From the NCBI GenBank assembly GCA_002868945.1, contig PKTX01000010.1, forward strand, positions 2,159 through 55,970: 53,812 nucleotides of DNA. The letters are read 5' to 3'. This stretch comes from Desulfobulbaceae bacterium (GTDB lineage Bacteria > Desulfobacterota > Desulfobulbia > Desulfobulbales > SURF-16). Positions within the stretch are counted from its first letter, which is position 1. Every line of letters starts with the position of its first letter. Below the pieces are notes generated by a model that was not told the DNA's origin, searched no databases, and saw nothing but the letters and a program-made list of their open reading frames with translations. Shown in pieces: positions 1-53,812 of the stretch. The position numbers were made by a program, and so were the translations under genes.

Positions 1-97
1 AAACGAAGTGGAGACTCCGATATCGCATATATGCCTGCGCTTATTTTTCTCGCAGTCCTTGATCTCGAACGAAATGACCTATTTCTGGACAGACACT
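1..97. repeat. Family A inverted-repeat element, right end (truncated by window start)
   Basis: This is the right part of a short element whose full copy lies at 3674-3840. It shares the stretch ATGCCTGCGCTTATTTTTCT and the terminal ATTTCTGGACAGACACT. It abuts a family B element directly, and that B copy lacks its left terminal repeat. Element A therefore either inserted into B or the junction was deleted. No coding sequence is visible in it. Confidence 0.75.
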
Positions 98-295
98 ATC
101 TACTGATGCGTCGTCAAAATTCGGCTTGAGCTAAGCGAGCGGAGCGAGACTCCGAAATGCTCCTAAACCCATATAAACTGCACCCCAAGGGTACTCGGAG
201 TGTCGCAGGCTCCCTTACCTCCTCCGGGCGCGCATTTTTTCGCCTCATTTTTCCTAGCCTCAGCTTCGCTCGCTACGTTTTTCAACGGGCTGTTA
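98..295. repeat. Family B short inverted-repeat (MITE-like) element, copy B1
   Basis: About 200 bp, closely matching copies at 6268-6490, 26273-26468 and 28918-29154. The right terminus TTTTTCAACGGGCTGTTA is intact. The left terminus is missing and replaced by the family A end. The last three bases (293-295) are the reverse complement of the TAA stop codon of the neighbouring lipoprotein-sorting gene. No transposase is encoded, so it is a non-autonomous element. Confidence 0.8.
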
Positions 296-1078
296 TCGGA
301 CACGTCGGAGGCTGTTTTTATTAAAGTCGCTCTCCGAAAGTCCGGTGCGAAACCGAAAATTACTCCAGAGCAGCGTGGTTGATTTACCGTTCTGGTGGTT
401 GATCATCTCCATGGTGTGGGCCCGCCAGTAGCGCCCCAGATATTGCTGGTAATCGGCAAAGGTCAGGGTTTTCAGATGGCTGGACTTCCGATCATAATAC
501 TCCACCTTCCAGAGGCGAAAGGCCTCCTTGTCGCGCCAGCTCACCATCCTGGTATAGCCGGAATTGGCGCTATCCACCGGAAAGCTCTCCACCACGGTGC
601 AGTCATGGCCCTTATACAACTCGTCCCGCAGATATTTATAGGTGTATTTTTCCACCTCCTGGCTGGCGATATCCTCATAGGCAAACTCGCTGCCCATAAA
701 GGAACCGGACTTGTTGCGCGAGGCAATGCGCTTCACCCTCTTTAAGGCGGGCAGATAGAGCCACTGATCGTCATCACCCTGTTTGTGGGTGAAGGTGAGC
801 AGGGCCGTGCCCTTGACATCCAGGGGCGAATCAAAGATGGTCAGGCTCTTGTCGCCGTCACCCGCCACCTCCAGGGTGCGCACCCGGATCAGGCGGCGGC
901 TCTCCTGGCCGTGCCTGTTGCGCAGCACCATCTCCATATCAGCGCGGAAATCCGCAAAGCCGTCGTCCCTGGCATCAGCCTGCCGGGCAATGGCCAGACC
1001 GCGCTCCTCGGCACTTTCCGCCAGAACAGCTCCTGGCACCAGACAACAAAGAAAAACAAACAGAACGATTTTTTTCAT
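293..1078 (-). CDS. Outer membrane lipoprotein-sorting protein (LolA-like, PF17131 type)
   Basis: A 261-residue periplasmic protein with a clear Sec signal peptide (residues 1-20, cut near VLA-ES). It has the LolA-like half-barrel composition of the family found with RND exporters: a SLTIFDSPLDVKGTALLTF segment, a DDQWLYLPALKRVKRI segment and a C-terminal DFNKNSLRRVR. By family knowledge it would accept a hydrophobic cargo from the exporter encoded just upstream. Its start overlaps that gene's stop (ATGA), so the two are probably translationally coupled. The TAA stop is formed by the edge of repeat element B1. The natural-looking C-terminus suggests the protein is not truncated. Length and fold fit well; the substrate is unknown. 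Confidence 0.85.
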   Translation of the reverse strand: MKKIVLFVFLCCLVPGAVLAESAEERGLAIARQADARDDGFADFRADMEMVLRNRHGQESRRLIRVRTLEVAGDGDKSLTIFDSPLDVKGTALLTFTHKQGDDDQWLYLPALKRVKRIASRNKSGSFMGSEFAYEDIASQEVEKYTYKYLRDELYKGHDCTVVESFPVDSANSGYTRMVSWRDKEAFRLWKVEYYDRKSSHLKTLTFADYQQYLGRYWRAHTMEMINHQNGKSTTLLWSNFRFRTGLSESDFNKNSLRRVR

Positions 1079-3438
1079 GGCACCTCCTTGGCAGCACGAA
1101 CAGGGGAGTTGCTGCCCGCTTTTTCAACCGGCAGACGGCCCTCCAGCATGACCAGCAGGGCCGGCAGGAAGAAGAAATCCATAATCAGGGCAAAGACAAT
1201 GGTGATGGCGGTCATGGCGCCCATATTGGCGTTGATCTGGAAACCGGAAAAGGCGAGCACCGTAAAACCGGCCGCCAGAATCAGGGTGGTCACCAGAATG
1301 GGGGCACCGACCGTCTTAAAGGCGTAGACCACCGCCTCCGGGGCAGAGGTGCCATGCTCGCGGAGGGCGCGCCGATACTTTGACAGAAAATGGACCGTAT
1401 CATCAACGACAATGCCCATGGTCATGGCCATCATCACCGAGACGGCCAGCCCCACCTGGCCGACGGTGTAGCCCCACAGGCCAAAGGCCATGAAGGCCGG
1501 CGCCAGATTGGGCAGCAGGCTGACCAGGCCCAGCTTGAAACTGCGCAGCACCAGGGCCAAAATAGCGGAGATAAGCAGCAGGGCCACCACCGAGGCGGTC
1601 AGCATCGATTCAATATTGCGCTTGGAGATGTGGGAAAAGATCACCGACAGTCCGGAGCCGTAGCTGTGCATCACCGGCGGCGCGTTCTCTTCAAGCCAGT
1701 GCCGACCAAGCTCCTCCATCTCCCGCACCTGGCGGGTGGTGGTGTCACCCAGGGTAACGGTGAGCCGGGTCGCTGATTTGTCCACGTTGATCCGATCATT
1801 GAGGTCCAGGCCAAAGGGCAGGCTCATCTCATAGAGCAGCAGATACTGGGCCGCCAGATCACGCTGTTCCGGCAGGCGGTACCAGGTGTCATCATCGCCA
1901 TGCATGGAGCGGTTCAGACGCTTGACGATATCGGTGATGGAGTAGACGTGCCGCACCTTGTCCTGGCTGCGAAACCACCGGGCAAACTCATCCACCTTGG
2001 CCAGATAGGCCGGCTCGTTAATCCCGCCCGACTCCCCCGACTCCAGGCTGTAATCAATGATATAAACGCCGGTGAGGTTGGCGATGGAAAACTCCGAGGC
2101 GCGGCGAAAATCATAGCTGTGATCAAAATAGCGCACAAAGTCGTCATCCAGCTCAATGCGGCTCATGCCGGCGGTCATCACCACCATGAGCAGCAGTAAC
2201 CAGCGAAAGAGCGGCGTGCGGCGCGCCACCACAAAGCGACCCAGATCGGCAAAGCGGCCAGCGCGTTTTTCCGAGACAGTGGAGACCCGAATGGGCACCA
2301 GGGCGGCCAGGGCCGGCAGAAAAAACACGGAGTAGAAAAAGGCGGCAGTGACCCCCATGGCCACGATATTACCCAGGTCGTGGAAAGGCGGTGCATCGGA
2401 AAAATTCATGGTGAGAAAACCGATGACCGTGGTCAGCGAGGTCACAAAGACAGGTTGCAGGTTGATGCGCACCGATTCGGCCACCGCCTCCTTTTGGTTA
2501 CGGCCCAGGCGCATCTGCTGAAGCATGGTCACCAGGATATGAATGGAGTCGGCCACGGCCAGGGTGAGAATAATGATGGGGGCATTGGCCGAGGCCGGCG
2601 TGATATGCATGCCCAGCCACCCGGCCAGCCCCATGCCGGTGAGCATGGCCATGAAGACCACGGCAAAGGTGGCCAGCGTGGCCGGCAGGGAACGGAGGGA
2701 GGCGAGCATCACCGTAAAGAAGATGAGCAGCACCAGGGGCATGAGGGTGGTCATGTCCCGACGCGGCGCCTCGCCAAAGGCGTTATCCACCATGATACCG
2801 CCGGTGAGATGCAGGGTTATGCCGGGATAGGCGGCCTCGATTTGACGGGCCAGGGCACGGGCCGCCAGCGCCACCCGGCGCGAGGCATCGGCATCATCGT
2901 GGGGCTTGATGATGTTGACATTCACCCCGGTGACATGGGCGCGGGCCGGAATGAGACTGTCCACCAGGAGGGGTTCGGCAAGGGCAATACGCCGTATTGC
3001 CGCCAGCTCCGCATCATTGAGAAGAGAGGCCTCACGAACCAGGTCCTCGACAATGAGTTCATCGCCGTCGGTCCAGGTATGCTGGAAGTTGGTGATAGAG
3101 CTGACCTTACTGGAATAGGGGAGCTTCCAGGCCTGGCGGGTCAGCTCCTCCACGGCGCTTAAGGTGTGGCGCTCAAAGACGGTGCCCGACTTCGGCTCCA
3201 CCACAAAGAGGACGTTCTCATATTTGGTATAGGTGTTTTCCAGCATCTCCAGGGCCTGGAGCTGCGGATTCTCCTCGGAGAAGTACATGCGGGAGTCATT
3301 GATAAACTCCAAACGCATGATGCCGGCCGCACTGAGACAGGCCACCACGAGCGAGGCAGCCAGCAGCCACCAGCGCCGGCGGACAACCCAAAGCCCGAAC
3401 CATGCCTCAAAACGCCTCACAGGTCTCTTTTCCCTCAC
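1075..3438 (-). CDS. RND superfamily exporter (MMPL-type)
   Basis: 787 residues with the double-repeat RND plan. One transmembrane helix lies near residues 20-40, then a periplasmic loop, about five helices between roughly residues 230 and 390, a second helix near 410 and a second periplasmic domain. A final block of five helices follows and includes the charged motif MGIVVDDTVHFLSKYRRA. This is the type of exporter that moves lipids or other hydrophobic compounds and pairs with a LolA-like periplasmic protein, which here follows with a 4-base overlap. The first start is GTG at 3438. A second GTG at 3420 has a better-placed GAGGGA ribosome binding site and may be the true start. Substrate cannot be told from sequence. 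Confidence 0.9.
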   Translation of the reverse strand: MREKRPVRRFEAWFGLWVVRRRWWLLAASLVVACLSAAGIMRLEFINDSRMYFSEENPQLQALEMLENTYTKYENVLFVVEPKSGTVFERHTLSAVEELTRQAWKLPYSSKVSSITNFQHTWTDGDELIVEDLVREASLLNDAELAAIRRIALAEPLLVDSLIPARAHVTGVNVNIIKPHDDADASRRVALAARALARQIEAAYPGITLHLTGGIMVDNAFGEAPRRDMTTLMPLVLLIFFTVMLASLRSLPATLATFAVVFMAMLTGMGLAGWLGMHITPASANAPIIILTLAVADSIHILVTMLQQMRLGRNQKEAVAESVRINLQPVFVTSLTTVIGFLTMNFSDAPPFHDLGNIVAMGVTAAFFYSVFFLPALAALVPIRVSTVSEKRAGRFADLGRFVVARRTPLFRWLLLLMVVMTAGMSRIELDDDFVRYFDHSYDFRRASEFSIANLTGVYIIDYSLESGESGGINEPAYLAKVDEFARWFRSQDKVRHVYSITDIVKRLNRSMHGDDDTWYRLPEQRDLAAQYLLLYEMSLPFGLDLNDRINVDKSATRLTVTLGDTTTRQVREMEELGRHWLEENAPPVMHSYGSGLSVIFSHISKRNIESMLTASVVALLLISAILALVLRSFKLGLVSLLPNLAPAFMAFGLWGYTVGQVGLAVSVMMAMTMGIVVDDTVHFLSKYRRALREHGTSAPEAVVYAFKTVGAPILVTTLILAAGFTVLAFSGFQINANMGAMTAITIVFALIMDFFFLPALLVMLEGRLPVEKAGSNSPVRAAKEVP

Positions 3439-3673
3439 CGGGATTGCAACAACATCCCCTTTGAATTTGACTGGTTACACTTGATCTTCCTGAACATACC
3501 CGCAGCCTCCATGGGCAGGCAAGGCTATTCTCGCGGCCTCTGCCTTTTTTTGGCTGGAAACCCTTTTTTTCTTGTGCGGGCCATGGCATAGTATGAAAAA
3601 ATTAAAATCTGTATACGTCTTGCGCCACCTGGCCGCAGTCACCGCAAGGCTGTGATCCGATGGCGGATTAACA
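3439..3673. other. Intergenic region upstream of the RND exporter
   Basis: No convincing gene. Short open frames here have no recognisable protein and no good ribosome binding site. The AT-rich stretch near 3590-3615 (TACTAT read on the minus strand) could hold the promoter of the RND operon, but the -35 box is weak. The segment ends at a family A element. Confidence 0.4.
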
Positions 3674-3840
3674 AGTGCCTGTCCAGAAATGGCCCTCTCG
3701 GAGTCTCGCAAACTCGCTTACCGGCCCGATCTCGGCGTCATGCTCAAAAAATAATGCTCGGAATATCAAATATATGCCTGCGCTTATTTTTCTCGCAGTC
3801 CTTGATCTCATACGAAAGGGCCTATTTCTGGACAGACACT
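3674..3840. repeat. Family A inverted-repeat element, complete copy
   Basis: A 167-bp element bounded by AGTGCCTGTCCAGAAAT and ATTTCTGGACAGACACT, which are inverted repeats with two mismatches. The interior carries CTCGGAGTCTCGC and ATGCCTGCGCTTATTTTTCT. Partial copies occupy both ends of this window (1-97 and 53710-53812). It has no coding capacity and resembles a non-autonomous insertion element. The right end stops 14 bases before the hemerythrin start, next to its ribosome binding site, so the element probably forms part of that gene's leader. Confidence 0.8.
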
Positions 3841-3854
3841 AACAAGGAGAGCAA

Positions 3855-4262
3855 ATGGCACGTATCGAATGGGACGATTCTTTTTCCGTGGGCAACAGTG
3901 AGATCGACGACCAGCACAAGAGATGGATTGACCTCTATAACAAGATGGATGAGGCCCTCACCGGCGGCGGCGTCGCCTCCATTGACAGCCTGGCCGGCGA
4001 GGCCCTGGCAGCCATGAACGATTACGCCCACAACCACTTCAAGTTTGAAGAGGCGTACATGGCCAAACTCAACTACCCGAAACTCGTTGAACATCGCCGC
4101 ATCCACCGGGATTTCGAGGATATGATCTACCGCTACAACAGGGAGATCAACGATGGCCAACTCTTCCTCAACTCCAGCCTCATTAAGATAATCCGCAACT
4201 GGCTGCTGGACCATATCCTGCACGAGGACAAAAAATACAGCGCCTTTGCCCAGGGCAGCTGA
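3855..4262 (+). CDS. Bacteriohemerythrin
   Basis: 135 residues, the normal size of a single-domain hemerythrin that binds O2 at a di-iron centre. The ligand pattern is visible: His21 (DDQHKRW), His61 and Glu65 (HFKFE), His80 and His84 (HRRIH), then His120 and Asp125 (HILHED). The start is supported by AAGGAG seven bases upstream. In anaerobes such proteins buffer or deliver oxygen, or sense it. Here it stands alone on the plus strand behind a family A repeat and before an FmdB-type gene. A small relic of a similar gene is seen at 20974-20995. Confidence 0.95.
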   Translation: MARIEWDDSFSVGNSEIDDQHKRWIDLYNKMDEALTGGGVASIDSLAGEALAAMNDYAHNHFKFEEAYMAKLNYPKLVEHRRIHRDFEDMIYRYNREINDGQLFLNSSLIKIIRNWLLDHILHEDKKYSAFAQGS

Positions 4263-4292
4263 CAGCTCTTCGGCACTGTCCGGCCTCGACCC

Positions 4293-4311
4293 GGCAGCAG
4301 CCTTCTGCTGC
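4293..4311 (+). terminator. Possible weak hairpin after the hemerythrin gene
   Basis: GCAGCAG-CCT-CTGCTGC-type inverted repeat about 30 bases after the stop. It has no following T run, so termination would be weak or Rho-assisted. Confidence 0.3.
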
Positions 4312-4346
4312 GCCCGCCTGAAAGGGAATGCTTCTCAAAAAAACAG

Positions 4347-4375
4347 TGGACAAAATGCCCACCGATACTTAAATT
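4347..4375 (+). promoter_or_regulatory. Predicted sigma-70 promoter of the FmdB-type gene
   Basis: TGGACA at 4347-4352, then a 17-base spacer, then TAAATT at 4370-4375. It lies about 40 bases upstream of the start codon in an AT-rich stretch. It is a match by eye to -35/-10 consensus only. Confidence 0.45.
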
Positions 4376-4416
4376 AATGAGATAATTAAATACCTTTCAA
4401 GCCAAGGAGTATGTCC

Positions 4417-4632
4417 ATGCCGATTTATGAATTCAAATGCAATGACTGCCATAAACAATTTGAAACCATACTTACCTCAACAGCCAAAGTATCGGAGGTA
4501 AGCTGTCCTGAGTGCCACAGTAAAAACATCCGCAAGACCATCTCCGCCTCCAGCTATCGCCTGGCCGGCAGGTCAAGCGCTATTCCGGCCGGCGCCCTGT
4601 CCGGTTGTTCCTCCAAAAGCGGATTTTCCTGA
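4417..4632 (+). CDS. FmdB family zinc ribbon protein
   Basis: A 71-residue protein starting MPIYEFKCNDCHKQFE, with two CxxC pairs (CNDC and CPEC) that form a small zinc ribbon typical of the FmdB/regulatory CxxC family. An ATG six bases earlier (4411) is too close to the AAGGAG at 4404-4409. The second ATG at 4417 has correct spacing and gives the family's usual MPxYEF start. The C-terminal tail is Ser/Gly/Ala-rich and disordered, as usual in the family. Function is generally unknown. A strong terminator follows. Confidence 0.9.
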   Translation: MPIYEFKCNDCHKQFETILTSTAKVSEVSCPECHSKNIRKTISASSYRLAGRSSAIPAGALSGCSSKSGFS

Positions 4633-4673
4633 GCATAGCAGGAGAGGCGGTCAGGTTGACCGCTGAGATGAAA

Positions 4674-4711
4674 AAGGAGGCTGCCCCTTTTGGGACAGCC
4701 TCCTTTTTTTT
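4674..4711 (+). terminator. Rho-independent terminator
   Basis: A stem of GGAGGCTG paired with CAGCCTCC, with inner CCC/GGG pairs, followed by a run of eight T. It ends transcription of the FmdB-type gene. The complementary AAAAA on the other side could let it also stop minus-strand transcription from the SET genes. Confidence 0.9.
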
Positions 4712-4741
4712 GCAAACTCAGGCCGGCCACCAGGCATCCAT

Positions 4742-5140
4742 TCATTTCCGCAGCCAGGCAAGGCTCCAGTCGTCCGCATCACAGAACTCAAAATAGTTGC
4801 AGAGCAGTTCCCGACCCACAGGAATGTCGCAGAGGGCCACCATGGTATTGCCCGCCTTGCGATTGGCGACATTGGCCTCACGGCCGCCATGGTTCATGAA
4901 CTGGGCATTATCAAGGCACATATAGACAACATTATCCTCCTTATAGGCAAGCTGCCTGACCTGGTTGAAGGAGGCGGGCGCCAGGCTTTGCGCCATGCTC
5001 CGCCAATATTCCAGGTCAAAGACCAGGTCCACCATGGCGTCAAACGACCAGACCTCCTGGTTGGCCCTGATCGGTTCACCGGCAAAGAGACCGATACCGT
5101 GCACCTGGGAACGATCCAGATAGGTCTTTATCTTAAGCAT
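4742..5140 (-). CDS. SET-domain protein (second of tandem pair)
   Basis: 132 residues consisting almost only of a SET fold, the SAM-dependent lysine methyltransferase domain. Visible motifs are HGIGLFAG near residue 14, the AQFMNHGGREAN version of the NHxxxPN cofactor motif, and GRELLCNYFEF in place of ELxxDY. I chose the ATG at 5140 because homology to the upstream gene begins there (MLKIKTYLDRSQVHGIGLF against MLTVETYLAPSRIHGIGLF); longer upstream reading gives nonsense. It overlaps the upstream SET gene by 8 bases, so the two are coupled. The NH..PN motif is less canonical (REAN, not EAPN) and the DY is NY, so catalysis may be weakened. Target unknown. Confidence 0.85.
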   Translation of the reverse strand: MLKIKTYLDRSQVHGIGLFAGEPIRANQEVWSFDAMVDLVFDLEYWRSMAQSLAPASFNQVRQLAYKEDNVVYMCLDNAQFMNHGGREANVANRKAGNTMVALCDIPVGRELLCNYFEFCDADDWSLAWLRK

Positions 5141-5582
5141 TGACGCACCGATCCCCTTCCACGCTTTGCAGGTAGCTGTAAGGGTCGGGATTGCTTGCCT
5201 CGGAGAAGAAGAAGTCGCTGGTGTCATAGGCCTGGGTATAATCCTCCAGCAGCTCTTCGCCCTGTCTGATATGGCGCAGGGCCACCTCGGCAAAGTCGTG
5301 GACAAAACCGATGTTGGGTGCCTCCCGGCAGTGGTTGATGAATCTGGCGTTATCGGTCACATAAAAGTAGTGGTTGTTGCGCCGATAGGTGGCGTTCATC
5401 AGGTGCTGCAGGGTACAGGTGTCAACACTGCGGCAGAGGGCCAGAAAACGTTCCGGCGCCAGGATCATGTCAATAACATTCTGAAATTTCCAAACAACGG
5501 CACCAGCCGGGATATCATGGCCGGCAAAGAGACCGATGCCATGTATTCTGGATGGTGCCAGATAGGTTTCCACGGTTAACAT
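5133..5582 (-). CDS. SET-domain protein (first of tandem pair)
   Basis: 149 residues and clearly a paralogue of the gene that overlaps its 3' end. It has HGIGLFAGHDIPAGAVVW at the start, ARFINHCREAPNIGF (the SAM-binding NHxxxPN motif) and GEELLEDYTQAYD (the ELxxDY catalytic-tyrosine motif). It therefore looks like the active member of the pair. The ATG at 5582 gives the domain start; further upstream the frame has no homology to the second copy. SET proteins of this minimal size occur in scattered bacteria and probably methylate proteins. The reason for two adjacent copies is not visible; a heteromeric methyltransferase is one possibility. Confidence 0.85.
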   Translation of the reverse strand: MLTVETYLAPSRIHGIGLFAGHDIPAGAVVWKFQNVIDMILAPERFLALCRSVDTCTLQHLMNATYRRNNHYFYVTDNARFINHCREAPNIGFVHDFAEVALRHIRQGEELLEDYTQAYDTSDFFFSEASNPDPYSYLQSVEGDRCVNA

Positions 5583-5593
5583 TGCAGTTCTTC

Positions 5594-5782
5594 TCACAAT
5601 AAAAGCTGGCAAGGCTGACCACCACCCTCCCTCAAAGCCAGGAGGCGGCCCCAGGCCACACCCGTCAGATAGATTTTTCCATGATTGGCCGCATGGCCCT
5701 GCCGGTCCATCGCCAGCCCAAAAGGCCGGCGCCGTGCTGCAGACCCTTTGACAGCCGGGATCCCGGCTGGTGCGGCCAGCAA
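5594..5782 (-). pseudogene. Possible remnant of a beta-propeller-type gene
   Basis: One minus-strand frame contains PFGLAMDRQG and GKIYLTG, reminiscent of NHL/SMP-30 propeller blades (xGLAvDxxGxIYLTD). There is no proper ATG start, and related-looking words (VRGLAADIAG) fall in another frame just upstream. It is best read as a decayed fragment. It could also be chance, and no intact gene can be assigned between 5583 and 5838. Confidence 0.2.
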
Positions 5783-5838
5783 TATCTGCGGCCAGGCCCC
5801 TTACCTGTGCCACGCCTTTCTTCTCTTCTGCCGGGCGC

Positions 5839-6120
5839 TCAGCCACTGAGCAGCAAGGGGGGTGTCCGGGCAAAGAATATTTTCTCACCCTGCCGCAGCT
5901 GCACCGTACCGACAAGCTCTACCCTGCTGCGCAGGAGAGGCAGCAGGCTCTCCAGACCAGAGTCAGGCTGGACAAGATACTTCTCCTCATCACCGGTAAG
6001 CAGTGCCACACCGGTGATGACGCCCTCTGCGTCCCACCTGTCCGGGACAAGCAGGCCCTGAATGGTGACCGCACCGGCGACCGGCGGCCTCTTCCCGTTT
6101 TGTCTGCCCATAGTTGTCAT
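5839..6120 (-). CDS. Small hypothetical protein
   Basis: About 93 residues if read from the ATG at 6120 (MTTMGRQNGKRPP). The body reads as a compact beta-rich domain: AVTIQGLLVPDRWDAEG, ITGVALLTGDEEKYLV, then a leucine-rich helix and RVELVGTVQLRQGEKIFFA. The alternating hydrophobics suggest a small OB-like barrel. I do not recognise a family. Composition is protein-like, which supports a real gene. The ribosome binding site is weak, and the frame stays open upstream to 6219, so the start is uncertain. It lies upstream of the SET genes on the same strand with a roughly 250-base gap. Confidence 0.55.
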   Translation of the reverse strand: MTTMGRQNGKRPPVAGAVTIQGLLVPDRWDAEGVITGVALLTGDEEKYLVQPDSGLESLLPLLRSRVELVGTVQLRQGEKIFFARTPPLLLSG

Positions 6121-6267
6121 TTCCCCAAGGAACACAAGTCCATAACCGAGACCAGGATGCATTTCGCCATACTCATCCGCCCCGATCGTCAATGGCGGCC
6201 TTCCGGAGCGGCTCGCCACGCACCAGCGCCCCGCCTTGTCGCCGCGATGGTGGAGAGAAGTGCGGGT

Positions 6268-6490
6268 TAACAGCCCGTTGAAAAAGGTAGCGAGCGAAGC
6301 TGAGGCTAGGAAAAATAGGGCGAAAAAATGCGCGCCCGCAGGAGGTAAGGGAGCCTGCGACTCTCCGAGTACCCTTGGGTGCAGTTTCCATGTGGTTTAG
6401 GAGCATTTCGGAGTCTCGCTCCGCTCGCTTAGCTCAAGCCGAATTTTGACGACGCATCAGCAAGCGCAGTAGTTTTTCAACGGGCTGTTA
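6268..6490. repeat. Family B MITE-like element, copy B2 (complete)
   Basis: 223 bp bounded by TAACAGCCCGTTGAAAAA and its perfect inverted partner TTTTTCAACGGGCTGTTA. Compared with copies B1 and B4 the interior is in reverse orientation. A TA dinucleotide flanks both ends, as expected if TA is the target site duplicated on insertion. The last three bases supply the TAA stop of the zinc-ribbon gene at 6488-6691. Confidence 0.88.
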
Positions 6491-6691
6491 ATCATCATAG
6501 AACTCATCATAGGTACCAAAGGAATCTTCCTCGTAATAACCACTGGTTTCCAGGGCCTCAAGCCGGACAGGGGCTATGCTGAGAATCTCAAACTCCTGTT
6601 CGCAATCCTCGCAATAGACCTCGTCGCCCGGCTCATTGTCGTCAAATATTCTGATCTCGCCACGACACATGGGACATTTTTTACTCATCAT
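6488..6691 (-). CDS. LysW-like zinc ribbon protein
   Basis: A 67-residue acidic protein with two zinc-ribbon knuckles, KKCPMCRGEI and VYCEDCEQEFE, and an acidic tail (GYYEEDSFGTYDEFYDD). The layout resembles LysW/amino-group carrier proteins: CxxC, a GDEVYCEDC second knuckle, an APVRLEAL strand and a terminal Glu/Asp stretch. It lacks the exact EDWGE end, so a carrier role is uncertain. An upstream AGGAG spaced eight bases from the ATG at 6691 decides the start; ATG at 6688 is an alternative. It lies last in the polyamine gene string. No lysine- or arginine-LysW pathway gene is nearby. The stop codon comes from repeat B2. Confidence 0.8.
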   Translation of the reverse strand: MMSKKCPMCRGEIRIFDDNEPGDEVYCEDCEQEFEILSIAPVRLEALETSGYYEEDSFGTYDEFYDD

Positions 6692-6783
6692 GATCATTTC
6701 TCCTGTCACCTCTACCAGTCCATTACAAAAAACGAGCGCCTCTGCTGATCAGCATCACCGGCTACGTTTTGCGTAGCGGACCA

Positions 6784-7053
6784 TCAAAAAGGATTGGTCT
6801 GCCGGGCAAAAGCGCCCACAATTTCATCATCTTCTTCCAGCTGATATTCCCAGTTGTCCTTCTCGTCGGGAAGCAGCCACTCATCATCCTCCATGGGTTC
6901 CTCCGTCTCTTCAAGATCAAGCTCATAACCGGGCGGCAAACGATCCTCCCCAAGGGGTGGCGGCTCCTCCCGCGACGCTGCCCAAGTGAGATTGTCTGTT
7001 CCGGTCGCCGTCAAGAACAAAAGCAAGGCCACGCCAACGATTTTTCTTTTCAT
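6784..7053 (-). CDS. Small acidic exported protein
   Basis: 89 residues: a Sec signal peptide (about residues 1-26, ending TWAA) followed by about 63 residues extremely rich in Asp and Glu (ELDLEETEEPMEDDEW and YQLEEDDEIVG). No cysteines, no transmembrane helix after the signal, and no family recognised. AAGGAAAAAC precedes the ATG. It begins 21 bases after speB and so belongs to the polyamine operon. A periplasmic acidic protein next to cation-producing enzymes invites a polyamine-binding idea, but that is inference only. Confidence 0.75.
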   Translation of the reverse strand: MKRKIVGVALLLFLTATGTDNLTWAASREEPPPLGEDRLPPGYELDLEETEEPMEDDEWLLPDEKDNWEYQLEEDDEIVGAFARQTNPF

Positions 7054-7074
7054 GTTTTTCCTTAAACGGCGTTG

Positions 7075-7959
7075 TTATGAGCCAAGATTGGCGCTCTGCC
7101 GCTGCACGGCATAGCCCATGGTTCGGTAGATCAGCTTGGCAGCGGTAAAGGCACTGTAGGCAGGGCCAACCGGCGGTGCCAGCTCGACAAAATCGGCCCC
7201 CACCAGGGGGGCGGCCCGGCACAGCGCGCCGATGAGGCCAGTGGCCATGCGCCAGCTCAAGCCGTCAGGCTCCGGGGTGCCGGTGGCGGGCAGCACGGCC
7301 GGGTCAAGGCCGTCCAGGTCAAAGGTGAGGTAAAAGGGTCGCCCCTTAACGGCAGCGACAACGTCGGCCAGCCACTGATCATGAGCGGCCATGCGGGCCA
7401 TGGTCCACGGCTGCCGGCCCTGACTGGTGCAGAGCTGCCACTCTTCCCGGCAAAAGGAGCGGATGCCGACCTGGATAAAGGGCACGGCCAGATCATCAAT
7501 GCGGCGCATAACACAGGCATGGCTGAGCCAATCGCCCTCATACTCCTGACGCAGATCAAGATGGGCATCCACCTGCACCACGCAGAGATCGGCATAATGG
7601 CGCAGACAGGCGGCCACACCTGCCACGGAGAGGGAATGTTCGCCGCCCAGGATAAAGGGCAAACCACCGGCAGCCACCACCTTCTCCACCCGGCTGCAGA
7701 GGCGCATCAGCATCTGCTCACTGCTGCCGCGGCAATCCAGGGCCGGCTGGGTGGCGATACCGGCCTGCCACGGTTCAAAGAGGAGTTCATCATCAAAGAC
7801 CTCCAGGGCGGCAGAGGCGGCCAGGATGGCGGCCGGCCCCTGTTCGGTGCCGGCCAGCCAGCTCACCGTTGCCCCATAAGGCACCGGGATAACCACCAGA
7901 CGGGCCGCCTCTTCGTCAGCCACCTGGCAACCGGGTTCCAGAAAAAAAGGCTCTGTCAT
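7075..7959 (-). CDS. speB: Agmatinase (ureohydrolase family)
   Basis: 294 residues of the arginase/agmatinase/formiminoglutamase fold. The di-manganese ligands are visible as GGEHS, VDAHLDLR, the SHA loop and FDLDGLDPA, followed by GTPEPDGLSW. The usual Thr/Ser of DAHxD is a Leu (DAHLDLR), as in many bacterial agmatinases. It should split agmatine into putrescine and urea in the cytoplasm. Position directly after speA (9 bases) makes agmatinase the best choice over arginase. A 21-base gap leads to the acidic exported protein. Confidence 0.9.
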   Translation of the reverse strand: MTEPFFLEPGCQVADEEAARLVVIPVPYGATVSWLAGTEQGPAAILAASAALEVFDDELLFEPWQAGIATQPALDCRGSSEQMLMRLCSRVEKVVAAGGLPFILGGEHSLSVAGVAACLRHYADLCVVQVDAHLDLRQEYEGDWLSHACVMRRIDDLAVPFIQVGIRSFCREEWQLCTSQGRQPWTMARMAAHDQWLADVVAAVKGRPFYLTFDLDGLDPAVLPATGTPEPDGLSWRMATGLIGALCRAAPLVGADFVELAPPVGPAYSAFTAAKLIYRTMGYAVQRQSANLGS

Positions 7960-7968
7960 TGCCCTCTC

Positions 7969-9882
7969 CTACTGCTCAAAATAGGTATAGCCCCGAAGAC
8001 CGGCCTCAAAGGCCTCCATGATCTCGCGGCGCTCCACGGCACTGATCAGACCGGCCTGCACCGCCTTTTCCGCCTTGGCCCGCACGCCGCTGGTGAGCAG
8101 ACGCGGCTCATACTCCACATAGGAAAGGACATCGGCCACCGTATCCCCCTGGATTTCGCGGGAGAAGACAACCTCGTCATTCTCATTAATCGAGACAGCC
8201 ACCACATTGGTGTCGCCCAGCAGGTTATGGAGATCACCCAGGGTCTCCTGGTAGGCGCCCACCAGAAAGACACCGAGATAATACTCCTCAGAGTTGGGGA
8301 CATGCAGCAGCAGGGTCTTCTTGATGTCGTGCAGGTCGGTGAACTTGTCGATCTTGCCGTCCGAGTCACAGGTCACATCAGAAAGCACCGCGTTACGGGT
8401 CGGCTCTTCATTGAGGCGATGAACGGGCATGATGGGAAAGAGCTGGCCAATGGCCCAGGAGTCGGGCAGGGACTGAAAGACACTGAAATTACCGTAATAG
8501 GTGTCGGCCAGAACGCTGTTGATGTTTTTCAGCTCATCCGGGACAAACTTCATGCCCTTCATGGCCACGCTGATCTTCTCCATGATGTCCCAGAAGATCT
8601 CCTCGGCCAGGGCCCGCTGCCTGAGCGGAATGACGCCGTGCCGAAACAGGGTGCGGATCTCTTCCAGGTAATAGGTGGCATCGTGAAACCACTCCTGCAG
8701 ATTCTTGGCGGAGAGGGTCTGCTGCAGGTCATGGAGGTTCTGCAGCATCTGATGGCTGTCAATGGGGAACTCGTTGACCTCGCGGATGGTGGCGAGCTGA
8801 CAGACATCAAGGATATTAAAGAGCAACACCTCATGATGGGCCACGGTGGCCCGACCCGATTCGCTGACCAGGACGGGATGCTCCACACCGGCGTCATCGG
8901 CGACACTGCCCACCACCTCGACGATATCGCTGCAATACTCCAGCAGCGAGTAGTTGCGGCTCGACTCAAAATTGGTGTGCGAGCCGTCATAATCCACGGC
9001 CAGACCGCCCCCCACATCGAGGATGCCCATGGCGGCGCCCTCCCCCACCAAGTTGACGTAAAAACGCATGGCCTCGCTGATCGCCGTGCGGATACTGCGG
9101 ATATTGGGGACCTGTGAGCCGATATGGTAGTGAAGCATGCGCAGGCAGTGCAGCTTGTCATGATGCTTTAGGGTATCCACCATCTCGATAATCTCCGAGG
9201 CGGTGAGGCCGAAGAAGGAACGATCGCCGCCCGAATCCTGCCACAGGCCACCGGCCCGGCTGGAGAGCTTGACCCGCACACCGAGGCTGGGACTGACCCC
9301 CAACCGCTCGGCGCTCTTGAAGATCAACTCCAGCTCACTGAGCATCTCCACGACAATAATAACATTGAGACCCATCTTGCGGCCGTAACAGGCCAGCTCC
9401 ATGAACTCCTCGTCCTTATAGCCGTTACAGATAATAAAGGATTCCGGATCATCGATATAGGCCAGGGCAATGATCAGCTCCGCCTTGCTGCCCACCTCCA
9501 GGCCATGCCGATATGTGCGGCCCTGGCGGGTGATCTCCTCGATCACCTGCTGCTGCTGGTTGACCTTCACCGGATAGACGCCCTGATAATGACTTTTATA
9601 GTTATTATCCTTGATGGCCTGGCGAAAGGACTTATGCAGCCTGCCGATCTGACTGGCGAGGATATCGGTAAAACGCAGGAGCAGCGGCATGCCAAGGCCG
9701 CGCTCCCGCACGCCTTCAATAATCTCATAGAGACTGACACCGGTCTTGTTCTGGCCGGGACGGGGATGGACATGGACCTCGCCCTTTTCCGATACGCTGA
9801 AATAGCCGGCCGACCAGTCGTGGATACCGTACAGCTCGGCCGAATCCTTGTGGCTCCAGGGGCGTAAATGTTTTCTATGCAC
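7969..9882 (-). CDS. speA: Biosynthetic arginine decarboxylase
   Basis: 637 residues, the standard length of SpeA, a PLP-dependent fold-III decarboxylase giving agmatine from arginine. The N-terminal barrel carries the PLP lysine in VYPVKVNQQ, and GSKAELIIAL follows. HYHIGSQ and the glycine-rich LDVGGGLAVDYDGS bind the cofactor phosphate. The C-terminal half carries VSESGRA. Start at the ATG 9882 gives the normal MHRKHLRPWSHKDSAELYGI opening. It is the third gene of the string carboxynorspermidine dehydrogenase, decarboxylase, speA, speB. Confidence 0.96.
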   Translation of the reverse strand: MHRKHLRPWSHKDSAELYGIHDWSAGYFSVSEKGEVHVHPRPGQNKTGVSLYEIIEGVRERGLGMPLLLRFTDILASQIGRLHKSFRQAIKDNNYKSHYQGVYPVKVNQQQQVIEEITRQGRTYRHGLEVGSKAELIIALAYIDDPESFIICNGYKDEEFMELACYGRKMGLNVIIVVEMLSELELIFKSAERLGVSPSLGVRVKLSSRAGGLWQDSGGDRSFFGLTASEIIEMVDTLKHHDKLHCLRMLHYHIGSQVPNIRSIRTAISEAMRFYVNLVGEGAAMGILDVGGGLAVDYDGSHTNFESSRNYSLLEYCSDIVEVVGSVADDAGVEHPVLVSESGRATVAHHEVLLFNILDVCQLATIREVNEFPIDSHQMLQNLHDLQQTLSAKNLQEWFHDATYYLEEIRTLFRHGVIPLRQRALAEEIFWDIMEKISVAMKGMKFVPDELKNINSVLADTYYGNFSVFQSLPDSWAIGQLFPIMPVHRLNEEPTRNAVLSDVTCDSDGKIDKFTDLHDIKKTLLLHVPNSEEYYLGVFLVGAYQETLGDLHNLLGDTNVVAVSINENDEVVFSREIQGDTVADVLSYVEYEPRLLTSGVRAKAEKAVQAGLISAVERREIMEAFEAGLRGYTYFEQ

Positions 9883-9911
9883 GTCTTCTTCTCTCTCTTT
9901 TCAAGACCGGG

Positions 9912-11057
9912 CTACGATAAGCGCCCCTTAAAATCCTCATAGCCGAACTCCTTGACCATCTCCAGCTCTCCATGGGTCCGCCAGATGGCAATGGCCGGCA
10001 GGTTGATGCCGTTAAAGGTGGTGGTCTTGACCATGGTGTAGTGCATCATGTCGGTGAAGACCAGACGTCGGCCCACGGCAAGGGGTGTACTGAAGCTGTA
10101 GTCACCGATAATATCGCCGGCCAGACAGGAGGGCCCGGCCAGCCGGTAGGTATATTCTTTGCGGCCCGCCGCTGCGGCCCCGACAATCTCCGGCCGGTAG
10201 GGCATCTCCAGGACATCGGGCATATGGGTGGCGGCAGACACGTCAAGAATGGCGATCTCCATGCCGTTGCGGACAATATCCACCACCTCGCCCACCAGGG
10301 TACCGGCCTGGTAACTGATGGCCTCGCCCGGCTCCAGATAGAGCTGCAGCCCATAGCGATCACGCAGCCCACAGAGGAGTTGCACCAGACCGTCCACATC
10401 ATAGCCGGATCGGGTAATGTGGTGGCCGCCGCCCAGATTAAGCCACTCCATCCCGGCCAGATAGGCGCCGAACTGCTCTTCCACCTTGGCGACGGTGCGC
10501 GCCAGCGGTGCAAAATCCTGTTCACACAAGGTGTGAAAATGGAGGCCGGAAATGCCTGCCAGGTCAGCTCCCCGGAATTCCGGCAAGGTCACCCCCAGAC
10601 GCGAACCAGGCGCGCAGGGATCATAGATGGGCACGGCACCCTCGCTGTGGCAGGGGTTGATCCGCATGCCGAATCGGGTCTGCGGATAGTCGCGGATACG
10701 ACCCTGGTAGCGACGCCACTGCGAAAAGGAGTTAAAGATCAGGCAATCGGAAAGAGCGGCCAGCTCGGCAAACTCCTCCTCCTTGATGGCGGCGGCAAAG
10801 GTATGCACCTCTTTCTGCATCTCCTCCCGGGCCAGGCGCGCCTCGTTCAGGCCACTGGCCGCGGCGCCGCTCAGATACTGCGCCACCCGGTCAAAGACGC
10901 TGAACATGGCAAAGGCCTTGAGGGCCAAGAGCACCTTGGCGCTGCTGCGCTGCTGGACATCGGCAAGGATCGCCAGGTTGCGCAGCAGGCGCTCCTCCTC
11001 CAGGACAAAACAGGGGCTGGGCACCAGCTCCTGGTATGGCCGGGCCGGTTCAGTCAT
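9912..11057 (-). CDS. nspC: Carboxynorspermidine/carboxyspermidine decarboxylase
   Basis: 381 residues of fold-III PLP decarboxylase. The PLP lysine lies in VLLALKAFAM, the His of GLHFHTLCEQ and the glycine loop LNLGGGHHI follow, and the second active-site block is EPGEAISYQAGTLV. It should decarboxylate carboxyspermidine (or carboxynorspermidine) to the triamine. The ATG at 11057 (MTEPARPYQELVPSPCF) overlaps the upstream dehydrogenase by 8 bases; a longer start at 11096 lies inside that gene and is unlikely. The neighbours speA and speB supply putrescine, so spermidine is the likely product. Confidence 0.95.
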   Translation of the reverse strand: MTEPARPYQELVPSPCFVLEEERLLRNLAILADVQQRSSAKVLLALKAFAMFSVFDRVAQYLSGAAASGLNEARLAREEMQKEVHTFAAAIKEEEFAELAALSDCLIFNSFSQWRRYQGRIRDYPQTRFGMRINPCHSEGAVPIYDPCAPGSRLGVTLPEFRGADLAGISGLHFHTLCEQDFAPLARTVAKVEEQFGAYLAGMEWLNLGGGHHITRSGYDVDGLVQLLCGLRDRYGLQLYLEPGEAISYQAGTLVGEVVDIVRNGMEIAILDVSAATHMPDVLEMPYRPEIVGAAAAGRKEYTYRLAGPSCLAGDIIGDYSFSTPLAVGRRLVFTDMMHYTMVKTTTFNGINLPAIAIWRTHGELEMVKEFGYEDFKGRLS

Positions 11058-12252
11058 GGCCGGGCTCCATCTCCAGAATGGTCCAGGGCAGGCCATGTTT
11101 GCTCAAGGCCGCCATAAAGGGGGCCGCCTCAAACTCCTCCATGTTAAAGACCCACCGACCCTGCCAGACCCCCTGCAGCATCAGCATGGCGCCGATCATG
11201 GCCGGTACGCCGGTGGTATAGCTCACTGCCTGGGAATTGACCTCGGCCCAGCACTGTTCATGGTCGCATATATTGTAGATATAGACCCGGCGCGGCCTGC
11301 CATCCTTGATGCCGCTGATCAGACAGCCGATATTGGTACGCCCCTTGGTGCGCGGCCCCAGGGAGGCCGGATCGGGCAGCAGGGTCTTTAAAAACTGGAG
11401 CGGCACGATCTTGCAGCCATCATGCTCCACCTCGTCGATGCGGGTCATGCCGACGTTCTGCAGGACACGCAGATGGGTGAGGTAGTTGTCGCTGAAGGTC
11501 ATGAAAAAGCGAATGCGCTTCAAGCCCTTGAGATTCTTGGCCAGCGACTCCATCTCCTCATGATACATGAGATAACTGGGCCGCACGCCGATCTCCGGAT
11601 AGTCGTGCTCCAGGCGGACAGTGAGGGGCTCGGTCTCCAGCCACACTCCCTCCTGCCAGTAGCGGCCCTTGGCCGTGACCTCGCGGATATTGATCTCCGG
11701 ATTAAAATTGGTGGCAAAGGGATAGCCGTGATCGCCGTCGTTACAGTCGAGAATATCGACATAGTGGATCTCGTCAAAGAGATTCTGCTGGGCATAGGCA
11801 CAAAAGACATTGGTGACGCCGGGATCAAAACCGCTGCCCAGGAGGGCCATGAGGCCCGCCTCCTGAAAGCGCGAGTCCAGGGCCCACTGCTGCTTGTACT
11901 CAAAGGTGGCGTTGTCGGGATGCTCGTAGTTGGCGGTATCCAGATAGTGGACACCACTGGCCAGACACGCCTCCATGATGGTCAGATCCTGATAGGGCAG
12001 GGCAACGTTGATAAGGAGCTGCGGCTCCACCTGGTTCATCAGGGCCACCAGCTCGTCGACATTATCGGCATCCACCCGGCGCACATCGATGTCGCCATGG
12101 CCCTTGGCCCTGATCTCGTCCCTGATCTGCTCACAGCGGGCCATGGTCCGACTGGCCAGGACAATGTCGGAGAAGATATCGCGCACCTGGGCACATTTAT
12201 GGGCAACCACCCGACCGACGCCACCCGCGCCGATGATTAACACCTTTGCCAT
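11050..12252 (-). CDS. Carboxynorspermidine/carboxyspermidine dehydrogenase (saccharopine dehydrogenase family)
   Basis: 400 residues. An N-terminal Rossmann domain (VLIIGAGGVGRVVAHKCA) is followed by the catalytic region typical of the Lys1-like family (LDTANYEHPD, GSGFDPGVTNVFCAYA). It condenses aspartate semialdehyde with a diamine and reduces the product with NADPH, the first step of the SAM-independent spermidine pathway. Identification as the carboxyspermidine enzyme and not a lysine enzyme rests on the overlapping decarboxylase gene. AGAGG stands upstream of the ATG. It is the first gene of the operon and is divergent from the sigma-54 activator. Confidence 0.93.
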   Translation of the reverse strand: MAKVLIIGAGGVGRVVAHKCAQVRDIFSDIVLASRTMARCEQIRDEIRAKGHGDIDVRRVDADNVDELVALMNQVEPQLLINVALPYQDLTIMEACLASGVHYLDTANYEHPDNATFEYKQQWALDSRFQEAGLMALLGSGFDPGVTNVFCAYAQQNLFDEIHYVDILDCNDGDHGYPFATNFNPEINIREVTAKGRYWQEGVWLETEPLTVRLEHDYPEIGVRPSYLMYHEEMESLAKNLKGLKRIRFFMTFSDNYLTHLRVLQNVGMTRIDEVEHDGCKIVPLQFLKTLLPDPASLGPRTKGRTNIGCLISGIKDGRPRRVYIYNICDHEQCWAEVNSQAVSYTTGVPAMIGAMLMLQGVWQGRWVFNMEEFEAAPFMAALSKHGLPWTILEMEPGHD

Positions 12253-12438
12253 CTTTCCACCTCTTTGCTCGGTGAGCGGCGCGATGTGACACCACCGCCC
12301 CTGCCCCTCTTTGCCGCAATCCGGCTCGTGCTGACCGGACCCTTTCCGTGCAGCGTGTTACAGGCGGTTAGCAATTTAGGTGCCACAAGCTCTTCTGCCG
12401 GTTTCAAGCCCTTGCCGCGCCCCAGCCGCCGAAAAAGA

Positions 12439-12452
12439 GAACCAGAGATTCC
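12439..12452. promoter_or_regulatory. Dyad site 1 (GAACCAGAGATTCC)
   Basis: First of three similar 14-bp dyads, lying 102 bases upstream of site 2. It is embedded in a longer inverted repeat (AAAAGAG on the left, CTCTTTT on the right). It is a candidate operator; a hairpin role in RNA is also possible. Confidence 0.4.
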
Positions 12453-12540
12453 TCTTTTCTTGTGGCAGCCAATGCGTCATGCTATAAACGGTGGAAATTA
12501 TTGTTGTGAAGCCCCTGAAACAGGACGGAAAGAAAAAAGA

Positions 12541-12554
12541 GAACCGAGAGTTCC
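12541..12554. promoter_or_regulatory. Dyad site 2 (GAACCGAGAGTTCC)
   Basis: Second dyad, with half-sites GAAC and GTTC. It is exactly 31 bases (about three helical turns) before site 3, a spacing that suits cooperative binding on one face of DNA. Confidence 0.45.
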
Positions 12555-12571
12555 TGCCTCCGCCCAAAAAA

Positions 12572-12585
12572 GAACCGCCGGTTCC
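12572..12585. promoter_or_regulatory. Dyad site 3 (GAACCGCCGGTTCC)
   Basis: The most symmetric of the three dyads, flanked by an A run on the left and a T run on the right and ending 47 bases before the activator's start codon. The A/T flanks also give it the look of a bidirectional terminator, but no upstream plus-strand gene needs one, so an operator is preferred. Confidence 0.45.
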
Positions 12586-12632
12586 TTTTTGCCAGCGTGG
12601 CAGGCCCGACACCCATCAAAAAAAAGTATGCC

Positions 12633-14036
12633 ATGCAAAATATTCTTGTCATCAGCCGTGACCCCACCATTATCAAGCCCTTTCAGGAGAGCTGTGTCGG
12701 CGACTGTCAACTGCATCAGGCCTCGTCGCTTATTGCGGGCATTGACAGCCTCAGGTCACACGGCAGCGACCTGGTCTTCATCGACATGGGCATCCTGGGC
12801 AAAGCGGCCCGCTCCAGCGGCTACAAGGCGGTTCTCCAGTCATTCTGGATGATCGTCCCCAACCTGGAAGTGGTCATCATGACGAGTCAGGACATGTTGC
12901 GCGAGGCGGTGCAGGCCGTCAAGCAGGGGGCCGGCGACTATATCACCTATCCGGTTATTGCCGAGGAGATCCGCCTGGTGGCGGCCAGTCTGCGTCAATC
13001 GCAGAAGGTGCAGAGCGAGCTTGATTATCTGCGCGAGGAATTCTGGGACCAGGAGTCGCTGGATATTGTCCAGACCAAGTGCCCGGCCATGAAAAAGGTC
13101 TTTGCCGATGTGCGTTCCGTGTCGCCCACCCGCAGCACGGTGTTGCTCACCGGTGAGACCGGCACCGGCAAAGGGGTGCTGGCCAGGGTGATCCACAAAC
13201 ACAGCAACCGCAAGGATGCCCAGTTCGTCAGCGTCCATTGCGGCGCCATCCCCGACACCCTGCTGGAGAGTGAGCTGTTCGGCCATGAGAAGGGGGCCTT
13301 TACCGGCGCCATCAAAAGAAAACTCGGCAAATTCGAGATCGCCCAGGGCGGCACCATCTTCCTGGACGAGATCGCCACCATCACGCCCTCGGCCCAGATC
13401 AAGCTCCTCCATGTCCTGCAGGACGGCGTCTTCCAACGGGTGGGCGGCGAAGAGGACATCCAGGCCAATGTGCGCATCATTGCCGCCACCAATGATGACC
13501 TGAAGAAGCTTTGCAACAGCAACGACTTTCGCAGCGACCTCTACTATCGGCTCAACGTCTTTCCCATCAACCTGCCACCCCTGCGCCACCGCAAGGAGGA
13601 TATTCCGCGCCTGGTGGAATTCTTCATTACCCGCCTCAACAGATTCCACGGCAAGGAGATCAGCCACACCCATCCCCAGGTCATTGAGGCCTTTCTTAAC
13701 TACTCCTGGCCCGGCAACATCAGGGAGCTGGAAAACATCATGGAGCGCGCCTATATCCTGGAGAAGTCGACCATCATGCTGCCGGAGAGCTTCCCGGCCG
13801 AGCTCTTCGGCCAGCAGGAGGGCGGCCCGCGCCTGGCCATGAACACCAAACTGACCCTGGCCGAGGTACGGCACCGGGCCGTGCAGGAGGTGGAATACTG
13901 TTATCTGAAGGAGACCCTGGCCGAAAACCGGGGCATGATCAAGAAAAGCGCCGCCGCAGCCGGCATCAGCAGCCGCCAGCTCCATAAGCTGATGAGCAGA
14001 TACGGACTGCGTAAGGAGGAGTTCAAGGGACGCTAG
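12633..14036 (+). CDS. Sigma-54-dependent transcriptional activator with atypical receiver domain
   Basis: 467 residues: receiver-like domain (about 1-120), AAA+ domain and Fis-type helix-turn-helix at the C-terminus (SAAAAGISSRQLHKLMSRYG). The AAA+ motifs are intact: Walker A GETGTGKG (174-181), the sigma-54-contacting GAFTGA (221-226), and Walker B TIFLDE (241-246). The receiver keeps a phosphorylatable-looking Asp51 (LVFIDMG) and Thr84. It has only one acidic residue at the first site (ISRDP), and Tyr106 (YITYPV) replaces the conserved Lys. Phosphorylation-independent control is therefore possible. The ATG at 12633 fits the domain start. It is divergent from the polyamine operon; no kinase gene is adjacent. 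Confidence 0.93.
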   Translation: MQNILVISRDPTIIKPFQESCVGDCQLHQASSLIAGIDSLRSHGSDLVFIDMGILGKAARSSGYKAVLQSFWMIVPNLEVVIMTSQDMLREAVQAVKQGAGDYITYPVIAEEIRLVAASLRQSQKVQSELDYLREEFWDQESLDIVQTKCPAMKKVFADVRSVSPTRSTVLLTGETGTGKGVLARVIHKHSNRKDAQFVSVHCGAIPDTLLESELFGHEKGAFTGAIKRKLGKFEIAQGGTIFLDEIATITPSAQIKLLHVLQDGVFQRVGGEEDIQANVRIIAATNDDLKKLCNSNDFRSDLYYRLNVFPINLPPLRHRKEDIPRLVEFFITRLNRFHGKEISHTHPQVIEAFLNYSWPGNIRELENIMERAYILEKSTIMLPESFPAELFGQQEGGPRLAMNTKLTLAEVRHRAVQEVEYCYLKETLAENRGMIKKSAAAAGISSRQLHKLMSRYGLRKEEFKGR

Positions 14037-14051
14037 GAGCCTGTCCCGGCA

Positions 14052-14087
14052 AAGACACAGAAGCAGAGAACCACCCCTCTGTGTCTT
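14052..14087. terminator. Hairpin between convergent genes
   Basis: AAGACACAGA pairs with TCTGTGTCTT (10 bp, perfect) across a 16-base loop, between the converging activator and CoA-transferase genes. It has no long T tract, so it may be a weak bidirectional terminator or a repeat relic. Confidence 0.45.
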
Positions 14088-14119
14088 CGTGTTTAGAACA
14101 GCAGCTCGCCACCCCCCGT

Positions 14120-15997
14120 CTAGAAATCAATACTGATGCTGTAGACCCCCTCTTCCAGGGCGCTTCGTACCTTGTAGCCGGAGTTGTTGAAGATGGCCTG
14201 CATCCTTTTGTTCTCGCGCAGGACCTCGGCCGTGAAGCCGGAGATACCGTTACTCTTGGCCATCTGCACCAGGTGCTGAAACAAAAAGGTGCCGATGCCG
14301 CGATTCTGCCAGGCATCGCGAATAACAAAGGCCACCTCGGCCCGATTGGTGCGCGGATCGAGGTAATAGCGGCCAACCGCGACAATGTCCTCGCCATGGG
14401 CCTCGGGCACCACCCCCACCACCGCCACATCCTTGCGATGATCGACATAGACGAAGTTATGGATCTGCTTGCTGCCGAAATGCTGCTGATGACTCATAAA
14501 GCGGTAATAGATGGTCTCCTGGGACAGGTTGTAGATCAGATCACGCATCTTTGACTCATCGGTGGGATGAACGGGCCGGAACTGGACCTGGGTACCATCA
14601 TCGAGCAGCAAGGAGGTCTTGGCCATTTCCGTGGCCACCACAAAGCGGCCCTCCACGTCGGCAAAGTCGGGATGTATAAAGTGGGCCTCAATGGCCTCCT
14701 TGAGCAGCTCCTCGCGGAAATCGGGATGGGCGATACTGATCAGGGCCAGGGAGCGCTCCTGGACGTTCTTGCCGTGCAGATAGGCCACGCCGTATTCGGT
14801 GACAACAAAGTGCACCTCGCCGCGGGTGGTGACCACGCCGGAGCCGGGCGTCAGGCAGGAGACAATGCGCGACTTGCCGGTCTCGGCATTGGTGGCGGAA
14901 ACAACGATGATCGACTTACCGCCCTTGGAGCCCGCCGCGCCGCGATTAAAATCGACCTGGCCGCCGATACCGGAATAGAACTTGTCCCCCTGGGAGTCGG
15001 CACAGACCTGACCGGTGAGATCCACCTCCAGGGCCATGTTAATGGCCACCATCTTATGCTGTCGCGAGATGATGTGCGGGTCATTGACATACTCGGTGGG
15101 CCGGAAGGAGAAAAGCGGGTTGTCGTCCACCAGGTCATAGAGCTCCCTGCTTCCCATGCAGAAGGAGGTGACAATTTTGCCGCGATCGGTGCTCTTGCGG
15201 CTGCCGTTAATCACCCCTGATCTGACGAGCTCCATGATCGAATCGGTGATGAGCTCGGTATGGACACCGATATTCTTCTTTTCAGCCAGATAGTGGAGAA
15301 CCGCCGGCGGAATGCGGCCGACACCCGGGATACGGCCCAGGCCGAACTGGACAGTGGCACCATCCTCAATAAGCGAGACGATGTGCTGGGCAATAACCTT
15401 GGTGGTCTCGTTCATGGGCTGGGAAGGCCGTTCCAGGATAGGCTCATCCATGGGCACCAGCAGGTCGATATCATAGATATCCAGGCAGCTGTCACCACGG
15501 GTCCAGGGCATCTGCGGATTGACCTGGGCAATCACCAGTGAGCCGTTTTCCGCGGCACTGCGGACAATATCCACCGAGATCCCCAGACTGACCTTCCCCT
15601 GAAGGTTGGGCGGCGTGACCTGCAGCAGGACGACATCAAGGGGCAGCTGGCCCGAATCAAAGAGGCGCGGGATATCGCTCATCAGCACCGGTGTGTAACT
15701 GCCGCCGCCCAGCTGGATCATCTTGCGGACGTTCTCACCGATGTAAAAGGAGTTCACCGTAAAACACTCCTCATACTTTTTGTCGGCATAGGGGGCTTCA
15801 CCCTTGGTGAGCAGGTGGAGGATCTCCACGTCAGAGAGCTCTCCGGCCCTGGCAACCAGGGCCTTGACCAGGGCAACCGGCTCGCCGCAACCCGTGCCGA
15901 TAAAAACGCGGTGGCCCGGTTTCACACGGGCCAGCGCCTGCTTAGGGGTGGCGACGAATTCAGCAAATTTTTCCTGCCAGGCGCTATCATATTCCAT
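14120..15997 (-). CDS. Acetyl-CoA hydrolase/CoA transferase fused to a GNAT acetyltransferase
   Basis: 625 residues in two parts. Residues about 1-440 form a class I CoA-transferase of the acetyl-CoA hydrolase/4-hydroxybutyrate CoA-transferase type, with the catalytic-Glu motif GVHTELITDSIMELV and the glycine-rich FYSGIGGQVDFNRGAAGS. Residues about 460-625 form a GNAT domain, with the acetyl-CoA loop DAWQNRGIGTFLF. The fusion suggests that acyl-CoA metabolism and lysine acetylation are linked in one chain, perhaps to regulate the neighbouring ADP-forming acetyl-CoA synthetase. That is inference; the fused architecture itself occurs in related bacteria. The ATG at 15997 has an upstream GGAG (GGAGGAGTCTT). 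Confidence 0.93.
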   Translation of the reverse strand: MEYDSAWQEKFAEFVATPKQALARVKPGHRVFIGTGCGEPVALVKALVARAGELSDVEILHLLTKGEAPYADKKYEECFTVNSFYIGENVRKMIQLGGGSYTPVLMSDIPRLFDSGQLPLDVVLLQVTPPNLQGKVSLGISVDIVRSAAENGSLVIAQVNPQMPWTRGDSCLDIYDIDLLVPMDEPILERPSQPMNETTKVIAQHIVSLIEDGATVQFGLGRIPGVGRIPPAVLHYLAEKKNIGVHTELITDSIMELVRSGVINGSRKSTDRGKIVTSFCMGSRELYDLVDDNPLFSFRPTEYVNDPHIISRQHKMVAINMALEVDLTGQVCADSQGDKFYSGIGGQVDFNRGAAGSKGGKSIIVVSATNAETGKSRIVSCLTPGSGVVTTRGEVHFVVTEYGVAYLHGKNVQERSLALISIAHPDFREELLKEAIEAHFIHPDFADVEGRFVVATEMAKTSLLLDDGTQVQFRPVHPTDESKMRDLIYNLSQETIYYRFMSHQQHFGSKQIHNFVYVDHRKDVAVVGVVPEAHGEDIVAVGRYYLDPRTNRAEVAFVIRDAWQNRGIGTFLFQHLVQMAKSNGISGFTAEVLRENKRMQAIFNNSGYKVRSALEEGVYSISIDF

Positions 15998-16038
15998 AAG
16001 ACTCCTCCGGGGAGGCGCTGTTGTTCTTGTTAATGCCG

Positions 16039-16054
16039 TTTCCGGACAGGCACT
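16039..16054. repeat. Possible family A terminal relic
   Basis: TTTCCGGACAGGCACT resembles the family A terminus TTTCTGGACAGACACT with three mismatches. It sits 42 bases before the CoA-transferase start. No second end is recognised nearby, so it could be chance. Confidence 0.3.
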
Positions 16055-16082
16055 GGTTAACCACCGTGGGCAAGGGCCGTTT

Positions 16083-18176
16083 TCAGGGGGCGCTCAAGGT
16101 CATTCGGGCGTCGGCCACCACCGGTTCGGTGCCGATCTCGCCGACAATAAAGGGGTTGATGTCAAGCTCGACGATCTGCGGGAAATCAGTGGTCAGTTGA
16201 CTGATGCGTTGCAGACCGGCAGCCACCGCCTCGATATCAACACCCTTACTGCCCCTTTTGCCCTCCAGCATGGCATAGGAACGAGTGGCAACCAGCATCT
16301 GCATGGCCTCATCAAAGGTAATGGGAGCCAGGTGAAAGGCCACATCCTTCATGACCTCCACAAAGATACCGCCGAGACCGAACATGAGCATGGGCCCGAA
16401 CTGAGGATCGCGGTTCATACCAAGGATGATCTCCAGGCCCCGTCCCAGCATCTTCTCCACATAGACCCCTTCGATGCGCGCCTCCGGGACACGCTGGCGG
16501 ATACGTAGCATCATCAGGTCAAAGGCGTCCATGACCTGCTCGGCATTGGCGACGTTGAGCTTGACGCCGCCAAGGTCCGTCTTGTGCACGACATCGGGGG
16601 AAACAATCTTCATGGCCATGGGATAGCCGATACGCTCGGCAATCTCCACCGCCTCCTCCGCCGAGGTGGCCAGCTGACCGACAGGGATTTTAAAGCCATA
16701 GGCCTTGAGGATGGTCTTGGATTTGACCTCATTGAGCTGCAGACGACCGATGCGCTGACTACGGGTGATGATCCGTTCCACCCGACGGCGGTGGACCCGA
16801 AAGCGATTGACGATGCGCGGCGGTCGGTTACGCCACATGCTGTATTCATACATGGCCCGCAGTGCCCCCACGGCCCGCTCCGGCGACTCATAGTCCGGCA
16901 GATTGGCACCGGCCAGCTCATCACGGCCCGGCATTACTCCCAGACCGCCCATGAAAGAGACCAGCACCGGCTTATCGCCGTTCATGGTCTCGGCAATGGC
17001 CCGTGCTGTTTGCGGAGCCTTGGTCATGGCTTGCGGTGTCAGGATGATCACGACGCTGTCCACCTCGTCATCATCCTGGGCCGCGGCCAGGGCGGCGGCA
17101 TAGCGATCCGGCGGGGCATCGCCGAGCACGTCAATGGGGTTGCCGACACTGGCGGCGGCCGGCAGTTGCTTGCGCAAGGCAGTGGCCACGTTGCGATCAA
17201 GCTCGGCCACCACCATGCCGGCCTTTTCCACGGCATCCGCCGCCATGGTACCCGGCCCACCGGCATTGGTGATGATCAGCACCCTGTTGCCCTTGGGCAG
17301 GGGCTGCATTGAAAAGGCGGTGGCATAATCAAAGAGCTGCTCAAAGGTGTCGGCCCTGACAATACCCGACTGCTTAAAGGCGGCGCCATAGGCGGTATCG
17401 GCACCGGCCAGGACACCGGTGTGGGAGGCGGCCGCCTTCTGACCGGCCGCCGTGGTACCCGACTTGAGAAGCACCACCGGTTTGGCGCTGGAGGCCTCTT
17501 CCGCGGCCTTGACAAAGTCATCACCGTTGCTGATATCCTCCAGATAGCCGACAATAACCGTGGTGTTGGCATCGGCACCCAGGCTGCGCAGCAGATCCAC
17601 CTCGGTGATATCCGCCTTATTGCCGATGCTGACCACGGATTGCAGGCCCAGGTGACGACCGGCGGCCAGGTCAAGAATGGCGGTGCAGAGGGCACCGGAT
17701 TGTGAGAGTACGGAGATGGCGCCCGGCGTCGGCATGCCACCGGCAAAGGAGGCGTTGAGTTTGGCGGCGGTGCTGATGAGACCGAGGCAGTTGGGCCCCA
17801 CCAGGCGCACACCGCGGCGCTTACAGTAGCGCGCCACTTTTTTCTCCAGCTCGGCGCCCTCGGCGCCGACCTCCTTAAAACCTGCCGTAATAACAATAAT
17901 GCCGCCCACCCCGGCTGCCACCGAATCATACACCGCCTGCTCAACCAGGCCTTGAGGCACGGCAATGACGGAGAGATCCACCTTCTTGCCATATGACTTC
18001 AGTGTGTCGTAGCAGGGATGGCCGAGGATCTCCTGGGCCGCCGGGTTTATGGCGACGATCTCACCCGGGAAACCACCGGCAACCAGGTTGGCAAAAACAT
18101 CATGGCCCACCTTGCCGGGGGTACGAGAGGCGCCGATAACGGCAACGGAATCAGGTTGAAAGAGGGCCTCAAGCAT
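16083..18176 (-). CDS. Acetate--CoA ligase, ADP-forming (fused alpha and beta)
   Basis: 697 residues combining both subunits. An N-terminal CoA-binding domain (SVAVIGASRTPGKVG) is followed by succinyl-CoA-ligase-like domains containing the phospho-histidine loop ASHTGVLAG. A C-terminal ATP-grasp domain has IGYPMAMKIVSPDVVHKTDLGGV. It converts acetyl-CoA, ADP and phosphate to acetate, CoA and ATP, giving substrate-level ATP in anaerobes. I chose the ATG at 18176 (MLEALFQPDSVAVIG) because GGGAG precedes it at good spacing; the ATG at 18203 adds nine residues without support. It precedes the CoA-transferase/GNAT gene by about 85 bases. Confidence 0.94.
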   Translation of the reverse strand: MLEALFQPDSVAVIGASRTPGKVGHDVFANLVAGGFPGEIVAINPAAQEILGHPCYDTLKSYGKKVDLSVIAVPQGLVEQAVYDSVAAGVGGIIVITAGFKEVGAEGAELEKKVARYCKRRGVRLVGPNCLGLISTAAKLNASFAGGMPTPGAISVLSQSGALCTAILDLAAGRHLGLQSVVSIGNKADITEVDLLRSLGADANTTVIVGYLEDISNGDDFVKAAEEASSAKPVVLLKSGTTAAGQKAAASHTGVLAGADTAYGAAFKQSGIVRADTFEQLFDYATAFSMQPLPKGNRVLIITNAGGPGTMAADAVEKAGMVVAELDRNVATALRKQLPAAASVGNPIDVLGDAPPDRYAAALAAAQDDDEVDSVVIILTPQAMTKAPQTARAIAETMNGDKPVLVSFMGGLGVMPGRDELAGANLPDYESPERAVGALRAMYEYSMWRNRPPRIVNRFRVHRRRVERIITRSQRIGRLQLNEVKSKTILKAYGFKIPVGQLATSAEEAVEIAERIGYPMAMKIVSPDVVHKTDLGGVKLNVANAEQVMDAFDLMMLRIRQRVPEARIEGVYVEKMLGRGLEIILGMNRDPQFGPMLMFGLGGIFVEVMKDVAFHLAPITFDEAMQMLVATRSYAMLEGKRGSKGVDIEAVAAGLQRISQLTTDFPQIVELDINPFIVGEIGTEPVVADARMTLSAP

Positions 18177-18432
18177 AGTGGACTCCCGTAAAGGTTCAAA
18201 CATTCTTCCCCAACAATCTATAGAACCAGGTGCGGAGACAAAAAAACCACGATTCTTTCAGGGCGGGGCGTCAGGCGCCCAAACCGGTAACATTACCTAG
18301 GCAAGTGTAGAGGGGCAACGCAGCTTTTGTCAAACCAAAGCTTTCCGAAACGGCGCTGACAACCTTGAGCCCTGGTCAACACTGGCCGCCGCAGACGGCC
18401 GCTGCGGGGTAAATCCGGCCCGCCCAGCCCCC

Positions 18433-20604
18433 TCAAAGGAGAGTGCTGCGGAAGTTAAAATGACTCTCGCCGGGGCTGGGACGCCCCTTGCCCAATCGGC
18501 GCAGACGTTGAAAGAGGAGATGAATATCCTTGCGCTTGAGACGCTGGCCGCTGATGTCCAGGCCGACATAATCAAGGTTGAGACGCGCCACCTCATGCAT
18601 CAGATCAAGGAGGGAAAAGGGTTCCGTGGCCTGCGCCACGGTCTGGCCACATTTTTCCTTCAAGATAATCTCCTCGCCCCTGGGGCTCTTCATCAGGCGG
18701 CCATAGTCAAAGAAATCTCCCTGCAGACGGGCGGTAAAAAGCGGTGGAAAGCCGTAGACCTCCATACCGATCTTCATCTGGCCCCGATTGAGGGCAAGCA
18801 GGCGGGCATTATCGAGATCCGTCTCAATGGAGATGGCCGCTGCCGTCAGACCGCCGGTCTGGTAGGCGCGCAGGGCCAACGAGTTGAGAATGTTCAGGGT
18901 ATACCCGCCGGTCAGTACCGGTTTACGATGTTTGCCATCCATGGCCCGGGCCGCCTGTTTGACAAGACGCACCTGGCCCAGGTGACCCACCTGGAACTGG
19001 AAAAAGCCAAGCTCCATGAGCGTGAGCAGGGCCTGCTCATAAAATTCAAGGTCCCCTTCCAGGATCACCGGCGGCAGGCCCCATATCACTATCTTGGTGA
19101 GATGCCGCAAGCGGCGGCGCTGGCGCATGGCCTGTTCAAAACTTTTCCGATCCAGCTGCAAAACCAGATGCTGCGGCCGTTGATCATGGGCGGCCTGCAC
19201 CGCCCCCCAATCGTCGGCACGCAGCCAGACGGGCGGCTCATGGAGAGTCACAACAGGGCCGGCCTTTTTCTTGCCGCCCCCCTTTTTTTTCTTGTGGGGC
19301 GGTCTGGTGCGCAGGGCCAGGCCGCCGAAGACCTGCCCGCCAAGCTGACTTTCGGCAATGGCGGCCGCCTTTTTGGCAAAGGCCCCCACCTTGAGGCGTT
19401 GGCCCTTGCCCTTGCCATCCTTGACATCCACCTTGTAGAGGCTGTCGCCGGAGCGTACCGCTATGTCCCCCAGCAGGATCTCTATCTTCCAGCCCGGGGG
19501 CGCCTCGTTATGCTGCTCCCCCCTGGAGCGCATTTTCTTCACGGTGAGCGACTGACGCTCACCACTTTTCTCCTGATGGAGCCGCAGCCTGTCGCCCAGC
19601 TTCAGGCTATGCTGGAGCTTGACGGTGGCCCAGCCATCGGCATGATTTCCCACCCGGCCCATAAAGAGGCCGATATTGCCGGAATGGCTCGGAGAAAGGG
19701 CATCGGCCGGCTGGGGGGTGGCAAAATAACCGCTGGTACTCTTGCGTCCCATGGCCTGATCAACAAGACGCTCGCACTCGGGCAATACCGTCTCGAAATC
19801 ATCAAGATTATCCAGGGCCAATCGATAGGCCTGCACCACCGAGGCCACATAGTGGCTGCTGCGCATGCGGCCCTCGATCTTCAGGGAGGCGACACCAGCC
19901 TCGGCCAGAGCAGGCAGGGCCGCCAGGCCGGAGAGATCATTCATGGAAAAATTATAGCCCGCCTCGATCTTGCCCTTGGCCCCGGCCATGGTATAGCGCC
20001 GCCTACAGGGCTGCACGCAACGACCCCGCAGACCGCTCTTGCCGCCCAGGTAGCTGGAAAAGAGACACAGGCCCGAGTAGGCAAAACAGAGGGCGCCATG
20101 GATGAAAACCTCAATCTCCACCCCTTGCCGACAGGCAATGTCGATCTCCGCCAGGGTCATCTCCCGGGCCAGGACCACCCGCTGAAACCCCATGGCCCCC
20201 ATGTGCTTGACAGCCACACTGTTGTGGGCGCCCATCAAGGTGGAGGCATGCAGCTCCAGTTCGGGAAAATGATTATGGGCCAGATAGTAGAGGCCCAGAT
20301 CCTGGATGATAAGGGCATCAGGCCCCAGTTCCCGAGACATGGCGAGCAGATCGCAGGCGGCCGGAATCTCCTCTTCGCGCATCAGGCTGTTGGCGGCCAG
20401 ATAGACCTTGACCCCATGGCCATGGCCATAATCGATCATGGCGGCGATTTCGGCCACGGAAAAATGGCGGGCCAGGTTACGGGCATTAAAGGCCGGTGCG
20501 CCGATATAAACGGCATCAGCCCCTTGCGCCACTGCCGCCTCAAAGGCCTCGATGGAGCCGGCCGGGGCCAGCAATTCAGGTTTCTGCATGGTTGAGAGGG
20601 TCAT
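18433..20604 (-). CDS. U32 family peptidase/hydroxylase (RlhA-like)
   Basis: 723 residues. The opening KPELLAPAGSIEAFEAAVAQGADAVYIG is the U32 signature region. FIHGALCFAYSG and CLFSSYLGGKSGLRGRCVQPCRR carry the conserved cysteines thought to hold an Fe-S cluster. The long C-terminal part matches the double-domain layout of RlhA (23S rRNA cytidine hydroxylation in E. coli), not the shorter TrhP/UbiU types. A lysine-rich insertion (HKKKKGGGKKKAG) lies near residue 450. The start could be 20604 (MTLSTMQ) or 20589 (MQKPELL); neither has a strong ribosome binding site. Calling the precise RNA target needs more than sequence reading. Confidence 0.85.
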   Translation of the reverse strand: MTLSTMQKPELLAPAGSIEAFEAAVAQGADAVYIGAPAFNARNLARHFSVAEIAAMIDYGHGHGVKVYLAANSLMREEEIPAACDLLAMSRELGPDALIIQDLGLYYLAHNHFPELELHASTLMGAHNSVAVKHMGAMGFQRVVLAREMTLAEIDIACRQGVEIEVFIHGALCFAYSGLCLFSSYLGGKSGLRGRCVQPCRRRYTMAGAKGKIEAGYNFSMNDLSGLAALPALAEAGVASLKIEGRMRSSHYVASVVQAYRLALDNLDDFETVLPECERLVDQAMGRKSTSGYFATPQPADALSPSHSGNIGLFMGRVGNHADGWATVKLQHSLKLGDRLRLHQEKSGERQSLTVKKMRSRGEQHNEAPPGWKIEILLGDIAVRSGDSLYKVDVKDGKGKGQRLKVGAFAKKAAAIAESQLGGQVFGGLALRTRPPHKKKKGGGKKKAGPVVTLHEPPVWLRADDWGAVQAAHDQRPQHLVLQLDRKSFEQAMRQRRRLRHLTKIVIWGLPPVILEGDLEFYEQALLTLMELGFFQFQVGHLGQVRLVKQAARAMDGKHRKPVLTGGYTLNILNSLALRAYQTGGLTAAAISIETDLDNARLLALNRGQMKIGMEVYGFPPLFTARLQGDFFDYGRLMKSPRGEEIILKEKCGQTVAQATEPFSLLDLMHEVARLNLDYVGLDISGQRLKRKDIHLLFQRLRRLGKGRPSPGESHFNFRSTLL

Positions 20605-20637
20605 AGAGGTTCATCTCATAAAAGGCTCGTGAGAAGC

Positions 20638-20695
20638 AGAAAGGCACGTGGACACAAAGATGGGTGCGGCATCCTTTGTATCCTCGTGCCTTTCT
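20638..20695. repeat. Long imperfect hairpin
   Basis: Two 22-base arms (20638-20659 and 20674-20695) pair with only two mismatches around a 14-base loop. The arms contain AAAGGCACG and ACAAAG. No T run follows on either side. It could be an extragenic palindrome or a weak terminator/attenuator between the kinase and U32 genes. Confidence 0.55.
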
Positions 20696-20785
20696 AACTT
20701 GGTGGTTCGTAAAAAAATGACGGCGTATCGCCGGAGAATATGCCAACTCAACTTTTTGACTTCTAATATCTCGTTGAGATTATCT

Positions 20786-20802
20786 ATTTCTGGACAGACA
20801 CT
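20786..20802. repeat. Family A terminus relic
   Basis: ATTTCTGGACAGACACT is identical to the right terminus of family A at 3824-3840. The rest of an A element is not recognisable next to it, so the copy is degenerate or truncated. Confidence 0.6.
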
Positions 20803-20816
20803 GATTCCTAGTGAAA

Positions 20817-20906
20817 ATGGCGAAGTTCTTCCCCAACGTACCGAAATGCAGCAGCCGGATTGACTGATTTTCAAGCTTTTTTACTGATTCCTGAATTCTG
20901 GATTCC
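20817..20906. repeat. Family C dispersed repeat, copy 1
   Basis: Shares ATGGCGAAGTT, CCAAC, GACTGAT, AAGCTTTT and TTCCTGA in the same order with 26624-26700. Further matching words (GAATTCTG, AGTTATCTCAA) continue downstream of both copies. No coding function visible. Confidence 0.5.
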
Positions 20907-20973
20907 GAACTCTCGGGCAATCACACGTCCGAGACTGCTTGTAACTCGCATAATATCTAATAGTTATCTCAAT

Positions 20974-20995
20974 ATGGATTGACCTCTACAACAAG
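20974..20995 (+). pseudogene. Relic of a hemerythrin gene
   Basis: This 22-base stretch differs by a single base from the part of the hemerythrin gene at 3923-3944 that encodes WIDLYNK. The sequence around it does not continue the gene on either side beyond a few bases. It is best read as the remains of a deleted or recombined hemerythrin copy. Confidence 0.5.
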
Positions 20996-21011
20996 CAGGA
21001 CGTTGAATTGT

Positions 21012-22400
21012 TCAGCTATCGGCCGCTTCCGGTTCAGGCGCGGCTTCATCATCCGGCAGGGGCAGGCAGAACCAGAAATTATTGCCATGCAACACCGGCT
21101 CATAGCCCACCCAGCCGCCATGGATCTCCACCACCTGTTTGATGAAACTGAGACCATGGCCATGGCCCATCTCACCCCGGACATTGGTACCCCGATAGCC
21201 CTCGTCAAAGATGCGGTCGGCATCGGCCGGCGAGATATGGCGACCGGTGGTAAAGACATTGAACTTGATGGCGTCACGCCCTGCCCCGAAACAGTCCCGG
21301 ACATACTCGCGGCCGTAGGCCAGGGCCTTGCGCTGTCTGCCGCTGCCGTCGACATCAACGGTCTCGGTGTATTTCAGGGCATTGGAAAAGAGATTGGCAT
21401 AGACCTGGGAGAGCAGCCCCACATCAACCTGCAGGGGAATTTCTTCTGCCCGCATGTCATCGGGATGTTCAACCGTCACCCCCCGACTCTGCAGTCGTCT
21501 CTCATACTGTTCGAGCTGTGGCGCGACAATCTCCCGGGCAACATTGCATTTTCTGGTGCGCAGTACCAGCTGGCCCTGGGTAAAGTGATCCCGCCGAAAG
21601 AGGCTCTCGATAAAGAGGGTGCTGCTCTTGTGATGTTTATCCAACTCCTGGTGGTAATCGGTCAGGGATTTATGGAGATCGGTGATCTTGTCGATAATAT
21701 GTTGGCACGATTCATTGCCGGTCATACCCATGGCCGCCTTCATGGCCTTGATCTGCTCCTCCAGGTCGCTCATCTCCGCTATTTTCTTGCGCAGCTTATT
21801 AAAGAGGTGCCGGAAGTACATATTGGGAATAATGATATTATGCTCAATATCGGCCACCAGGTTGGTGACAAACTCAATATGCCGGACGTTCTGATAGGAG
21901 GCCAATCTGCCGCTCAGGGCAACGGCGATCCGATTGGTGAACTTCTCCAGAAAGAAACGAAGCTGCGGCGAAATCGGTCTTTTGAAAACCACCTCAAAGA
22001 GACCGGAGCCAGCTCCGCCCTTGGCAGTGGAGCCCTTCAGCAAGATGGGCAACAACAGGGTATTGCCTCGGCGGCTGATCTCCGTGATATTCATGTGGGA
22101 TTCCGGGGCGGGCAGGGGCGCGCTCAGCGGCTCACCGTCGCTGGCCTGCACCAACTGCAGGATACCGTCGTCCGAGCTGATGTAGAGACGACAGACCACA
22201 TCCATGTACTGGGGCAGGACGAGCACGCAGATGGCGTAAAAATCGGCCAGGGAGTCAAATTCCTGGGCCAGGTCAAAAAAGGTCTTGAGGATATTATTCT
22301 GGTCGGCGGTAAAGCTGTAACGCTTGTAATCCTCGCGCTTGCCCCTGATCCGCTGGCGAATCAGGGCAAAATCAGCACTGTTGTTGTTCTGACCTGCCAT
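21012..22400 (-). CDS. Orphan sensor histidine kinase with GAF-like N-terminus
   Basis: 462 residues, soluble, with no transmembrane helix. The N-terminal 200 residues look GAF-like (FYAICVLVLPQYMDVVCRLYISS). A dimerisation helix follows with a possible phospho-acceptor His in ADIEHNIIIP, then a coiled region. The ATPase domain has an N box NLFSNALKYT and a G2 box GHGHGLSFIKQVVEIHGG. The usual DxGxG G1 box is replaced by FTTGRHISPADADRIFDEGYRGTN. The ATG at 22400 has GGGAGG upstream; a longer frame to 22496 overlaps pyrR and is not used. No response regulator is adjacent. The gene closes the pur/pyr gene string. Confidence 0.8.
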   Translation of the reverse strand: MAGQNNNSADFALIRQRIRGKREDYKRYSFTADQNNILKTFFDLAQEFDSLADFYAICVLVLPQYMDVVCRLYISSDDGILQLVQASDGEPLSAPLPAPESHMNITEISRRGNTLLLPILLKGSTAKGGAGSGLFEVVFKRPISPQLRFFLEKFTNRIAVALSGRLASYQNVRHIEFVTNLVADIEHNIIIPNMYFRHLFNKLRKKIAEMSDLEEQIKAMKAAMGMTGNESCQHIIDKITDLHKSLTDYHQELDKHHKSSTLFIESLFRRDHFTQGQLVLRTRKCNVAREIVAPQLEQYERRLQSRGVTVEHPDDMRAEEIPLQVDVGLLSQVYANLFSNALKYTETVDVDGSGRQRKALAYGREYVRDCFGAGRDAIKFNVFTTGRHISPADADRIFDEGYRGTNVRGEMGHGHGLSFIKQVVEIHGGWVGYEPVLHGNNFWFCLPLPDDEAAPEPEAADS

Positions 22401-22482
22401 GGCAATAACCTCCCGGCAACACAACCATCTCAGCAAAGGGCGCCGCAAGGGTCGGGGCGCCGACCGGCACGACGCCAGCGGT

Positions 22483-23028
22483 TTACTCTGCGGCACTCTC
22501 CAGGATAACCTCGTCGCAGCCGGCCTTTTCCTTTAATAATACATCAACATGTTCGTTATGGCTCTCCAGAACATCCATGCCGGCATAATTTGCCTGGATA
22601 GGCAGCTCACGGCCGCACTTGCGGTTGACCAACACGGCCAGTTGGATGGAACAGGGGCGACCCAGATCCATGATGGCATCCAGGGCGGCCCGTACCGTCC
22701 GGCCGGAGTAGAGCACATCATCCACCAGGATCAGGGTCCAGCCCTGTACGGCAAAGGGAATATCCGTGGTTTTGACAATGGGCAGCTGACTGATCTGGGA
22801 CCAATCGTCGCGGTAGAGGGTGATATCGAGACACCCCACCTCCACTTGGCGATGCTCCTGCAGACTGATAATCTGCTTGAGGCGTTCAGCCAGGAAGACA
22901 CCGCCGGTATGGATACCGATCAGGGCGAGCCTGTCGACATCGCGGTTGGCCTCCATGATCTGCAGGGCCATGCGTTGCAGGGCCCGATCAATATCCTGGG
23001 CGGTCATGAGCACGGAACGGCTTGACAT
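22483..23028 (-). CDS. pyrR: PyrR bifunctional regulator/uracil phosphoribosyltransferase
   Basis: 181 residues of type I phosphoribosyltransferase. The PRPP-binding signature is ILVDDVLYSGRTVRAALDAI, and the flexible loop and LALIGIHTGGVFLAERL are typical of PyrR. In other bacteria it binds pyr mRNA to attenuate pyrimidine genes and has weak uracil phosphoribosyltransferase activity. No pyr gene or attenuator is in this window, so its RNA target lies elsewhere. It starts 5 bases after purN. Confidence 0.93.
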   Translation of the reverse strand: MSSRSVLMTAQDIDRALQRMALQIMEANRDVDRLALIGIHTGGVFLAERLKQIISLQEHRQVEVGCLDITLYRDDWSQISQLPIVKTTDIPFAVQGWTLILVDDVLYSGRTVRAALDAIMDLGRPCSIQLAVLVNRKCGRELPIQANYAGMDVLESHNEHVDVLLKEKAGCDEVILESAAE

Positions 23029-23033
23029 AACGG

Positions 23034-23621
23034 CTACTCCTTCGTGGACCCGGTCTTTTGCCAGAAATAATCGACACCCAGGTCATGCACCCGGTTGACG
23101 GCCTCCGGAAAGGCCTGGCACTCCATGGCAAAGACATTATCGGCTATATCGTGGGGCGTATCATGGTCGGCAACCTCAACGCATTTCTGCACTATGATCG
23201 GCCCCTCGTCATAGACCTCGTTGGCAAAATGGACGGTACAGCCGGTAACCTTGACACCACGCTCCTTAACGGCGCGATGGACACGCATGCCGTAAAAGCC
23301 GTGCCCGCAGAAGGAGGGGATGAGCGAGGGGTGGATATTAATCACCCGGCGGGCCAGCTCGGGCGGCGGCTCATAAAGCTTGAGATAACCGGCCAGCAGC
23401 ACCAGCTCAACACCATGCCGGCCGAGGATCTCATTGATGGCCTCATTCCCCTGGGCGTGAAAGGCGGCATAACCGTATTTTCTCGCCTTTTCCAGACCAA
23501 GGGCATCAGCAACATTGGCCACCACCACCTCTATTGAACCCTGCATGGTGCCAGCCGCAATACGCTCATGGAAATTATCCAGGGTACGACCACTGCCGGA
23601 CAGCAGTATTGCCATCTTCAT
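23034..23621 (-). CDS. purN: Phosphoribosylglycinamide formyltransferase
   Basis: 195 residues of the formyltransferase fold. The phosphate loop is LLSGSGRTLDNF. The catalytic Asn-His-Asp triad is visible in VINIHPSLIPSF and VHFANEVYDEGPII. It transfers formyl from 10-formyl-THF to GAR in purine synthesis. The GSGRTL loop differs from the E. coli GSGSNL form. It lies between purH cyclohydrolase and pyrR on one strand with short gaps. Confidence 0.9.
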   Translation of the reverse strand: MKMAILLSGSGRTLDNFHERIAAGTMQGSIEVVVANVADALGLEKARKYGYAAFHAQGNEAINEILGRHGVELVLLAGYLKLYEPPPELARRVINIHPSLIPSFCGHGFYGMRVHRAVKERGVKVTGCTVHFANEVYDEGPIIVQKCVEVADHDTPHDIADNVFAMECQAFPEAVNRVHDLGVDYFWQKTGSTKE

Positions 23622-23685
23622 CGAACCTATCTCCCTCTTTTTTTGATAATGGGGAAGGAGTCACCTTCCCCGGGCCGTTCGCGGC

Positions 23686-24300
23686 CTAATTTAGTTCCGG
23701 GTGGCTCTCCGCATCAATCTTGTCAAGCCACTTGATAATGGCGGTATCATAGGCCGAGGTCAGGGCAAAAACCTTGCGGGCCAGCTTGAAACGGGTCTTC
23801 AGGCTGGTGTTGCCGTTTGCCTTGATCTCGCTGATGACGGTGGCATAATCGGCCGGATCGACAATCACCGTGACATCGGCATAGTTCTTGGCCGCGGCCC
23901 GCAGCATGGTGGGGCCGCCGATGTCGATATTTTCAATGGCGTCAGCCAGGCTGCAGTTGGGGTCCGCCACTGTTTTCTCAAAGGCGTAGAGATTAACGGC
24001 CACAATATCAATGGCCTCAAGACCGTGCTTCTCCATCTGGGCCAGGTGGTCGGCATTGCTCTTCTGGGCCAGAATGCCGCCATGCACCTTGGGATGCAGA
24101 GTCTTGACCCGACCATCGAGCATTTCCGGGAAACCGGTAAACTCGGCAACATCCTTGACCTTGATACCCTGGTCACGCATCTTCTTGGCAGTGCCGCCGG
24201 TGGAAAGTATTTCAATGCCCAGGCCCTCAAGCTCTTGGGCAAAAGACTCGATTCCGGATTTGTCAGTCAGGCTGACAATCGCCCTTTCCGCTTTCTTCAT
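23686..24300 (-). CDS. purH: IMP cyclohydrolase, stand-alone (N-terminal half of PurH)
   Basis: 204 residues matching only the N-terminal MGS-like cyclohydrolase domain of Pur[12 protein letters not shown] at the start, [14 protein letters not shown], then [22 protein letters not shown] and [11 protein letters not shown]. The protein ends with an SHPELN tail where the AICAR transformylase domain would begin, so the transformylase must be encoded separately. Such a split is seen in related Desulfobacterota. The last step of IMP synthesis is its role. Confidence 0.92.
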
Positions 24301-24455
24301 TCTCGTGTTCCTTTCCTTGATTTAATGATGGTTATAGTTTCGGGACATAGACCTCAGGCCTGGTGCTGTCGAGCGTGCAGACATGCCGAACCAGCGTAGC
24401 CGCCTCAGCCGCCGGCCTGCGCCCCTTGCCACTGCCACGCCAAAAGAGGTCCCTG

Positions 24456-24854
24456 TTATTTGCGGATGAACTTCTTGATAAGACGGCGCTCTCTCTTATC
24501 CGGCCGTCCGGCAGGCACCATGTTACCGCTGACCAGCCGCTCCACCTTGCGCCGGGCGCGCTGTTCGTCGCGCTGCGCCAGGCTCTCCTCTGTTTCCGCA
24601 TAGAGGGTCTGGGCCACCTTGGCAGCCCCCCTCTTTTCGGCAAGGGCCAGGACATCAACAACAAATTCGATATTATTGCGGTTGATGCGCAGTCTGTCAC
24701 CCACGGCAACAACACGGGCCGCCTTGACCCGGGCGCCGTTCACATGAACCTTGCCGCCGTTCACTGCCTTGGCGGCCAGGGAGCGCGTCTTGAAAAAGCG
24801 GGCGGCCCACAGCCATTTGTCAATTCTGACCCTGTTCTTGTCGGCAGCTGCCAT
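24456..24854 (-). CDS. S4-domain RNA-binding protein (Hsp15-like)
   Basis: 132 residues. An N-terminal S4 domain (VRIDKWLWAARFFKTRSLAAKAVNGGKVHVNGARVK) is followed by a basic, Arg/Lys-rich tail, the layout of Hsp15/HslR and RqcP-like proteins that bind ribosomal 50S-peptidyl-tRNA complexes. The ATG at 24854 (MAAADKNRVRIDKW) fits the domain; an upstream extension to 24896 adds an unrelated segment. It is divergent from folE2. Confidence 0.85.
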   Translation of the reverse strand: MAAADKNRVRIDKWLWAARFFKTRSLAAKAVNGGKVHVNGARVKAARVVAVGDRLRINRNNIEFVVDVLALAEKRGAAKVAQTLYAETEESLAQRDEQRARRKVERLVSGNMVPAGRPDKRERRLIKKFIRK

Positions 24855-24996
24855 CCTCTCCGCACCCTCCTGGTTCAAGGCTGAGTATAGTACCATATTT
24901 GCCCGTCATCTCAAATACGCAAAAAAAGCCCGCTCAGCCAAGGCGGCAAATAAATCATTGGCCATTAGCGCAAAAAACGGTAAAGAGGGAGGCGCT

Positions 24997-25737
24997 ATGA
25001 ATCTGAAAGCAGTAGGTATCAAAAATATCCGTTTTCCCGTCAAGCTCAGAGTAAAGGCAGGCGGCCACCAGGAGACGGTGGCATCCATCAACCTCAGGGT
25101 CAACCTGCCCCGCCGTTTCCGGCAGAACTGTGTGCCCATCTTTCTCGGCGTTCTCAAGAAATATCAAAACGACATTTCAGTGGAAATCTTTCCGGAGCTG
25201 CTGCGCGACGTCAAGGAGGAGCTGCAGGCCGAGTCGGCCCGCCTGGAGATGACCTTTCCCTACTTCATCGAAAAAAAGGCGCCCGTGACCAAGACCCCCG
25301 GCCTTATGGAATATACCTGCCGCTTTACCGGCGCCACCGGCGGCACCTGCGACGATCTGATCATGTCAATCTGGGTGCCCACCACGACGCTCTGCCCCTG
25401 CTCAAAAGAGATCAGCGACTACGGCGCCCATAATCAGCGGGCCGAGATCAACCTCAATGTCAAGTTCAAGAACTTCATCTGGGTGGAGGACCTGATCACC
25501 ACGGTGGAGCAGAGCGCCTCCTGCGAGGTCTTCTCCCTCCTGAAACGACCGGACGAGAAATACGTCACGGAAACAGCCTATGAAAACCCGATGTTTGTCG
25601 AGGATGCGGTGCGCAAGGTGGCCGAATCCGCCAGCAGCCACCCCGATATCCTCTGGTTTTCCGCCGGCGTTGAAAGCTTCGAATCGATCCACAAACACTC
25701 GGCCTATGCCTACGTGGTCAGCGACACCATGCGGTAG
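24997..25737 (+). CDS. folE2: GTP cyclohydrolase FolE2 (type IB)
   Basis: 246 residues. The family signature CPCSKEISDYGAHNQRAE is complete, with the metal-binding Cys, and SASCEVFSLLKRPDEK and HSAYAYVV follow near the end. It makes 7,8-dihydroneopterin triphosphate for folate (or queuosine) synthesis without the strict zinc requirement of FolE1. AGAGGGAGG stands just before the ATG at 24997; the open frame reaches further upstream but would overlap the divergent S4 gene. It is a lone plus-strand gene, convergent with mgtC across nine bases. Confidence 0.94.
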   Translation: MNLKAVGIKNIRFPVKLRVKAGGHQETVASINLRVNLPRRFRQNCVPIFLGVLKKYQNDISVEIFPELLRDVKEELQAESARLEMTFPYFIEKKAPVTKTPGLMEYTCRFTGATGGTCDDLIMSIWVPTTTLCPCSKEISDYGAHNQRAEINLNVKFKNFIWVEDLITTVEQSASCEVFSLLKRPDEKYVTETAYENPMFVEDAVRKVAESASSHPDILWFSAGVESFESIHKHSAYAYVVSDTMR

Positions 25738-25746
25738 CTGACAGCC

Positions 25747-26241
25747 CTAGTGCTTCGTGCCGCTCTCCGGACCATCTTCGTCTCGACGGGCATGCGCTCC
25801 CCGCCGCAGCCGACGGAAGCTGTTCTCCAGGGTCTCGACCCCCAGCAGCACCGAGACGGAGACAATGGTCAGGGCCATGGCGCCGGCATAATATCCCAAA
25901 CCAATAGCCGCACCAATACCGGCCAGGATCCAGATAATGGCGGCCGAGGTGACACCGACCACGACATTCTCCCGGGCCATGATAACGCCGGCGCCCAAAA
26001 AGCCGATACCGGTGACCACCTGCCCCAGAACCCGGCTCGGATCCGGCGTCATATCACGGTAGGAGAGAGCCAAACTGACAAAGACCTGGGTACCGAGACA
26101 GATGAGGATACTGGTGCGGATACCTGCCGGTTTGCCGCGCAGCTGTCTTTCCAGGCCGATGATGCCGCCGCACAAGAGAGTAAGCCCCACCCGGATCCAG
26201 AAATCCAACTGGTAGGGAGAAAAAATATTTGTCACATCCAT
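25747..26241 (-). CDS. MgtC/SapB family membrane protein
   Basis: 164 residues with about four transmembrane helices: LTLLCGGIIGLERQLRGKPAGIRTS, QVVTGIGFLGAGVIM, SAAIIWILAGIGAAIGLGYY and TIVSVSVLLGVETLE. The first segment is the MgtC signature. It lacks the C-terminal ACT-like domain of full MgtC, so it is of the short SapB/YhiD type. The C-terminus is charged. Members are tied to Mg2+ limitation and inner-membrane ATP synthase control; no magnesium riboswitch is evident upstream. Confidence 0.88.
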   Translation of the reverse strand: MDVTNIFSPYQLDFWIRVGLTLLCGGIIGLERQLRGKPAGIRTSILICLGTQVFVSLALSYRDMTPDPSRVLGQVVTGIGFLGAGVIMARENVVVGVTSAAIIWILAGIGAAIGLGYYAGAMALTIVSVSVLLGVETLENSFRRLRRGAHARRDEDGPESGTKH

Positions 26242-26272
26242 GTTGTTCCTTCCCTCTGCCGGCCATCGTGTC

Positions 26273-26468
26273 TAACAGCCTGTTGAAAAACTACTGCGCT
26301 GGCTGATGCGGTGTCAAGATTCGGCTCAGGTAAGCGAGCCTGCGAGACTCCGAAATGCTCATTTACTCCATGTAAACTGCGTGTTCCGAAGGTAATACCC
26401 TTGGGTACTTTTTCGCCGTATTTTTCCTTGCCTCAGCTGCGCTCGCTACCTTTTTCAACGGGCTGCTA
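26273..26468. repeat. Family B MITE-like element, copy B3
   Basis: About 196 bp with ends TAACAGCCTGTTGAAAAA and TTTTTCAACGGGCTGCTA and the family interior (CGAGACTCCGAAATGCTCAT, CCCTTGGGTAC). TA flanks both ends. It is slightly more diverged than B1, B2 and B4. It lies just upstream of mgtC. Confidence 0.85.
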
Positions 26469-26873
26469 ATGCTCTTTTAGCCGTTTTTTTTCGTTGCTCC
26501 GAACATCAACATGCTCATATATGCTCGACATGCTGCATGCTGCGGCGTGCCCGCAGGAGGTTTTGGAGCCTGCAACACTCCGAAATGTCTAATTATTCTA
26601 GACACCTGCAGATGAATAGTGGCATGGCGAAGTTTTTTTTCCAACATGCCGGAAGTCAAAACGACTGATCATGAAAGCTTTTCTTCTCTTTCCTGACTCC
26701 TCTTATGAAACTTCAATTAGTTTCATTAACGTTCAAACCGGTCAGAGCCCGGCGGCGGCGCTGAATTCTGAATTCTTGCGGAACGACAAGTCGAAAACGG
26801 CTTTCAACTCATTTAATGTCGATCAGTTATCTCAACTCAGAAATCGGATCTAAGACCCCTTTCCGGCCAGACA
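26469..26873. other. Gene-free region with B and C repeat remnants
   Basis: No gene. It contains a fragment resembling the family B interior (CCCGCAGGAGG and CTCCGAAATGTCT near 26550-26590), a family C repeat (26624-26700), GAATTCTGAATTC at 26762-26774, and a family A-like terminus touching the nadD stop. The composition is AT-rich. Confidence 0.55.
26624..26700. repeat. Family C dispersed repeat, copy 2
   Basis: Matches 20817-20906 over most of its length with small gaps; shared words are ATGGCGAAGTT, CCAAC, GACTGAT and AAGCTTTT. Both copies lie beside family A termini. Confidence 0.5.
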
Positions 26874-26876
26874 CTA
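26860..26876. repeat. Family A-like terminus overlapping the nadD stop
   Basis: TTTCCGGCCAGACACTA resembles the family A right end followed by A. Its last three bases are the reverse complement of the nadD TAG stop. The remainder of the element is not recognisable. Confidence 0.4.
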
Positions 26877-27551
26877 TCTGGTGCAATATAAGCCGTGCTC
26901 CCTGATATAGGCAGCCACAGCGGACGGCAGCAGGCGTCTGACGTCATCGCCGGCCGCCAGGGCCCGCCGAATGGCCGAGGAGGATATCGGCACCTCCGCC
27001 ATGGTCAGCGCATGGACATAACCGCCGGCGGCCAGACGCCAGCGCCCTTCTCCCGCCGGCGTGACACCGGCCTGCACCCCGAAGACATCCTGCACAGCCC
27101 GCGCCAGGGAACCGGGTCGGGCATGGGGTCGGTTGACAATGACCAGGTCGGCAAGGCGAGGGATAGCTCGGAAACGCTTCCAACTGGCCAAGTCCACAAA
27201 GGCATCATGGCCCATGATAAAGAATAAAGAGACATCCGGACCGAAGCGCCGGTGTAACTCCTGCAAGGTATCGTAGGAGTAGGAAAGATCGGCACGCTCA
27301 CCCTCAATCTCCGAGCAACGGAAGCACGGCTCGTCTGCCAGGGCCAGCTTGAGCATGGCCAGGCGTGCCGCAAAGGGGGCCTGATTCAGTTCCTGTTTAT
27401 GGGGGGGCTTGTAAGCGGGGATGAAGAGGACTTCGTCCAGCTCCAGGCCAGCCAGAGCGGCCCGGGCCACGGCCAGGTGGCCCAGGTGGACAGGATCAAA
27501 GGTGCCACCGAGAATACCGATTTTTTTAGGCTCTGACCTGGCCATCTCCAT
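26874..27551 (-). CDS. nadD: Nicotinate-nucleotide adenylyltransferase
   Basis: 225 residues of the nucleotidyltransferase fold: [21 protein letters not shown] with the GGTFDPxHxGH signature, [10 protein letters not shown], and a C-terminal [10 protein letters not shown] motif (the ISSTxIR element). It makes deamido-NAD in NAD synthesis. The ATG at 27551 has GGAAG ten bases upstream; ATG 27545 is an alternative. Its start overlaps proA by 26 bases, which is the usual obg-proB-proA-nadD order. The TAG stop lies in a family A-like terminus. Confidence 0.94.
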
Positions 27552-28782
27552 AGACGATAAACTTCCGTGTGGTCAGCTCCTTGAGGCCCATGGGGCCATA
27601 GGCATGGAGCTTGGTGGTGGAGATGCCGATCTCGGCGCCGAGGCCAAACTGGCCGCCGTCGGAAAAGCGGCTGGAGGCATTGATCATAACGGCCGAGGCA
27701 TCAACCTCGCGCAGAAAACGCTGGCCATGGCTGTAATTCTCCGTGACGATCACCTCGGTGTGCTGGGAACCATATTTTCGGATATGGGCCATGGCCGCAT
27801 CCAGATCATCCACCACCTTGACGGCCAGGATCAGTTCAAGGAACTCCATGGGCCAATCTGCCGAAGTGGCCGGCTTGGCCTCGGGTACCAGTTTACAGGT
27901 CTGCTCACAGCCGCGAATCTCCACACCGGCGGCCAAGAGCTCGCGGGCCGCGGCCGGCAGGAAGTCGGCCGCTATATCCTTATGGACCAGCAACGTCTCC
28001 AGGGCATTGCAGACGCCCGGCCGCTGCACCTTGCCGTTCATGACAATGTCCACCGCCATGTCGATGCGGGCACCCGCATCGACAAAGACATGGCACACCC
28101 CTTTATAATGCTTCAACACCGGAATCCGTGAATTCTCGGCCACAAAGCGGATGAGGCCCTCGCCGCCGCGCGGGATGATCAGGTCGATTTCCTCTTCCAA
28201 CTGCAGCATGAAGGTCACCGCCTCTCGGTCTGTGGTGGGGATAACCTGAATGGCGGCCGCATCCACCTGCTCGGCGGTCAGGGCATCCTGCAGGACCTTG
28301 GCCAGGGCCAGATTGGAGTGGATGGCCTCGGAGCCGCCACGCAGCAGAATGGCATTGCCGGCCTTCAGGCAGAGGGCGGCGGCATCCACCGTGACATTGG
28401 GGCGCGATTCGTAGATCATACCGATGACCCCCAGGGGGATGCGCATGCGGCCCACCGTAATACCGCTGGGTCGGCGCACCATATCGTTGATCTCCCCCAC
28501 CGGATCGGGCAGGGCAATGACCTCGCGCAGGCCGCCGATCATGGCTGCCATCACCTTGTCGGAGAGCTCCAGCCGGTCAAGCATGGCCACGGCCAGTCCC
28601 TTGGCCCGGCCTGCTTCGAGATCCTTGCTGTTTTCCGCCTGGATATAAGCCTTGTGCTCTTCAAGGGCGTCAGCCATACGGCTAAGGACGTTGTTCTTCT
28701 GTTCCGTGGAGAGAATGGACATGGCGTGCGCCGCTTTCCTGGCCTGCAGCGCCATCTCCTTAATGGTCTGTTCGATTGACAT
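27526..28782 (-). CDS. proA: Gamma-glutamyl phosphate reductase
   Basis: 418 residues of the aldehyde dehydrogenase superfamily. Visible are [32 protein letters not shown], the [11 protein letters not shown] segment, and the catalytic cysteine region [17 protein letters not shown]. It is the second step of proline synthesis. It is separated from proB by a family B insertion, yet still follows it on the same strand. Length and start are standard. Confidence 0.96.
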
Positions 28783-28917
28783 AGTTTTTCGTACTTTGGT
28801 TGACGTGTTGTTTCAATGTGGGGTTGCCGACAAAGGGAAAAAGATACCATAAAGAGCGAACAGCACAAAGGCTTTTAAAGCTGCCCCGGCCCCTCCTCTG
28901 CGCACCCGTCTCTTCCC

Positions 28918-29154
28918 GGCCCGTTGAAAACTACTGCGCTCGATGGTCTCTCTTCGTTCGCTATCTACTGATGCGTCGTCATAATTCGGATTGAGCCAAA
29001 CGAGCGAGACTCCGAAATGTTCATTTACCCTAAGTAAACTGCACCCCAAGGGTACTCGGAGTGTCGCAGGCTCCCTTACCTCCTCCGGGCGCGCTTTTCT
29101 CGCCTCATTTTCCTAGTTTCAGCTGTGCTCGTTACATTTTTCAACGGGCTGTTA
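28918..29154. repeat. Family B MITE-like element, copy B4, between proB and proA
   Basis: About 237 bp, the longest copy, with an extra CGATGGTCTCTCTTCGTTCG near the left end. The left terminus is degraded (CGGCCCGTTGAAAA) while the right, TTTTTCAACGGGCTGTTA, is intact. Its last three bases supply the TAA stop of proB. It splits an otherwise tight operon, so readthrough must occur or proA needs its own promoter. Confidence 0.85.
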
Positions 29155-30312
29155 CAGCTTGACCAGGTTGTCGCGGTGAATAACCTCGCTATCACCCTGG
29201 TAGCCGAGAACAGCGGCGATCTCCGAGCTCTGCAGGCCGCGAATCTGCTCCACCTCCGCCTTTGCATAGTTGACCAGGCCGGCGGCAACGGGTTTTCCCT
29301 GCCGATCCAGACAGTGGACCGGATCACCGGCCGCAAAGTCACCCCGCACCTCCAGAATTCCGGAGGGCAGAAGGCTGGAGCCCTGGCGCCGTACGGCCCG
29401 ACACGCCCCCTCGTCAAGGACCAGAAAACCCTTGGGCCGCAGGACGTAGGCGATCCAGTGCTTGCGGGAGTGCAGCTTCTGTTGCTCCTCATGGGGCAGA
29501 AAGAAGGTGCCGACCAGCTCACCGTTAAAGAGCGCTCGGATGACGCCCTGCCGGCGGCCGGGGCCGATAAAGGAGTAGCCACCGCGGGCCGCGACCATGC
29601 GGGCGGCGAGGATCTTGCTGCGCATGCCGCCGGTACCCAGGCTGGAGCCGGAGTTGCCGGCCATCTGGACGACGTCATCGGTGATGGTGGAGACGGTATG
29701 GATCGGCTGTGCAGCCGCATCCGTGGCCGGATTGCCGGTATAGAGACTGTCCACATCGGTGAGACAGATAAAAATATCGGCATCAATGAGATTGGTGACC
29801 AGGGCGCCCAGGGTGTCATTATCACCGAACTGCAACTCCTCGGCACTCACCGTGTCATTTTCGTTGACAATGGGCAGGACCCCCCAGTCAAAGAGGGTGG
29901 ACATGGTGTTTCTGATATTGAGATAGCGGCCGCGATGGGCCAGGTCGGAATGGGTAAGGAGAATCTGGGAGACGTAGAGATTGCGCTTGGCAAAGAGCGA
30001 GTCGTAGTAATGCATGAGACCGCATTGGCCGACAGCGGCAACCGCCTGTTTCTCCTTAAGAGAGAGGATCGGTTGAATAATACAGAGCTTGCGACGCCCC
30101 ACGGCCACGGCCCCGGAGCTGACCAGGATCACCTCGCGACCGCTGTCACGCAGAAAGGCCAGCTCATCGGCCAGATTTTCCATGGTCTCGTGATGAAGAC
30201 CGACCTCGCCGGTTAAGACGGCGCTGCCCACCTTGACCACCACCCGCTTGACATCCTTGAGATGGGCCAGGCGCAGTTTGCGACCCTCGTCAGCAGTTAT
30301 TGTATCAGGCAT
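29152..30312 (-). CDS. proB: Glutamate 5-kinase with PUA domain
   Basis: 386 residues. An amino-acid kinase domain (VVVKVGSAVLTGEVGL, VSSGAVAVGRRKL, NENDTVSAEELQFGDNDTLGALV, TGGMRSKILAAR) is followed by a C-terminal PUA domain from about residue 290. It is the first, feedback-inhibited step of proline synthesis. The TAA stop is the edge of repeat B4. It follows obg with a 50-base gap. Confidence 0.96.
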   Translation of the reverse strand: MPDTITADEGRKLRLAHLKDVKRVVVKVGSAVLTGEVGLHHETMENLADELAFLRDSGREVILVSSGAVAVGRRKLCIIQPILSLKEKQAVAAVGQCGLMHYYDSLFAKRNLYVSQILLTHSDLAHRGRYLNIRNTMSTLFDWGVLPIVNENDTVSAEELQFGDNDTLGALVTNLIDADIFICLTDVDSLYTGNPATDAAAQPIHTVSTITDDVVQMAGNSGSSLGTGGMRSKILAARMVAARGGYSFIGPGRRQGVIRALFNGELVGTFFLPHEEQQKLHSRKHWIAYVLRPKGFLVLDEGACRAVRRQGSSLLPSGILEVRGDFAAGDPVHCLDRQGKPVAAGLVNYAKAEVEQIRGLQSSEIAAVLGYQGDSEVIHRDNLVKL

Positions 30313-30365
30313 ACAGTTTTATCCTCGCCAAATAAAAAAGCCGTCAACATCGGGGCCCCACCCCT

Positions 30366-31373
<1,008 letters not shown>

Positions 31374-31463
31374 TCACAAAAAAAAGAACGGGCCACAAAA
31401 GCGCCCGTAAAAAAAGAAGCGGTCGGAGAAACACTCTCTTCTCCGACCACCTGTCTGGAAAAT

Positions 31464-31724
31464 TTATTCGGCGGCAGGATAGACGCTTACCCTTTTTCGA
31501 CCACGGCCGAATTTTTCAAAGGTGACCACGCCGTCTACCTTGGCAAACAAGGTAAAATCACGTCCCAGGCCGACATTGGTGCCGGGATGAAGTTTCGTGC
31601 CCAACTGCCGAACAAGAATGTTGCCGGCCCGGACATTCTCGCCGCCGAACCGTTTGACGCCGCGGCGTTGGGAATTACTGTCGCGACCGTTCTTGGAACT
31701 ACCGCCTGCTTTCTTATGAGCCAT
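31464..31724 (-). CDS. rpmA: 50S ribosomal protein L27
   Basis: 86 residues starting [31 protein letters not shown], the classical L27 start without the cleaved N-terminal extension of Firmicutes. The ATG at 31724 is chosen over 31748 on homology. It lies 56 bases after rplU. Confidence 0.98.
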
Positions 31725-31780
31725 TGCTTTGTCCTCTAAATGGTTCAACCCGACCTCGTACAGAAGCCGGGGATGCTTAT

Positions 31781-32092
31781 TTATGCTGATATACCCTGAA
31801 TTTCGAGGGCGGTAAAAAGTTGGCGATGACCCTTTTTCAGACTGTAGCCCTTACGCCTTTTCTTTTTAAAGACAATAACCTTTTTGCCCTTGCCCTGCTC
31901 GACTATCCTGGCGGTTACTTTGGCGCCCTCGACAACAGGTTGTCCAACCTTTACAGTCTCACCGTCAGCCACCAGAAGAACATCATCAAGTTCCACGGTA
32001 TCGCCAATCTCACCGTTCAGTTTTTCAACGCGCAGACGATCACCCTCGGCAATCTGATACTGCTTACCACCGGTACGAATAATTGCGTACAT
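31781..32092 (-). CDS. rplU: 50S ribosomal protein L21
   Basis: 103 residues starting [20 protein letters not shown] and ending with the basic [16 protein letters not shown] segment typical of L21. TTGGAGGAAAGC precedes the ATG at 32092; the upstream extension is not part of the protein. It is the first gene of the rplU-rpmA-obg-proB-proA-nadD cluster, preceded by a roughly 140-base leader and a good promoter. Confidence 0.98.
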
Positions 32093-32235
32093 GCTTTCCT
32101 CCAAAACTAAAGGCTTCCCTGCTTCAGGAAACGCCACGCAGCGGCGCAGGCCAGCCACGTTTCATTATCATTATAATTGTATTTACCAGATGGCGCCGCC
32201 GCCCGGCAGGGCCAAAGACACCAAGGTACGGAAAC
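32093..32235 (-). promoter_or_regulatory. Leader of rplU mRNA
   Basis: About 140 bases between the predicted promoter and the rplU start, containing a GC-rich stem-prone part (GCCGGGCGGCGGCGCC) and an AT-rich stretch. Ribosomal protein L21 leaders that bind their own protein are known in several bacterial groups. No family match could be tested here, so regulation is only suggested. Confidence 0.35.
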
Positions 32236-32240
32236 AGAGA

Positions 32241-32268
32241 CTAATACCACGTTTCTTATTTTTGTCAA
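32241..32268 (-). promoter_or_regulatory. Predicted sigma-70 promoter of the rplU cluster
   Basis: On the minus strand, a perfect TTGACA (32263-32268), a 16-base spacer and TATTAG (32241-32246). It is the best promoter match in the window and is placed upstream of a ribosomal protein gene. Confidence 0.65.
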
Positions 32269-32465
32269 CAATGAAAAGGCGTAAGGATAGGGCAGGTGCT
32301 GTTTTTTGTGGTCATCAAAAAAAAGATCCATTAGTATAACGTAATCCATTGAAAGATATGGCAGCGTATCATGTCTCCCTTTGGCGTATTTTGGCCACTA
32401 AACAGCCTTTGACACCACCGGGAGAAGATTCCCCTCTTTCCCCTTTACCCTCAATCCGGTCTGCT
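32269..32465. other. Intergenic region between rplU promoter and Slam-like gene
   Basis: No gene of its own. The plus-strand frame of the Slam-like protein stays open up to 32349, but the part before 32466 has no protein-like character. The promoter of the plus-strand cassette should lie here; no convincing -35/-10 pair was found. Confidence 0.4.
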
Positions 32466-33777
32466 ATGTTTCGTTACCTTATCGCCCCTACCCTCCTCAT
32501 CAGTCTCTGGACAGGAGCCGCCCTGGCCGCCCCTCAGGGCCTGGACCAAGGCAAAGCCGCCCTTGAACAGGGCCAGTACAAACAAGCCCTCAATTATCTG
32601 CTCATTGCCTTTTCCCATGAACCTGAGGACCCGCAGATAAACTTCCTGCTGGGCCGCGCCTATTTCGAGATTGGCATGCATGAGAATGCGGTGATGTCCT
32701 TTGAACGGGTACTCCTGGCCCGTCCCGATTCCACCCGGGCCAAACTGGAACTGGCCAGATCATATCTGGCCCTGGGCTCCAAAGAATTTGCCAGACAATA
32801 TTTTCAGGAGGTCCTTGCCACCAACCCGCCAGAGGCGGTATGGAATAACATTCAGCGCTTTCTCAAATCGATCAAGGATTCGGAACAGCGCCATTTCTTT
32901 ACCGGCACCCTCTCCCTGGGGCTTGACATTGACGACAATCCGCGCACAGCTCCGCTCAGCGACTCCATCTCCTTGGGCATGTTGGATTTACAGCTCAGCG
33001 GTAAGGGGGGCGGAGCCTGACGATGACCATGCCTTTGTAGTCTCGGCCACCTTCAACCACCTCTATCGCCCCGAAGAAGACGCCCCCCTCTGGAAGACCA
33101 GCCTGCTCACCTACAACTCCTTTTACAACGACGAGCATGACCTCAATGTCAACTATCATGAAATCTCCACCGGCCCGGGCATTAAGAACGACTATTTCCT
33201 CTGGCAGAACAACCTGCTGGCCACGGCCATTGATGTAGAACATGAGCGCTATCTCGACTCTTGGGGTTTTTCCTCCACCTTGACCAGCCAGCTGATAGAT
33301 CGCTTCATCCTCACCGGCAAGCTGCGTTTCGAGGACAAGGACAACAAGCGTTACGCCTTCCGCTCGGCTGAAAATTATCAGGCAACGGCCCAGGCCGCCT
33401 TTCTGCTGGATGCGGCCCGTCTGGCCTTTACCTTCGGCAAGGAGATTGAATCCGCCTCCAACAGGTTGGTGAGCTATGATCGCGTCCTCATGCAGCTGCG
33501 TTTTGACACGCCGCTGCCCTATGGCATAGCCTTGTATGCCAGTGCCACGGCCAAATTCACCACTTACAAGAAAGAAGACCCCATCTTTGCCGTCAAGCGT
33601 GACGACGATCGCCACGAGGTGGCGGTAGGGCTCTCCAAATCTTTGTGGCAGGACCAGGAACGTCACCGGAATCTCCTCCTGGCCCTCAGTCACAGATACA
33701 CTGATACCGAATCCAATATTGATCTGTATTCCTACAGAAGAAACAGCACCAACCTTACCTTGACCTATGCCTTCTAA
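32466..33777 (+). pseudogene. Slam-like outer membrane protein (TPR plus DUF560-type barrel), frameshifted
   Basis: Two frames make one protein of about 437 residues. Frame 1 (32466-33020) has a signal peptide (MFRYLIAPTLLISLWTGAALA), TPR helices (residues 25-140) and the linker ELARSYLALGSKEFARQYF then NPPEAVWNNIQRFL, characteristic of surface lipoprotein assembly modulators (Slam, DUF560). Then comes the first barrel strand LSLGLDIDDNP. It stops at TGA 33018. Frame 2, shifted by +1, continues from about 33010 to 33777 with alternating barrel strands and ends in Phe (LTLTYAF), the outer-membrane insertion signal. The break falls at a run of six G (33005-33010); one G fewer would restore the gene. 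No other defect is visible, so sequencing error or phase variation is more likely than old decay. Slam proteins move TbpB-like proteins to the cell surface, and the next gene encodes one such barrel. Confidence 0.8.
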
Positions 33778-33916
33778 AACCTGCACAAGCGGCCACACCG
33801 GCACCATTGCCCCGCTCCAGAGATCAGCGCCGATTGTTGACCCGCATCACAAGCCGGCGCCCCTTTTCGGCCATTGCCTAAACCGGATCACAAGCCTTCG
33901 GGAAAGGAGAATCCAG

Positions 33917-36019
33917 ATGCGCCAGCCCTTTTTTCTTATCCTGATTGTTACGGCGCTCAGCCTGTTGAGCACCTTCAACCTCTCCGTCAATGCCGCCCAG
34001 CCACCGGAGCCGGTGGCCCGCATTGCCGCCCTGCGCGGCAAGGCCGTTGCCACGGACACCGCCGCCCGGCAACGGCCGTTGACGGTGCGAGCCGCCCTCT
34101 ACGAAGGGGACACCATTGTCACCGGCCCCCGGGGCCGTTTACAGATCCTCTTCAGCGACAACACCATTATCAGCATAGGTCGCGACACGACTCTGCTCAT
34201 CAATGAGTATCTCTGGCAACCGGACAAAGAGGAAGGTGCCCTGCACACCGAGGTAAAGGAGGGTATTTTCCGGGTCATGGGCGGCAAGATCACCAAGGCC
34301 GCGCCCCGGAACTTCACAACCAAGACCCCGGCCGCCACCATCGGCATCAGGGGTTCCATGTACGCCGGCGTCGTGGCCAACCAGCAACTTTCCGTGGTTT
34401 TCCAGGGGGGCCGCGGTATTGTGGTGACAAACGACTTCGGCAGTGTGGAAATCCGCAAGGCCGGCTATGGCACCCATGTCAAGATGAACGAGCCGCCACC
34501 GCCGCCCACCTTGTTCAGCGGCGATGAAATGGATGCCTTCACCGACGACCTTACCGATACGGATACGGACGAAGACGACGCTGAAAACGGCACGGTCGAC
34601 GACAGCGACGGCAGTGATGACTCCTTTGACGATACCGCAGACGAAAGCGACACCAGCCAGGAGGGGGAGATAGACCAGGAGATCTTTGACACTGCGACCC
34701 TGCCGCCTGTCAGTGAGACCGATCCCCTTATTGACACCTCAACAAGCTGGACTCCGCCCACCCAGGGCATCACCCTTTTTCAGGGTGCCATTGCCGGCAG
34801 CTCTCTTCTTTATGAAGACGGCACCCAGGAGACGATCAATGAACCGGCGGACATCTTGGCCAACTGGCACAACCACAAGGTACTGGGCATTGTTTATGAC
34901 AGCCAGATAGACTTGGCCATGCCTGTCTTTTTCTTCGGCGATATCGACGGCAGCACGGTCAGCAACATCAAGGTTTTCGGCGGTGGCGGCATACAAGCTG
35001 ATTACAACGACCCCTACTACGACCAGGTGAGTGTGGTTGAGGGGGTGGGTAACGGCTATTTCATGGGCACGGATACCGGCACCTTTTATTTCAGTGGCAG
35101 CGGCTATGATTACGCCATTGAACCATCCGACCAACCCGCCCTGAGCGAGTGGCTGGTGGAGGGAGCGGGCATTGAGGTAAAAACAATGCCGGCCCCCGCA
35201 GGCTCGGATACCTGGATAGGCTATGTGGTAGGCATCTCCGAGGACATGAACAACATCGACGCGAACCGTCGCCTGTTGACCGGTGGCATGGTGCTGGGCA
35301 TCAACAAGGATACCGGTGACATCAGCGGCTCCATCTCCGCCGACGACGGCGCCTTCAGCCTGAACAACATTACGGTGGGGGGCACATACGGTTCGGCCTT
35401 TATTGCCGACAACCTGTTTGCCGCACTCTTGGGAGGCGGCTCCACGCCTCTCAAGGAGCATGGCAATTACCTGGTCACCGGCCCGGCCGAGGAGCAGTTT
35501 CTTGACTATGCCACCTGGGGCTACTGGGAGGTGGCTTACAGCGACGGCACCCAGCAGTATCACAACCATGTGCCGGGGGCCATGTGGCTGGCAGGCAAGC
35601 CCACCGCGACCACCGACATTGCCGCCATGGCCGGCAACAACCTGACCGGCAATTATAGCGGCACGGTAAAGGGCAGCAAGATTGACACCACCAGCCCCAC
35701 ACAGGTTTCCAAGATATCGGGCACCATGGAGCTCACCGTTGATTTTGCCATGCTGGGCAGTACCGCTGCCATCAACGGCGATATGGCCCTGAATGACGGC
35801 ACCATGTTCTACATCGAAGCAATGGGCACGGCCGGCAGCCCCCATTTCGGCGGCAGCCTCCTTGGTTCCGGCATATCCGGTGATATCGTCGGCACCATGT
35901 ATGGTCCTGATGCCGGCAGCATCGGTGGCAATTTCTCGGCAACCAACGGTTCGAATCTTACCTATCAGGGGATTTACGGCCTCAATCAGACCAGCCTGGG
36001 AGAACTTATCTTTCAATGA
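33917..36019 (+). CDS. Exported FecR-domain protein with C-terminal TbpB-like barrel
   Basis: 700 residues. A Sec signal peptide (1-26, VNA-AQ) has no lipobox cysteine. The FecR domain follows (about 34-190; GDTIVTGPRGRLQILFSDNTIISIG, TPAATIGIRGSMY), then a PPPPP hinge and an Asp/Glu-rich linker (about 203-270). A middle beta-rich region leads to a C-terminal domain (about 570-700). That domain shows GNYSGTVKG, repeated hydrophobic strands and YGPDAGSIGGNFSAT, the hallmark YGPxAxxxGGxF of TbpB/factor-H-binding-type barrels. Such barrels are the export signal read by Slam proteins, and the gene before encodes a Slam-like channel. GGAGAATCCAG precedes the ATG at 33917. The cyclase gene overlaps its stop. 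Likely a secreted or surface protein; ligand unknown. Confidence 0.82.
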   Translation: MRQPFFLILIVTALSLLSTFNLSVNAAQPPEPVARIAALRGKAVATDTAARQRPLTVRAALYEGDTIVTGPRGRLQILFSDNTIISIGRDTTLLINEYLWQPDKEEGALHTEVKEGIFRVMGGKITKAAPRNFTTKTPAATIGIRGSMYAGVVANQQLSVVFQGGRGIVVTNDFGSVEIRKAGYGTHVKMNEPPPPPTLFSGDEMDAFTDDLTDTDTDEDDAENGTVDDSDGSDDSFDDTADESDTSQEGEIDQEIFDTATLPPVSETDPLIDTSTSWTPPTQGITLFQGAIAGSSLLYEDGTQETINEPADILANWHNHKVLGIVYDSQIDLAMPVFFFGDIDGSTVSNIKVFGGGGIQADYNDPYYDQVSVVEGVGNGYFMGTDTGTFYFSGSGYDYAIEPSDQPALSEWLVEGAGIEVKTMPAPAGSDTWIGYVVGISEDMNNIDANRRLLTGGMVLGINKDTGDISGSISADDGAFSLNNITVGGTYGSAFIADNLFAALLGGGSTPLKEHGNYLVTGPAEEQFLDYATWGYWEVAYSDGTQQYHNHVPGAMWLAGKPTATTDIAAMAGNNLTGNYSGTVKGSKIDTTSPTQVSKISGTMELTVDFAMLGSTAAINGDMALNDGTMFYIEAMGTAGSPHFGGSLLGSGISGDIVGTMYGPDAGSIGGNFSATNGSNLTYQGIYGLNQTSLGELIFQ

Positions 36020-38256
36020 GACGAGGGAGTCTCTTGCCCAAAATCCTCGCCCCCTCACCCTTTAAGATCGGCTGCCTCCTGGTCGTGATCAGCCTGGCCC
36101 TCTATTTCTCCTTTGGTGGAAGAAAGCCGGAGTTGCTCATGGACCTGGACAACCGGCTCACCGACGCCATGTTCCATCTCCGCGGTCCGCAGGAGGTGAC
36201 AGGTCAGGTGGTGATTGTCGACATTGACAACAAGAGCCTGAGTCGACACGGGCAATGGCCGTGGCCCCGTAATGTCGTGGCACGCCTCATCGACGAGCTG
36301 GCAGCCCGGCAGCCGGCCGCCATTTTGCTCGATATTGTCTTTGCCGAAGCGGACCGCACCTCCCCTCTCACCCTTATTCCCAAACTGCTGCCCTACACTG
36401 CGGCCGAGCAGACCCGCCTCGACCTGCTGCGCCTTCAGGAGATGGCGCAATTCAACCATGACCTCCTCCTGGGAGATGCCCTGTCCCGCGCCCCGACTGT
36501 TCTGGGGTATGCCTTTTCCATGAATGCCGGCCACAGCGGCCAAAGAGACGAACGTCCCTTTCCAACACTCAACCTGGCCGTTGACCCGTCGGATGCCGCC
36601 TTTACCGCCATCAACCTGATTACGGCAAAGAGTGCCATTCTCAACACCCCGGACATTGCCATGGCCGAGAGCGAGGGGTTCTTCAACATGTTCCCCGACA
36701 ACTCCGGTACGGTACGGCGCGTGCCGCTCTTTATGCTTCACCAGGGCCTGCCCTATCCTTCCCTGGCCATGGAGGGCTTTCGTATCGGTCGCCGGGAATC
36801 AGGCGCCGTTATTCATCTCGCCCAACAGCGGCATCACGGCAGGCATGACATACTCGGCGTAGCAGTAGGCCCTACCTTTATCCCCACCGATGAGCGGGGG
36901 CAGCTTTCCATAAATTATCGCGGTCCCTTTGCCAGCTTCACCTATATCTCCGCCGCCGACATCCTGGCCGGTGACTGCAATCTGGATCTGCAGAACAGAT
37001 ATATCATAATCGGCACATCGGCCGAGGGTCTTTATGACCTGCGGGCCACGCCATATGCCAGTATTATTCCGGGCGCCGAGATCCAGGCCAATGTTCTTGA
37101 CAACATGCTGGCCGCCGACCCGATGATCTACGACAATTACTCGGAAATCGGTCTCACCTACACCATGCTCCTGGTGGGCGGCCTGCTGCTGGTTACCATC
37201 CTGGCCTATTCCACCCCATTGGCAGGCGGCATCGGCGGCCTGTGCATCATCCTGACCGCCTTTGCCACCAGTTATGCCTTTTTCCTGCACAACCGCATTG
37301 TCGGCATTACCTACCCCCTCACCGTCATTATCCTCATATTCCTCAGCGTTACCCTGTTCAACTTCTTCTTTGCCGGTCGGGAAAAGCGCTACCTCAATGA
37401 CGCCTTTAAACGCTATGTGGCGCCAAGCGTCGTCCAGGAGGTGACCCGCAACCCCGACGCCCTCTCCCTGAAGGGCGAAACCAGGGAACTTACGGTATTC
37501 TTTAGTGATATCAGAAGCTTCACCTCTATCTCCGAAAAACTGAGCCCGGAAGAGCTGAGCCACCTGATGAACGAATACCTGACAGCCATGAGTAATCTCA
37601 TCATGGAGAGCGGCGGCACAGTGGATAAATTCATCGGCGATGCCATCATGGCTATCTGGGGGGCGCCGCTGGCCGTTGATCATCAGGAACTGCGGGCCGT
37701 GAGAACAGCCCTCAACTCCCTGGACAGGTTAAAAGAACTGCAGGAAAGATGGAATAAGGAAGGATTGCCGCGTATAGAGATCGGCGTCGGTATTAACACC
37801 GGCACCATGAGAGTGGGCAACTTCGGCAGTGAAAACCGCTTCGATTACACGGTGATTGGCGACAATGTCAACCTGGCCTCGCGCCTGGAAGGACTGAACA
37901 AGGCTTACGGCACAAGCATACTGATCAGCGAGAGGACAAAAGAGGCTGTGGCGGAGGAGGTGGCCTGCCGTTACATCGACATGGTGCGCGTCAAGGGCAG
38001 GGCTCAACCGGTGCGCATCTTTGAGCCCCTCTCCCCGGAAATGGTGGAGCGTTTTGCCCCCCAGCAAGAGCGTTATGCCGAGGCCATGGCCGCTTATCAG
38101 GAAGGTCGTTTCATCACGGTGCAGGGCATCCTGTCGGACTTAAACAAGGAACAGCCCCAGCAGCTCTACCAGGTCTACCTGGAACGAGCCGACTTTTTCA
38201 GCCGCAACCCACCGGCTGCGGACTGGGATGGTGTCTTTTCCTTCACCAGCAAGTAA
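36016..38256 (+). CDS. CHASE2-domain adenylate/guanylate cyclase
   Basis: 746 residues. One N-terminal membrane helix (about 17-33), a periplasmic CHASE2 sensor domain (VVIVDIDNKSLSRHG then WPWPR at its start), three closely spaced helices at about 378-450, then a cytoplasmic class III cyclase domain. Both metal-binding aspartates are present (Asp498 in FFSDIRSFTSI and Asp542 in KFIGDAIMAIWGAPL), as is the GDNVNLASRLEGLNK region. It should make cAMP or cGMP on a periplasmic cue. The ATG overlaps the stop of the FecR gene (ATGA), so the pair is coupled. CHASE2 cyclases beside FecR-domain genes recur in many genomes. Confidence 0.93.
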   Translation: MRRGSLLPKILAPSPFKIGCLLVVISLALYFSFGGRKPELLMDLDNRLTDAMFHLRGPQEVTGQVVIVDIDNKSLSRHGQWPWPRNVVARLIDELAARQPAAILLDIVFAEADRTSPLTLIPKLLPYTAAEQTRLDLLRLQEMAQFNHDLLLGDALSRAPTVLGYAFSMNAGHSGQRDERPFPTLNLAVDPSDAAFTAINLITAKSAILNTPDIAMAESEGFFNMFPDNSGTVRRVPLFMLHQGLPYPSLAMEGFRIGRRESGAVIHLAQQRHHGRHDILGVAVGPTFIPTDERGQLSINYRGPFASFTYISAADILAGDCNLDLQNRYIIIGTSAEGLYDLRATPYASIIPGAEIQANVLDNMLAADPMIYDNYSEIGLTYTMLLVGGLLLVTILAYSTPLAGGIGGLCIILTAFATSYAFFLHNRIVGITYPLTVIILIFLSVTLFNFFFAGREKRYLNDAFKRYVAPSVVQEVTRNPDALSLKGETRELTVFFSDIRSFTSISEKLSPEELSHLMNEYLTAMSNLIMESGGTVDKFIGDAIMAIWGAPLAVDHQELRAVRTALNSLDRLKELQERWNKEGLPRIEIGVGINTGTMRVGNFGSENRFDYTVIGDNVNLASRLEGLNKAYGTSILISERTKEAVAEEVACRYIDMVRVKGRAQPVRIFEPLSPEMVERFAPQQERYAEAMAAYQEGRFITVQGILSDLNKEQPQQLYQVYLERADFFSRNPPAADWDGVFSFTSK

Positions 38257-38261
38257 AAAAA

Positions 38262-38273
38262 GAGCTACAGCTC
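38262..38273 (-). terminator. Short terminator for rng
   Basis: Read on the minus strand, GAGCTGTAGCTC is followed by seven T, directly after the RNase G stop. The stem is short (4-5 bp) but the T run is good. It lies between two convergent genes. Confidence 0.55.
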
Positions 38274-38280
38274 CCGGGGT

Positions 38281-39867
38281 CTATTTGCCCCGGCCGCCGC
38301 TTGCCACCTGCGATCCCGACTCCTCGGCGGCCTGCTCGCCACTTTCCCAGACAATCTCATACTTCTCCATATGGATATCCTTCTGGGGGATAATGGTCAG
38401 GGTCTTCTGGAGCTCATCCTCAAGATTGTGGATGGTTACCGCCTCTTCCTTGAGCATCATACCAGCCACCTTGGGGTGTACCCTGATGGTGACACTGGGC
38501 CCGGAGATATTCCTGGCCCCCAGGGAGATGCGCCGAAAAATCTCATAGCAGACGGTGCGATTCGACTTGAGGAGACCGTCGCCGCCGCAGTACGGGCACG
38601 GCTCACACATCATGTTGACCAGATCTTCCCGGTTGCGCTTACGGGTCATCTGGACCAGACCGAATTCCGACACCTTGAGGATATTCACGCGGCTCTTATC
38701 CTTCTTGACCGCCTCGCTCAGGGCCCGGAAAACATCCTCGCGATGCCCTTCCGTCTCCATATCGATGAAATCTATGATGATAATACCACCGATATTGCGG
38801 AGCCGCAGCTGGTAGGCAATCTCACGCACCGCCTCCATATTGGTCTTGAAGATGGTCTCTTCGAGATCATTCTTACCCACATAGCGACCTGTATTGACAT
38901 CAACAACGGTAAGGGCCTCGGTATTCTCGATAATGATATAACCGCCGCAGCGCAACCAGATCTTCTTATCCAGGGCCCGGCTGATGTCCATTTCCACGCC
39001 ATAGGCGTCAAAAATGGGCACATTCTGATCATACTTGAAGACCCGGTTATACATGTGAGGCGCAAAGGTCTGAATGAACGTGAGAACCCGCTGATAGGTT
39101 TTCGGGTCATCCACCACCAGGCGATCGACCTCCGGGCTGAAAATATCACGCACCACCCGGAGGATGATATCCAGGTCCTCGTAAACCATACTCATGGGTG
39201 TTGATTTTTCGGCCATATCCCGGATCTCGCTCCAGAGGTGGAGAAGAAACTCCATGTCCGCCTCAAGATCCTGGCGACTGGCATCCTCTGCCACGGTGCG
39301 AACGATAAAGCCGGTGCCGGCGGGCCGCAACTCCTCAATTTCCTTGCGCAGCCGCTGGCGCAACAGCTCGTTGTCCATTTTGCGCGAGATACCGATATGG
39401 TCGGTCATGGGCATGAAGACCAGGTTACGGCACGGCAAGGTGATGTTGCAGGTCAGCCGCGCCCCCTTGGTACCGATGGGCTCCTTGCAGATCTGTACCA
39501 GGATTTCCTGCCCCTCATGCAGCAGGTCCTCGATGGACTGGCCCGGTGTGCGCACGGCCAGGGAATCGGGCGGCTCATGATCGCAGCAGGTGGTGGTGCG
39601 ATCCCCACAGTTGTTTATCCGCTTTTCCAGTGCATCGGTGGAAATGTGGACATCATCGACATAGAGAAAACCGGTGCGCTCCAGACCGATATCGACAAAA
39701 GCGGCCTGCATGCCCGGCAGGACACGGACGACCTTGCCCAGGTAGATATTGCCCACCAAGCCTTTTTCGGTCGGCCTCTCCACGTGGAATTCAACCAGAT
39801 TGCCATGTTCAATAAGAGCGATACGCACCTCATAGGAGGTGGCATTTATAAGTAGATCAGTGGCCAT
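38281..39867 (-). CDS. rng: Ribonuclease G (RNase E/G family)
   Basis: 528 residues. The N-terminal S1 domain (VGNIYLGKVVRVLPGMQAAFVDIGLERTGFLYVDD) is interrupted by a segment rich in Cys and His (NNCGDRTTTCCDHEPP). Then come the catalytic DNase I-like region (VVDVNTGRYVGKNDLEETIFKTN, IIIIDFIDME) and the zinc-link CEPCPYCGGDG. It processes rRNA and degrades mRNA. Its gene follows the radical SAM gene 36 bases away, a pairing common in this phylum. Confidence 0.95.
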   Translation of the reverse strand: MATDLLINATSYEVRIALIEHGNLVEFHVERPTEKGLVGNIYLGKVVRVLPGMQAAFVDIGLERTGFLYVDDVHISTDALEKRINNCGDRTTTCCDHEPPDSLAVRTPGQSIEDLLHEGQEILVQICKEPIGTKGARLTCNITLPCRNLVFMPMTDHIGISRKMDNELLRQRLRKEIEELRPAGTGFIVRTVAEDASRQDLEADMEFLLHLWSEIRDMAEKSTPMSMVYEDLDIILRVVRDIFSPEVDRLVVDDPKTYQRVLTFIQTFAPHMYNRVFKYDQNVPIFDAYGVEMDISRALDKKIWLRCGGYIIIENTEALTVVDVNTGRYVGKNDLEETIFKTNMEAVREIAYQLRLRNIGGIIIIDFIDMETEGHREDVFRALSEAVKKDKSRVNILKVSEFGLVQMTRKRNREDLVNMMCEPCPYCGGDGLLKSNRTVCYEIFRRISLGARNISGPSVTIRVHPKVAGMMLKEEAVTIHNLEDELQKTLTIIPQKDIHMEKYEIVWESGEQAAEESGSQVASGGRGK

Positions 39868-39903
39868 AATTCTTCAACAAGGGTGATAGGTGGTGGATCC
39901 TCC

Positions 39904-42402
39904 TCAGGGAGCGGCCCTGGACCACTCCTTCACCACCCTTATGTGTATTAAGTCCGGCTCGGCAAGCTGCAGGACGGCCTGCAGAAGTTCCAAGGGTTTC
40001 AAGGCTGCCTTGCTTACCTCGGAGATCATCTGCAGCTGGATGGTTTTTTCATCCACACGTCGCAGATCAGTGACCTGTGGTCTGCCGTCCAGAATACGCT
40101 CTTTCTTCTTGCGCACCACAGTGACCGGAAAGGTGTCTGCCGCCCAAAAAGCAGCAATGCGACGATTTGTCACAGGGGCAGGCAGCCTGAAATGATAACA
40201 CGTTTCCACCCTGGCTGGTATATTTTTTCTGTCGTCCCGCTGTACGGCTGTCACCAAAAGCCCCTCAGGCAGCTGCCTGTTGATGGCCGTCAGCCACTCC
40301 TGCGGCTCTATGGCACGAAGCAGATCAACAAAGAGATATTCGGCCCTGCTCTCCGTGCCGAGGGGCAGAGCCGGGCTGAAAGAGACCTTGGGTGAGGGAT
40401 TAAAACCCTGCGAATAGTGGAGAGGCAGCCCCACCCTGTTAAAGACCCGAAAAAAGACCTGCAGTAACTCCAGATGCGAGAGGAGACGGGCCCGCCCCAG
40501 TCTGGAGTAGTCGATACGGTAGTGAAAATGGCTGTCCTTCTCTGCCGGGGTTTCTGATTGTTCATCCTGCCGGGTCGACCACTGCACCTCTTTCTCATGG
40601 AGACGCGGGTAGATGCTCTTAAAATCACACAGTCCGCATTTCTGACAGCCGTGCACCCGACAATCCGGGGTATAGGTGCCGGCCAGGGCCCGATCATACT
40701 CGGCCCGGATAAAGTCCGGCTCCACACCGCAGTGCAGGTGGTCCCAGGGCAGCGGCTCCTGGAAATCACGCCGGGCCAGATAACGCTCCAGGTCTATGCC
40801 CACGGCAGCAGCGGCCTGACGCCAGGTATCGAGATGCATGCGATCATTCCAGGCATCAAAACGGGCACCGCGTTGCCAGGCCTCGACAATCAGGCCGGCA
40901 AGCCTTCTGTCCCCCCGGGAAAAGACCCCCTCCAGAAAACTCTGGCGCGGATCACCCCAACGCAGCTGCAGGCCGTTCTCCTTGAGTTTGTCCTTCAGAA
41001 AATCTACCCGGGCAAAGCCCTCCTCGACAGAGAGCTGCGGCTCCCACTGAAAAGGGGTATGGGGCTTGGGAACAAAGGTGGCGGCACTCACCGTGATGCG
41101 TCGGCCCGGTCCGGAACCGGCCTTGAGCCCCTTGAGAGCCAGTGCAGGGATGGCGGCCAGATCCTCCCGGCTCTCGGTGGGCAGACCAAACATAAAGTAG
41201 AACTTGATCAGCTTCCAGCCCAGGGAAAAGGCAGAGGCGCAGGTGGCCAGCAGATCCTCCTCGGTAATACCCTTGTTGATCACCTGGCGCAACCGGTCGG
41301 TACCTGCCTCCGGGGCCACGGTGAAACCGGTTTTGCGCACCCGCTTGATCTGTTCCATGATCGCCGGGGTCAGGGTTCCCACCCGCATGGAAGGCATGGA
41401 GACCGACACACGTTTCCGGGCAAAGGTATCCATCAACTTGACCAGCAGCGGCCCCAGGCAAGAATAATCACCGGTGGAGAGCGACAGCAGAGCCAGTTCC
41501 TCAAAACCGCTGGCCTCTATGCCGGTGGTGGCAAGACGCAGGACCTGCTCCGGGTCGCGCTCGCGTACCGGTCGGTAGATCATGCCGGCCTGGCAGAAAC
41601 GACACCCCCGGGTACAACCGCGGGCAAGCTCAATGCCGAGACGGTCATGAACAATTTTGGTAACAGGGACCAGGGGTACCAGGGGCTGATCAGCGCCAAA
41701 CTCCGGCAGAATACGGCGTTGCACCCTCTCATAGCCGGCCTTCAAGGGCGTTACCCCCTTGAAGGCACCAGCGGTATCATAGGACGCCTCAAAAAAGGCC
41801 GGCACATAAACGCCCTTGATATCCGTCAGGGCAGAGAGCAGCTGCGCCCTTGCCCAGGCCTCTGTCTTGGCCAGGAGCAGAAGATCGCTGATCTCAACGA
41901 TGGCCTCTTCGCCGTCCCCCAGGAGAATGGCATCAAAAAAGTCGGCAACCGGCTCCGGGTGAAAGGCGCCCGGGCCGCCGCCCAGAATGAGCGGATGCTC
42001 CTCATTACGATCCCTGCTGTAAAAGGGAATGGCCGCCAGGTCAAGGATGGTGAGGATATTGGTATAACAGAGCTCATAGGGCAGGGTAAAGGCCAGGACA
42101 TCGAAATCCCGGGGCTGATGGCGCGACTCCAGACTGAAAAGCGGGGTTTTGCTCTGACGCAGCAGCTCTTCCAGGTCCGTATCCGGGGCATAGAGCCGCT
42201 CGGCCAGAAGATCAGGCCTTCTGTTGATGATATGGTAGAGGATCTGCAGACCCTGGTGACTCATGCCGATCTCATACATATCGGGGAAGGTCAACAGATA
42301 ACGCAGAGAGACGTCCGGCCATTTCTTGGCCGGCACATTAAACTCATTGCCGCAATACCTGCTTGGCTTGCGGACCAAAGGGAGAAGATATTCTGGATTC
42401 AC
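39904..42402 (-). CDS. B12-binding-like radical SAM protein fused to DUF2344 (TIGR03960 type)
   Basis: 832 residues. The N-terminal part resembles a cobalamin-binding fold (LRYLLTFPDMYEIGMSHQGLQILYHIIN). The radical SAM core has ARGCTRGCRFCQAG (CxxxxCxxC-like cluster) near residue 265. A C-terminal DUF2344 domain (about 610-832; YSRLGRARLLSHLELLQVFFRVFNRVGLPLHYSQGFNPSPKVSF) follows. These proteins are fused or adjacent to RNase G in many anaerobes, and a role in rRNA or tRNA modification is suspected but unproven. Exact Cys spacing is C-T-R-G-C-R-F-C, the CxxxCxxC cluster. Confidence 0.92.
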   Translation of the reverse strand: MNPEYLLPLVRKPSRYCGNEFNVPAKKWPDVSLRYLLTFPDMYEIGMSHQGLQILYHIINRRPDLLAERLYAPDTDLEELLRQSKTPLFSLESRHQPRDFDVLAFTLPYELCYTNILTILDLAAIPFYSRDRNEEHPLILGGGPGAFHPEPVADFFDAILLGDGEEAIVEISDLLLLAKTEAWARAQLLSALTDIKGVYVPAFFEASYDTAGAFKGVTPLKAGYERVQRRILPEFGADQPLVPLVPVTKIVHDRLGIELARGCTRGCRFCQAGMIYRPVRERDPEQVLRLATTGIEASGFEELALLSLSTGDYSCLGPLLVKLMDTFARKRVSVSMPSMRVGTLTPAIMEQIKRVRKTGFTVAPEAGTDRLRQVINKGITEEDLLATCASAFSLGWKLIKFYFMFGLPTESREDLAAIPALALKGLKAGSGPGRRITVSAATFVPKPHTPFQWEPQLSVEEGFARVDFLKDKLKENGLQLRWGDPRQSFLEGVFSRGDRRLAGLIVEAWQRGARFDAWNDRMHLDTWRQAAAAVGIDLERYLARRDFQEPLPWDHLHCGVEPDFIRAEYDRALAGTYTPDCRVHGCQKCGLCDFKSIYPRLHEKEVQWSTRQDEQSETPAEKDSHFHYRIDYSRLGRARLLSHLELLQVFFRVFNRVGLPLHYSQGFNPSPKVSFSPALPLGTESRAEYLFVDLLRAIEPQEWLTAINRQLPEGLLVTAVQRDDRKNIPARVETCYHFRLPAPVTNRRIAAFWAADTFPVTVVRKKKERILDGRPQVTDLRRVDEKTIQLQMISEVSKAALKPLELLQAVLQLAEPDLIHIRVVKEWSRAAP

Positions 42403-42566
42403 GTATTTTAGGGGGTCGCTTTAAATTTGAAGGTGGGGCAAGCAGGGCCTTCTGCAAAAGCAGGTTCTGCATTCTGCCATACCGGCAAGGCAAACACCTT
42501 GTGTGGACGCAACAGAGGCCCAACAGCCGGGATTGACTTTTTACGAGGCCCGCGCCAAAAAATGGC

Positions 42567-43358
42567 CTACTCCACCACCACCTCGTCAAAGGAGTCGGGC
42601 GGCACATAGTCGAAATCCTTGCGGCTCAGGGAAGCTTCATCGCGAAGATTATCCAGGCGGATCTCCATGGTGGAGTCGAGGCGCAGGGAGGTGACAATGA
42701 TATGGCGCGGCACATCACACTTTTCCGGGCCATACCCATCGTAGTGGATGTTCAGGATCCGTTCACCGGCACTGTTGAAAACAATATGGCGCCGAATCTG
42801 CAGGGCATCGGGGTCAAAGAGAACCAGGGCCTTCTTACCGTTCTCATAATCAAGCTCCACCCAGTAGGCCATGGTCTCATCACGACTCACCCTGGTCAGC
42901 TGGACCGGGCCGGGCTGCAGCCTGCCGATGAGCCAGTAATAGGAAAGGGTGGGGATAAAACCCTCCGGGGTATACTTAACAAAGGTCTCACTGTCCATCT
43001 GGCCGGTATAAACCGTCCCCTCAGGAATGGAAACATAGCGGAAGATGCTGCCGTCGGCGGTGAAGATGGCCAGGGGCTGGCCCAGGGGGTTGACGCCGAC
43101 AAACTTGAGAAAGGAGGGACTCATGGCCTGCAGGAAACCGGAAACAGCACCGGAATAGACGACATTTTTCAAGGAGATATGGGCGGTGCCGTCCAGACAG
43201 CATCGACACTCCGCCTGCAGGGCGACCATTTCCTTGAATCGACGGCGAACCTCGCTGTTTTCCTGCGGGGTGATCTCCTGAAGCGCGGGCAGTGCTGCGC
43301 AGCTTGCCAAGAGCAGACAGCAGGCCAGGAGAATCAACTGCTTTACCTGGGCGCTCAC
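42567..43358 (-). CDS. LolB/DUF4292-like lipoprotein
   Basis: 263 residues with a lipoprotein signal (LLACCLLLASC, lipobox LASC at about residue 20). The body has alternating beta strands (GTAHISLKNVVYSGAVSGFLQAM, PLAIFTADGSIFRYVS, RHIVFNSAGERILNIHYDGY) typical of LolA/LolB-like half-barrels. Probably attached to the outer membrane and handling lipoproteins or lipids. It overlaps the TPR lipoprotein gene upstream by four bases (ATGA), so the two act together or are at least co-expressed. Confidence 0.8.
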   Translation of the reverse strand: MSAQVKQLILLACCLLLASCAALPALQEITPQENSEVRRRFKEMVALQAECRCCLDGTAHISLKNVVYSGAVSGFLQAMSPSFLKFVGVNPLGQPLAIFTADGSIFRYVSIPEGTVYTGQMDSETFVKYTPEGFIPTLSYYWLIGRLQPGPVQLTRVSRDETMAYWVELDYENGKKALVLFDPDALQIRRHIVFNSAGERILNIHYDGYGPEKCDVPRHIIVTSLRLDSTMEIRLDNLRDEASLSRKDFDYVPPDSFDEVVVE

Positions 43359-45094
43359 TCCTGACCTTCCTCCCCGGCGGCCTCGCCCAGCTTGCGCCGC
43401 GCCACCGCCTTTTTCTTGGCATCCTCGTATAACTGCACGGCCCGCTCATAATGTTCGGCGGCCTTGTCGCGTGCGCCTGTCTTCAGATAGGCATCCGCGA
43501 GATGTTCGTTAATGGTGGGGTCTTCGGGTTGCATCTCCCAGGCCTTTTTCAGCTCCTGGACGGCCTTGCCAAACTCTCCGCGCTTATAATAGACCCAGCC
43601 CAGCGAATCGCGGATAAAACCGTCATCGGGCCGGGCCGCCACAGCCCTGCTTATGTAATCAAGGGCCTTGTCCAGATGCTTGCCCGCATCCGCCCAGGTA
43701 TAGCCCACATAGTTGAGGGCATAGGGATTATCAGGTTCCAGCTCCAGCACCTCGATCATGCGGACCATGGCACCATCCAGCCGTCCTATCCTGTCGAGAT
43801 AGAGGCCATACTCGAAACGGACACGGCCCTCCTTCGGAAAGACTTCCAGGGCGCGCTCAAAGGTGGCCAGCCCTTTTTGCGGCTCATTGTTTTTTTGGTG
43901 GATGGCGGCCAGCAGAAAGTAGAAGCTCTGGTAGCGGGAGCCGCTTTCCCGGACGGCATCTTCCAGGATATCCACGGCAGTGGCCAGTTTCCCCTCATCC
44001 TGATAGAGACGAACCAGCATGAGGACGGCATCCTCATACTCCTTGGAGTCCACCGGCACCTCTGCCAGAACCTGTTTGGCCCGTGAACTGTCGCCTGACT
44101 CGTAGTAGGAGAGGGCCAACAGGGGCCTGACAATATCCATGTCAGGATAGTCAACCAGCATGCCCTGCAGATGGGCAATGGCTGCGGCAAATTTCTTCTG
44201 ATCAAGCAGGAGACGGCCGATGGCCAGGTCCACCTTGGCCGGTTCCTCACTGATCTCCCTTAATTTTTTCAGCTCAAGCACGGCCTGATCCGGCTCATCG
44301 AGAATCATGTAGAGGCCGGCCAGCTTGCGGAGAGTGGTCTCATTACCGGGGTCCTCGGCCAGCAGCCTCCTGTAGATTTGTACCGCTGTCTCATAATCCC
44401 TGATCTGCTCATAGAACTCTGCTGCATCCAGGGCCTGAAGAGTGGACCAGTTCAGACCGAGAACCTTGTCATACATCTCCCGGGCCAGCTCCATCTCGCC
44501 CATGGCCCGATACAGTTTGGCCAGCATGACGGTACCGGAGTAGGAATCGGGTTCCTGGGCCACATGCGCCTCCAGGGCGACCCGCGCCTCCTCGAAGCGC
44601 TCATGACGAAAATAGAGGTAGCCCAAGGTCAGACGGCTATGATTATCCCGGGGATTGGCCTCGATATTTTTCCGGAGAATCTCGATGGCCTTCTCCGTCT
44701 TGCCGAGATTCTCGAAGATGCCGGCCAGTTCAAGACGGGACTGATTATCGTCCGGACCGTTCTCAAGAATTTTGCCGAGCTCCATAGTGGCCTGTTCCTT
44801 TTTGCCCATGGCAATGAGCAGATAGGCCAGACGCTGATGAAGATAGGCGGAATCCTGATCACAGACCAGGGCCTTGGTATAGGCATCCTGGGCCTCTTCC
44901 AGGCGCCCCTGCATCTCGGCAAAACGTCCCCAGGAGAAGTAGAAATAGGCGCAGGCTGGATCATCCGGTTCAACAACGGCTGCCTCGTCCGGCGTCTCCA
45001 ACCGGGTACCGGCACAGGAGGCCGTCACAAGGGCCAGCCCAAGCAGCAGCAGAAAGCGGAAGATACTATTTCTGGAATATCCGACGTTGATCAT
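43355..45094 (-). CDS. TPR-repeat lipoprotein
   Basis: About 579 residues. The signal peptide has a lipobox (FRFLLLLGLALVTASC). The rest is almost wholly tetratricopeptide repeats, with many motifs such as AYFYFSWGRFAEMQGRLEEA, and ends in a basic KKKAVARRKLGEAAGEEG tail. I chose ATG 45094 (MINVGYSRNSIFRFL) for the best signal peptide; ATG 45112 and 45130 are possible. It is probably a periplasmic scaffold held to a membrane. Followed with overlap by the DUF4292-like lipoprotein gene. Confidence 0.85.
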   Translation of the reverse strand: MINVGYSRNSIFRFLLLLGLALVTASCAGTRLETPDEAAVVEPDDPACAYFYFSWGRFAEMQGRLEEAQDAYTKALVCDQDSAYLHQRLAYLLIAMGKKEQATMELGKILENGPDDNQSRLELAGIFENLGKTEKAIEILRKNIEANPRDNHSRLTLGYLYFRHERFEEARVALEAHVAQEPDSYSGTVMLAKLYRAMGEMELAREMYDKVLGLNWSTLQALDAAEFYEQIRDYETAVQIYRRLLAEDPGNETTLRKLAGLYMILDEPDQAVLELKKLREISEEPAKVDLAIGRLLLDQKKFAAAIAHLQGMLVDYPDMDIVRPLLALSYYESGDSSRAKQVLAEVPVDSKEYEDAVLMLVRLYQDEGKLATAVDILEDAVRESGSRYQSFYFLLAAIHQKNNEPQKGLATFERALEVFPKEGRVRFEYGLYLDRIGRLDGAMVRMIEVLELEPDNPYALNYVGYTWADAGKHLDKALDYISRAVAARPDDGFIRDSLGWVYYKRGEFGKAVQELKKAWEMQPEDPTINEHLADAYLKTGARDKAAEHYERAVQLYEDAKKKAVARRKLGEAAGEEGQE

Positions 45095-45270
45095 GAATCT
45101 TTCAGTTGGCATAGAGTCATTGGGCACCATGGGCGGCAGAGAGGCTCAACAACAGGAAACGCTCAGCACGGGGAGCGACGGGAAAGGCATCCTGCCTCCA
45201 TAACAGCCGCCAGGGAGTGCAACACCTTTAAAATCAATAAAAAAACAAAGAGTGTCATTCTATCGTGAAT

Positions 45271-45849
45271 CTACAGAGGGGTAAAGCACTTCTCTTTGAT
45301 AAAGCGGCAACGCTCGCTGATGGCAATACACTTTCTCGCCAGCACCCAGAAAGGCACCTGCTGACGCTCATCCTGGCAGAGGCCCAGCACCAAGGTGTTA
45401 AGGTGCTCGATATAGGCCTGGTTCAAGGCGGCCTTGCCCGGCGCGGCGATGAGGGGGATACCCGGCTGCACGACACAAAGCCCGGTGAAAAAACGGTTGG
45501 TGGCGGCAAAACAGCGCGCAACATAGTGCTGCAGCGCCTCAAAATCCACCTGGGTGCGGCCCTGAATATCGGCCAGGGTATAGGCCAGCATATCCAGGGG
45601 CGTCCGGTCCGTGATAAAATGCCGATGCTGTGACCAGATCTCCTCGGCAGCGGTCAGTATCTTATCCTGAATCCACAATCTGGCATCAAAGTCCATGGGT
45701 GAAGAGGGGCTGACGCCATGCTCGGCAAAGACCGCACTGGTGGTGGTCTCCACAAAGGGGATATCAAGCTCCGCGGCCAGCGTATCAGCCGTGGTTGTCT
45801 TGCCGGTACGATGGCTGCCGCACAGACCGATACCATGATATTTCGTCAC
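45271..45849 (-). CDS. AAA family ATPase/nucleoside kinase-like protein
   Basis: 192 residues. P-loop GSHRTGKTTTADTLA (Walker A) starts near residue 11, and RHFITDRTPLDMLAYTL resembles the DR-type motif of small kinase-like ATPases (AAA_28). No other domain. The substrate is unknown; a nucleotide or nicotinamide-riboside kinase-like role is conceivable. It overlaps pdxA by four bases. Confidence 0.75.
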   Translation of the reverse strand: MTKYHGIGLCGSHRTGKTTTADTLAAELDIPFVETTTSAVFAEHGVSPSSPMDFDARLWIQDKILTAAEEIWSQHRHFITDRTPLDMLAYTLADIQGRTQVDFEALQHYVARCFAATNRFFTGLCVVQPGIPLIAAPGKAALNQAYIEHLNTLVLGLCQDERQQVPFWVLARKCIAISERCRFIKEKCFTPL

Positions 45850-46871
45850 AACACTCTCCCCCTGCTGCGATGGGCGCGGATCTGCCGGGCCATGTCACAG
45901 GCCGCTGCCAGACTGGCCACATCAGCCACCCCCTGCCCGGCAATATCGTAGGCCGTGCCATGATCCACCGAGGTGCGGATAATGGGCAGGCCCAGGGTAA
46001 CATTGACCCCATCACTAAAGTGCAGAAGCTTAAAGGGGATCAGGCCCTGATCATGATACATGCAGACCACTGCGTCAAAATGTCCCTGACTCGCCTTGAA
46101 AAAAACCGTATCCGGCGGCAAAGGTCCCTGCACATGGCGACCGGCGGCCCGGGCCATGGCAACAGCCGGCGCAATGACCTTCTCTTCCTCGTCACCGAAC
46201 ATGCCTGCCTCGCCGCCATGGGGATTGAGCCCGGCCACGGCCAGTCGCGGTTCGGCAATAGCAAAATCATCAACCAGGGCCTGCCAGGTGAGATCAATCA
46301 TTTCAGCCACTGCCGCCCGGGTCACCAGGCCGGGTACCGCAGCCAGGGCGGTATGGATGGTGACCAGGGTAACCCGCAGTCTGGCACCGGCCATCATCAT
46401 GGCATACTGTTCGGTATCACAAAGATGGGCCAGCATCTCGGTATGACCGGGAAAGTGGTAGCCGCCCAAATTCAAGGCCGTCTTGGTGATAGGGCAGGTA
46501 ACCAGGGCGCCGCCGATCCCTTTTTGAAGCAGGGCAACAGACTCTTCAATATAGCGACCCATGGCCCGGCCGGTCTTGGCGGTGGGCCTGCCCCACTGCA
46601 GATCAGCCCGGCAGAGCCGGGCATCGTCCGGAGTATGGACGGCAATGGCACCGGGACGCAGCGACTCTCCAGGCTGCCAGGCAACCAACGGCGCCGGTAG
46701 GCCAATCTCCGCCGCACACCAACTGAGCACCTCCGGGTCGCCGACCACCACCGCATCCGGCAGGCCGGCGCCAAAGAGCCTCAGGATCAGCTCCGGACCA
46801 ATACCCACCGGACAGCCCATACTGATCAGCAGAGGCCTGTTAACTTGCTGGGAGAGAGGCATTTTTTTCAC
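45846..46871 (-). CDS. pdxA: 4-hydroxythreonine-4-phosphate dehydrogenase
   Basis: 341 residues. It opens with LLISMGCPVGIGPELIL. The metal-binding histidines are seen in FPGHTEMLAHLC, NPHGGEAGMFGDEE and MYHDQGLIPFK. It belongs to the PLP (vitamin B6) pathway in the DXP-dependent branch. Four-base overlaps with yraN upstream and the ATPase gene downstream show tight coupling. Confidence 0.95.
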   Translation of the reverse strand: MKKMPLSQQVNRPLLISMGCPVGIGPELILRLFGAGLPDAVVVGDPEVLSWCAAEIGLPAPLVAWQPGESLRPGAIAVHTPDDARLCRADLQWGRPTAKTGRAMGRYIEESVALLQKGIGGALVTCPITKTALNLGGYHFPGHTEMLAHLCDTEQYAMMMAGARLRVTLVTIHTALAAVPGLVTRAAVAEMIDLTWQALVDDFAIAEPRLAVAGLNPHGGEAGMFGDEEEKVIAPAVAMARAAGRHVQGPLPPDTVFFKASQGHFDAVVCMYHDQGLIPFKLLHFSDGVNVTLGLPIIRTSVDHGTAYDIAGQGVADVASLAAACDMARQIRAHRSRGRVL

Positions 46872-47230
46872 CCGGCATCAAAGGCGTTTTTAATATGCTC
46901 AAAAGAAATGGTATCGGCCATGGTGACACCGATCACATCAAAACGAATGGCCTGATCAAAACCGCCATTCCCCAGGAGATACTCCTGGGCAACCCGGACG
47001 ATCTGTCGACATTTCTGCGGCCCCACCGCCTCAAGGCCGGAGCCGAAGGCGCTGCCTGATCTGGTCTTGACCTCGACAAAGACGAGTTCCTTCTTGTCCC
47101 GGGCGACAAGATCAATCTCGCCGCTGCGGGTTCGAAAATTGCGTTCCAGGATACGCAGGCCCTTCTTTTGCAGAAAACGGGCGGCCAGGCTCTCTCCCTG
47201 GCGACCAAGCTCCTTGTTAGCGAGGGTCAT
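46868..47230 (-). CDS. YraN family (UPF0102) nuclease-like protein
   Basis: 120 residues. GRQGESLAARFLQKKGLRILERNFRTRSGEIDLVARDKKELVFVEVKTRSG is the UPF0102 core, with the EIDLVA...VFVEVKTR restriction-endonuclease-like motif. The function is not firmly known; it commonly sits beside rnhB. It shares one base with the rnhB stop and overlaps pdxA by four. Confidence 0.92.
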   Translation of the reverse strand: MTLANKELGRQGESLAARFLQKKGLRILERNFRTRSGEIDLVARDKKELVFVEVKTRSGSAFGSGLEAVGPQKCRQIVRVAQEYLLGNGGFDQAIRFDVIGVTMADTISFEHIKNAFDAG

Positions 47231-47838
47231 CAGATATACTCCTTGACGCCCCGAAAGGTCAAGCGATGCACCGGGCTGGGACCGTGTGCGGCAATGAGGG
47301 CCTTATGGGCCTTGGTGGGATAGCCCTTGTGCTGCGCAAAATTATAGAGGGGGTAGTGCTCGGCAAGATCCGCCATCATGCGGTCACGGCTGACCTTGGC
47401 CAGCACCGAGGCCGCGGCAATGGAGGCGCTTTTGGATTCGCCCTTGATCAGGGCCTGCTGGGGCAGGGCCATGTTGACGGTGAACTTACCATCCACCAGC
47501 AAAAAGGCGGGTTGTTCAGACAGTTTTTCCACGGCCCGTCGCATGGCCAGGAGCGAGGCTTGCAGGATATTGATCTCATCAATCTCGGCAGGCGAACAGA
47601 TGCCGATTGCCATGGGAACCTGCAGATCCTCAAGCAGGGCAAAGACCTGCTCACGGCCTTTGGCGGTGAGTTTCTTGGAGTCTCTGAAGGGGCGGTGATC
47701 CATCTCAGCAGGCAGAATCACCGCACCGGCCACCACCGGACCGGCCAGGGGACCGCGCCCCGCCTCATCAACACCGGCCACCGGCAGTACCCCGTCGGCA
47801 TGGAGTTGCCGCTCATATGCAAAGGTATCCACAGCCAC
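47230..47838 (-). CDS. rnhB: Ribonuclease HII
   Basis: 202 residues. The catalytic carboxylates lie in GVDEAGRGPLAGPVVAGAVI (DEAGRG motif), then DSKKLTAKGRE, VDGKFTV, and SIAAASVLAKVSRDRMM. It removes ribonucleotides from DNA. The start is GTG at 47838 (GGGAG upstream) or the in-frame GTG six bases later. Confidence 0.96.
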   Translation of the reverse strand: MAVDTFAYERQLHADGVLPVAGVDEAGRGPLAGPVVAGAVILPAEMDHRPFRDSKKLTAKGREQVFALLEDLQVPMAIGICSPAEIDEINILQASLLAMRRAVEKLSEQPAFLLVDGKFTVNMALPQQALIKGESKSASIAAASVLAKVSRDRMMADLAEHYPLYNFAQHKGYPTKAHKALIAAHGPSPVHRLTFRGVKEYI

Positions 47839-47994
47839 CGGCTTTTTCTCCCTGCAGATATAACAAAGGCGCCGGTGCAGAGGTTGTCACCACGCCGCAC
47901 CCGCGCCTTCATTGAAGCGAGGTCATTTACTCCCCGCAGGGAGCACCTCTGATACACACTCAGTAGTTCAGAAATGAGTCATTTCCGACACAAA

Positions 47995-48342
47995 CTAGTT
48001 GATGCCGCGCTCACGGATCCGCGCCGCCTTACCACGCAGGTTGCGCAGGTAGTAGAGCTTGGAACGACGCACACGACCGCGGGTAACCACCTCGATCTTC
48101 TCCAGACGCGGGTTATGGAGGGCAAAGACCTTCTCCACACCAACGCCGTGGGAAATCTTGCGGACGGTGAAATTGGCGCCCATACCGCCGTTCTTGCGGC
48201 CGATAACCACGCCCTCAAAGATCTGGATCCTCTCCTTGGCGCCCTCAATAATACGGATATGGACCTTGACGGTATCACCAGGACGAAAATCCGGGAGATC
48301 AAATTTCATGCTTTCTCTTTCAATCTGGTCAATGATGCTCAT
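47995..48342 (-). CDS. rplS: 50S ribosomal protein L19
   Basis: 115 residues from the ATG at 48342 ([31 protein letters not shown]). [38 protein letters not shown] is the L19 C-terminal half. The earlier ATG at 48351 is possible but less typical. Part of the rimM-trmD-rplS cluster. Confidence 0.97.
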
Positions 48343-48396
48343 GATCGTCACTCTCTTTTCTTGTCTTTAACCGGTTACTTGCACCGGATATTTATC

Positions 48397-48954
48397 TTAC
48401 AAATCCCGTAAGCCGAGAATTCTATCCAACATAATGGCCACCGCCGACCGAACCGAAAGATGGTTGTAGTCGCCGGTGCCGATAATGGGCGGCAGGCTGC
48501 CGTCCACCATGGTAAACACTTCACTGGTCAACCCCCAGGCCGTGCCGAAGAGCAACAGGTAATGCCCCCCCGCCGCAAGGCCGCTGCGCACATCCTCAAA
48601 GCCGATCTGACTGTTGCGGCAGGCCGCGCCGGTGGCCAGGATAGTGGGTCTGCCGCCTCGGGCGCAGGTAACCCGCTCAAAAAGCTCCGCGAGATCCGTA
48701 CAGACCTCCAGCACGGTCAAGGCCTCTTTACGGTCGCGGTTATAGCTGGCACCGTAGCCCTCCTGCCAGTGACCGACGATCTCAGCGACAAGCTCCTGCT
48801 GGTCGCTGAAGGGGGTGACGATATAGACCGTACCAACCCCGTAGGTGCGCCCTGCCCTGGCCAGATCATGGAGATCAAGATTGGTTACCGCCGAACCGAT
48901 AATCTCCTGATTTTTGTTGTAGACCGGATAATGGATAAGGGCAATATCCAGCAT
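48397..48954 (-). CDS. RNA methyltransferase (PF09936 type)
   Basis: 185 residues. ALIHYPVYNKNQEIIGSAVTNLDLHDLARAGRTYGV is the signature of the SPOUT-like family PF09936 found between trmD and rplS in Desulfobacterota and some others. The SAM region includes YLLLFGTAWGLTSEV. The ATG at 48954 is preceded by GGAG at good spacing; the earlier Met at 48996 overlaps trmD. The RNA target is unknown. Confidence 0.85.
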   Translation of the reverse strand: MLDIALIHYPVYNKNQEIIGSAVTNLDLHDLARAGRTYGVGTVYIVTPFSDQQELVAEIVGHWQEGYGASYNRDRKEALTVLEVCTDLAELFERVTCARGGRPTILATGAACRNSQIGFEDVRSGLAAGGHYLLLFGTAWGLTSEVFTMVDGSLPPIIGTGDYNHLSVRSAVAIMLDRILGLRDL

Positions 48955-48982
48955 GGTTTCCATCTCCGGCGCCACTGGCGGC

Positions 48983-49714
48983 CTACAATATGCCATGTTT
49001 CCTCAGGAGGACAAGCTCCTTGGCGCTGAACTCCATGGCGCGGAAGAGGTCCGGCCTTTTATTCTTTGTCATTTCAACTGCCTGCAGCCAGCGCCACCGT
49101 TCAATTCTGGCGTGATCGCCGGAGAGCAACACCTCCGGCACCTCCTGCCCGGCAAAAGAGCGGGGTCGGGTATATTGCGGATACTTCAGGCTGCCGCGAC
49201 TGAAGGTGTCGGCGCTCACCGACTCGGCACATCCGAGAACGCCGGGCAAAAGCCTGGTCACCGCATCAATGATGATCATGGCCGCCAACTCACCGCCGGT
49301 GAGGATAAAGTCGCCGATGGAGATCTCCTCATCCACCTGCTGATCTATATAACGCTGATCCACCCCCTCATAACGGCCACAGACCAGAATAAGATGGGAC
49401 AGTCCGGCAAATTCTTCCGCCACCTGTTGGTCGAAACGTCTGCCCTGGGGGCTGAGCAAGACAACCTTGCCCTCTCCTGCCCCCCTCACCTGATTAGTGG
49501 CGGCCGTCAGTGGTTCCGGCTTCATCACCATGCCTTCGCCGCCGCCAAAGGGACGATCATCGGTCATGGCATGTTTATCCGTGGCAAAATCGCGGATATT
49601 GGTGATACCAACCTCTATCTTACCATCCTGCCGGGCCCGGCGGATAATGCCTTCCTGCAGGGGTGAGCCGAGCAGCTCCGGAAAGATGGTCAGGACATCG
49701 AAACGGAGGCTCAT
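48983..49714 (-). CDS. trmD: tRNA (guanine-N1)-methyltransferase
   Basis: 243 residues, a SPOUT knot enzyme: RFDVLTIFPELLGSPL at the start, RPFGGGEGMVMKPEPL, HLILVCGRYEGVDQRY (trefoil knot) and SIGDFILTGGELAAMII. It makes m1G37 in tRNA. It overlaps rimM by four bases. Confidence 0.97.
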   Translation of the reverse strand: MSLRFDVLTIFPELLGSPLQEGIIRRARQDGKIEVGITNIRDFATDKHAMTDDRPFGGGEGMVMKPEPLTAATNQVRGAGEGKVVLLSPQGRRFDQQVAEEFAGLSHLILVCGRYEGVDQRYIDQQVDEEISIGDFILTGGELAAMIIIDAVTRLLPGVLGCAESVSADTFSRGSLKYPQYTRPRSFAGQEVPEVLLSGDHARIERWRWLQAVEMTKNKRPDLFRAMEFSAKELVLLRKHGIL

Positions 49715-50253
49715 TTTTTCCGGTTGACGTCAAGGAGGCCGTCCGGCAAATCAACAACGATCTTTTCCGGGCCGATTTCCACTAAAAATTCCGGCAGACT
49801 GGGGATAAGCAATTCTTCGTCCCGGTCCCGGACCACCATCACCTCGCCGCCACCGGCAGACATAAGCGATGCCAGTCGGCCCAACACCTGGCCCTGGCGA
49901 TCAACGACCTCGGCTCCCATGACAGTATGCCAATAAAATTCGTCATCCGCCAGAGGGGCCAGATACTCGGGGGGCACCCAGACCTGACAACCGACAAGCT
50001 CCTCTGCCTGGTTCCGGTCAGTGACACCGGCCAGGGCGACAATGGCAAAGTTTCCCTTGATGCGAACCTTTGCCACCTCATACTCATGCGGCTCACCGGC
50101 CTCGGCAAGAAGGATCAGGTGCCGGTATGTCAAAAAGTTACTGGGCCGATCGGCCAGACTGTATATCTTCAACTCACCCCGGAGGCCGTGCGGCTTGCCG
50201 ATCTTGCCGACCTGGATAAGGCCTCCCGGTTTTGTCATTTTATCTACGGTCAC
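49711..50253 (-). CDS. rimM: Ribosome maturation factor RimM
   Basis: 180 residues. IQVGKIGKPHGLRGELKIYSL opens the RimM domain and EFYWHTVMGAEVVDRQG begins the PRC barrel. It assists 30S head maturation with S19. The start is GTG 50253 or ATG 50238 (MTKPGGLIQVG); neither has a clear ribosome binding site, and it follows khpA closely, suggesting translational coupling. Confidence 0.94.
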   Translation of the reverse strand: MTVDKMTKPGGLIQVGKIGKPHGLRGELKIYSLADRPSNFLTYRHLILLAEAGEPHEYEVAKVRIKGNFAIVALAGVTDRNQAEELVGCQVWVPPEYLAPLADDEFYWHTVMGAEVVDRQGQVLGRLASLMSAGGGEVMVVRDRDEELLIPSLPEFLVEIGPEKIVVDLPDGLLDVNRKK

Positions 50254-50256
50254 GAG

Positions 50257-50487
50257 CTATTCAACAATTTCCAGACGCGTTTCCTTATCACGACCAGCAG
50301 TGGCAGCCGTCAGCAACGAGCGCATGGCCCGGGCCGTGCGGCCCTGCTTGCCGATAACCTTGCCGAGATCATCAGGGGCCACCCGGAGCTCTATAACCAG
50401 AGCATCCTCCTGGTCCAACTCCTTGACTTCGACTCCGGCGGCATCATCCACCAGGGCCGTGGCAATATGGCGAATGAGCTCCTGCAT
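50257..50487 (-). CDS. khpA: KH-domain RNA-binding protein
   Basis: 76 residues, a single KH domain: LRVAPDDLGKVIGKQGRTARAMRSLLTAA with the GKQG loop. It lies immediately after rpsP without spacing, the usual position for KhpA, which acts as an RNA chaperone. Confidence 0.95.
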   Translation of the reverse strand: MQELIRHIATALVDDAAGVEVKELDQEDALVIELRVAPDDLGKVIGKQGRTARAMRSLLTAATAGRDKETRLEIVE

Positions 50488-50730
50488 TTACTCTGCAGTA
50501 ACCTTTGCCATCAGGCTCTTGACCGTGGTGGAGGGCACGGCACCCTTGTCCAGCCAATGCTGAAGTTTGTCCTGATGCAGGTTGATCAAGGCCGGCTCCT
50601 GCATGGGGTCATAGGTGCCGACAACATCCAGAAATTTACCGTCCCGCGGCGCCTCTGTATTTGCCGCGACAATACGATAAAAGGGCTTTTTCTTCCTACC
50701 CATTCTGGTCAAACGAATTTTTACAGCCAT
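50488..50730 (-). CDS. rpsP: 30S ribosomal protein S16
   Basis: 80 residues: AVKIRLTRMGRKKKPFYRIVAANTEAPRDGKFLDVVGTYDPM is the S16 core. GGAGAAAAAG precedes the start at 50730. Confidence 0.98.
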   Translation of the reverse strand: MAVKIRLTRMGRKKKPFYRIVAANTEAPRDGKFLDVVGTYDPMQEPALINLHQDKLQHWLDKGAVPSTTVKSLMAKVTAE

Positions 50731-50865
50731 CTTTTTCTCCTTCGAGAGCTACCAGGGCATAAACAGCTGAACGGTCAGCTACCTACCGGCACCTGCATAC
50801 CCTTTTATTATAAATTACAACCTGTTTTCTACCATAGAGGACGCCGCATGCACATGGGGCGTCCC

Positions 50866-52230
50866 TTACCTCATTAAACCCTTGGGCCGCTTACGTCGTT
50901 TCTTGCCGCCCATCACCTTGCCCATGCCGGTGCTCTTGCCCTTCATCTTTTTCATCATCTTGAGCATTTCGGTGTAACTCTTGATCACCTTGTTGACATC
51001 CTGCACAGAGGTGCCGCTACCGCGGGCAATGCGTTGACGCCGACTGGCGGTGATAATCTGATGTTTACGACGTTCATCGGCGGTCATGGAACGAATCACC
51101 GCCTCCACCTTGCCAAGCTCCTTCTCATCGGGCTTGGGCATATTCTGCATCTGCTTCATGCGATTCAGACCGGGGATCATGCCCATGATCTGTTCCAGGG
51201 AGCCCATTTTCTTGATCTGCTGGATCTGATCAAGAAAGTCCTCCATGGTAAAGGCGTCTTTGCGGATCTTCTTGGCCAGTTTGTCGGCCTTCTTTTTGTC
51301 GACAACCTCCTCAGCCTTTTCAATGAGACTGAGGATATCGCCCATGCCCAGGATGCGCGAGGCCACCCGATCAGGATGAAAGACCTCCAGGGCATCCAGC
51401 TCTTCACCAACACCGACAAACTTGATGGGCCGCCGGGTCACCTTTTTGATGGACAGCGCCGCACCGCCGCGGGCATCACCCTCCATCTTGCTGAGCAGGA
51501 CACCGGTAATATCCAGGTCCTCGTTAAACTTTTCGGCAACGGTCACCGCATCCTGGCCGGTCATGGCATCGGCCACAAAGAGGATCTCAGCCGGCTTTAC
51601 CGCCGCCTTGATGTTCTGCAGCTCCGCCATGAGATTTTCATCAACATGGAGACGGCCGGCCGTATCGATGAGCAGGGTGTCGTAGTTGCTCTTCTCGGCC
51701 ACCAGCACGGCATTTTTGGCAATGGTCACCGGGTCCTGATCCACCTTGGAGGGGTGGACCGGGATGTCCAGATTGTTACCAAGAACGGTGAGCTGCTCAA
51801 TAGCGGCCGGTCGGTAGACATCGGCCGGCACCAGGTAAGGTCGGCGCCCCTGCTTGGTCAATAGTTTGGCCAGCTTGCCGGAAGAGGTTGTCTTACCGGA
51901 GCCCTGCAAACCAACCATCATGATAATGGCCGGCCCCTTGCCGCCCAGCTCCAGCGGTTCGGCCTGGCCGCCAAGAAGCTTAACAAGCTCGTCATGGACA
52001 ATCTTGATCACCTGCTGGCCAGGCGAGAGACTGACGGCAACCTCGCGGCCCACTGCCTTTTCCTGGACAGCGGCAATGAAATCCTTGACCACCTTGAAGT
52101 TGACATCTGCCTCCAGCAAGGCCATGCGCACCTCTTTCAAGGCATCCTGAATATTTTTTTCAGAAAGCTTGCCGTGGCCGCGCAGGTCACGGAAGACCTT
52201 ATTTAGGCGATCAGAGAGATTATCAAACAT
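50866..52230 (-). CDS. ffh: Signal recognition particle protein Ffh
   Basis: 454 residues. The N domain is followed by the GTPase with G1 GLQGSGKTTSSGKLA, G3 DTAGRLHVDENL and G4 TGVLLSKMEGDARGG. The methionine-rich M domain follows, with the SRP RNA-binding region RRKHQIITASRRQRIARGSG and a basic tail. It targets membrane proteins. There is no normal Shine-Dalgarno in front of the ATG at 52230; a perfect hairpin stands at 52245-52259. Confidence 0.97.
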   Translation of the reverse strand: MFDNLSDRLNKVFRDLRGHGKLSEKNIQDALKEVRMALLEADVNFKVVKDFIAAVQEKAVGREVAVSLSPGQQVIKIVHDELVKLLGGQAEPLELGGKGPAIIMMVGLQGSGKTTSSGKLAKLLTKQGRRPYLVPADVYRPAAIEQLTVLGNNLDIPVHPSKVDQDPVTIAKNAVLVAEKSNYDTLLIDTAGRLHVDENLMAELQNIKAAVKPAEILFVADAMTGQDAVTVAEKFNEDLDITGVLLSKMEGDARGGAALSIKKVTRRPIKFVGVGEELDALEVFHPDRVASRILGMGDILSLIEKAEEVVDKKKADKLAKKIRKDAFTMEDFLDQIQQIKKMGSLEQIMGMIPGLNRMKQMQNMPKPDEKELGKVEAVIRSMTADERRKHQIITASRRQRIARGSGTSVQDVNKVIKSYTEMLKMMKKMKGKSTGMGKVMGGKKRRKRPKGLMR

Positions 52231-52639
52231 TTTTTATAGTGGTAAGCGCCTGCGGCGCTGTTTGTATCAATATATAAAGGTCACCTTAAAGAGACCCGAC
52301 TCCGGGCGCACCCATAGCCCGGGTATGGAAACAGGTGAAAATACTTGTTTCGCCTGTGGATGTCAAGGTTTTATAGCCTCTCCCTCCACTGCCCCAAAAG
52401 TTCTTGTTGCCCAGGACAAAGGCACAACGTTTCTGGTTCGTCACTGCCTGCGGTGGCTGATGGTGGAATTCTGTCTATGGAGCCACAAAGGGGGTATCGG
52501 GGACCGCTGAAGGGACAAAAACTGTGAATTTTTCAGTTCAGCCTCCTCTTTTCCACCACGAACACGTCTTGCCCTCTTTGTCTCTGTATCTTTGTGTTGC
52601 GGAGATCAGTCCAAAAATCGAACCGAAAAACCCAACAAG
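52231..52639. other. Intergenic region upstream of ffh
   Basis: No gene could be supported. It contains a perfect hairpin AGCGCC-TGC-GGCGCT (52245-52259) near the ffh start, an AT-rich patch (TATATAAAG, possible ffh promoter, 52269-52280) and a stretch of CCACGAACACG and CTTTGTGTTGCGG type that resembles degraded dispersed repeats. A plus-strand frame at 52169-52510 is judged not real. Confidence 0.45.
52245..52259 (-). promoter_or_regulatory. Hairpin in the ffh leader
   Basis: Six-base-pair perfect stem with a three-base loop, ending 15 bases before the start codon, where a ribosome binding site should be. It may influence translation or stability of ffh mRNA. This is a sequence observation only. 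Confidence 0.35.
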
Positions 52640-53575
52640 CTACAATTTCTCCAAGCAGGTCGCCAGTGAAGCCGGATCTTCCACCTGCAGACAGGTGCAG
52701 TCGTGGCCGGCCGGCAGCAGCTTCTTCATCAGACCGGTAAGCACCTTTTTGGGACCCACCTCAATAAAGATGGTGGCGCCCTGATCATACATATTCATGA
52801 TGCTCTCATACCACCTGACCATGGCGGCGATCTGTCGGCTCATGATGGTGCGGATGGCCTCGGGGTCGCTTTCCGGGGCGGCCGTGACGTTAAACAGCAT
52901 GGTGCTCTGCGGCGGTTTAAAGGTAACAGCGGCCATGGCCTTTTCAAAATCAGGGATAGCGCCGGCAATGAGCTTGGAGTGCCAGGCGCCGGAAACCGGC
53001 AGGGGCACAGCCTTGCCACCCTTGTCGGCAGCCAGGGCACCGGCGGCAGCCACCGCCTCCTTTGCGCCGGAAATAACAATCTGCTGCGCCGAATTATAGT
53101 TGGCCGCCGTGACCTCACCCCTGTCCTTGCAGGCCGTGACAATCTCCTCCACATCCTTGATACCCAGCTTCAGAATGGCACTCATGGCGCCCGGATTGGC
53201 CGTGGCCTCGCGCTCCATGAGCCGGCCCCTTTCAGTGACCAGCTTCAGGGTATCTTCGACAGAGAGCACGCCCGCGGCATGCAGCGCCGAATACTCGCCC
53301 AGGGAATGGCCGGCAAAAAAATCTCCTTTGACTCCAGCTTTGGCCATGGCCTGCCAGCAGATGAGGTTGAGCACGGTGATGGCCGGCTGCAGATGCAGGG
53401 TGCGGGTCAAATCCTCCATGGGCCCCTCCAGGCAGAGTTTGCCTAAGGGAAAGCCGGAGATCTCCTCGGCCGTAGCCATGAGCGCCTGGGCATCGCTGTC
53501 GCTCTCCAGGAATTCCTTACCCATCCCCACAAACTGGGAGCCCTGACCGGGAAAGAGAATAGCTATCTTCGACAT
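52640..53575 (-). CDS. fabD: Malonyl CoA-acyl carrier protein transacylase
   Basis: 311 residues. LFPGQGSQFVGMGK starts the fold, the nucleophile Ser lies in FAGHSLGEYSALHAAG, and the catalytic His in PVSGAWHSKLIAGA. It loads malonyl onto ACP for fatty-acid synthesis. GGAGCAAAAAA precedes the ATG at 53575. Confidence 0.97.
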   Translation of the reverse strand: MSKIAILFPGQGSQFVGMGKEFLESDSDAQALMATAEEISGFPLGKLCLEGPMEDLTRTLHLQPAITVLNLICWQAMAKAGVKGDFFAGHSLGEYSALHAAGVLSVEDTLKLVTERGRLMEREATANPGAMSAILKLGIKDVEEIVTACKDRGEVTAANYNSAQQIVISGAKEAVAAAGALAADKGGKAVPLPVSGAWHSKLIAGAIPDFEKAMAAVTFKPPQSTMLFNVTAAPESDPEAIRTIMSRQIAAMVRWYESIMNMYDQGATIFIEVGPKKVLTGLMKKLLPAGHDCTCLQVEDPASLATCLEKL

Positions 53576-53709
53576 TTTTTTGCTCCTTTCATATCAAAGC
53601 GCCACCCAAGAGGCGGCGCTGATTGTTCAGCTCCGCCACGGATCCCTCGGCAGACTCGGAATTAAAAAAATAGTTTCCGTGCCTTCCGTGGATTCCGTGG
53701 CCCTAAATT
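53576..53709. other. fabD leader and repeat-like region
   Basis: It holds the fabD ribosome binding site, an inverted repeat AGCGCC/GGCGCT (53598-53603 with 53615-53620) and a repetitive CCGTGCCTTCCGTGGATTCC stretch. No gene is seen. Confidence 0.45.
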
Positions 53710-53812
53710 GTGTCTGTCCAGAAATGGCCCTCTCGGAGTCTCGCAAACTCGCTTACCGGCCCGATCTCGGCGTCATGCTCAAAAAATAATGCTCGGAGGT
53801 AAGCGAAACGAA
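53710..53812. repeat. Family A inverted-repeat element, left part (truncated by window end)
   Basis: Starts with GTGTCTGTCCAGAAAT and matches 3676-3765 almost base for base through GGCGTCATGCTCAAAAAATA. The following GGAGGTAAGCGAAACGAA differs from the 3674-3840 copy. Together with 1-97 this shows that both window ends lie in the same repeat family. Confidence 0.8.

Follow-up and report, generated by a model that had tools for sequence, protein, structure and literature searches.

In type 11 secretion systems (T11SS), an outer-membrane exporter made of a TPR domain and a 14-strand barrel (Slam) is encoded beside a cargo protein, such as TbpB, hemophilin/HrpC or fHbp, with a C-terminal TbpB-type 8-strand barrel and handle (PMC8406197, PMC9090332, PMC12282271). 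Slam translocates unfolded substrates, and a motif at their C-terminus has been proposed as its recognition signal (PMC9090332). T11SS is known to release soluble SPI-type cargo with a TbpB-type barrel into the medium (PMC8406197); its cargo is often used for nutrient capture (PMC12282271). FecR domains are known from other arrangements. In FecA/FecR/FecI and PupB/PupR, a periplasmic FecR domain acts as a relay from a TonB-dependent receptor to a sigma factor, and a LysM-FecR protein is known to pair with a CHASE2 histidine kinase, the ligands of CHASE2 being described as unknown (PMC5192318). A cluster of FecR, TPR, CHASE2-cyclase and phosphodiesterase (PDE) genes has already been reported in Campylobacterota, with the Slam-like exporter and cargo not recognised there (PMC9239204). 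In the open-access literature searched, we found neither a FecR-type T11SS cargo nor a link between T11SS and a cyclase.

Here, we analysed a window of 53,812 nucleotides from a Desulfobulbaceae bacterium (contig PKTX01000010.1), in which a Slam-like gene, a FecR cargo gene and a CHASE2 cyclase gene were all confirmed on one strand, in the order first noted. The Slam-like gene (32466-33777, forward strand) is frameshifted. Its first half (32466..33020) encodes a signal peptide and a TPR domain, based on translation and TPR families, and ends in the frameshift; the second half, in another frame (33001..33777), encodes the 14-strand outer-membrane barrel (DUF560/SlipAM). The barrel half matched SlipAM (PF04575; 44.6 bits, above the cut-off of 22), and the TPR half matched TPR_Slam (PF24575) with 22.6 bits, under the cut-off of 35.2. 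Among relatives, SlipAM and TPR were each detected in 40/40 proteins and TPR_Slam in 25/40 (E <= 0.01 for SlipAM and TPR_Slam). The stretch containing the frame break (33001..33020), identified from sequence, translation and relatives with intact copies, includes a run of six G, and either a real break or an assembly error is possible. Since no intact open frame of this gene is present in the window's genome, the system may be broken there unless the assembly is at fault. The gene is intact in most relatives, including an ortholog from the same genus (L032), for which AlphaFold predicted a TPR domain and 14 long strands with a pLDDT of 92.9. The nearest solved folds to the Slam-like model were OmpG/CymA-type barrels and TPR proteins. 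No solved Slam was among the rows shown in the PDB structure searches, which held generic porins, BcsC and TPR proteins, so the basis for the assignment is PF04575 together with the predicted 14 strands. The product is likely a T11SS (Slam/DUF560)-like outer-membrane protein, with cargo translocation inferred and not demonstrated.

The cargo gene (33917..36019, forward strand), delimited by profile searches and a structure model, encodes a 700-aa FecR/TbpB-like protein. The ATG at 33917, which has an RBS-like AAGGAG (33904..33909) 7 bases before it and opens a signal peptide, is a better start than 33767. The signal peptide (33917..33994; approximately residues 1-26, with helix 5-19 in the model) has a hydrophobic N-terminus and, as judged by eye and pattern, no lipobox; across 72 cargos only 5 loose lipobox-like matches were found, none of them in the window's cargo. 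The FecR domain (34016..34483; residues 34-189) matched PF04773 with 37.1 bits (cut-off 24), and residues 62-216 of the model resembled the cell-surface signalling domain of PupR (6ovk) with a Z of 15.9. The protein does not qualify as a FecR anti-sigma regulator, with the FecR domain directly after the signal peptide and no sigma-factor gene in the trio. An acidic disordered linker follows (34562..34741; residues 216-275, pLDDT under 50), and a linker after the FecR domain was present in 58/58 relatives measured, with lengths of 25-521 aa.

The second half of the cargo is predicted by the model to be a bilobed TbpB-like region (barrel, handle, barrel), and the predicted fold is unambiguous. 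It comprises an N-lobe 8-strand barrel (34769..35188; residues 285-424), a C-lobe handle or pedestal (35204..35596; residues ~430-560) and a C-terminal TbpB-type 8-strand barrel (35645..35998; residues 577-694), the predicted Slam-recognition domain. TbpB (3v8u) aligned over model range 279-692, and fHbp, hemophilin and the TbpB C-lobe aligned from residues 426-432 onwards. Among solved structures, the cargo model matched NHBA (6cuj, Z 15.8), the fHbp C barrel (4ayn, Z 15.5) and TbpB (Z 15.2), and for the C-terminal domain TbpB, NHBA, fHbp and hemophilin all fell at Z 14-16. With Foldseek, the best 22 matches were all to either TbpB or the related protein LbpB, with E down to 2.2e-9, and the cargo sequence profile matched TbpB at E 1.4e-7. 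At the level of single profiles, residues 579-683 of the window's cargo reached 21.3 bits for TbpB_B_D (PF01298), just below the cut-off of 26, and 30.5 bits for NCBIfam slam_lipo, under the cut-off of 80; at E <= 0.01 the two models were found in 36/38 (some over cut-off) and 34/38 cargo relatives, respectively. The cargo gene adjoins the DUF560 gene in the window and in relatives' loci. Based on barrel, signal peptide and gene position, the protein is likely a T11SS-type cargo, its export being inferred. It shares the bilobed layout with TbpB and the SPI signal peptide with hemophilin-type cargo. It differs from described type 11 secretion in its N-terminal FecR domain and acidic linker, which fall outside the approximately ten architectures listed in 2025, in having a CHASE2 adenylate cyclase as third gene, and in its hosts, which are mostly environmental Desulfobacterota and Campylobacterota.

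The third gene (36016..38256, forward strand; identified by profile matches) encodes the CHASE2 cyclase and shares 4 bases (36016-36019) with the end of the cargo gene, its ATG overlapping the stop. It contains a CHASE2 sensor domain (36112..37158; PF05226, 195.6 bits) and a class III cyclase domain (37480..38007; PF00211, Guanylate_cyc, 83.1 bits). As a member of its family, this sensor domain is expected to be periplasmic. In the cyclase domain, the metal Asp, the Lys and Thr/Asp positions, and the catalytic Asn and Arg were all present, and the cyclases of the trio form one group with the DK[FY] ATP-type motif in 42/45. The earlier note had left the product as cAMP or cGMP. This can be narrowed: cGMP was set aside because the cyclase carries the Lys/Thr pair of ATP cyclases, and the product is likely cAMP, with ATP specificity inferred from residues. 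The window's genome encodes 9 cNMP-binding proteins over cut-off. The further claims made in that note from sequence alone largely held, namely a Slam-like TPR and barrel protein (SlipAM over cut-off, in a frameshifted gene), a signal peptide with an N-terminal FecR domain (PF04773 over cut-off), and a CHASE2 class III cyclase starting within the cargo stop. The single C-terminal barrel it described is predicted as well, but as one part of the two-lobed region; the TbpB-type fold of this barrel, which it had set as a refuting test, was passed by the structure model.

The trio is conserved as a unit. Across 97 relatives, 31/48 places with SlipAM had a FecR gene downstream within 505 bases on the same strand, and in 26/31 of these CHASE2 came next. 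Nearly all of 71 named loci, mostly from Desulfobacterota, had Slam-like and FecR genes, and CHASE2 was usually the next gene (52/72 FecR entries, a further 11 entries lying at contig ends). Complete barrel-bearing FecR proteins adjoined a full Slam in 45 cases, whereas the TbpB-type barrel was found in 0/20 FecR proteins of Slam-less FecR-CHASE2 loci and in 0/3 of loci with a TPR stub (Fisher 5e-15 to 6e-14). In two exceptions (L094 and L096), the FecR protein beside a full Slam lacks the lobes. The presence of the three genes, the folds of their products, the conservation of the trio and the occurrence of the barrel with Slam are shown by computation. The FecR-CHASE2 pair itself is general, with a cyclase, a histidine kinase or an HD domain as output; pairs such as LysM-FecR with a histidine kinase or a short FecR protein with CHASE2-HD share with the trio a periplasmic FecR-domain protein adjoining a CHASE2 sensor, but lack the exporter and the TbpB-like lobes. 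The TPR-stub variant (L084, L087 and L098) was considered as a broken Slam and rejected; it seems to be a separate, complete design, which in L084 and L087 sits inside an adhesin export operon. An apparent one-frame FecR-CHASE2 fusion in L009/L054 was rejected as an artefact of an N run at a scaffold gap. In a scan of viral contigs, the only relatives were weak ones that shared the FecR domain and little else. The genes around the trio in the window read as housekeeping.

In Campylobacterota, we found a looser version with a Slam-like TPR-barrel protein, a FecR-TbpB barrel protein and CHASE2, often with a class II cAMP phosphodiesterase; the partner barrels matched SlipAM poorly or not at all. 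The published cluster (PMC9239204) is very likely the same system in another phylum, differing from the window's trio, which has no adjoining PDE gene. Thus, the expectation of the earlier note that the trio would co-occur in related genomes was met, mostly in Desulfobacterota and more loosely in Campylobacterota, and its claim of a new arrangement held only in part.

Our preferred reading, which we favour by a modest margin, is that the trio uses a T11SS (Slam) pair as the basis of a signalling relay from the outer membrane to the cytoplasm, with FecR retained in the periplasm. After Sec export, the Slam-like protein would recognise the C-terminal barrel of the cargo and move the TbpB-like lobes to the outside of the cell. 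At the N-terminus, FecR would fold in the periplasm and most likely remain there, tied to the surface lobes by the acidic linker, which would pass through the Slam barrel or alongside it. FecR would then touch the periplasmic CHASE2 domain and thereby set how active the adenylate cyclase is in the cytoplasm, so that cAMP would change when the lobes bind a ligand, or with the export status of the cargo. Given the FecR-CHASE2 pairing with other outputs, the single group of trio cyclases and the Campylobacterota PDE, a connection running from the Slam cargo via FecR to the cyclase, as the earlier note had inferred, is the best-supported reading. Cargo export, FecR-CHASE2 contact and cAMP output are well-supported and likely inferences, with no experiment on any member; retention of FecR is more speculative, though plausible. 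The PupR-like FecR domain would serve as a periplasmic relay as in FecA/FecR/FecI and PupB/PupR, but here the output is an adenylate cyclase and the outer-membrane partner a Slam-like translocon.

Retention finds a partial parallel in the LapA/MpIBP modules of T1SS adhesins. A segment of the FecR domain is similar to the domain by which MpIBP is anchored at the cell surface (5ix9; E 6.6e-6, with an rmsd of 0.8 across 62 columns). In addition, 34/38 cargo relatives matched the LapA retention model (NF033682) at E <= 0.01, with the window at 23.7 bits, under the cut-off of 50. Retention would also fit the translocation of unfolded substrates by Slam and its proposed recognition of a motif at the C-terminal end (PMC9090332). 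The likeness spans ~62-75 residues of the N-terminal beta domain in sequence and structure, and this domain may possibly plug the export pore. The exporter here is Slam, however, and theirs TolC. Slam-less FecR domains also match the LapA model, weakly, and the likeness is therefore a general FecR property that gives only weak support. In a bolder reading, about which we are somewhat more doubtful than confident, the channel would not release the cargo but keep it threaded across the outer membrane to act as a receptor, with lobes outside, FecR inside, the acidic linker in the pore and FecR switching a dedicated CHASE2 cyclase.

Against our preferred relay stands the known release of soluble T11SS cargo (PMC8406197); if FecR were exported, contact with CHASE2 would be lost. 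The frameshift in the window, the lobe-less FecR proteins of L094 and L096 and the poor or absent SlipAM matches in Campylobacterota also count against it. In an export-monitor scheme, Slam would secrete the entire protein including FecR, and the cyclase would sense the periplasmic pool awaiting export, making cAMP a measure of secretion capacity and not of a surface ligand. The release of soluble SPI cargo with TbpB-type barrels into the medium by T11SS fits this scheme, as does the lack of a lipid anchor on the cargos, inferred from the few lipobox-like motifs. However, FecR is compact with a PupR-like fold and is followed by a linker in every member measured, and Slam needs an unfolded substrate (PMC9090332); moreover, pairs of FecR and CHASE2 exist without an exporter, implying a periplasmic role for FecR. 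We consider this scheme unlikely.

Also unlikely, and slightly more so, is that the lobes form a secreted or surface binder, e.g. of a metal complex or haem, and that the cyclase regulates uptake or attachment without contacting FecR. TbpB, hemophilin and HphA-like folds do bind iron carriers or haem, and nutrient capture is a common role of T11SS cargo (PMC12282271). Yet FecR and CHASE2 remain paired where the lobes are missing and where the output domain differs, no TonB-dependent receptor lies within the immediate trio, and the window's neighbouring genes are housekeeping-like. In a scheme without export, the lobes would stay in the periplasm and plug or partner the TPR-barrel protein, which would serve as a porin-like receptor in the way that FecA serves FecR. 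Support comes from FecR proteins classically reading an outer-membrane barrel from the periplasm, and from two loci (L190 and L193) where proteins that combine FecR and TPR in one chain, with a C-terminus resembling a barrel, lie upstream of CHASE2 proteins. This scheme is very unlikely, as a TPR domain, a 14-strand barrel and an adjoining TbpB-type C-terminal barrel are the known T11SS signature, and the TbpB-type barrel and full Slam occur together.

In Gram-negatives, few routes are known that connect the outer surface with a second messenger in the cytoplasm. If the relay is correct, it would be such a route, widespread in Desulfobacterota and Campylobacterota. It would add signalling to the roles of T11SS in nutrient capture and adhesion, contribute a FecR-headed cargo architecture, provide a candidate input for CHASE2 and reinterpret a published but unexplained Campylobacterota gene cluster. 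Should the threaded-receptor reading hold, the trio would represent a class of trans-envelope receptors carrying surface events to cAMP.

The three genes of the trio lie on the plus strand, with the Slam-like gene (32466–33777) followed by the FecR/TbpB-like gene encoding 700 aa (33917–36019) and the CHASE2 cyclase gene encoding 746 aa (36016–38256). Based on Pfam models, SlipAM was detected on the barrel half of the Slam-like gene (44.6 bits, cut-off 22), a FecR domain in the 700-aa protein (37.1 bits, cut-off 24), and CHASE2 and Guanylate_cyc in the third gene (195.6 and 83.1 bits, respectively). TbpB_B_D in the FecR protein scored 21.3 bits, below the cut-off of 26. The trio is flanked by a divergently transcribed housekeeping block, whose ORFs probably encode ribosomal protein L21, Obg GTPase and glutamate 5-kinase, and by a convergent gene that is probably ribonuclease G, all read from sequence alone. 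No FecR domain other than that of the trio was detected in the window's genome, which also encodes a second CHASE2 protein (G000:C6:5454–6332).

There is very little doubt that the trio is real and conserved. In 97 related genomes, a FecR domain was found within 505 bases after SlipAM on the same strand at 31 of 48 SlipAM places, with CHASE2 further on in 26 of these. When 84,980 genomes of named species were scanned with FecR peptides from this group as seeds, 71 loci were obtained, mostly from Desulfobacterota (Desulfobulbales, Desulfobacterales and Desulfuromonadales), along with two MAGs from Planctomycetota and one from Arcobacteraceae. Using models built from relatives, a Slam-like gene and then FecR were found on one strand in nearly all loci. 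CHASE2 came after FecR in 52 of 72 FecR entries; 11 lay at a contig end, and the nine without CHASE2 included one scaffold gap and three entries in which the Slam-like protein is reduced to a TPR stub. As the loci are related, these counts are not independent events. The earlier note had proposed the three genes as a cassette, to be refuted if they did not co-occur in related genomes; they do, and this part of the proposal held.

The Slam-like reading frame is broken within 33001–33020, a stretch with a six-G run. In a same-genus relative (L032) the gene is intact, and conservation against this relative was 72% and 63% for the two Slam-like halves and 59% and 70% for the other two genes. Since the halves are conserved as well as the other genes, the break could be either a recent event or an assembly error; as an alternative to the latter, the six-G run might be a phase-variable tract.

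An AlphaFold model of the FecR/TbpB-like protein, built from an alignment of 38 such proteins (mean pLDDT 85.3), comprised a signal peptide, the FecR domain (34–189), a disordered stretch (216–275), an 8-strand barrel (285–424), a handle (about 430–560) and a second 8-strand barrel (577–694). In Foldseek, places 1–22 were taken by TbpB and its relative LbpB (best E 2.2e-9), followed by NHBA, hemophilin, the PupR signalling domain and HphA. VIA-align gave Z scores of 15.9 for PupR (residues 62–216), 15.8 for NHBA, 15.5 for the fHbp C barrel and 15.2 for TbpB (residues 279–692). The high rmsd for whole TbpB (about 16) reflects a different placement of the two lobes; single lobes superposed at 2–5 Å. 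The sequence profile of the cargo likewise matched TbpB (1.4e-7), NHBA and hemophilin, and its FecR part matched the MpIBP surface-anchoring domain 5ix9 (6.6e-6). Hence, the predicted structure and the profile matches support the claim of a C-terminal TbpB-type barrel, which a different predicted fold would have refuted. The model of the Slam-like ortholog in L032 showed TPR helices and 14 long strands (pLDDT 92.9), and SlipAM was detected in 40 of 40 relatives.

The barrel was associated with a full Slam (Fisher 5e-15 to 6e-14, loci treated as independent). FecR–CHASE2 pairs without Slam were common (34 in the 97 genomes, a few of them contig-end cases); none of 20 such loci fetched had a TbpB-type barrel, and none of eight Slam-less FecR proteins searched matched the NCBIfam model slam_lipo. 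In the three TPR-stub loci (L084, L087 and L098), the TPR part is kept, whereas the Slam barrel and the lobes of the FecR protein are both absent. Counter-cases are L094 and L096, where a full Slam adjoins a FecR protein without lobes. A linker was present in all 58 members measured (25–521 aa, median net charge about −18). Some cargos carry two or three handle–barrel repeats (L061, L063, L078, L091), with giant forms of 1701–2131 aa at L078:6866–13060 (2065 aa), L086:4499–10891 and L091:656–5758, and two tandem cargos lie behind a single Slam-like gene at L040:2640–7345 and L041:4137–9016. In L190 (2102–5839, minus strand) and L193 (519–3974), FecR and TPR are joined in a single chain that ends in a barrel-like domain and immediately precedes a CHASE2 protein; these proteins look like a form of this sensor without an exporter.

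Two of the TPR-stub pairs lie within T1SS-type operons (L084:4156–14546 and L087:324–10366), ordered as TolC-like OEP protein, TPR stub, short FecR protein and giant adhesin-like protein, with no CHASE2 nearby. Here the TPR and FecR pair occurs in an adhesin form tied to type 1 secretion. The L084 adhesin-like protein contains DUF4347, FG-GAP and cadherin-like repeats, and the L087 operon also encodes an HlyD-like protein. Separately, FecR-domain proteins are encoded on at least 120 viral contigs (IMG/VR loci L103–L182), and FecR is also mentioned in a pelagiphage paper (PMC9599517).

On the signalling side, where FecR proteins lack a Slam, the output domain of their CHASE2 partner may be a cyclase, a histidine kinase (L195) or an HD domain (HD_5 in L197, L200 and L202), which makes FecR–CHASE2 a sensor pair that is not tied to one output. 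The trio cyclases formed one group apart from other cyclases (45 of 45 inside, support 0.875); the sole non-trio entry within it, L203, was the L055 trio locus fetched twice. The aspartate motif and the DK[FY] motif were each present in 42 of 45, and TVxGDxVNxASR in most. These residues follow the Lys/Thr pattern seen in adenylate cyclases, the specificity being inferred from class III cyclases in general. Nine cNMP-binding-domain proteins over the cut-off in the window's genome are possible receivers of the product.

Slam is known to move its substrates in an unfolded state and has been proposed to recognise a motif at their C-terminus (PMC9090332). In our judgement the cargo is probably handled by Slam. 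With a compact FecR domain first, then the linker, and the barrels last, the lobes would pass outward and the FecR domain would be left behind. The FecR domain resembles the retention domains of MpIBP and LapA, which agrees with its staying behind, though other FecR domains share this likeness. Alternatively, the whole protein may be secreted and the cyclase watch a periplasmic pool, which cannot be excluded. We consider it fairly likely that FecR acts on CHASE2, and lean slightly against FecR staying in the periplasm.

A relative of the Arcobacteraceae-locus FecR protein was found in 50 of 150 genomes of the order to which that locus belongs. Six of 12 larger regions contained Slam-like, FecR and CHASE2 genes, with the barrel detectable in five and a class II cAMP phosphodiesterase in four (L239, L242, L243 and L244). 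Three FecR proteins from Campylobacterota passed the Pfam cut-off for TbpB_B_D (29.0, 39.2 and 41.0 bits); SlipAM matches of the partner OMPs were weak or absent. These loci fit a recorded Campylobacterota cluster in which a CHASE2 cyclase and a phosphodiesterase accompany a FecR outer-membrane protein and a TPR protein, and which was not linked there to Slam (PMC9239204). That a cAMP-degrading enzyme recurs in such loci speaks most strongly for cAMP as the cyclase output. Beside the Slam–FecR genes at L101:3201–5633, and also in L239, L242 and L243, the phosphodiesterase forms a single polypeptide with GAF and HD_5, which might tie cAMP to cyclic-di-GMP-type control.

In the open-access literature searched (subscription literature was outside the scope), three papers mention both FecR and CHASE2, and none of them concerns secretion. 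FecR is unmentioned in two T11SS surveys, and the 2025 survey, with about ten cargo architectures and none with FecR, does not mention cyclases. Each part is already known and the gene cluster was partly seen before; as far as the open-access literature goes, the proposed joining of these parts in a secretion-linked cAMP relay is probably new.
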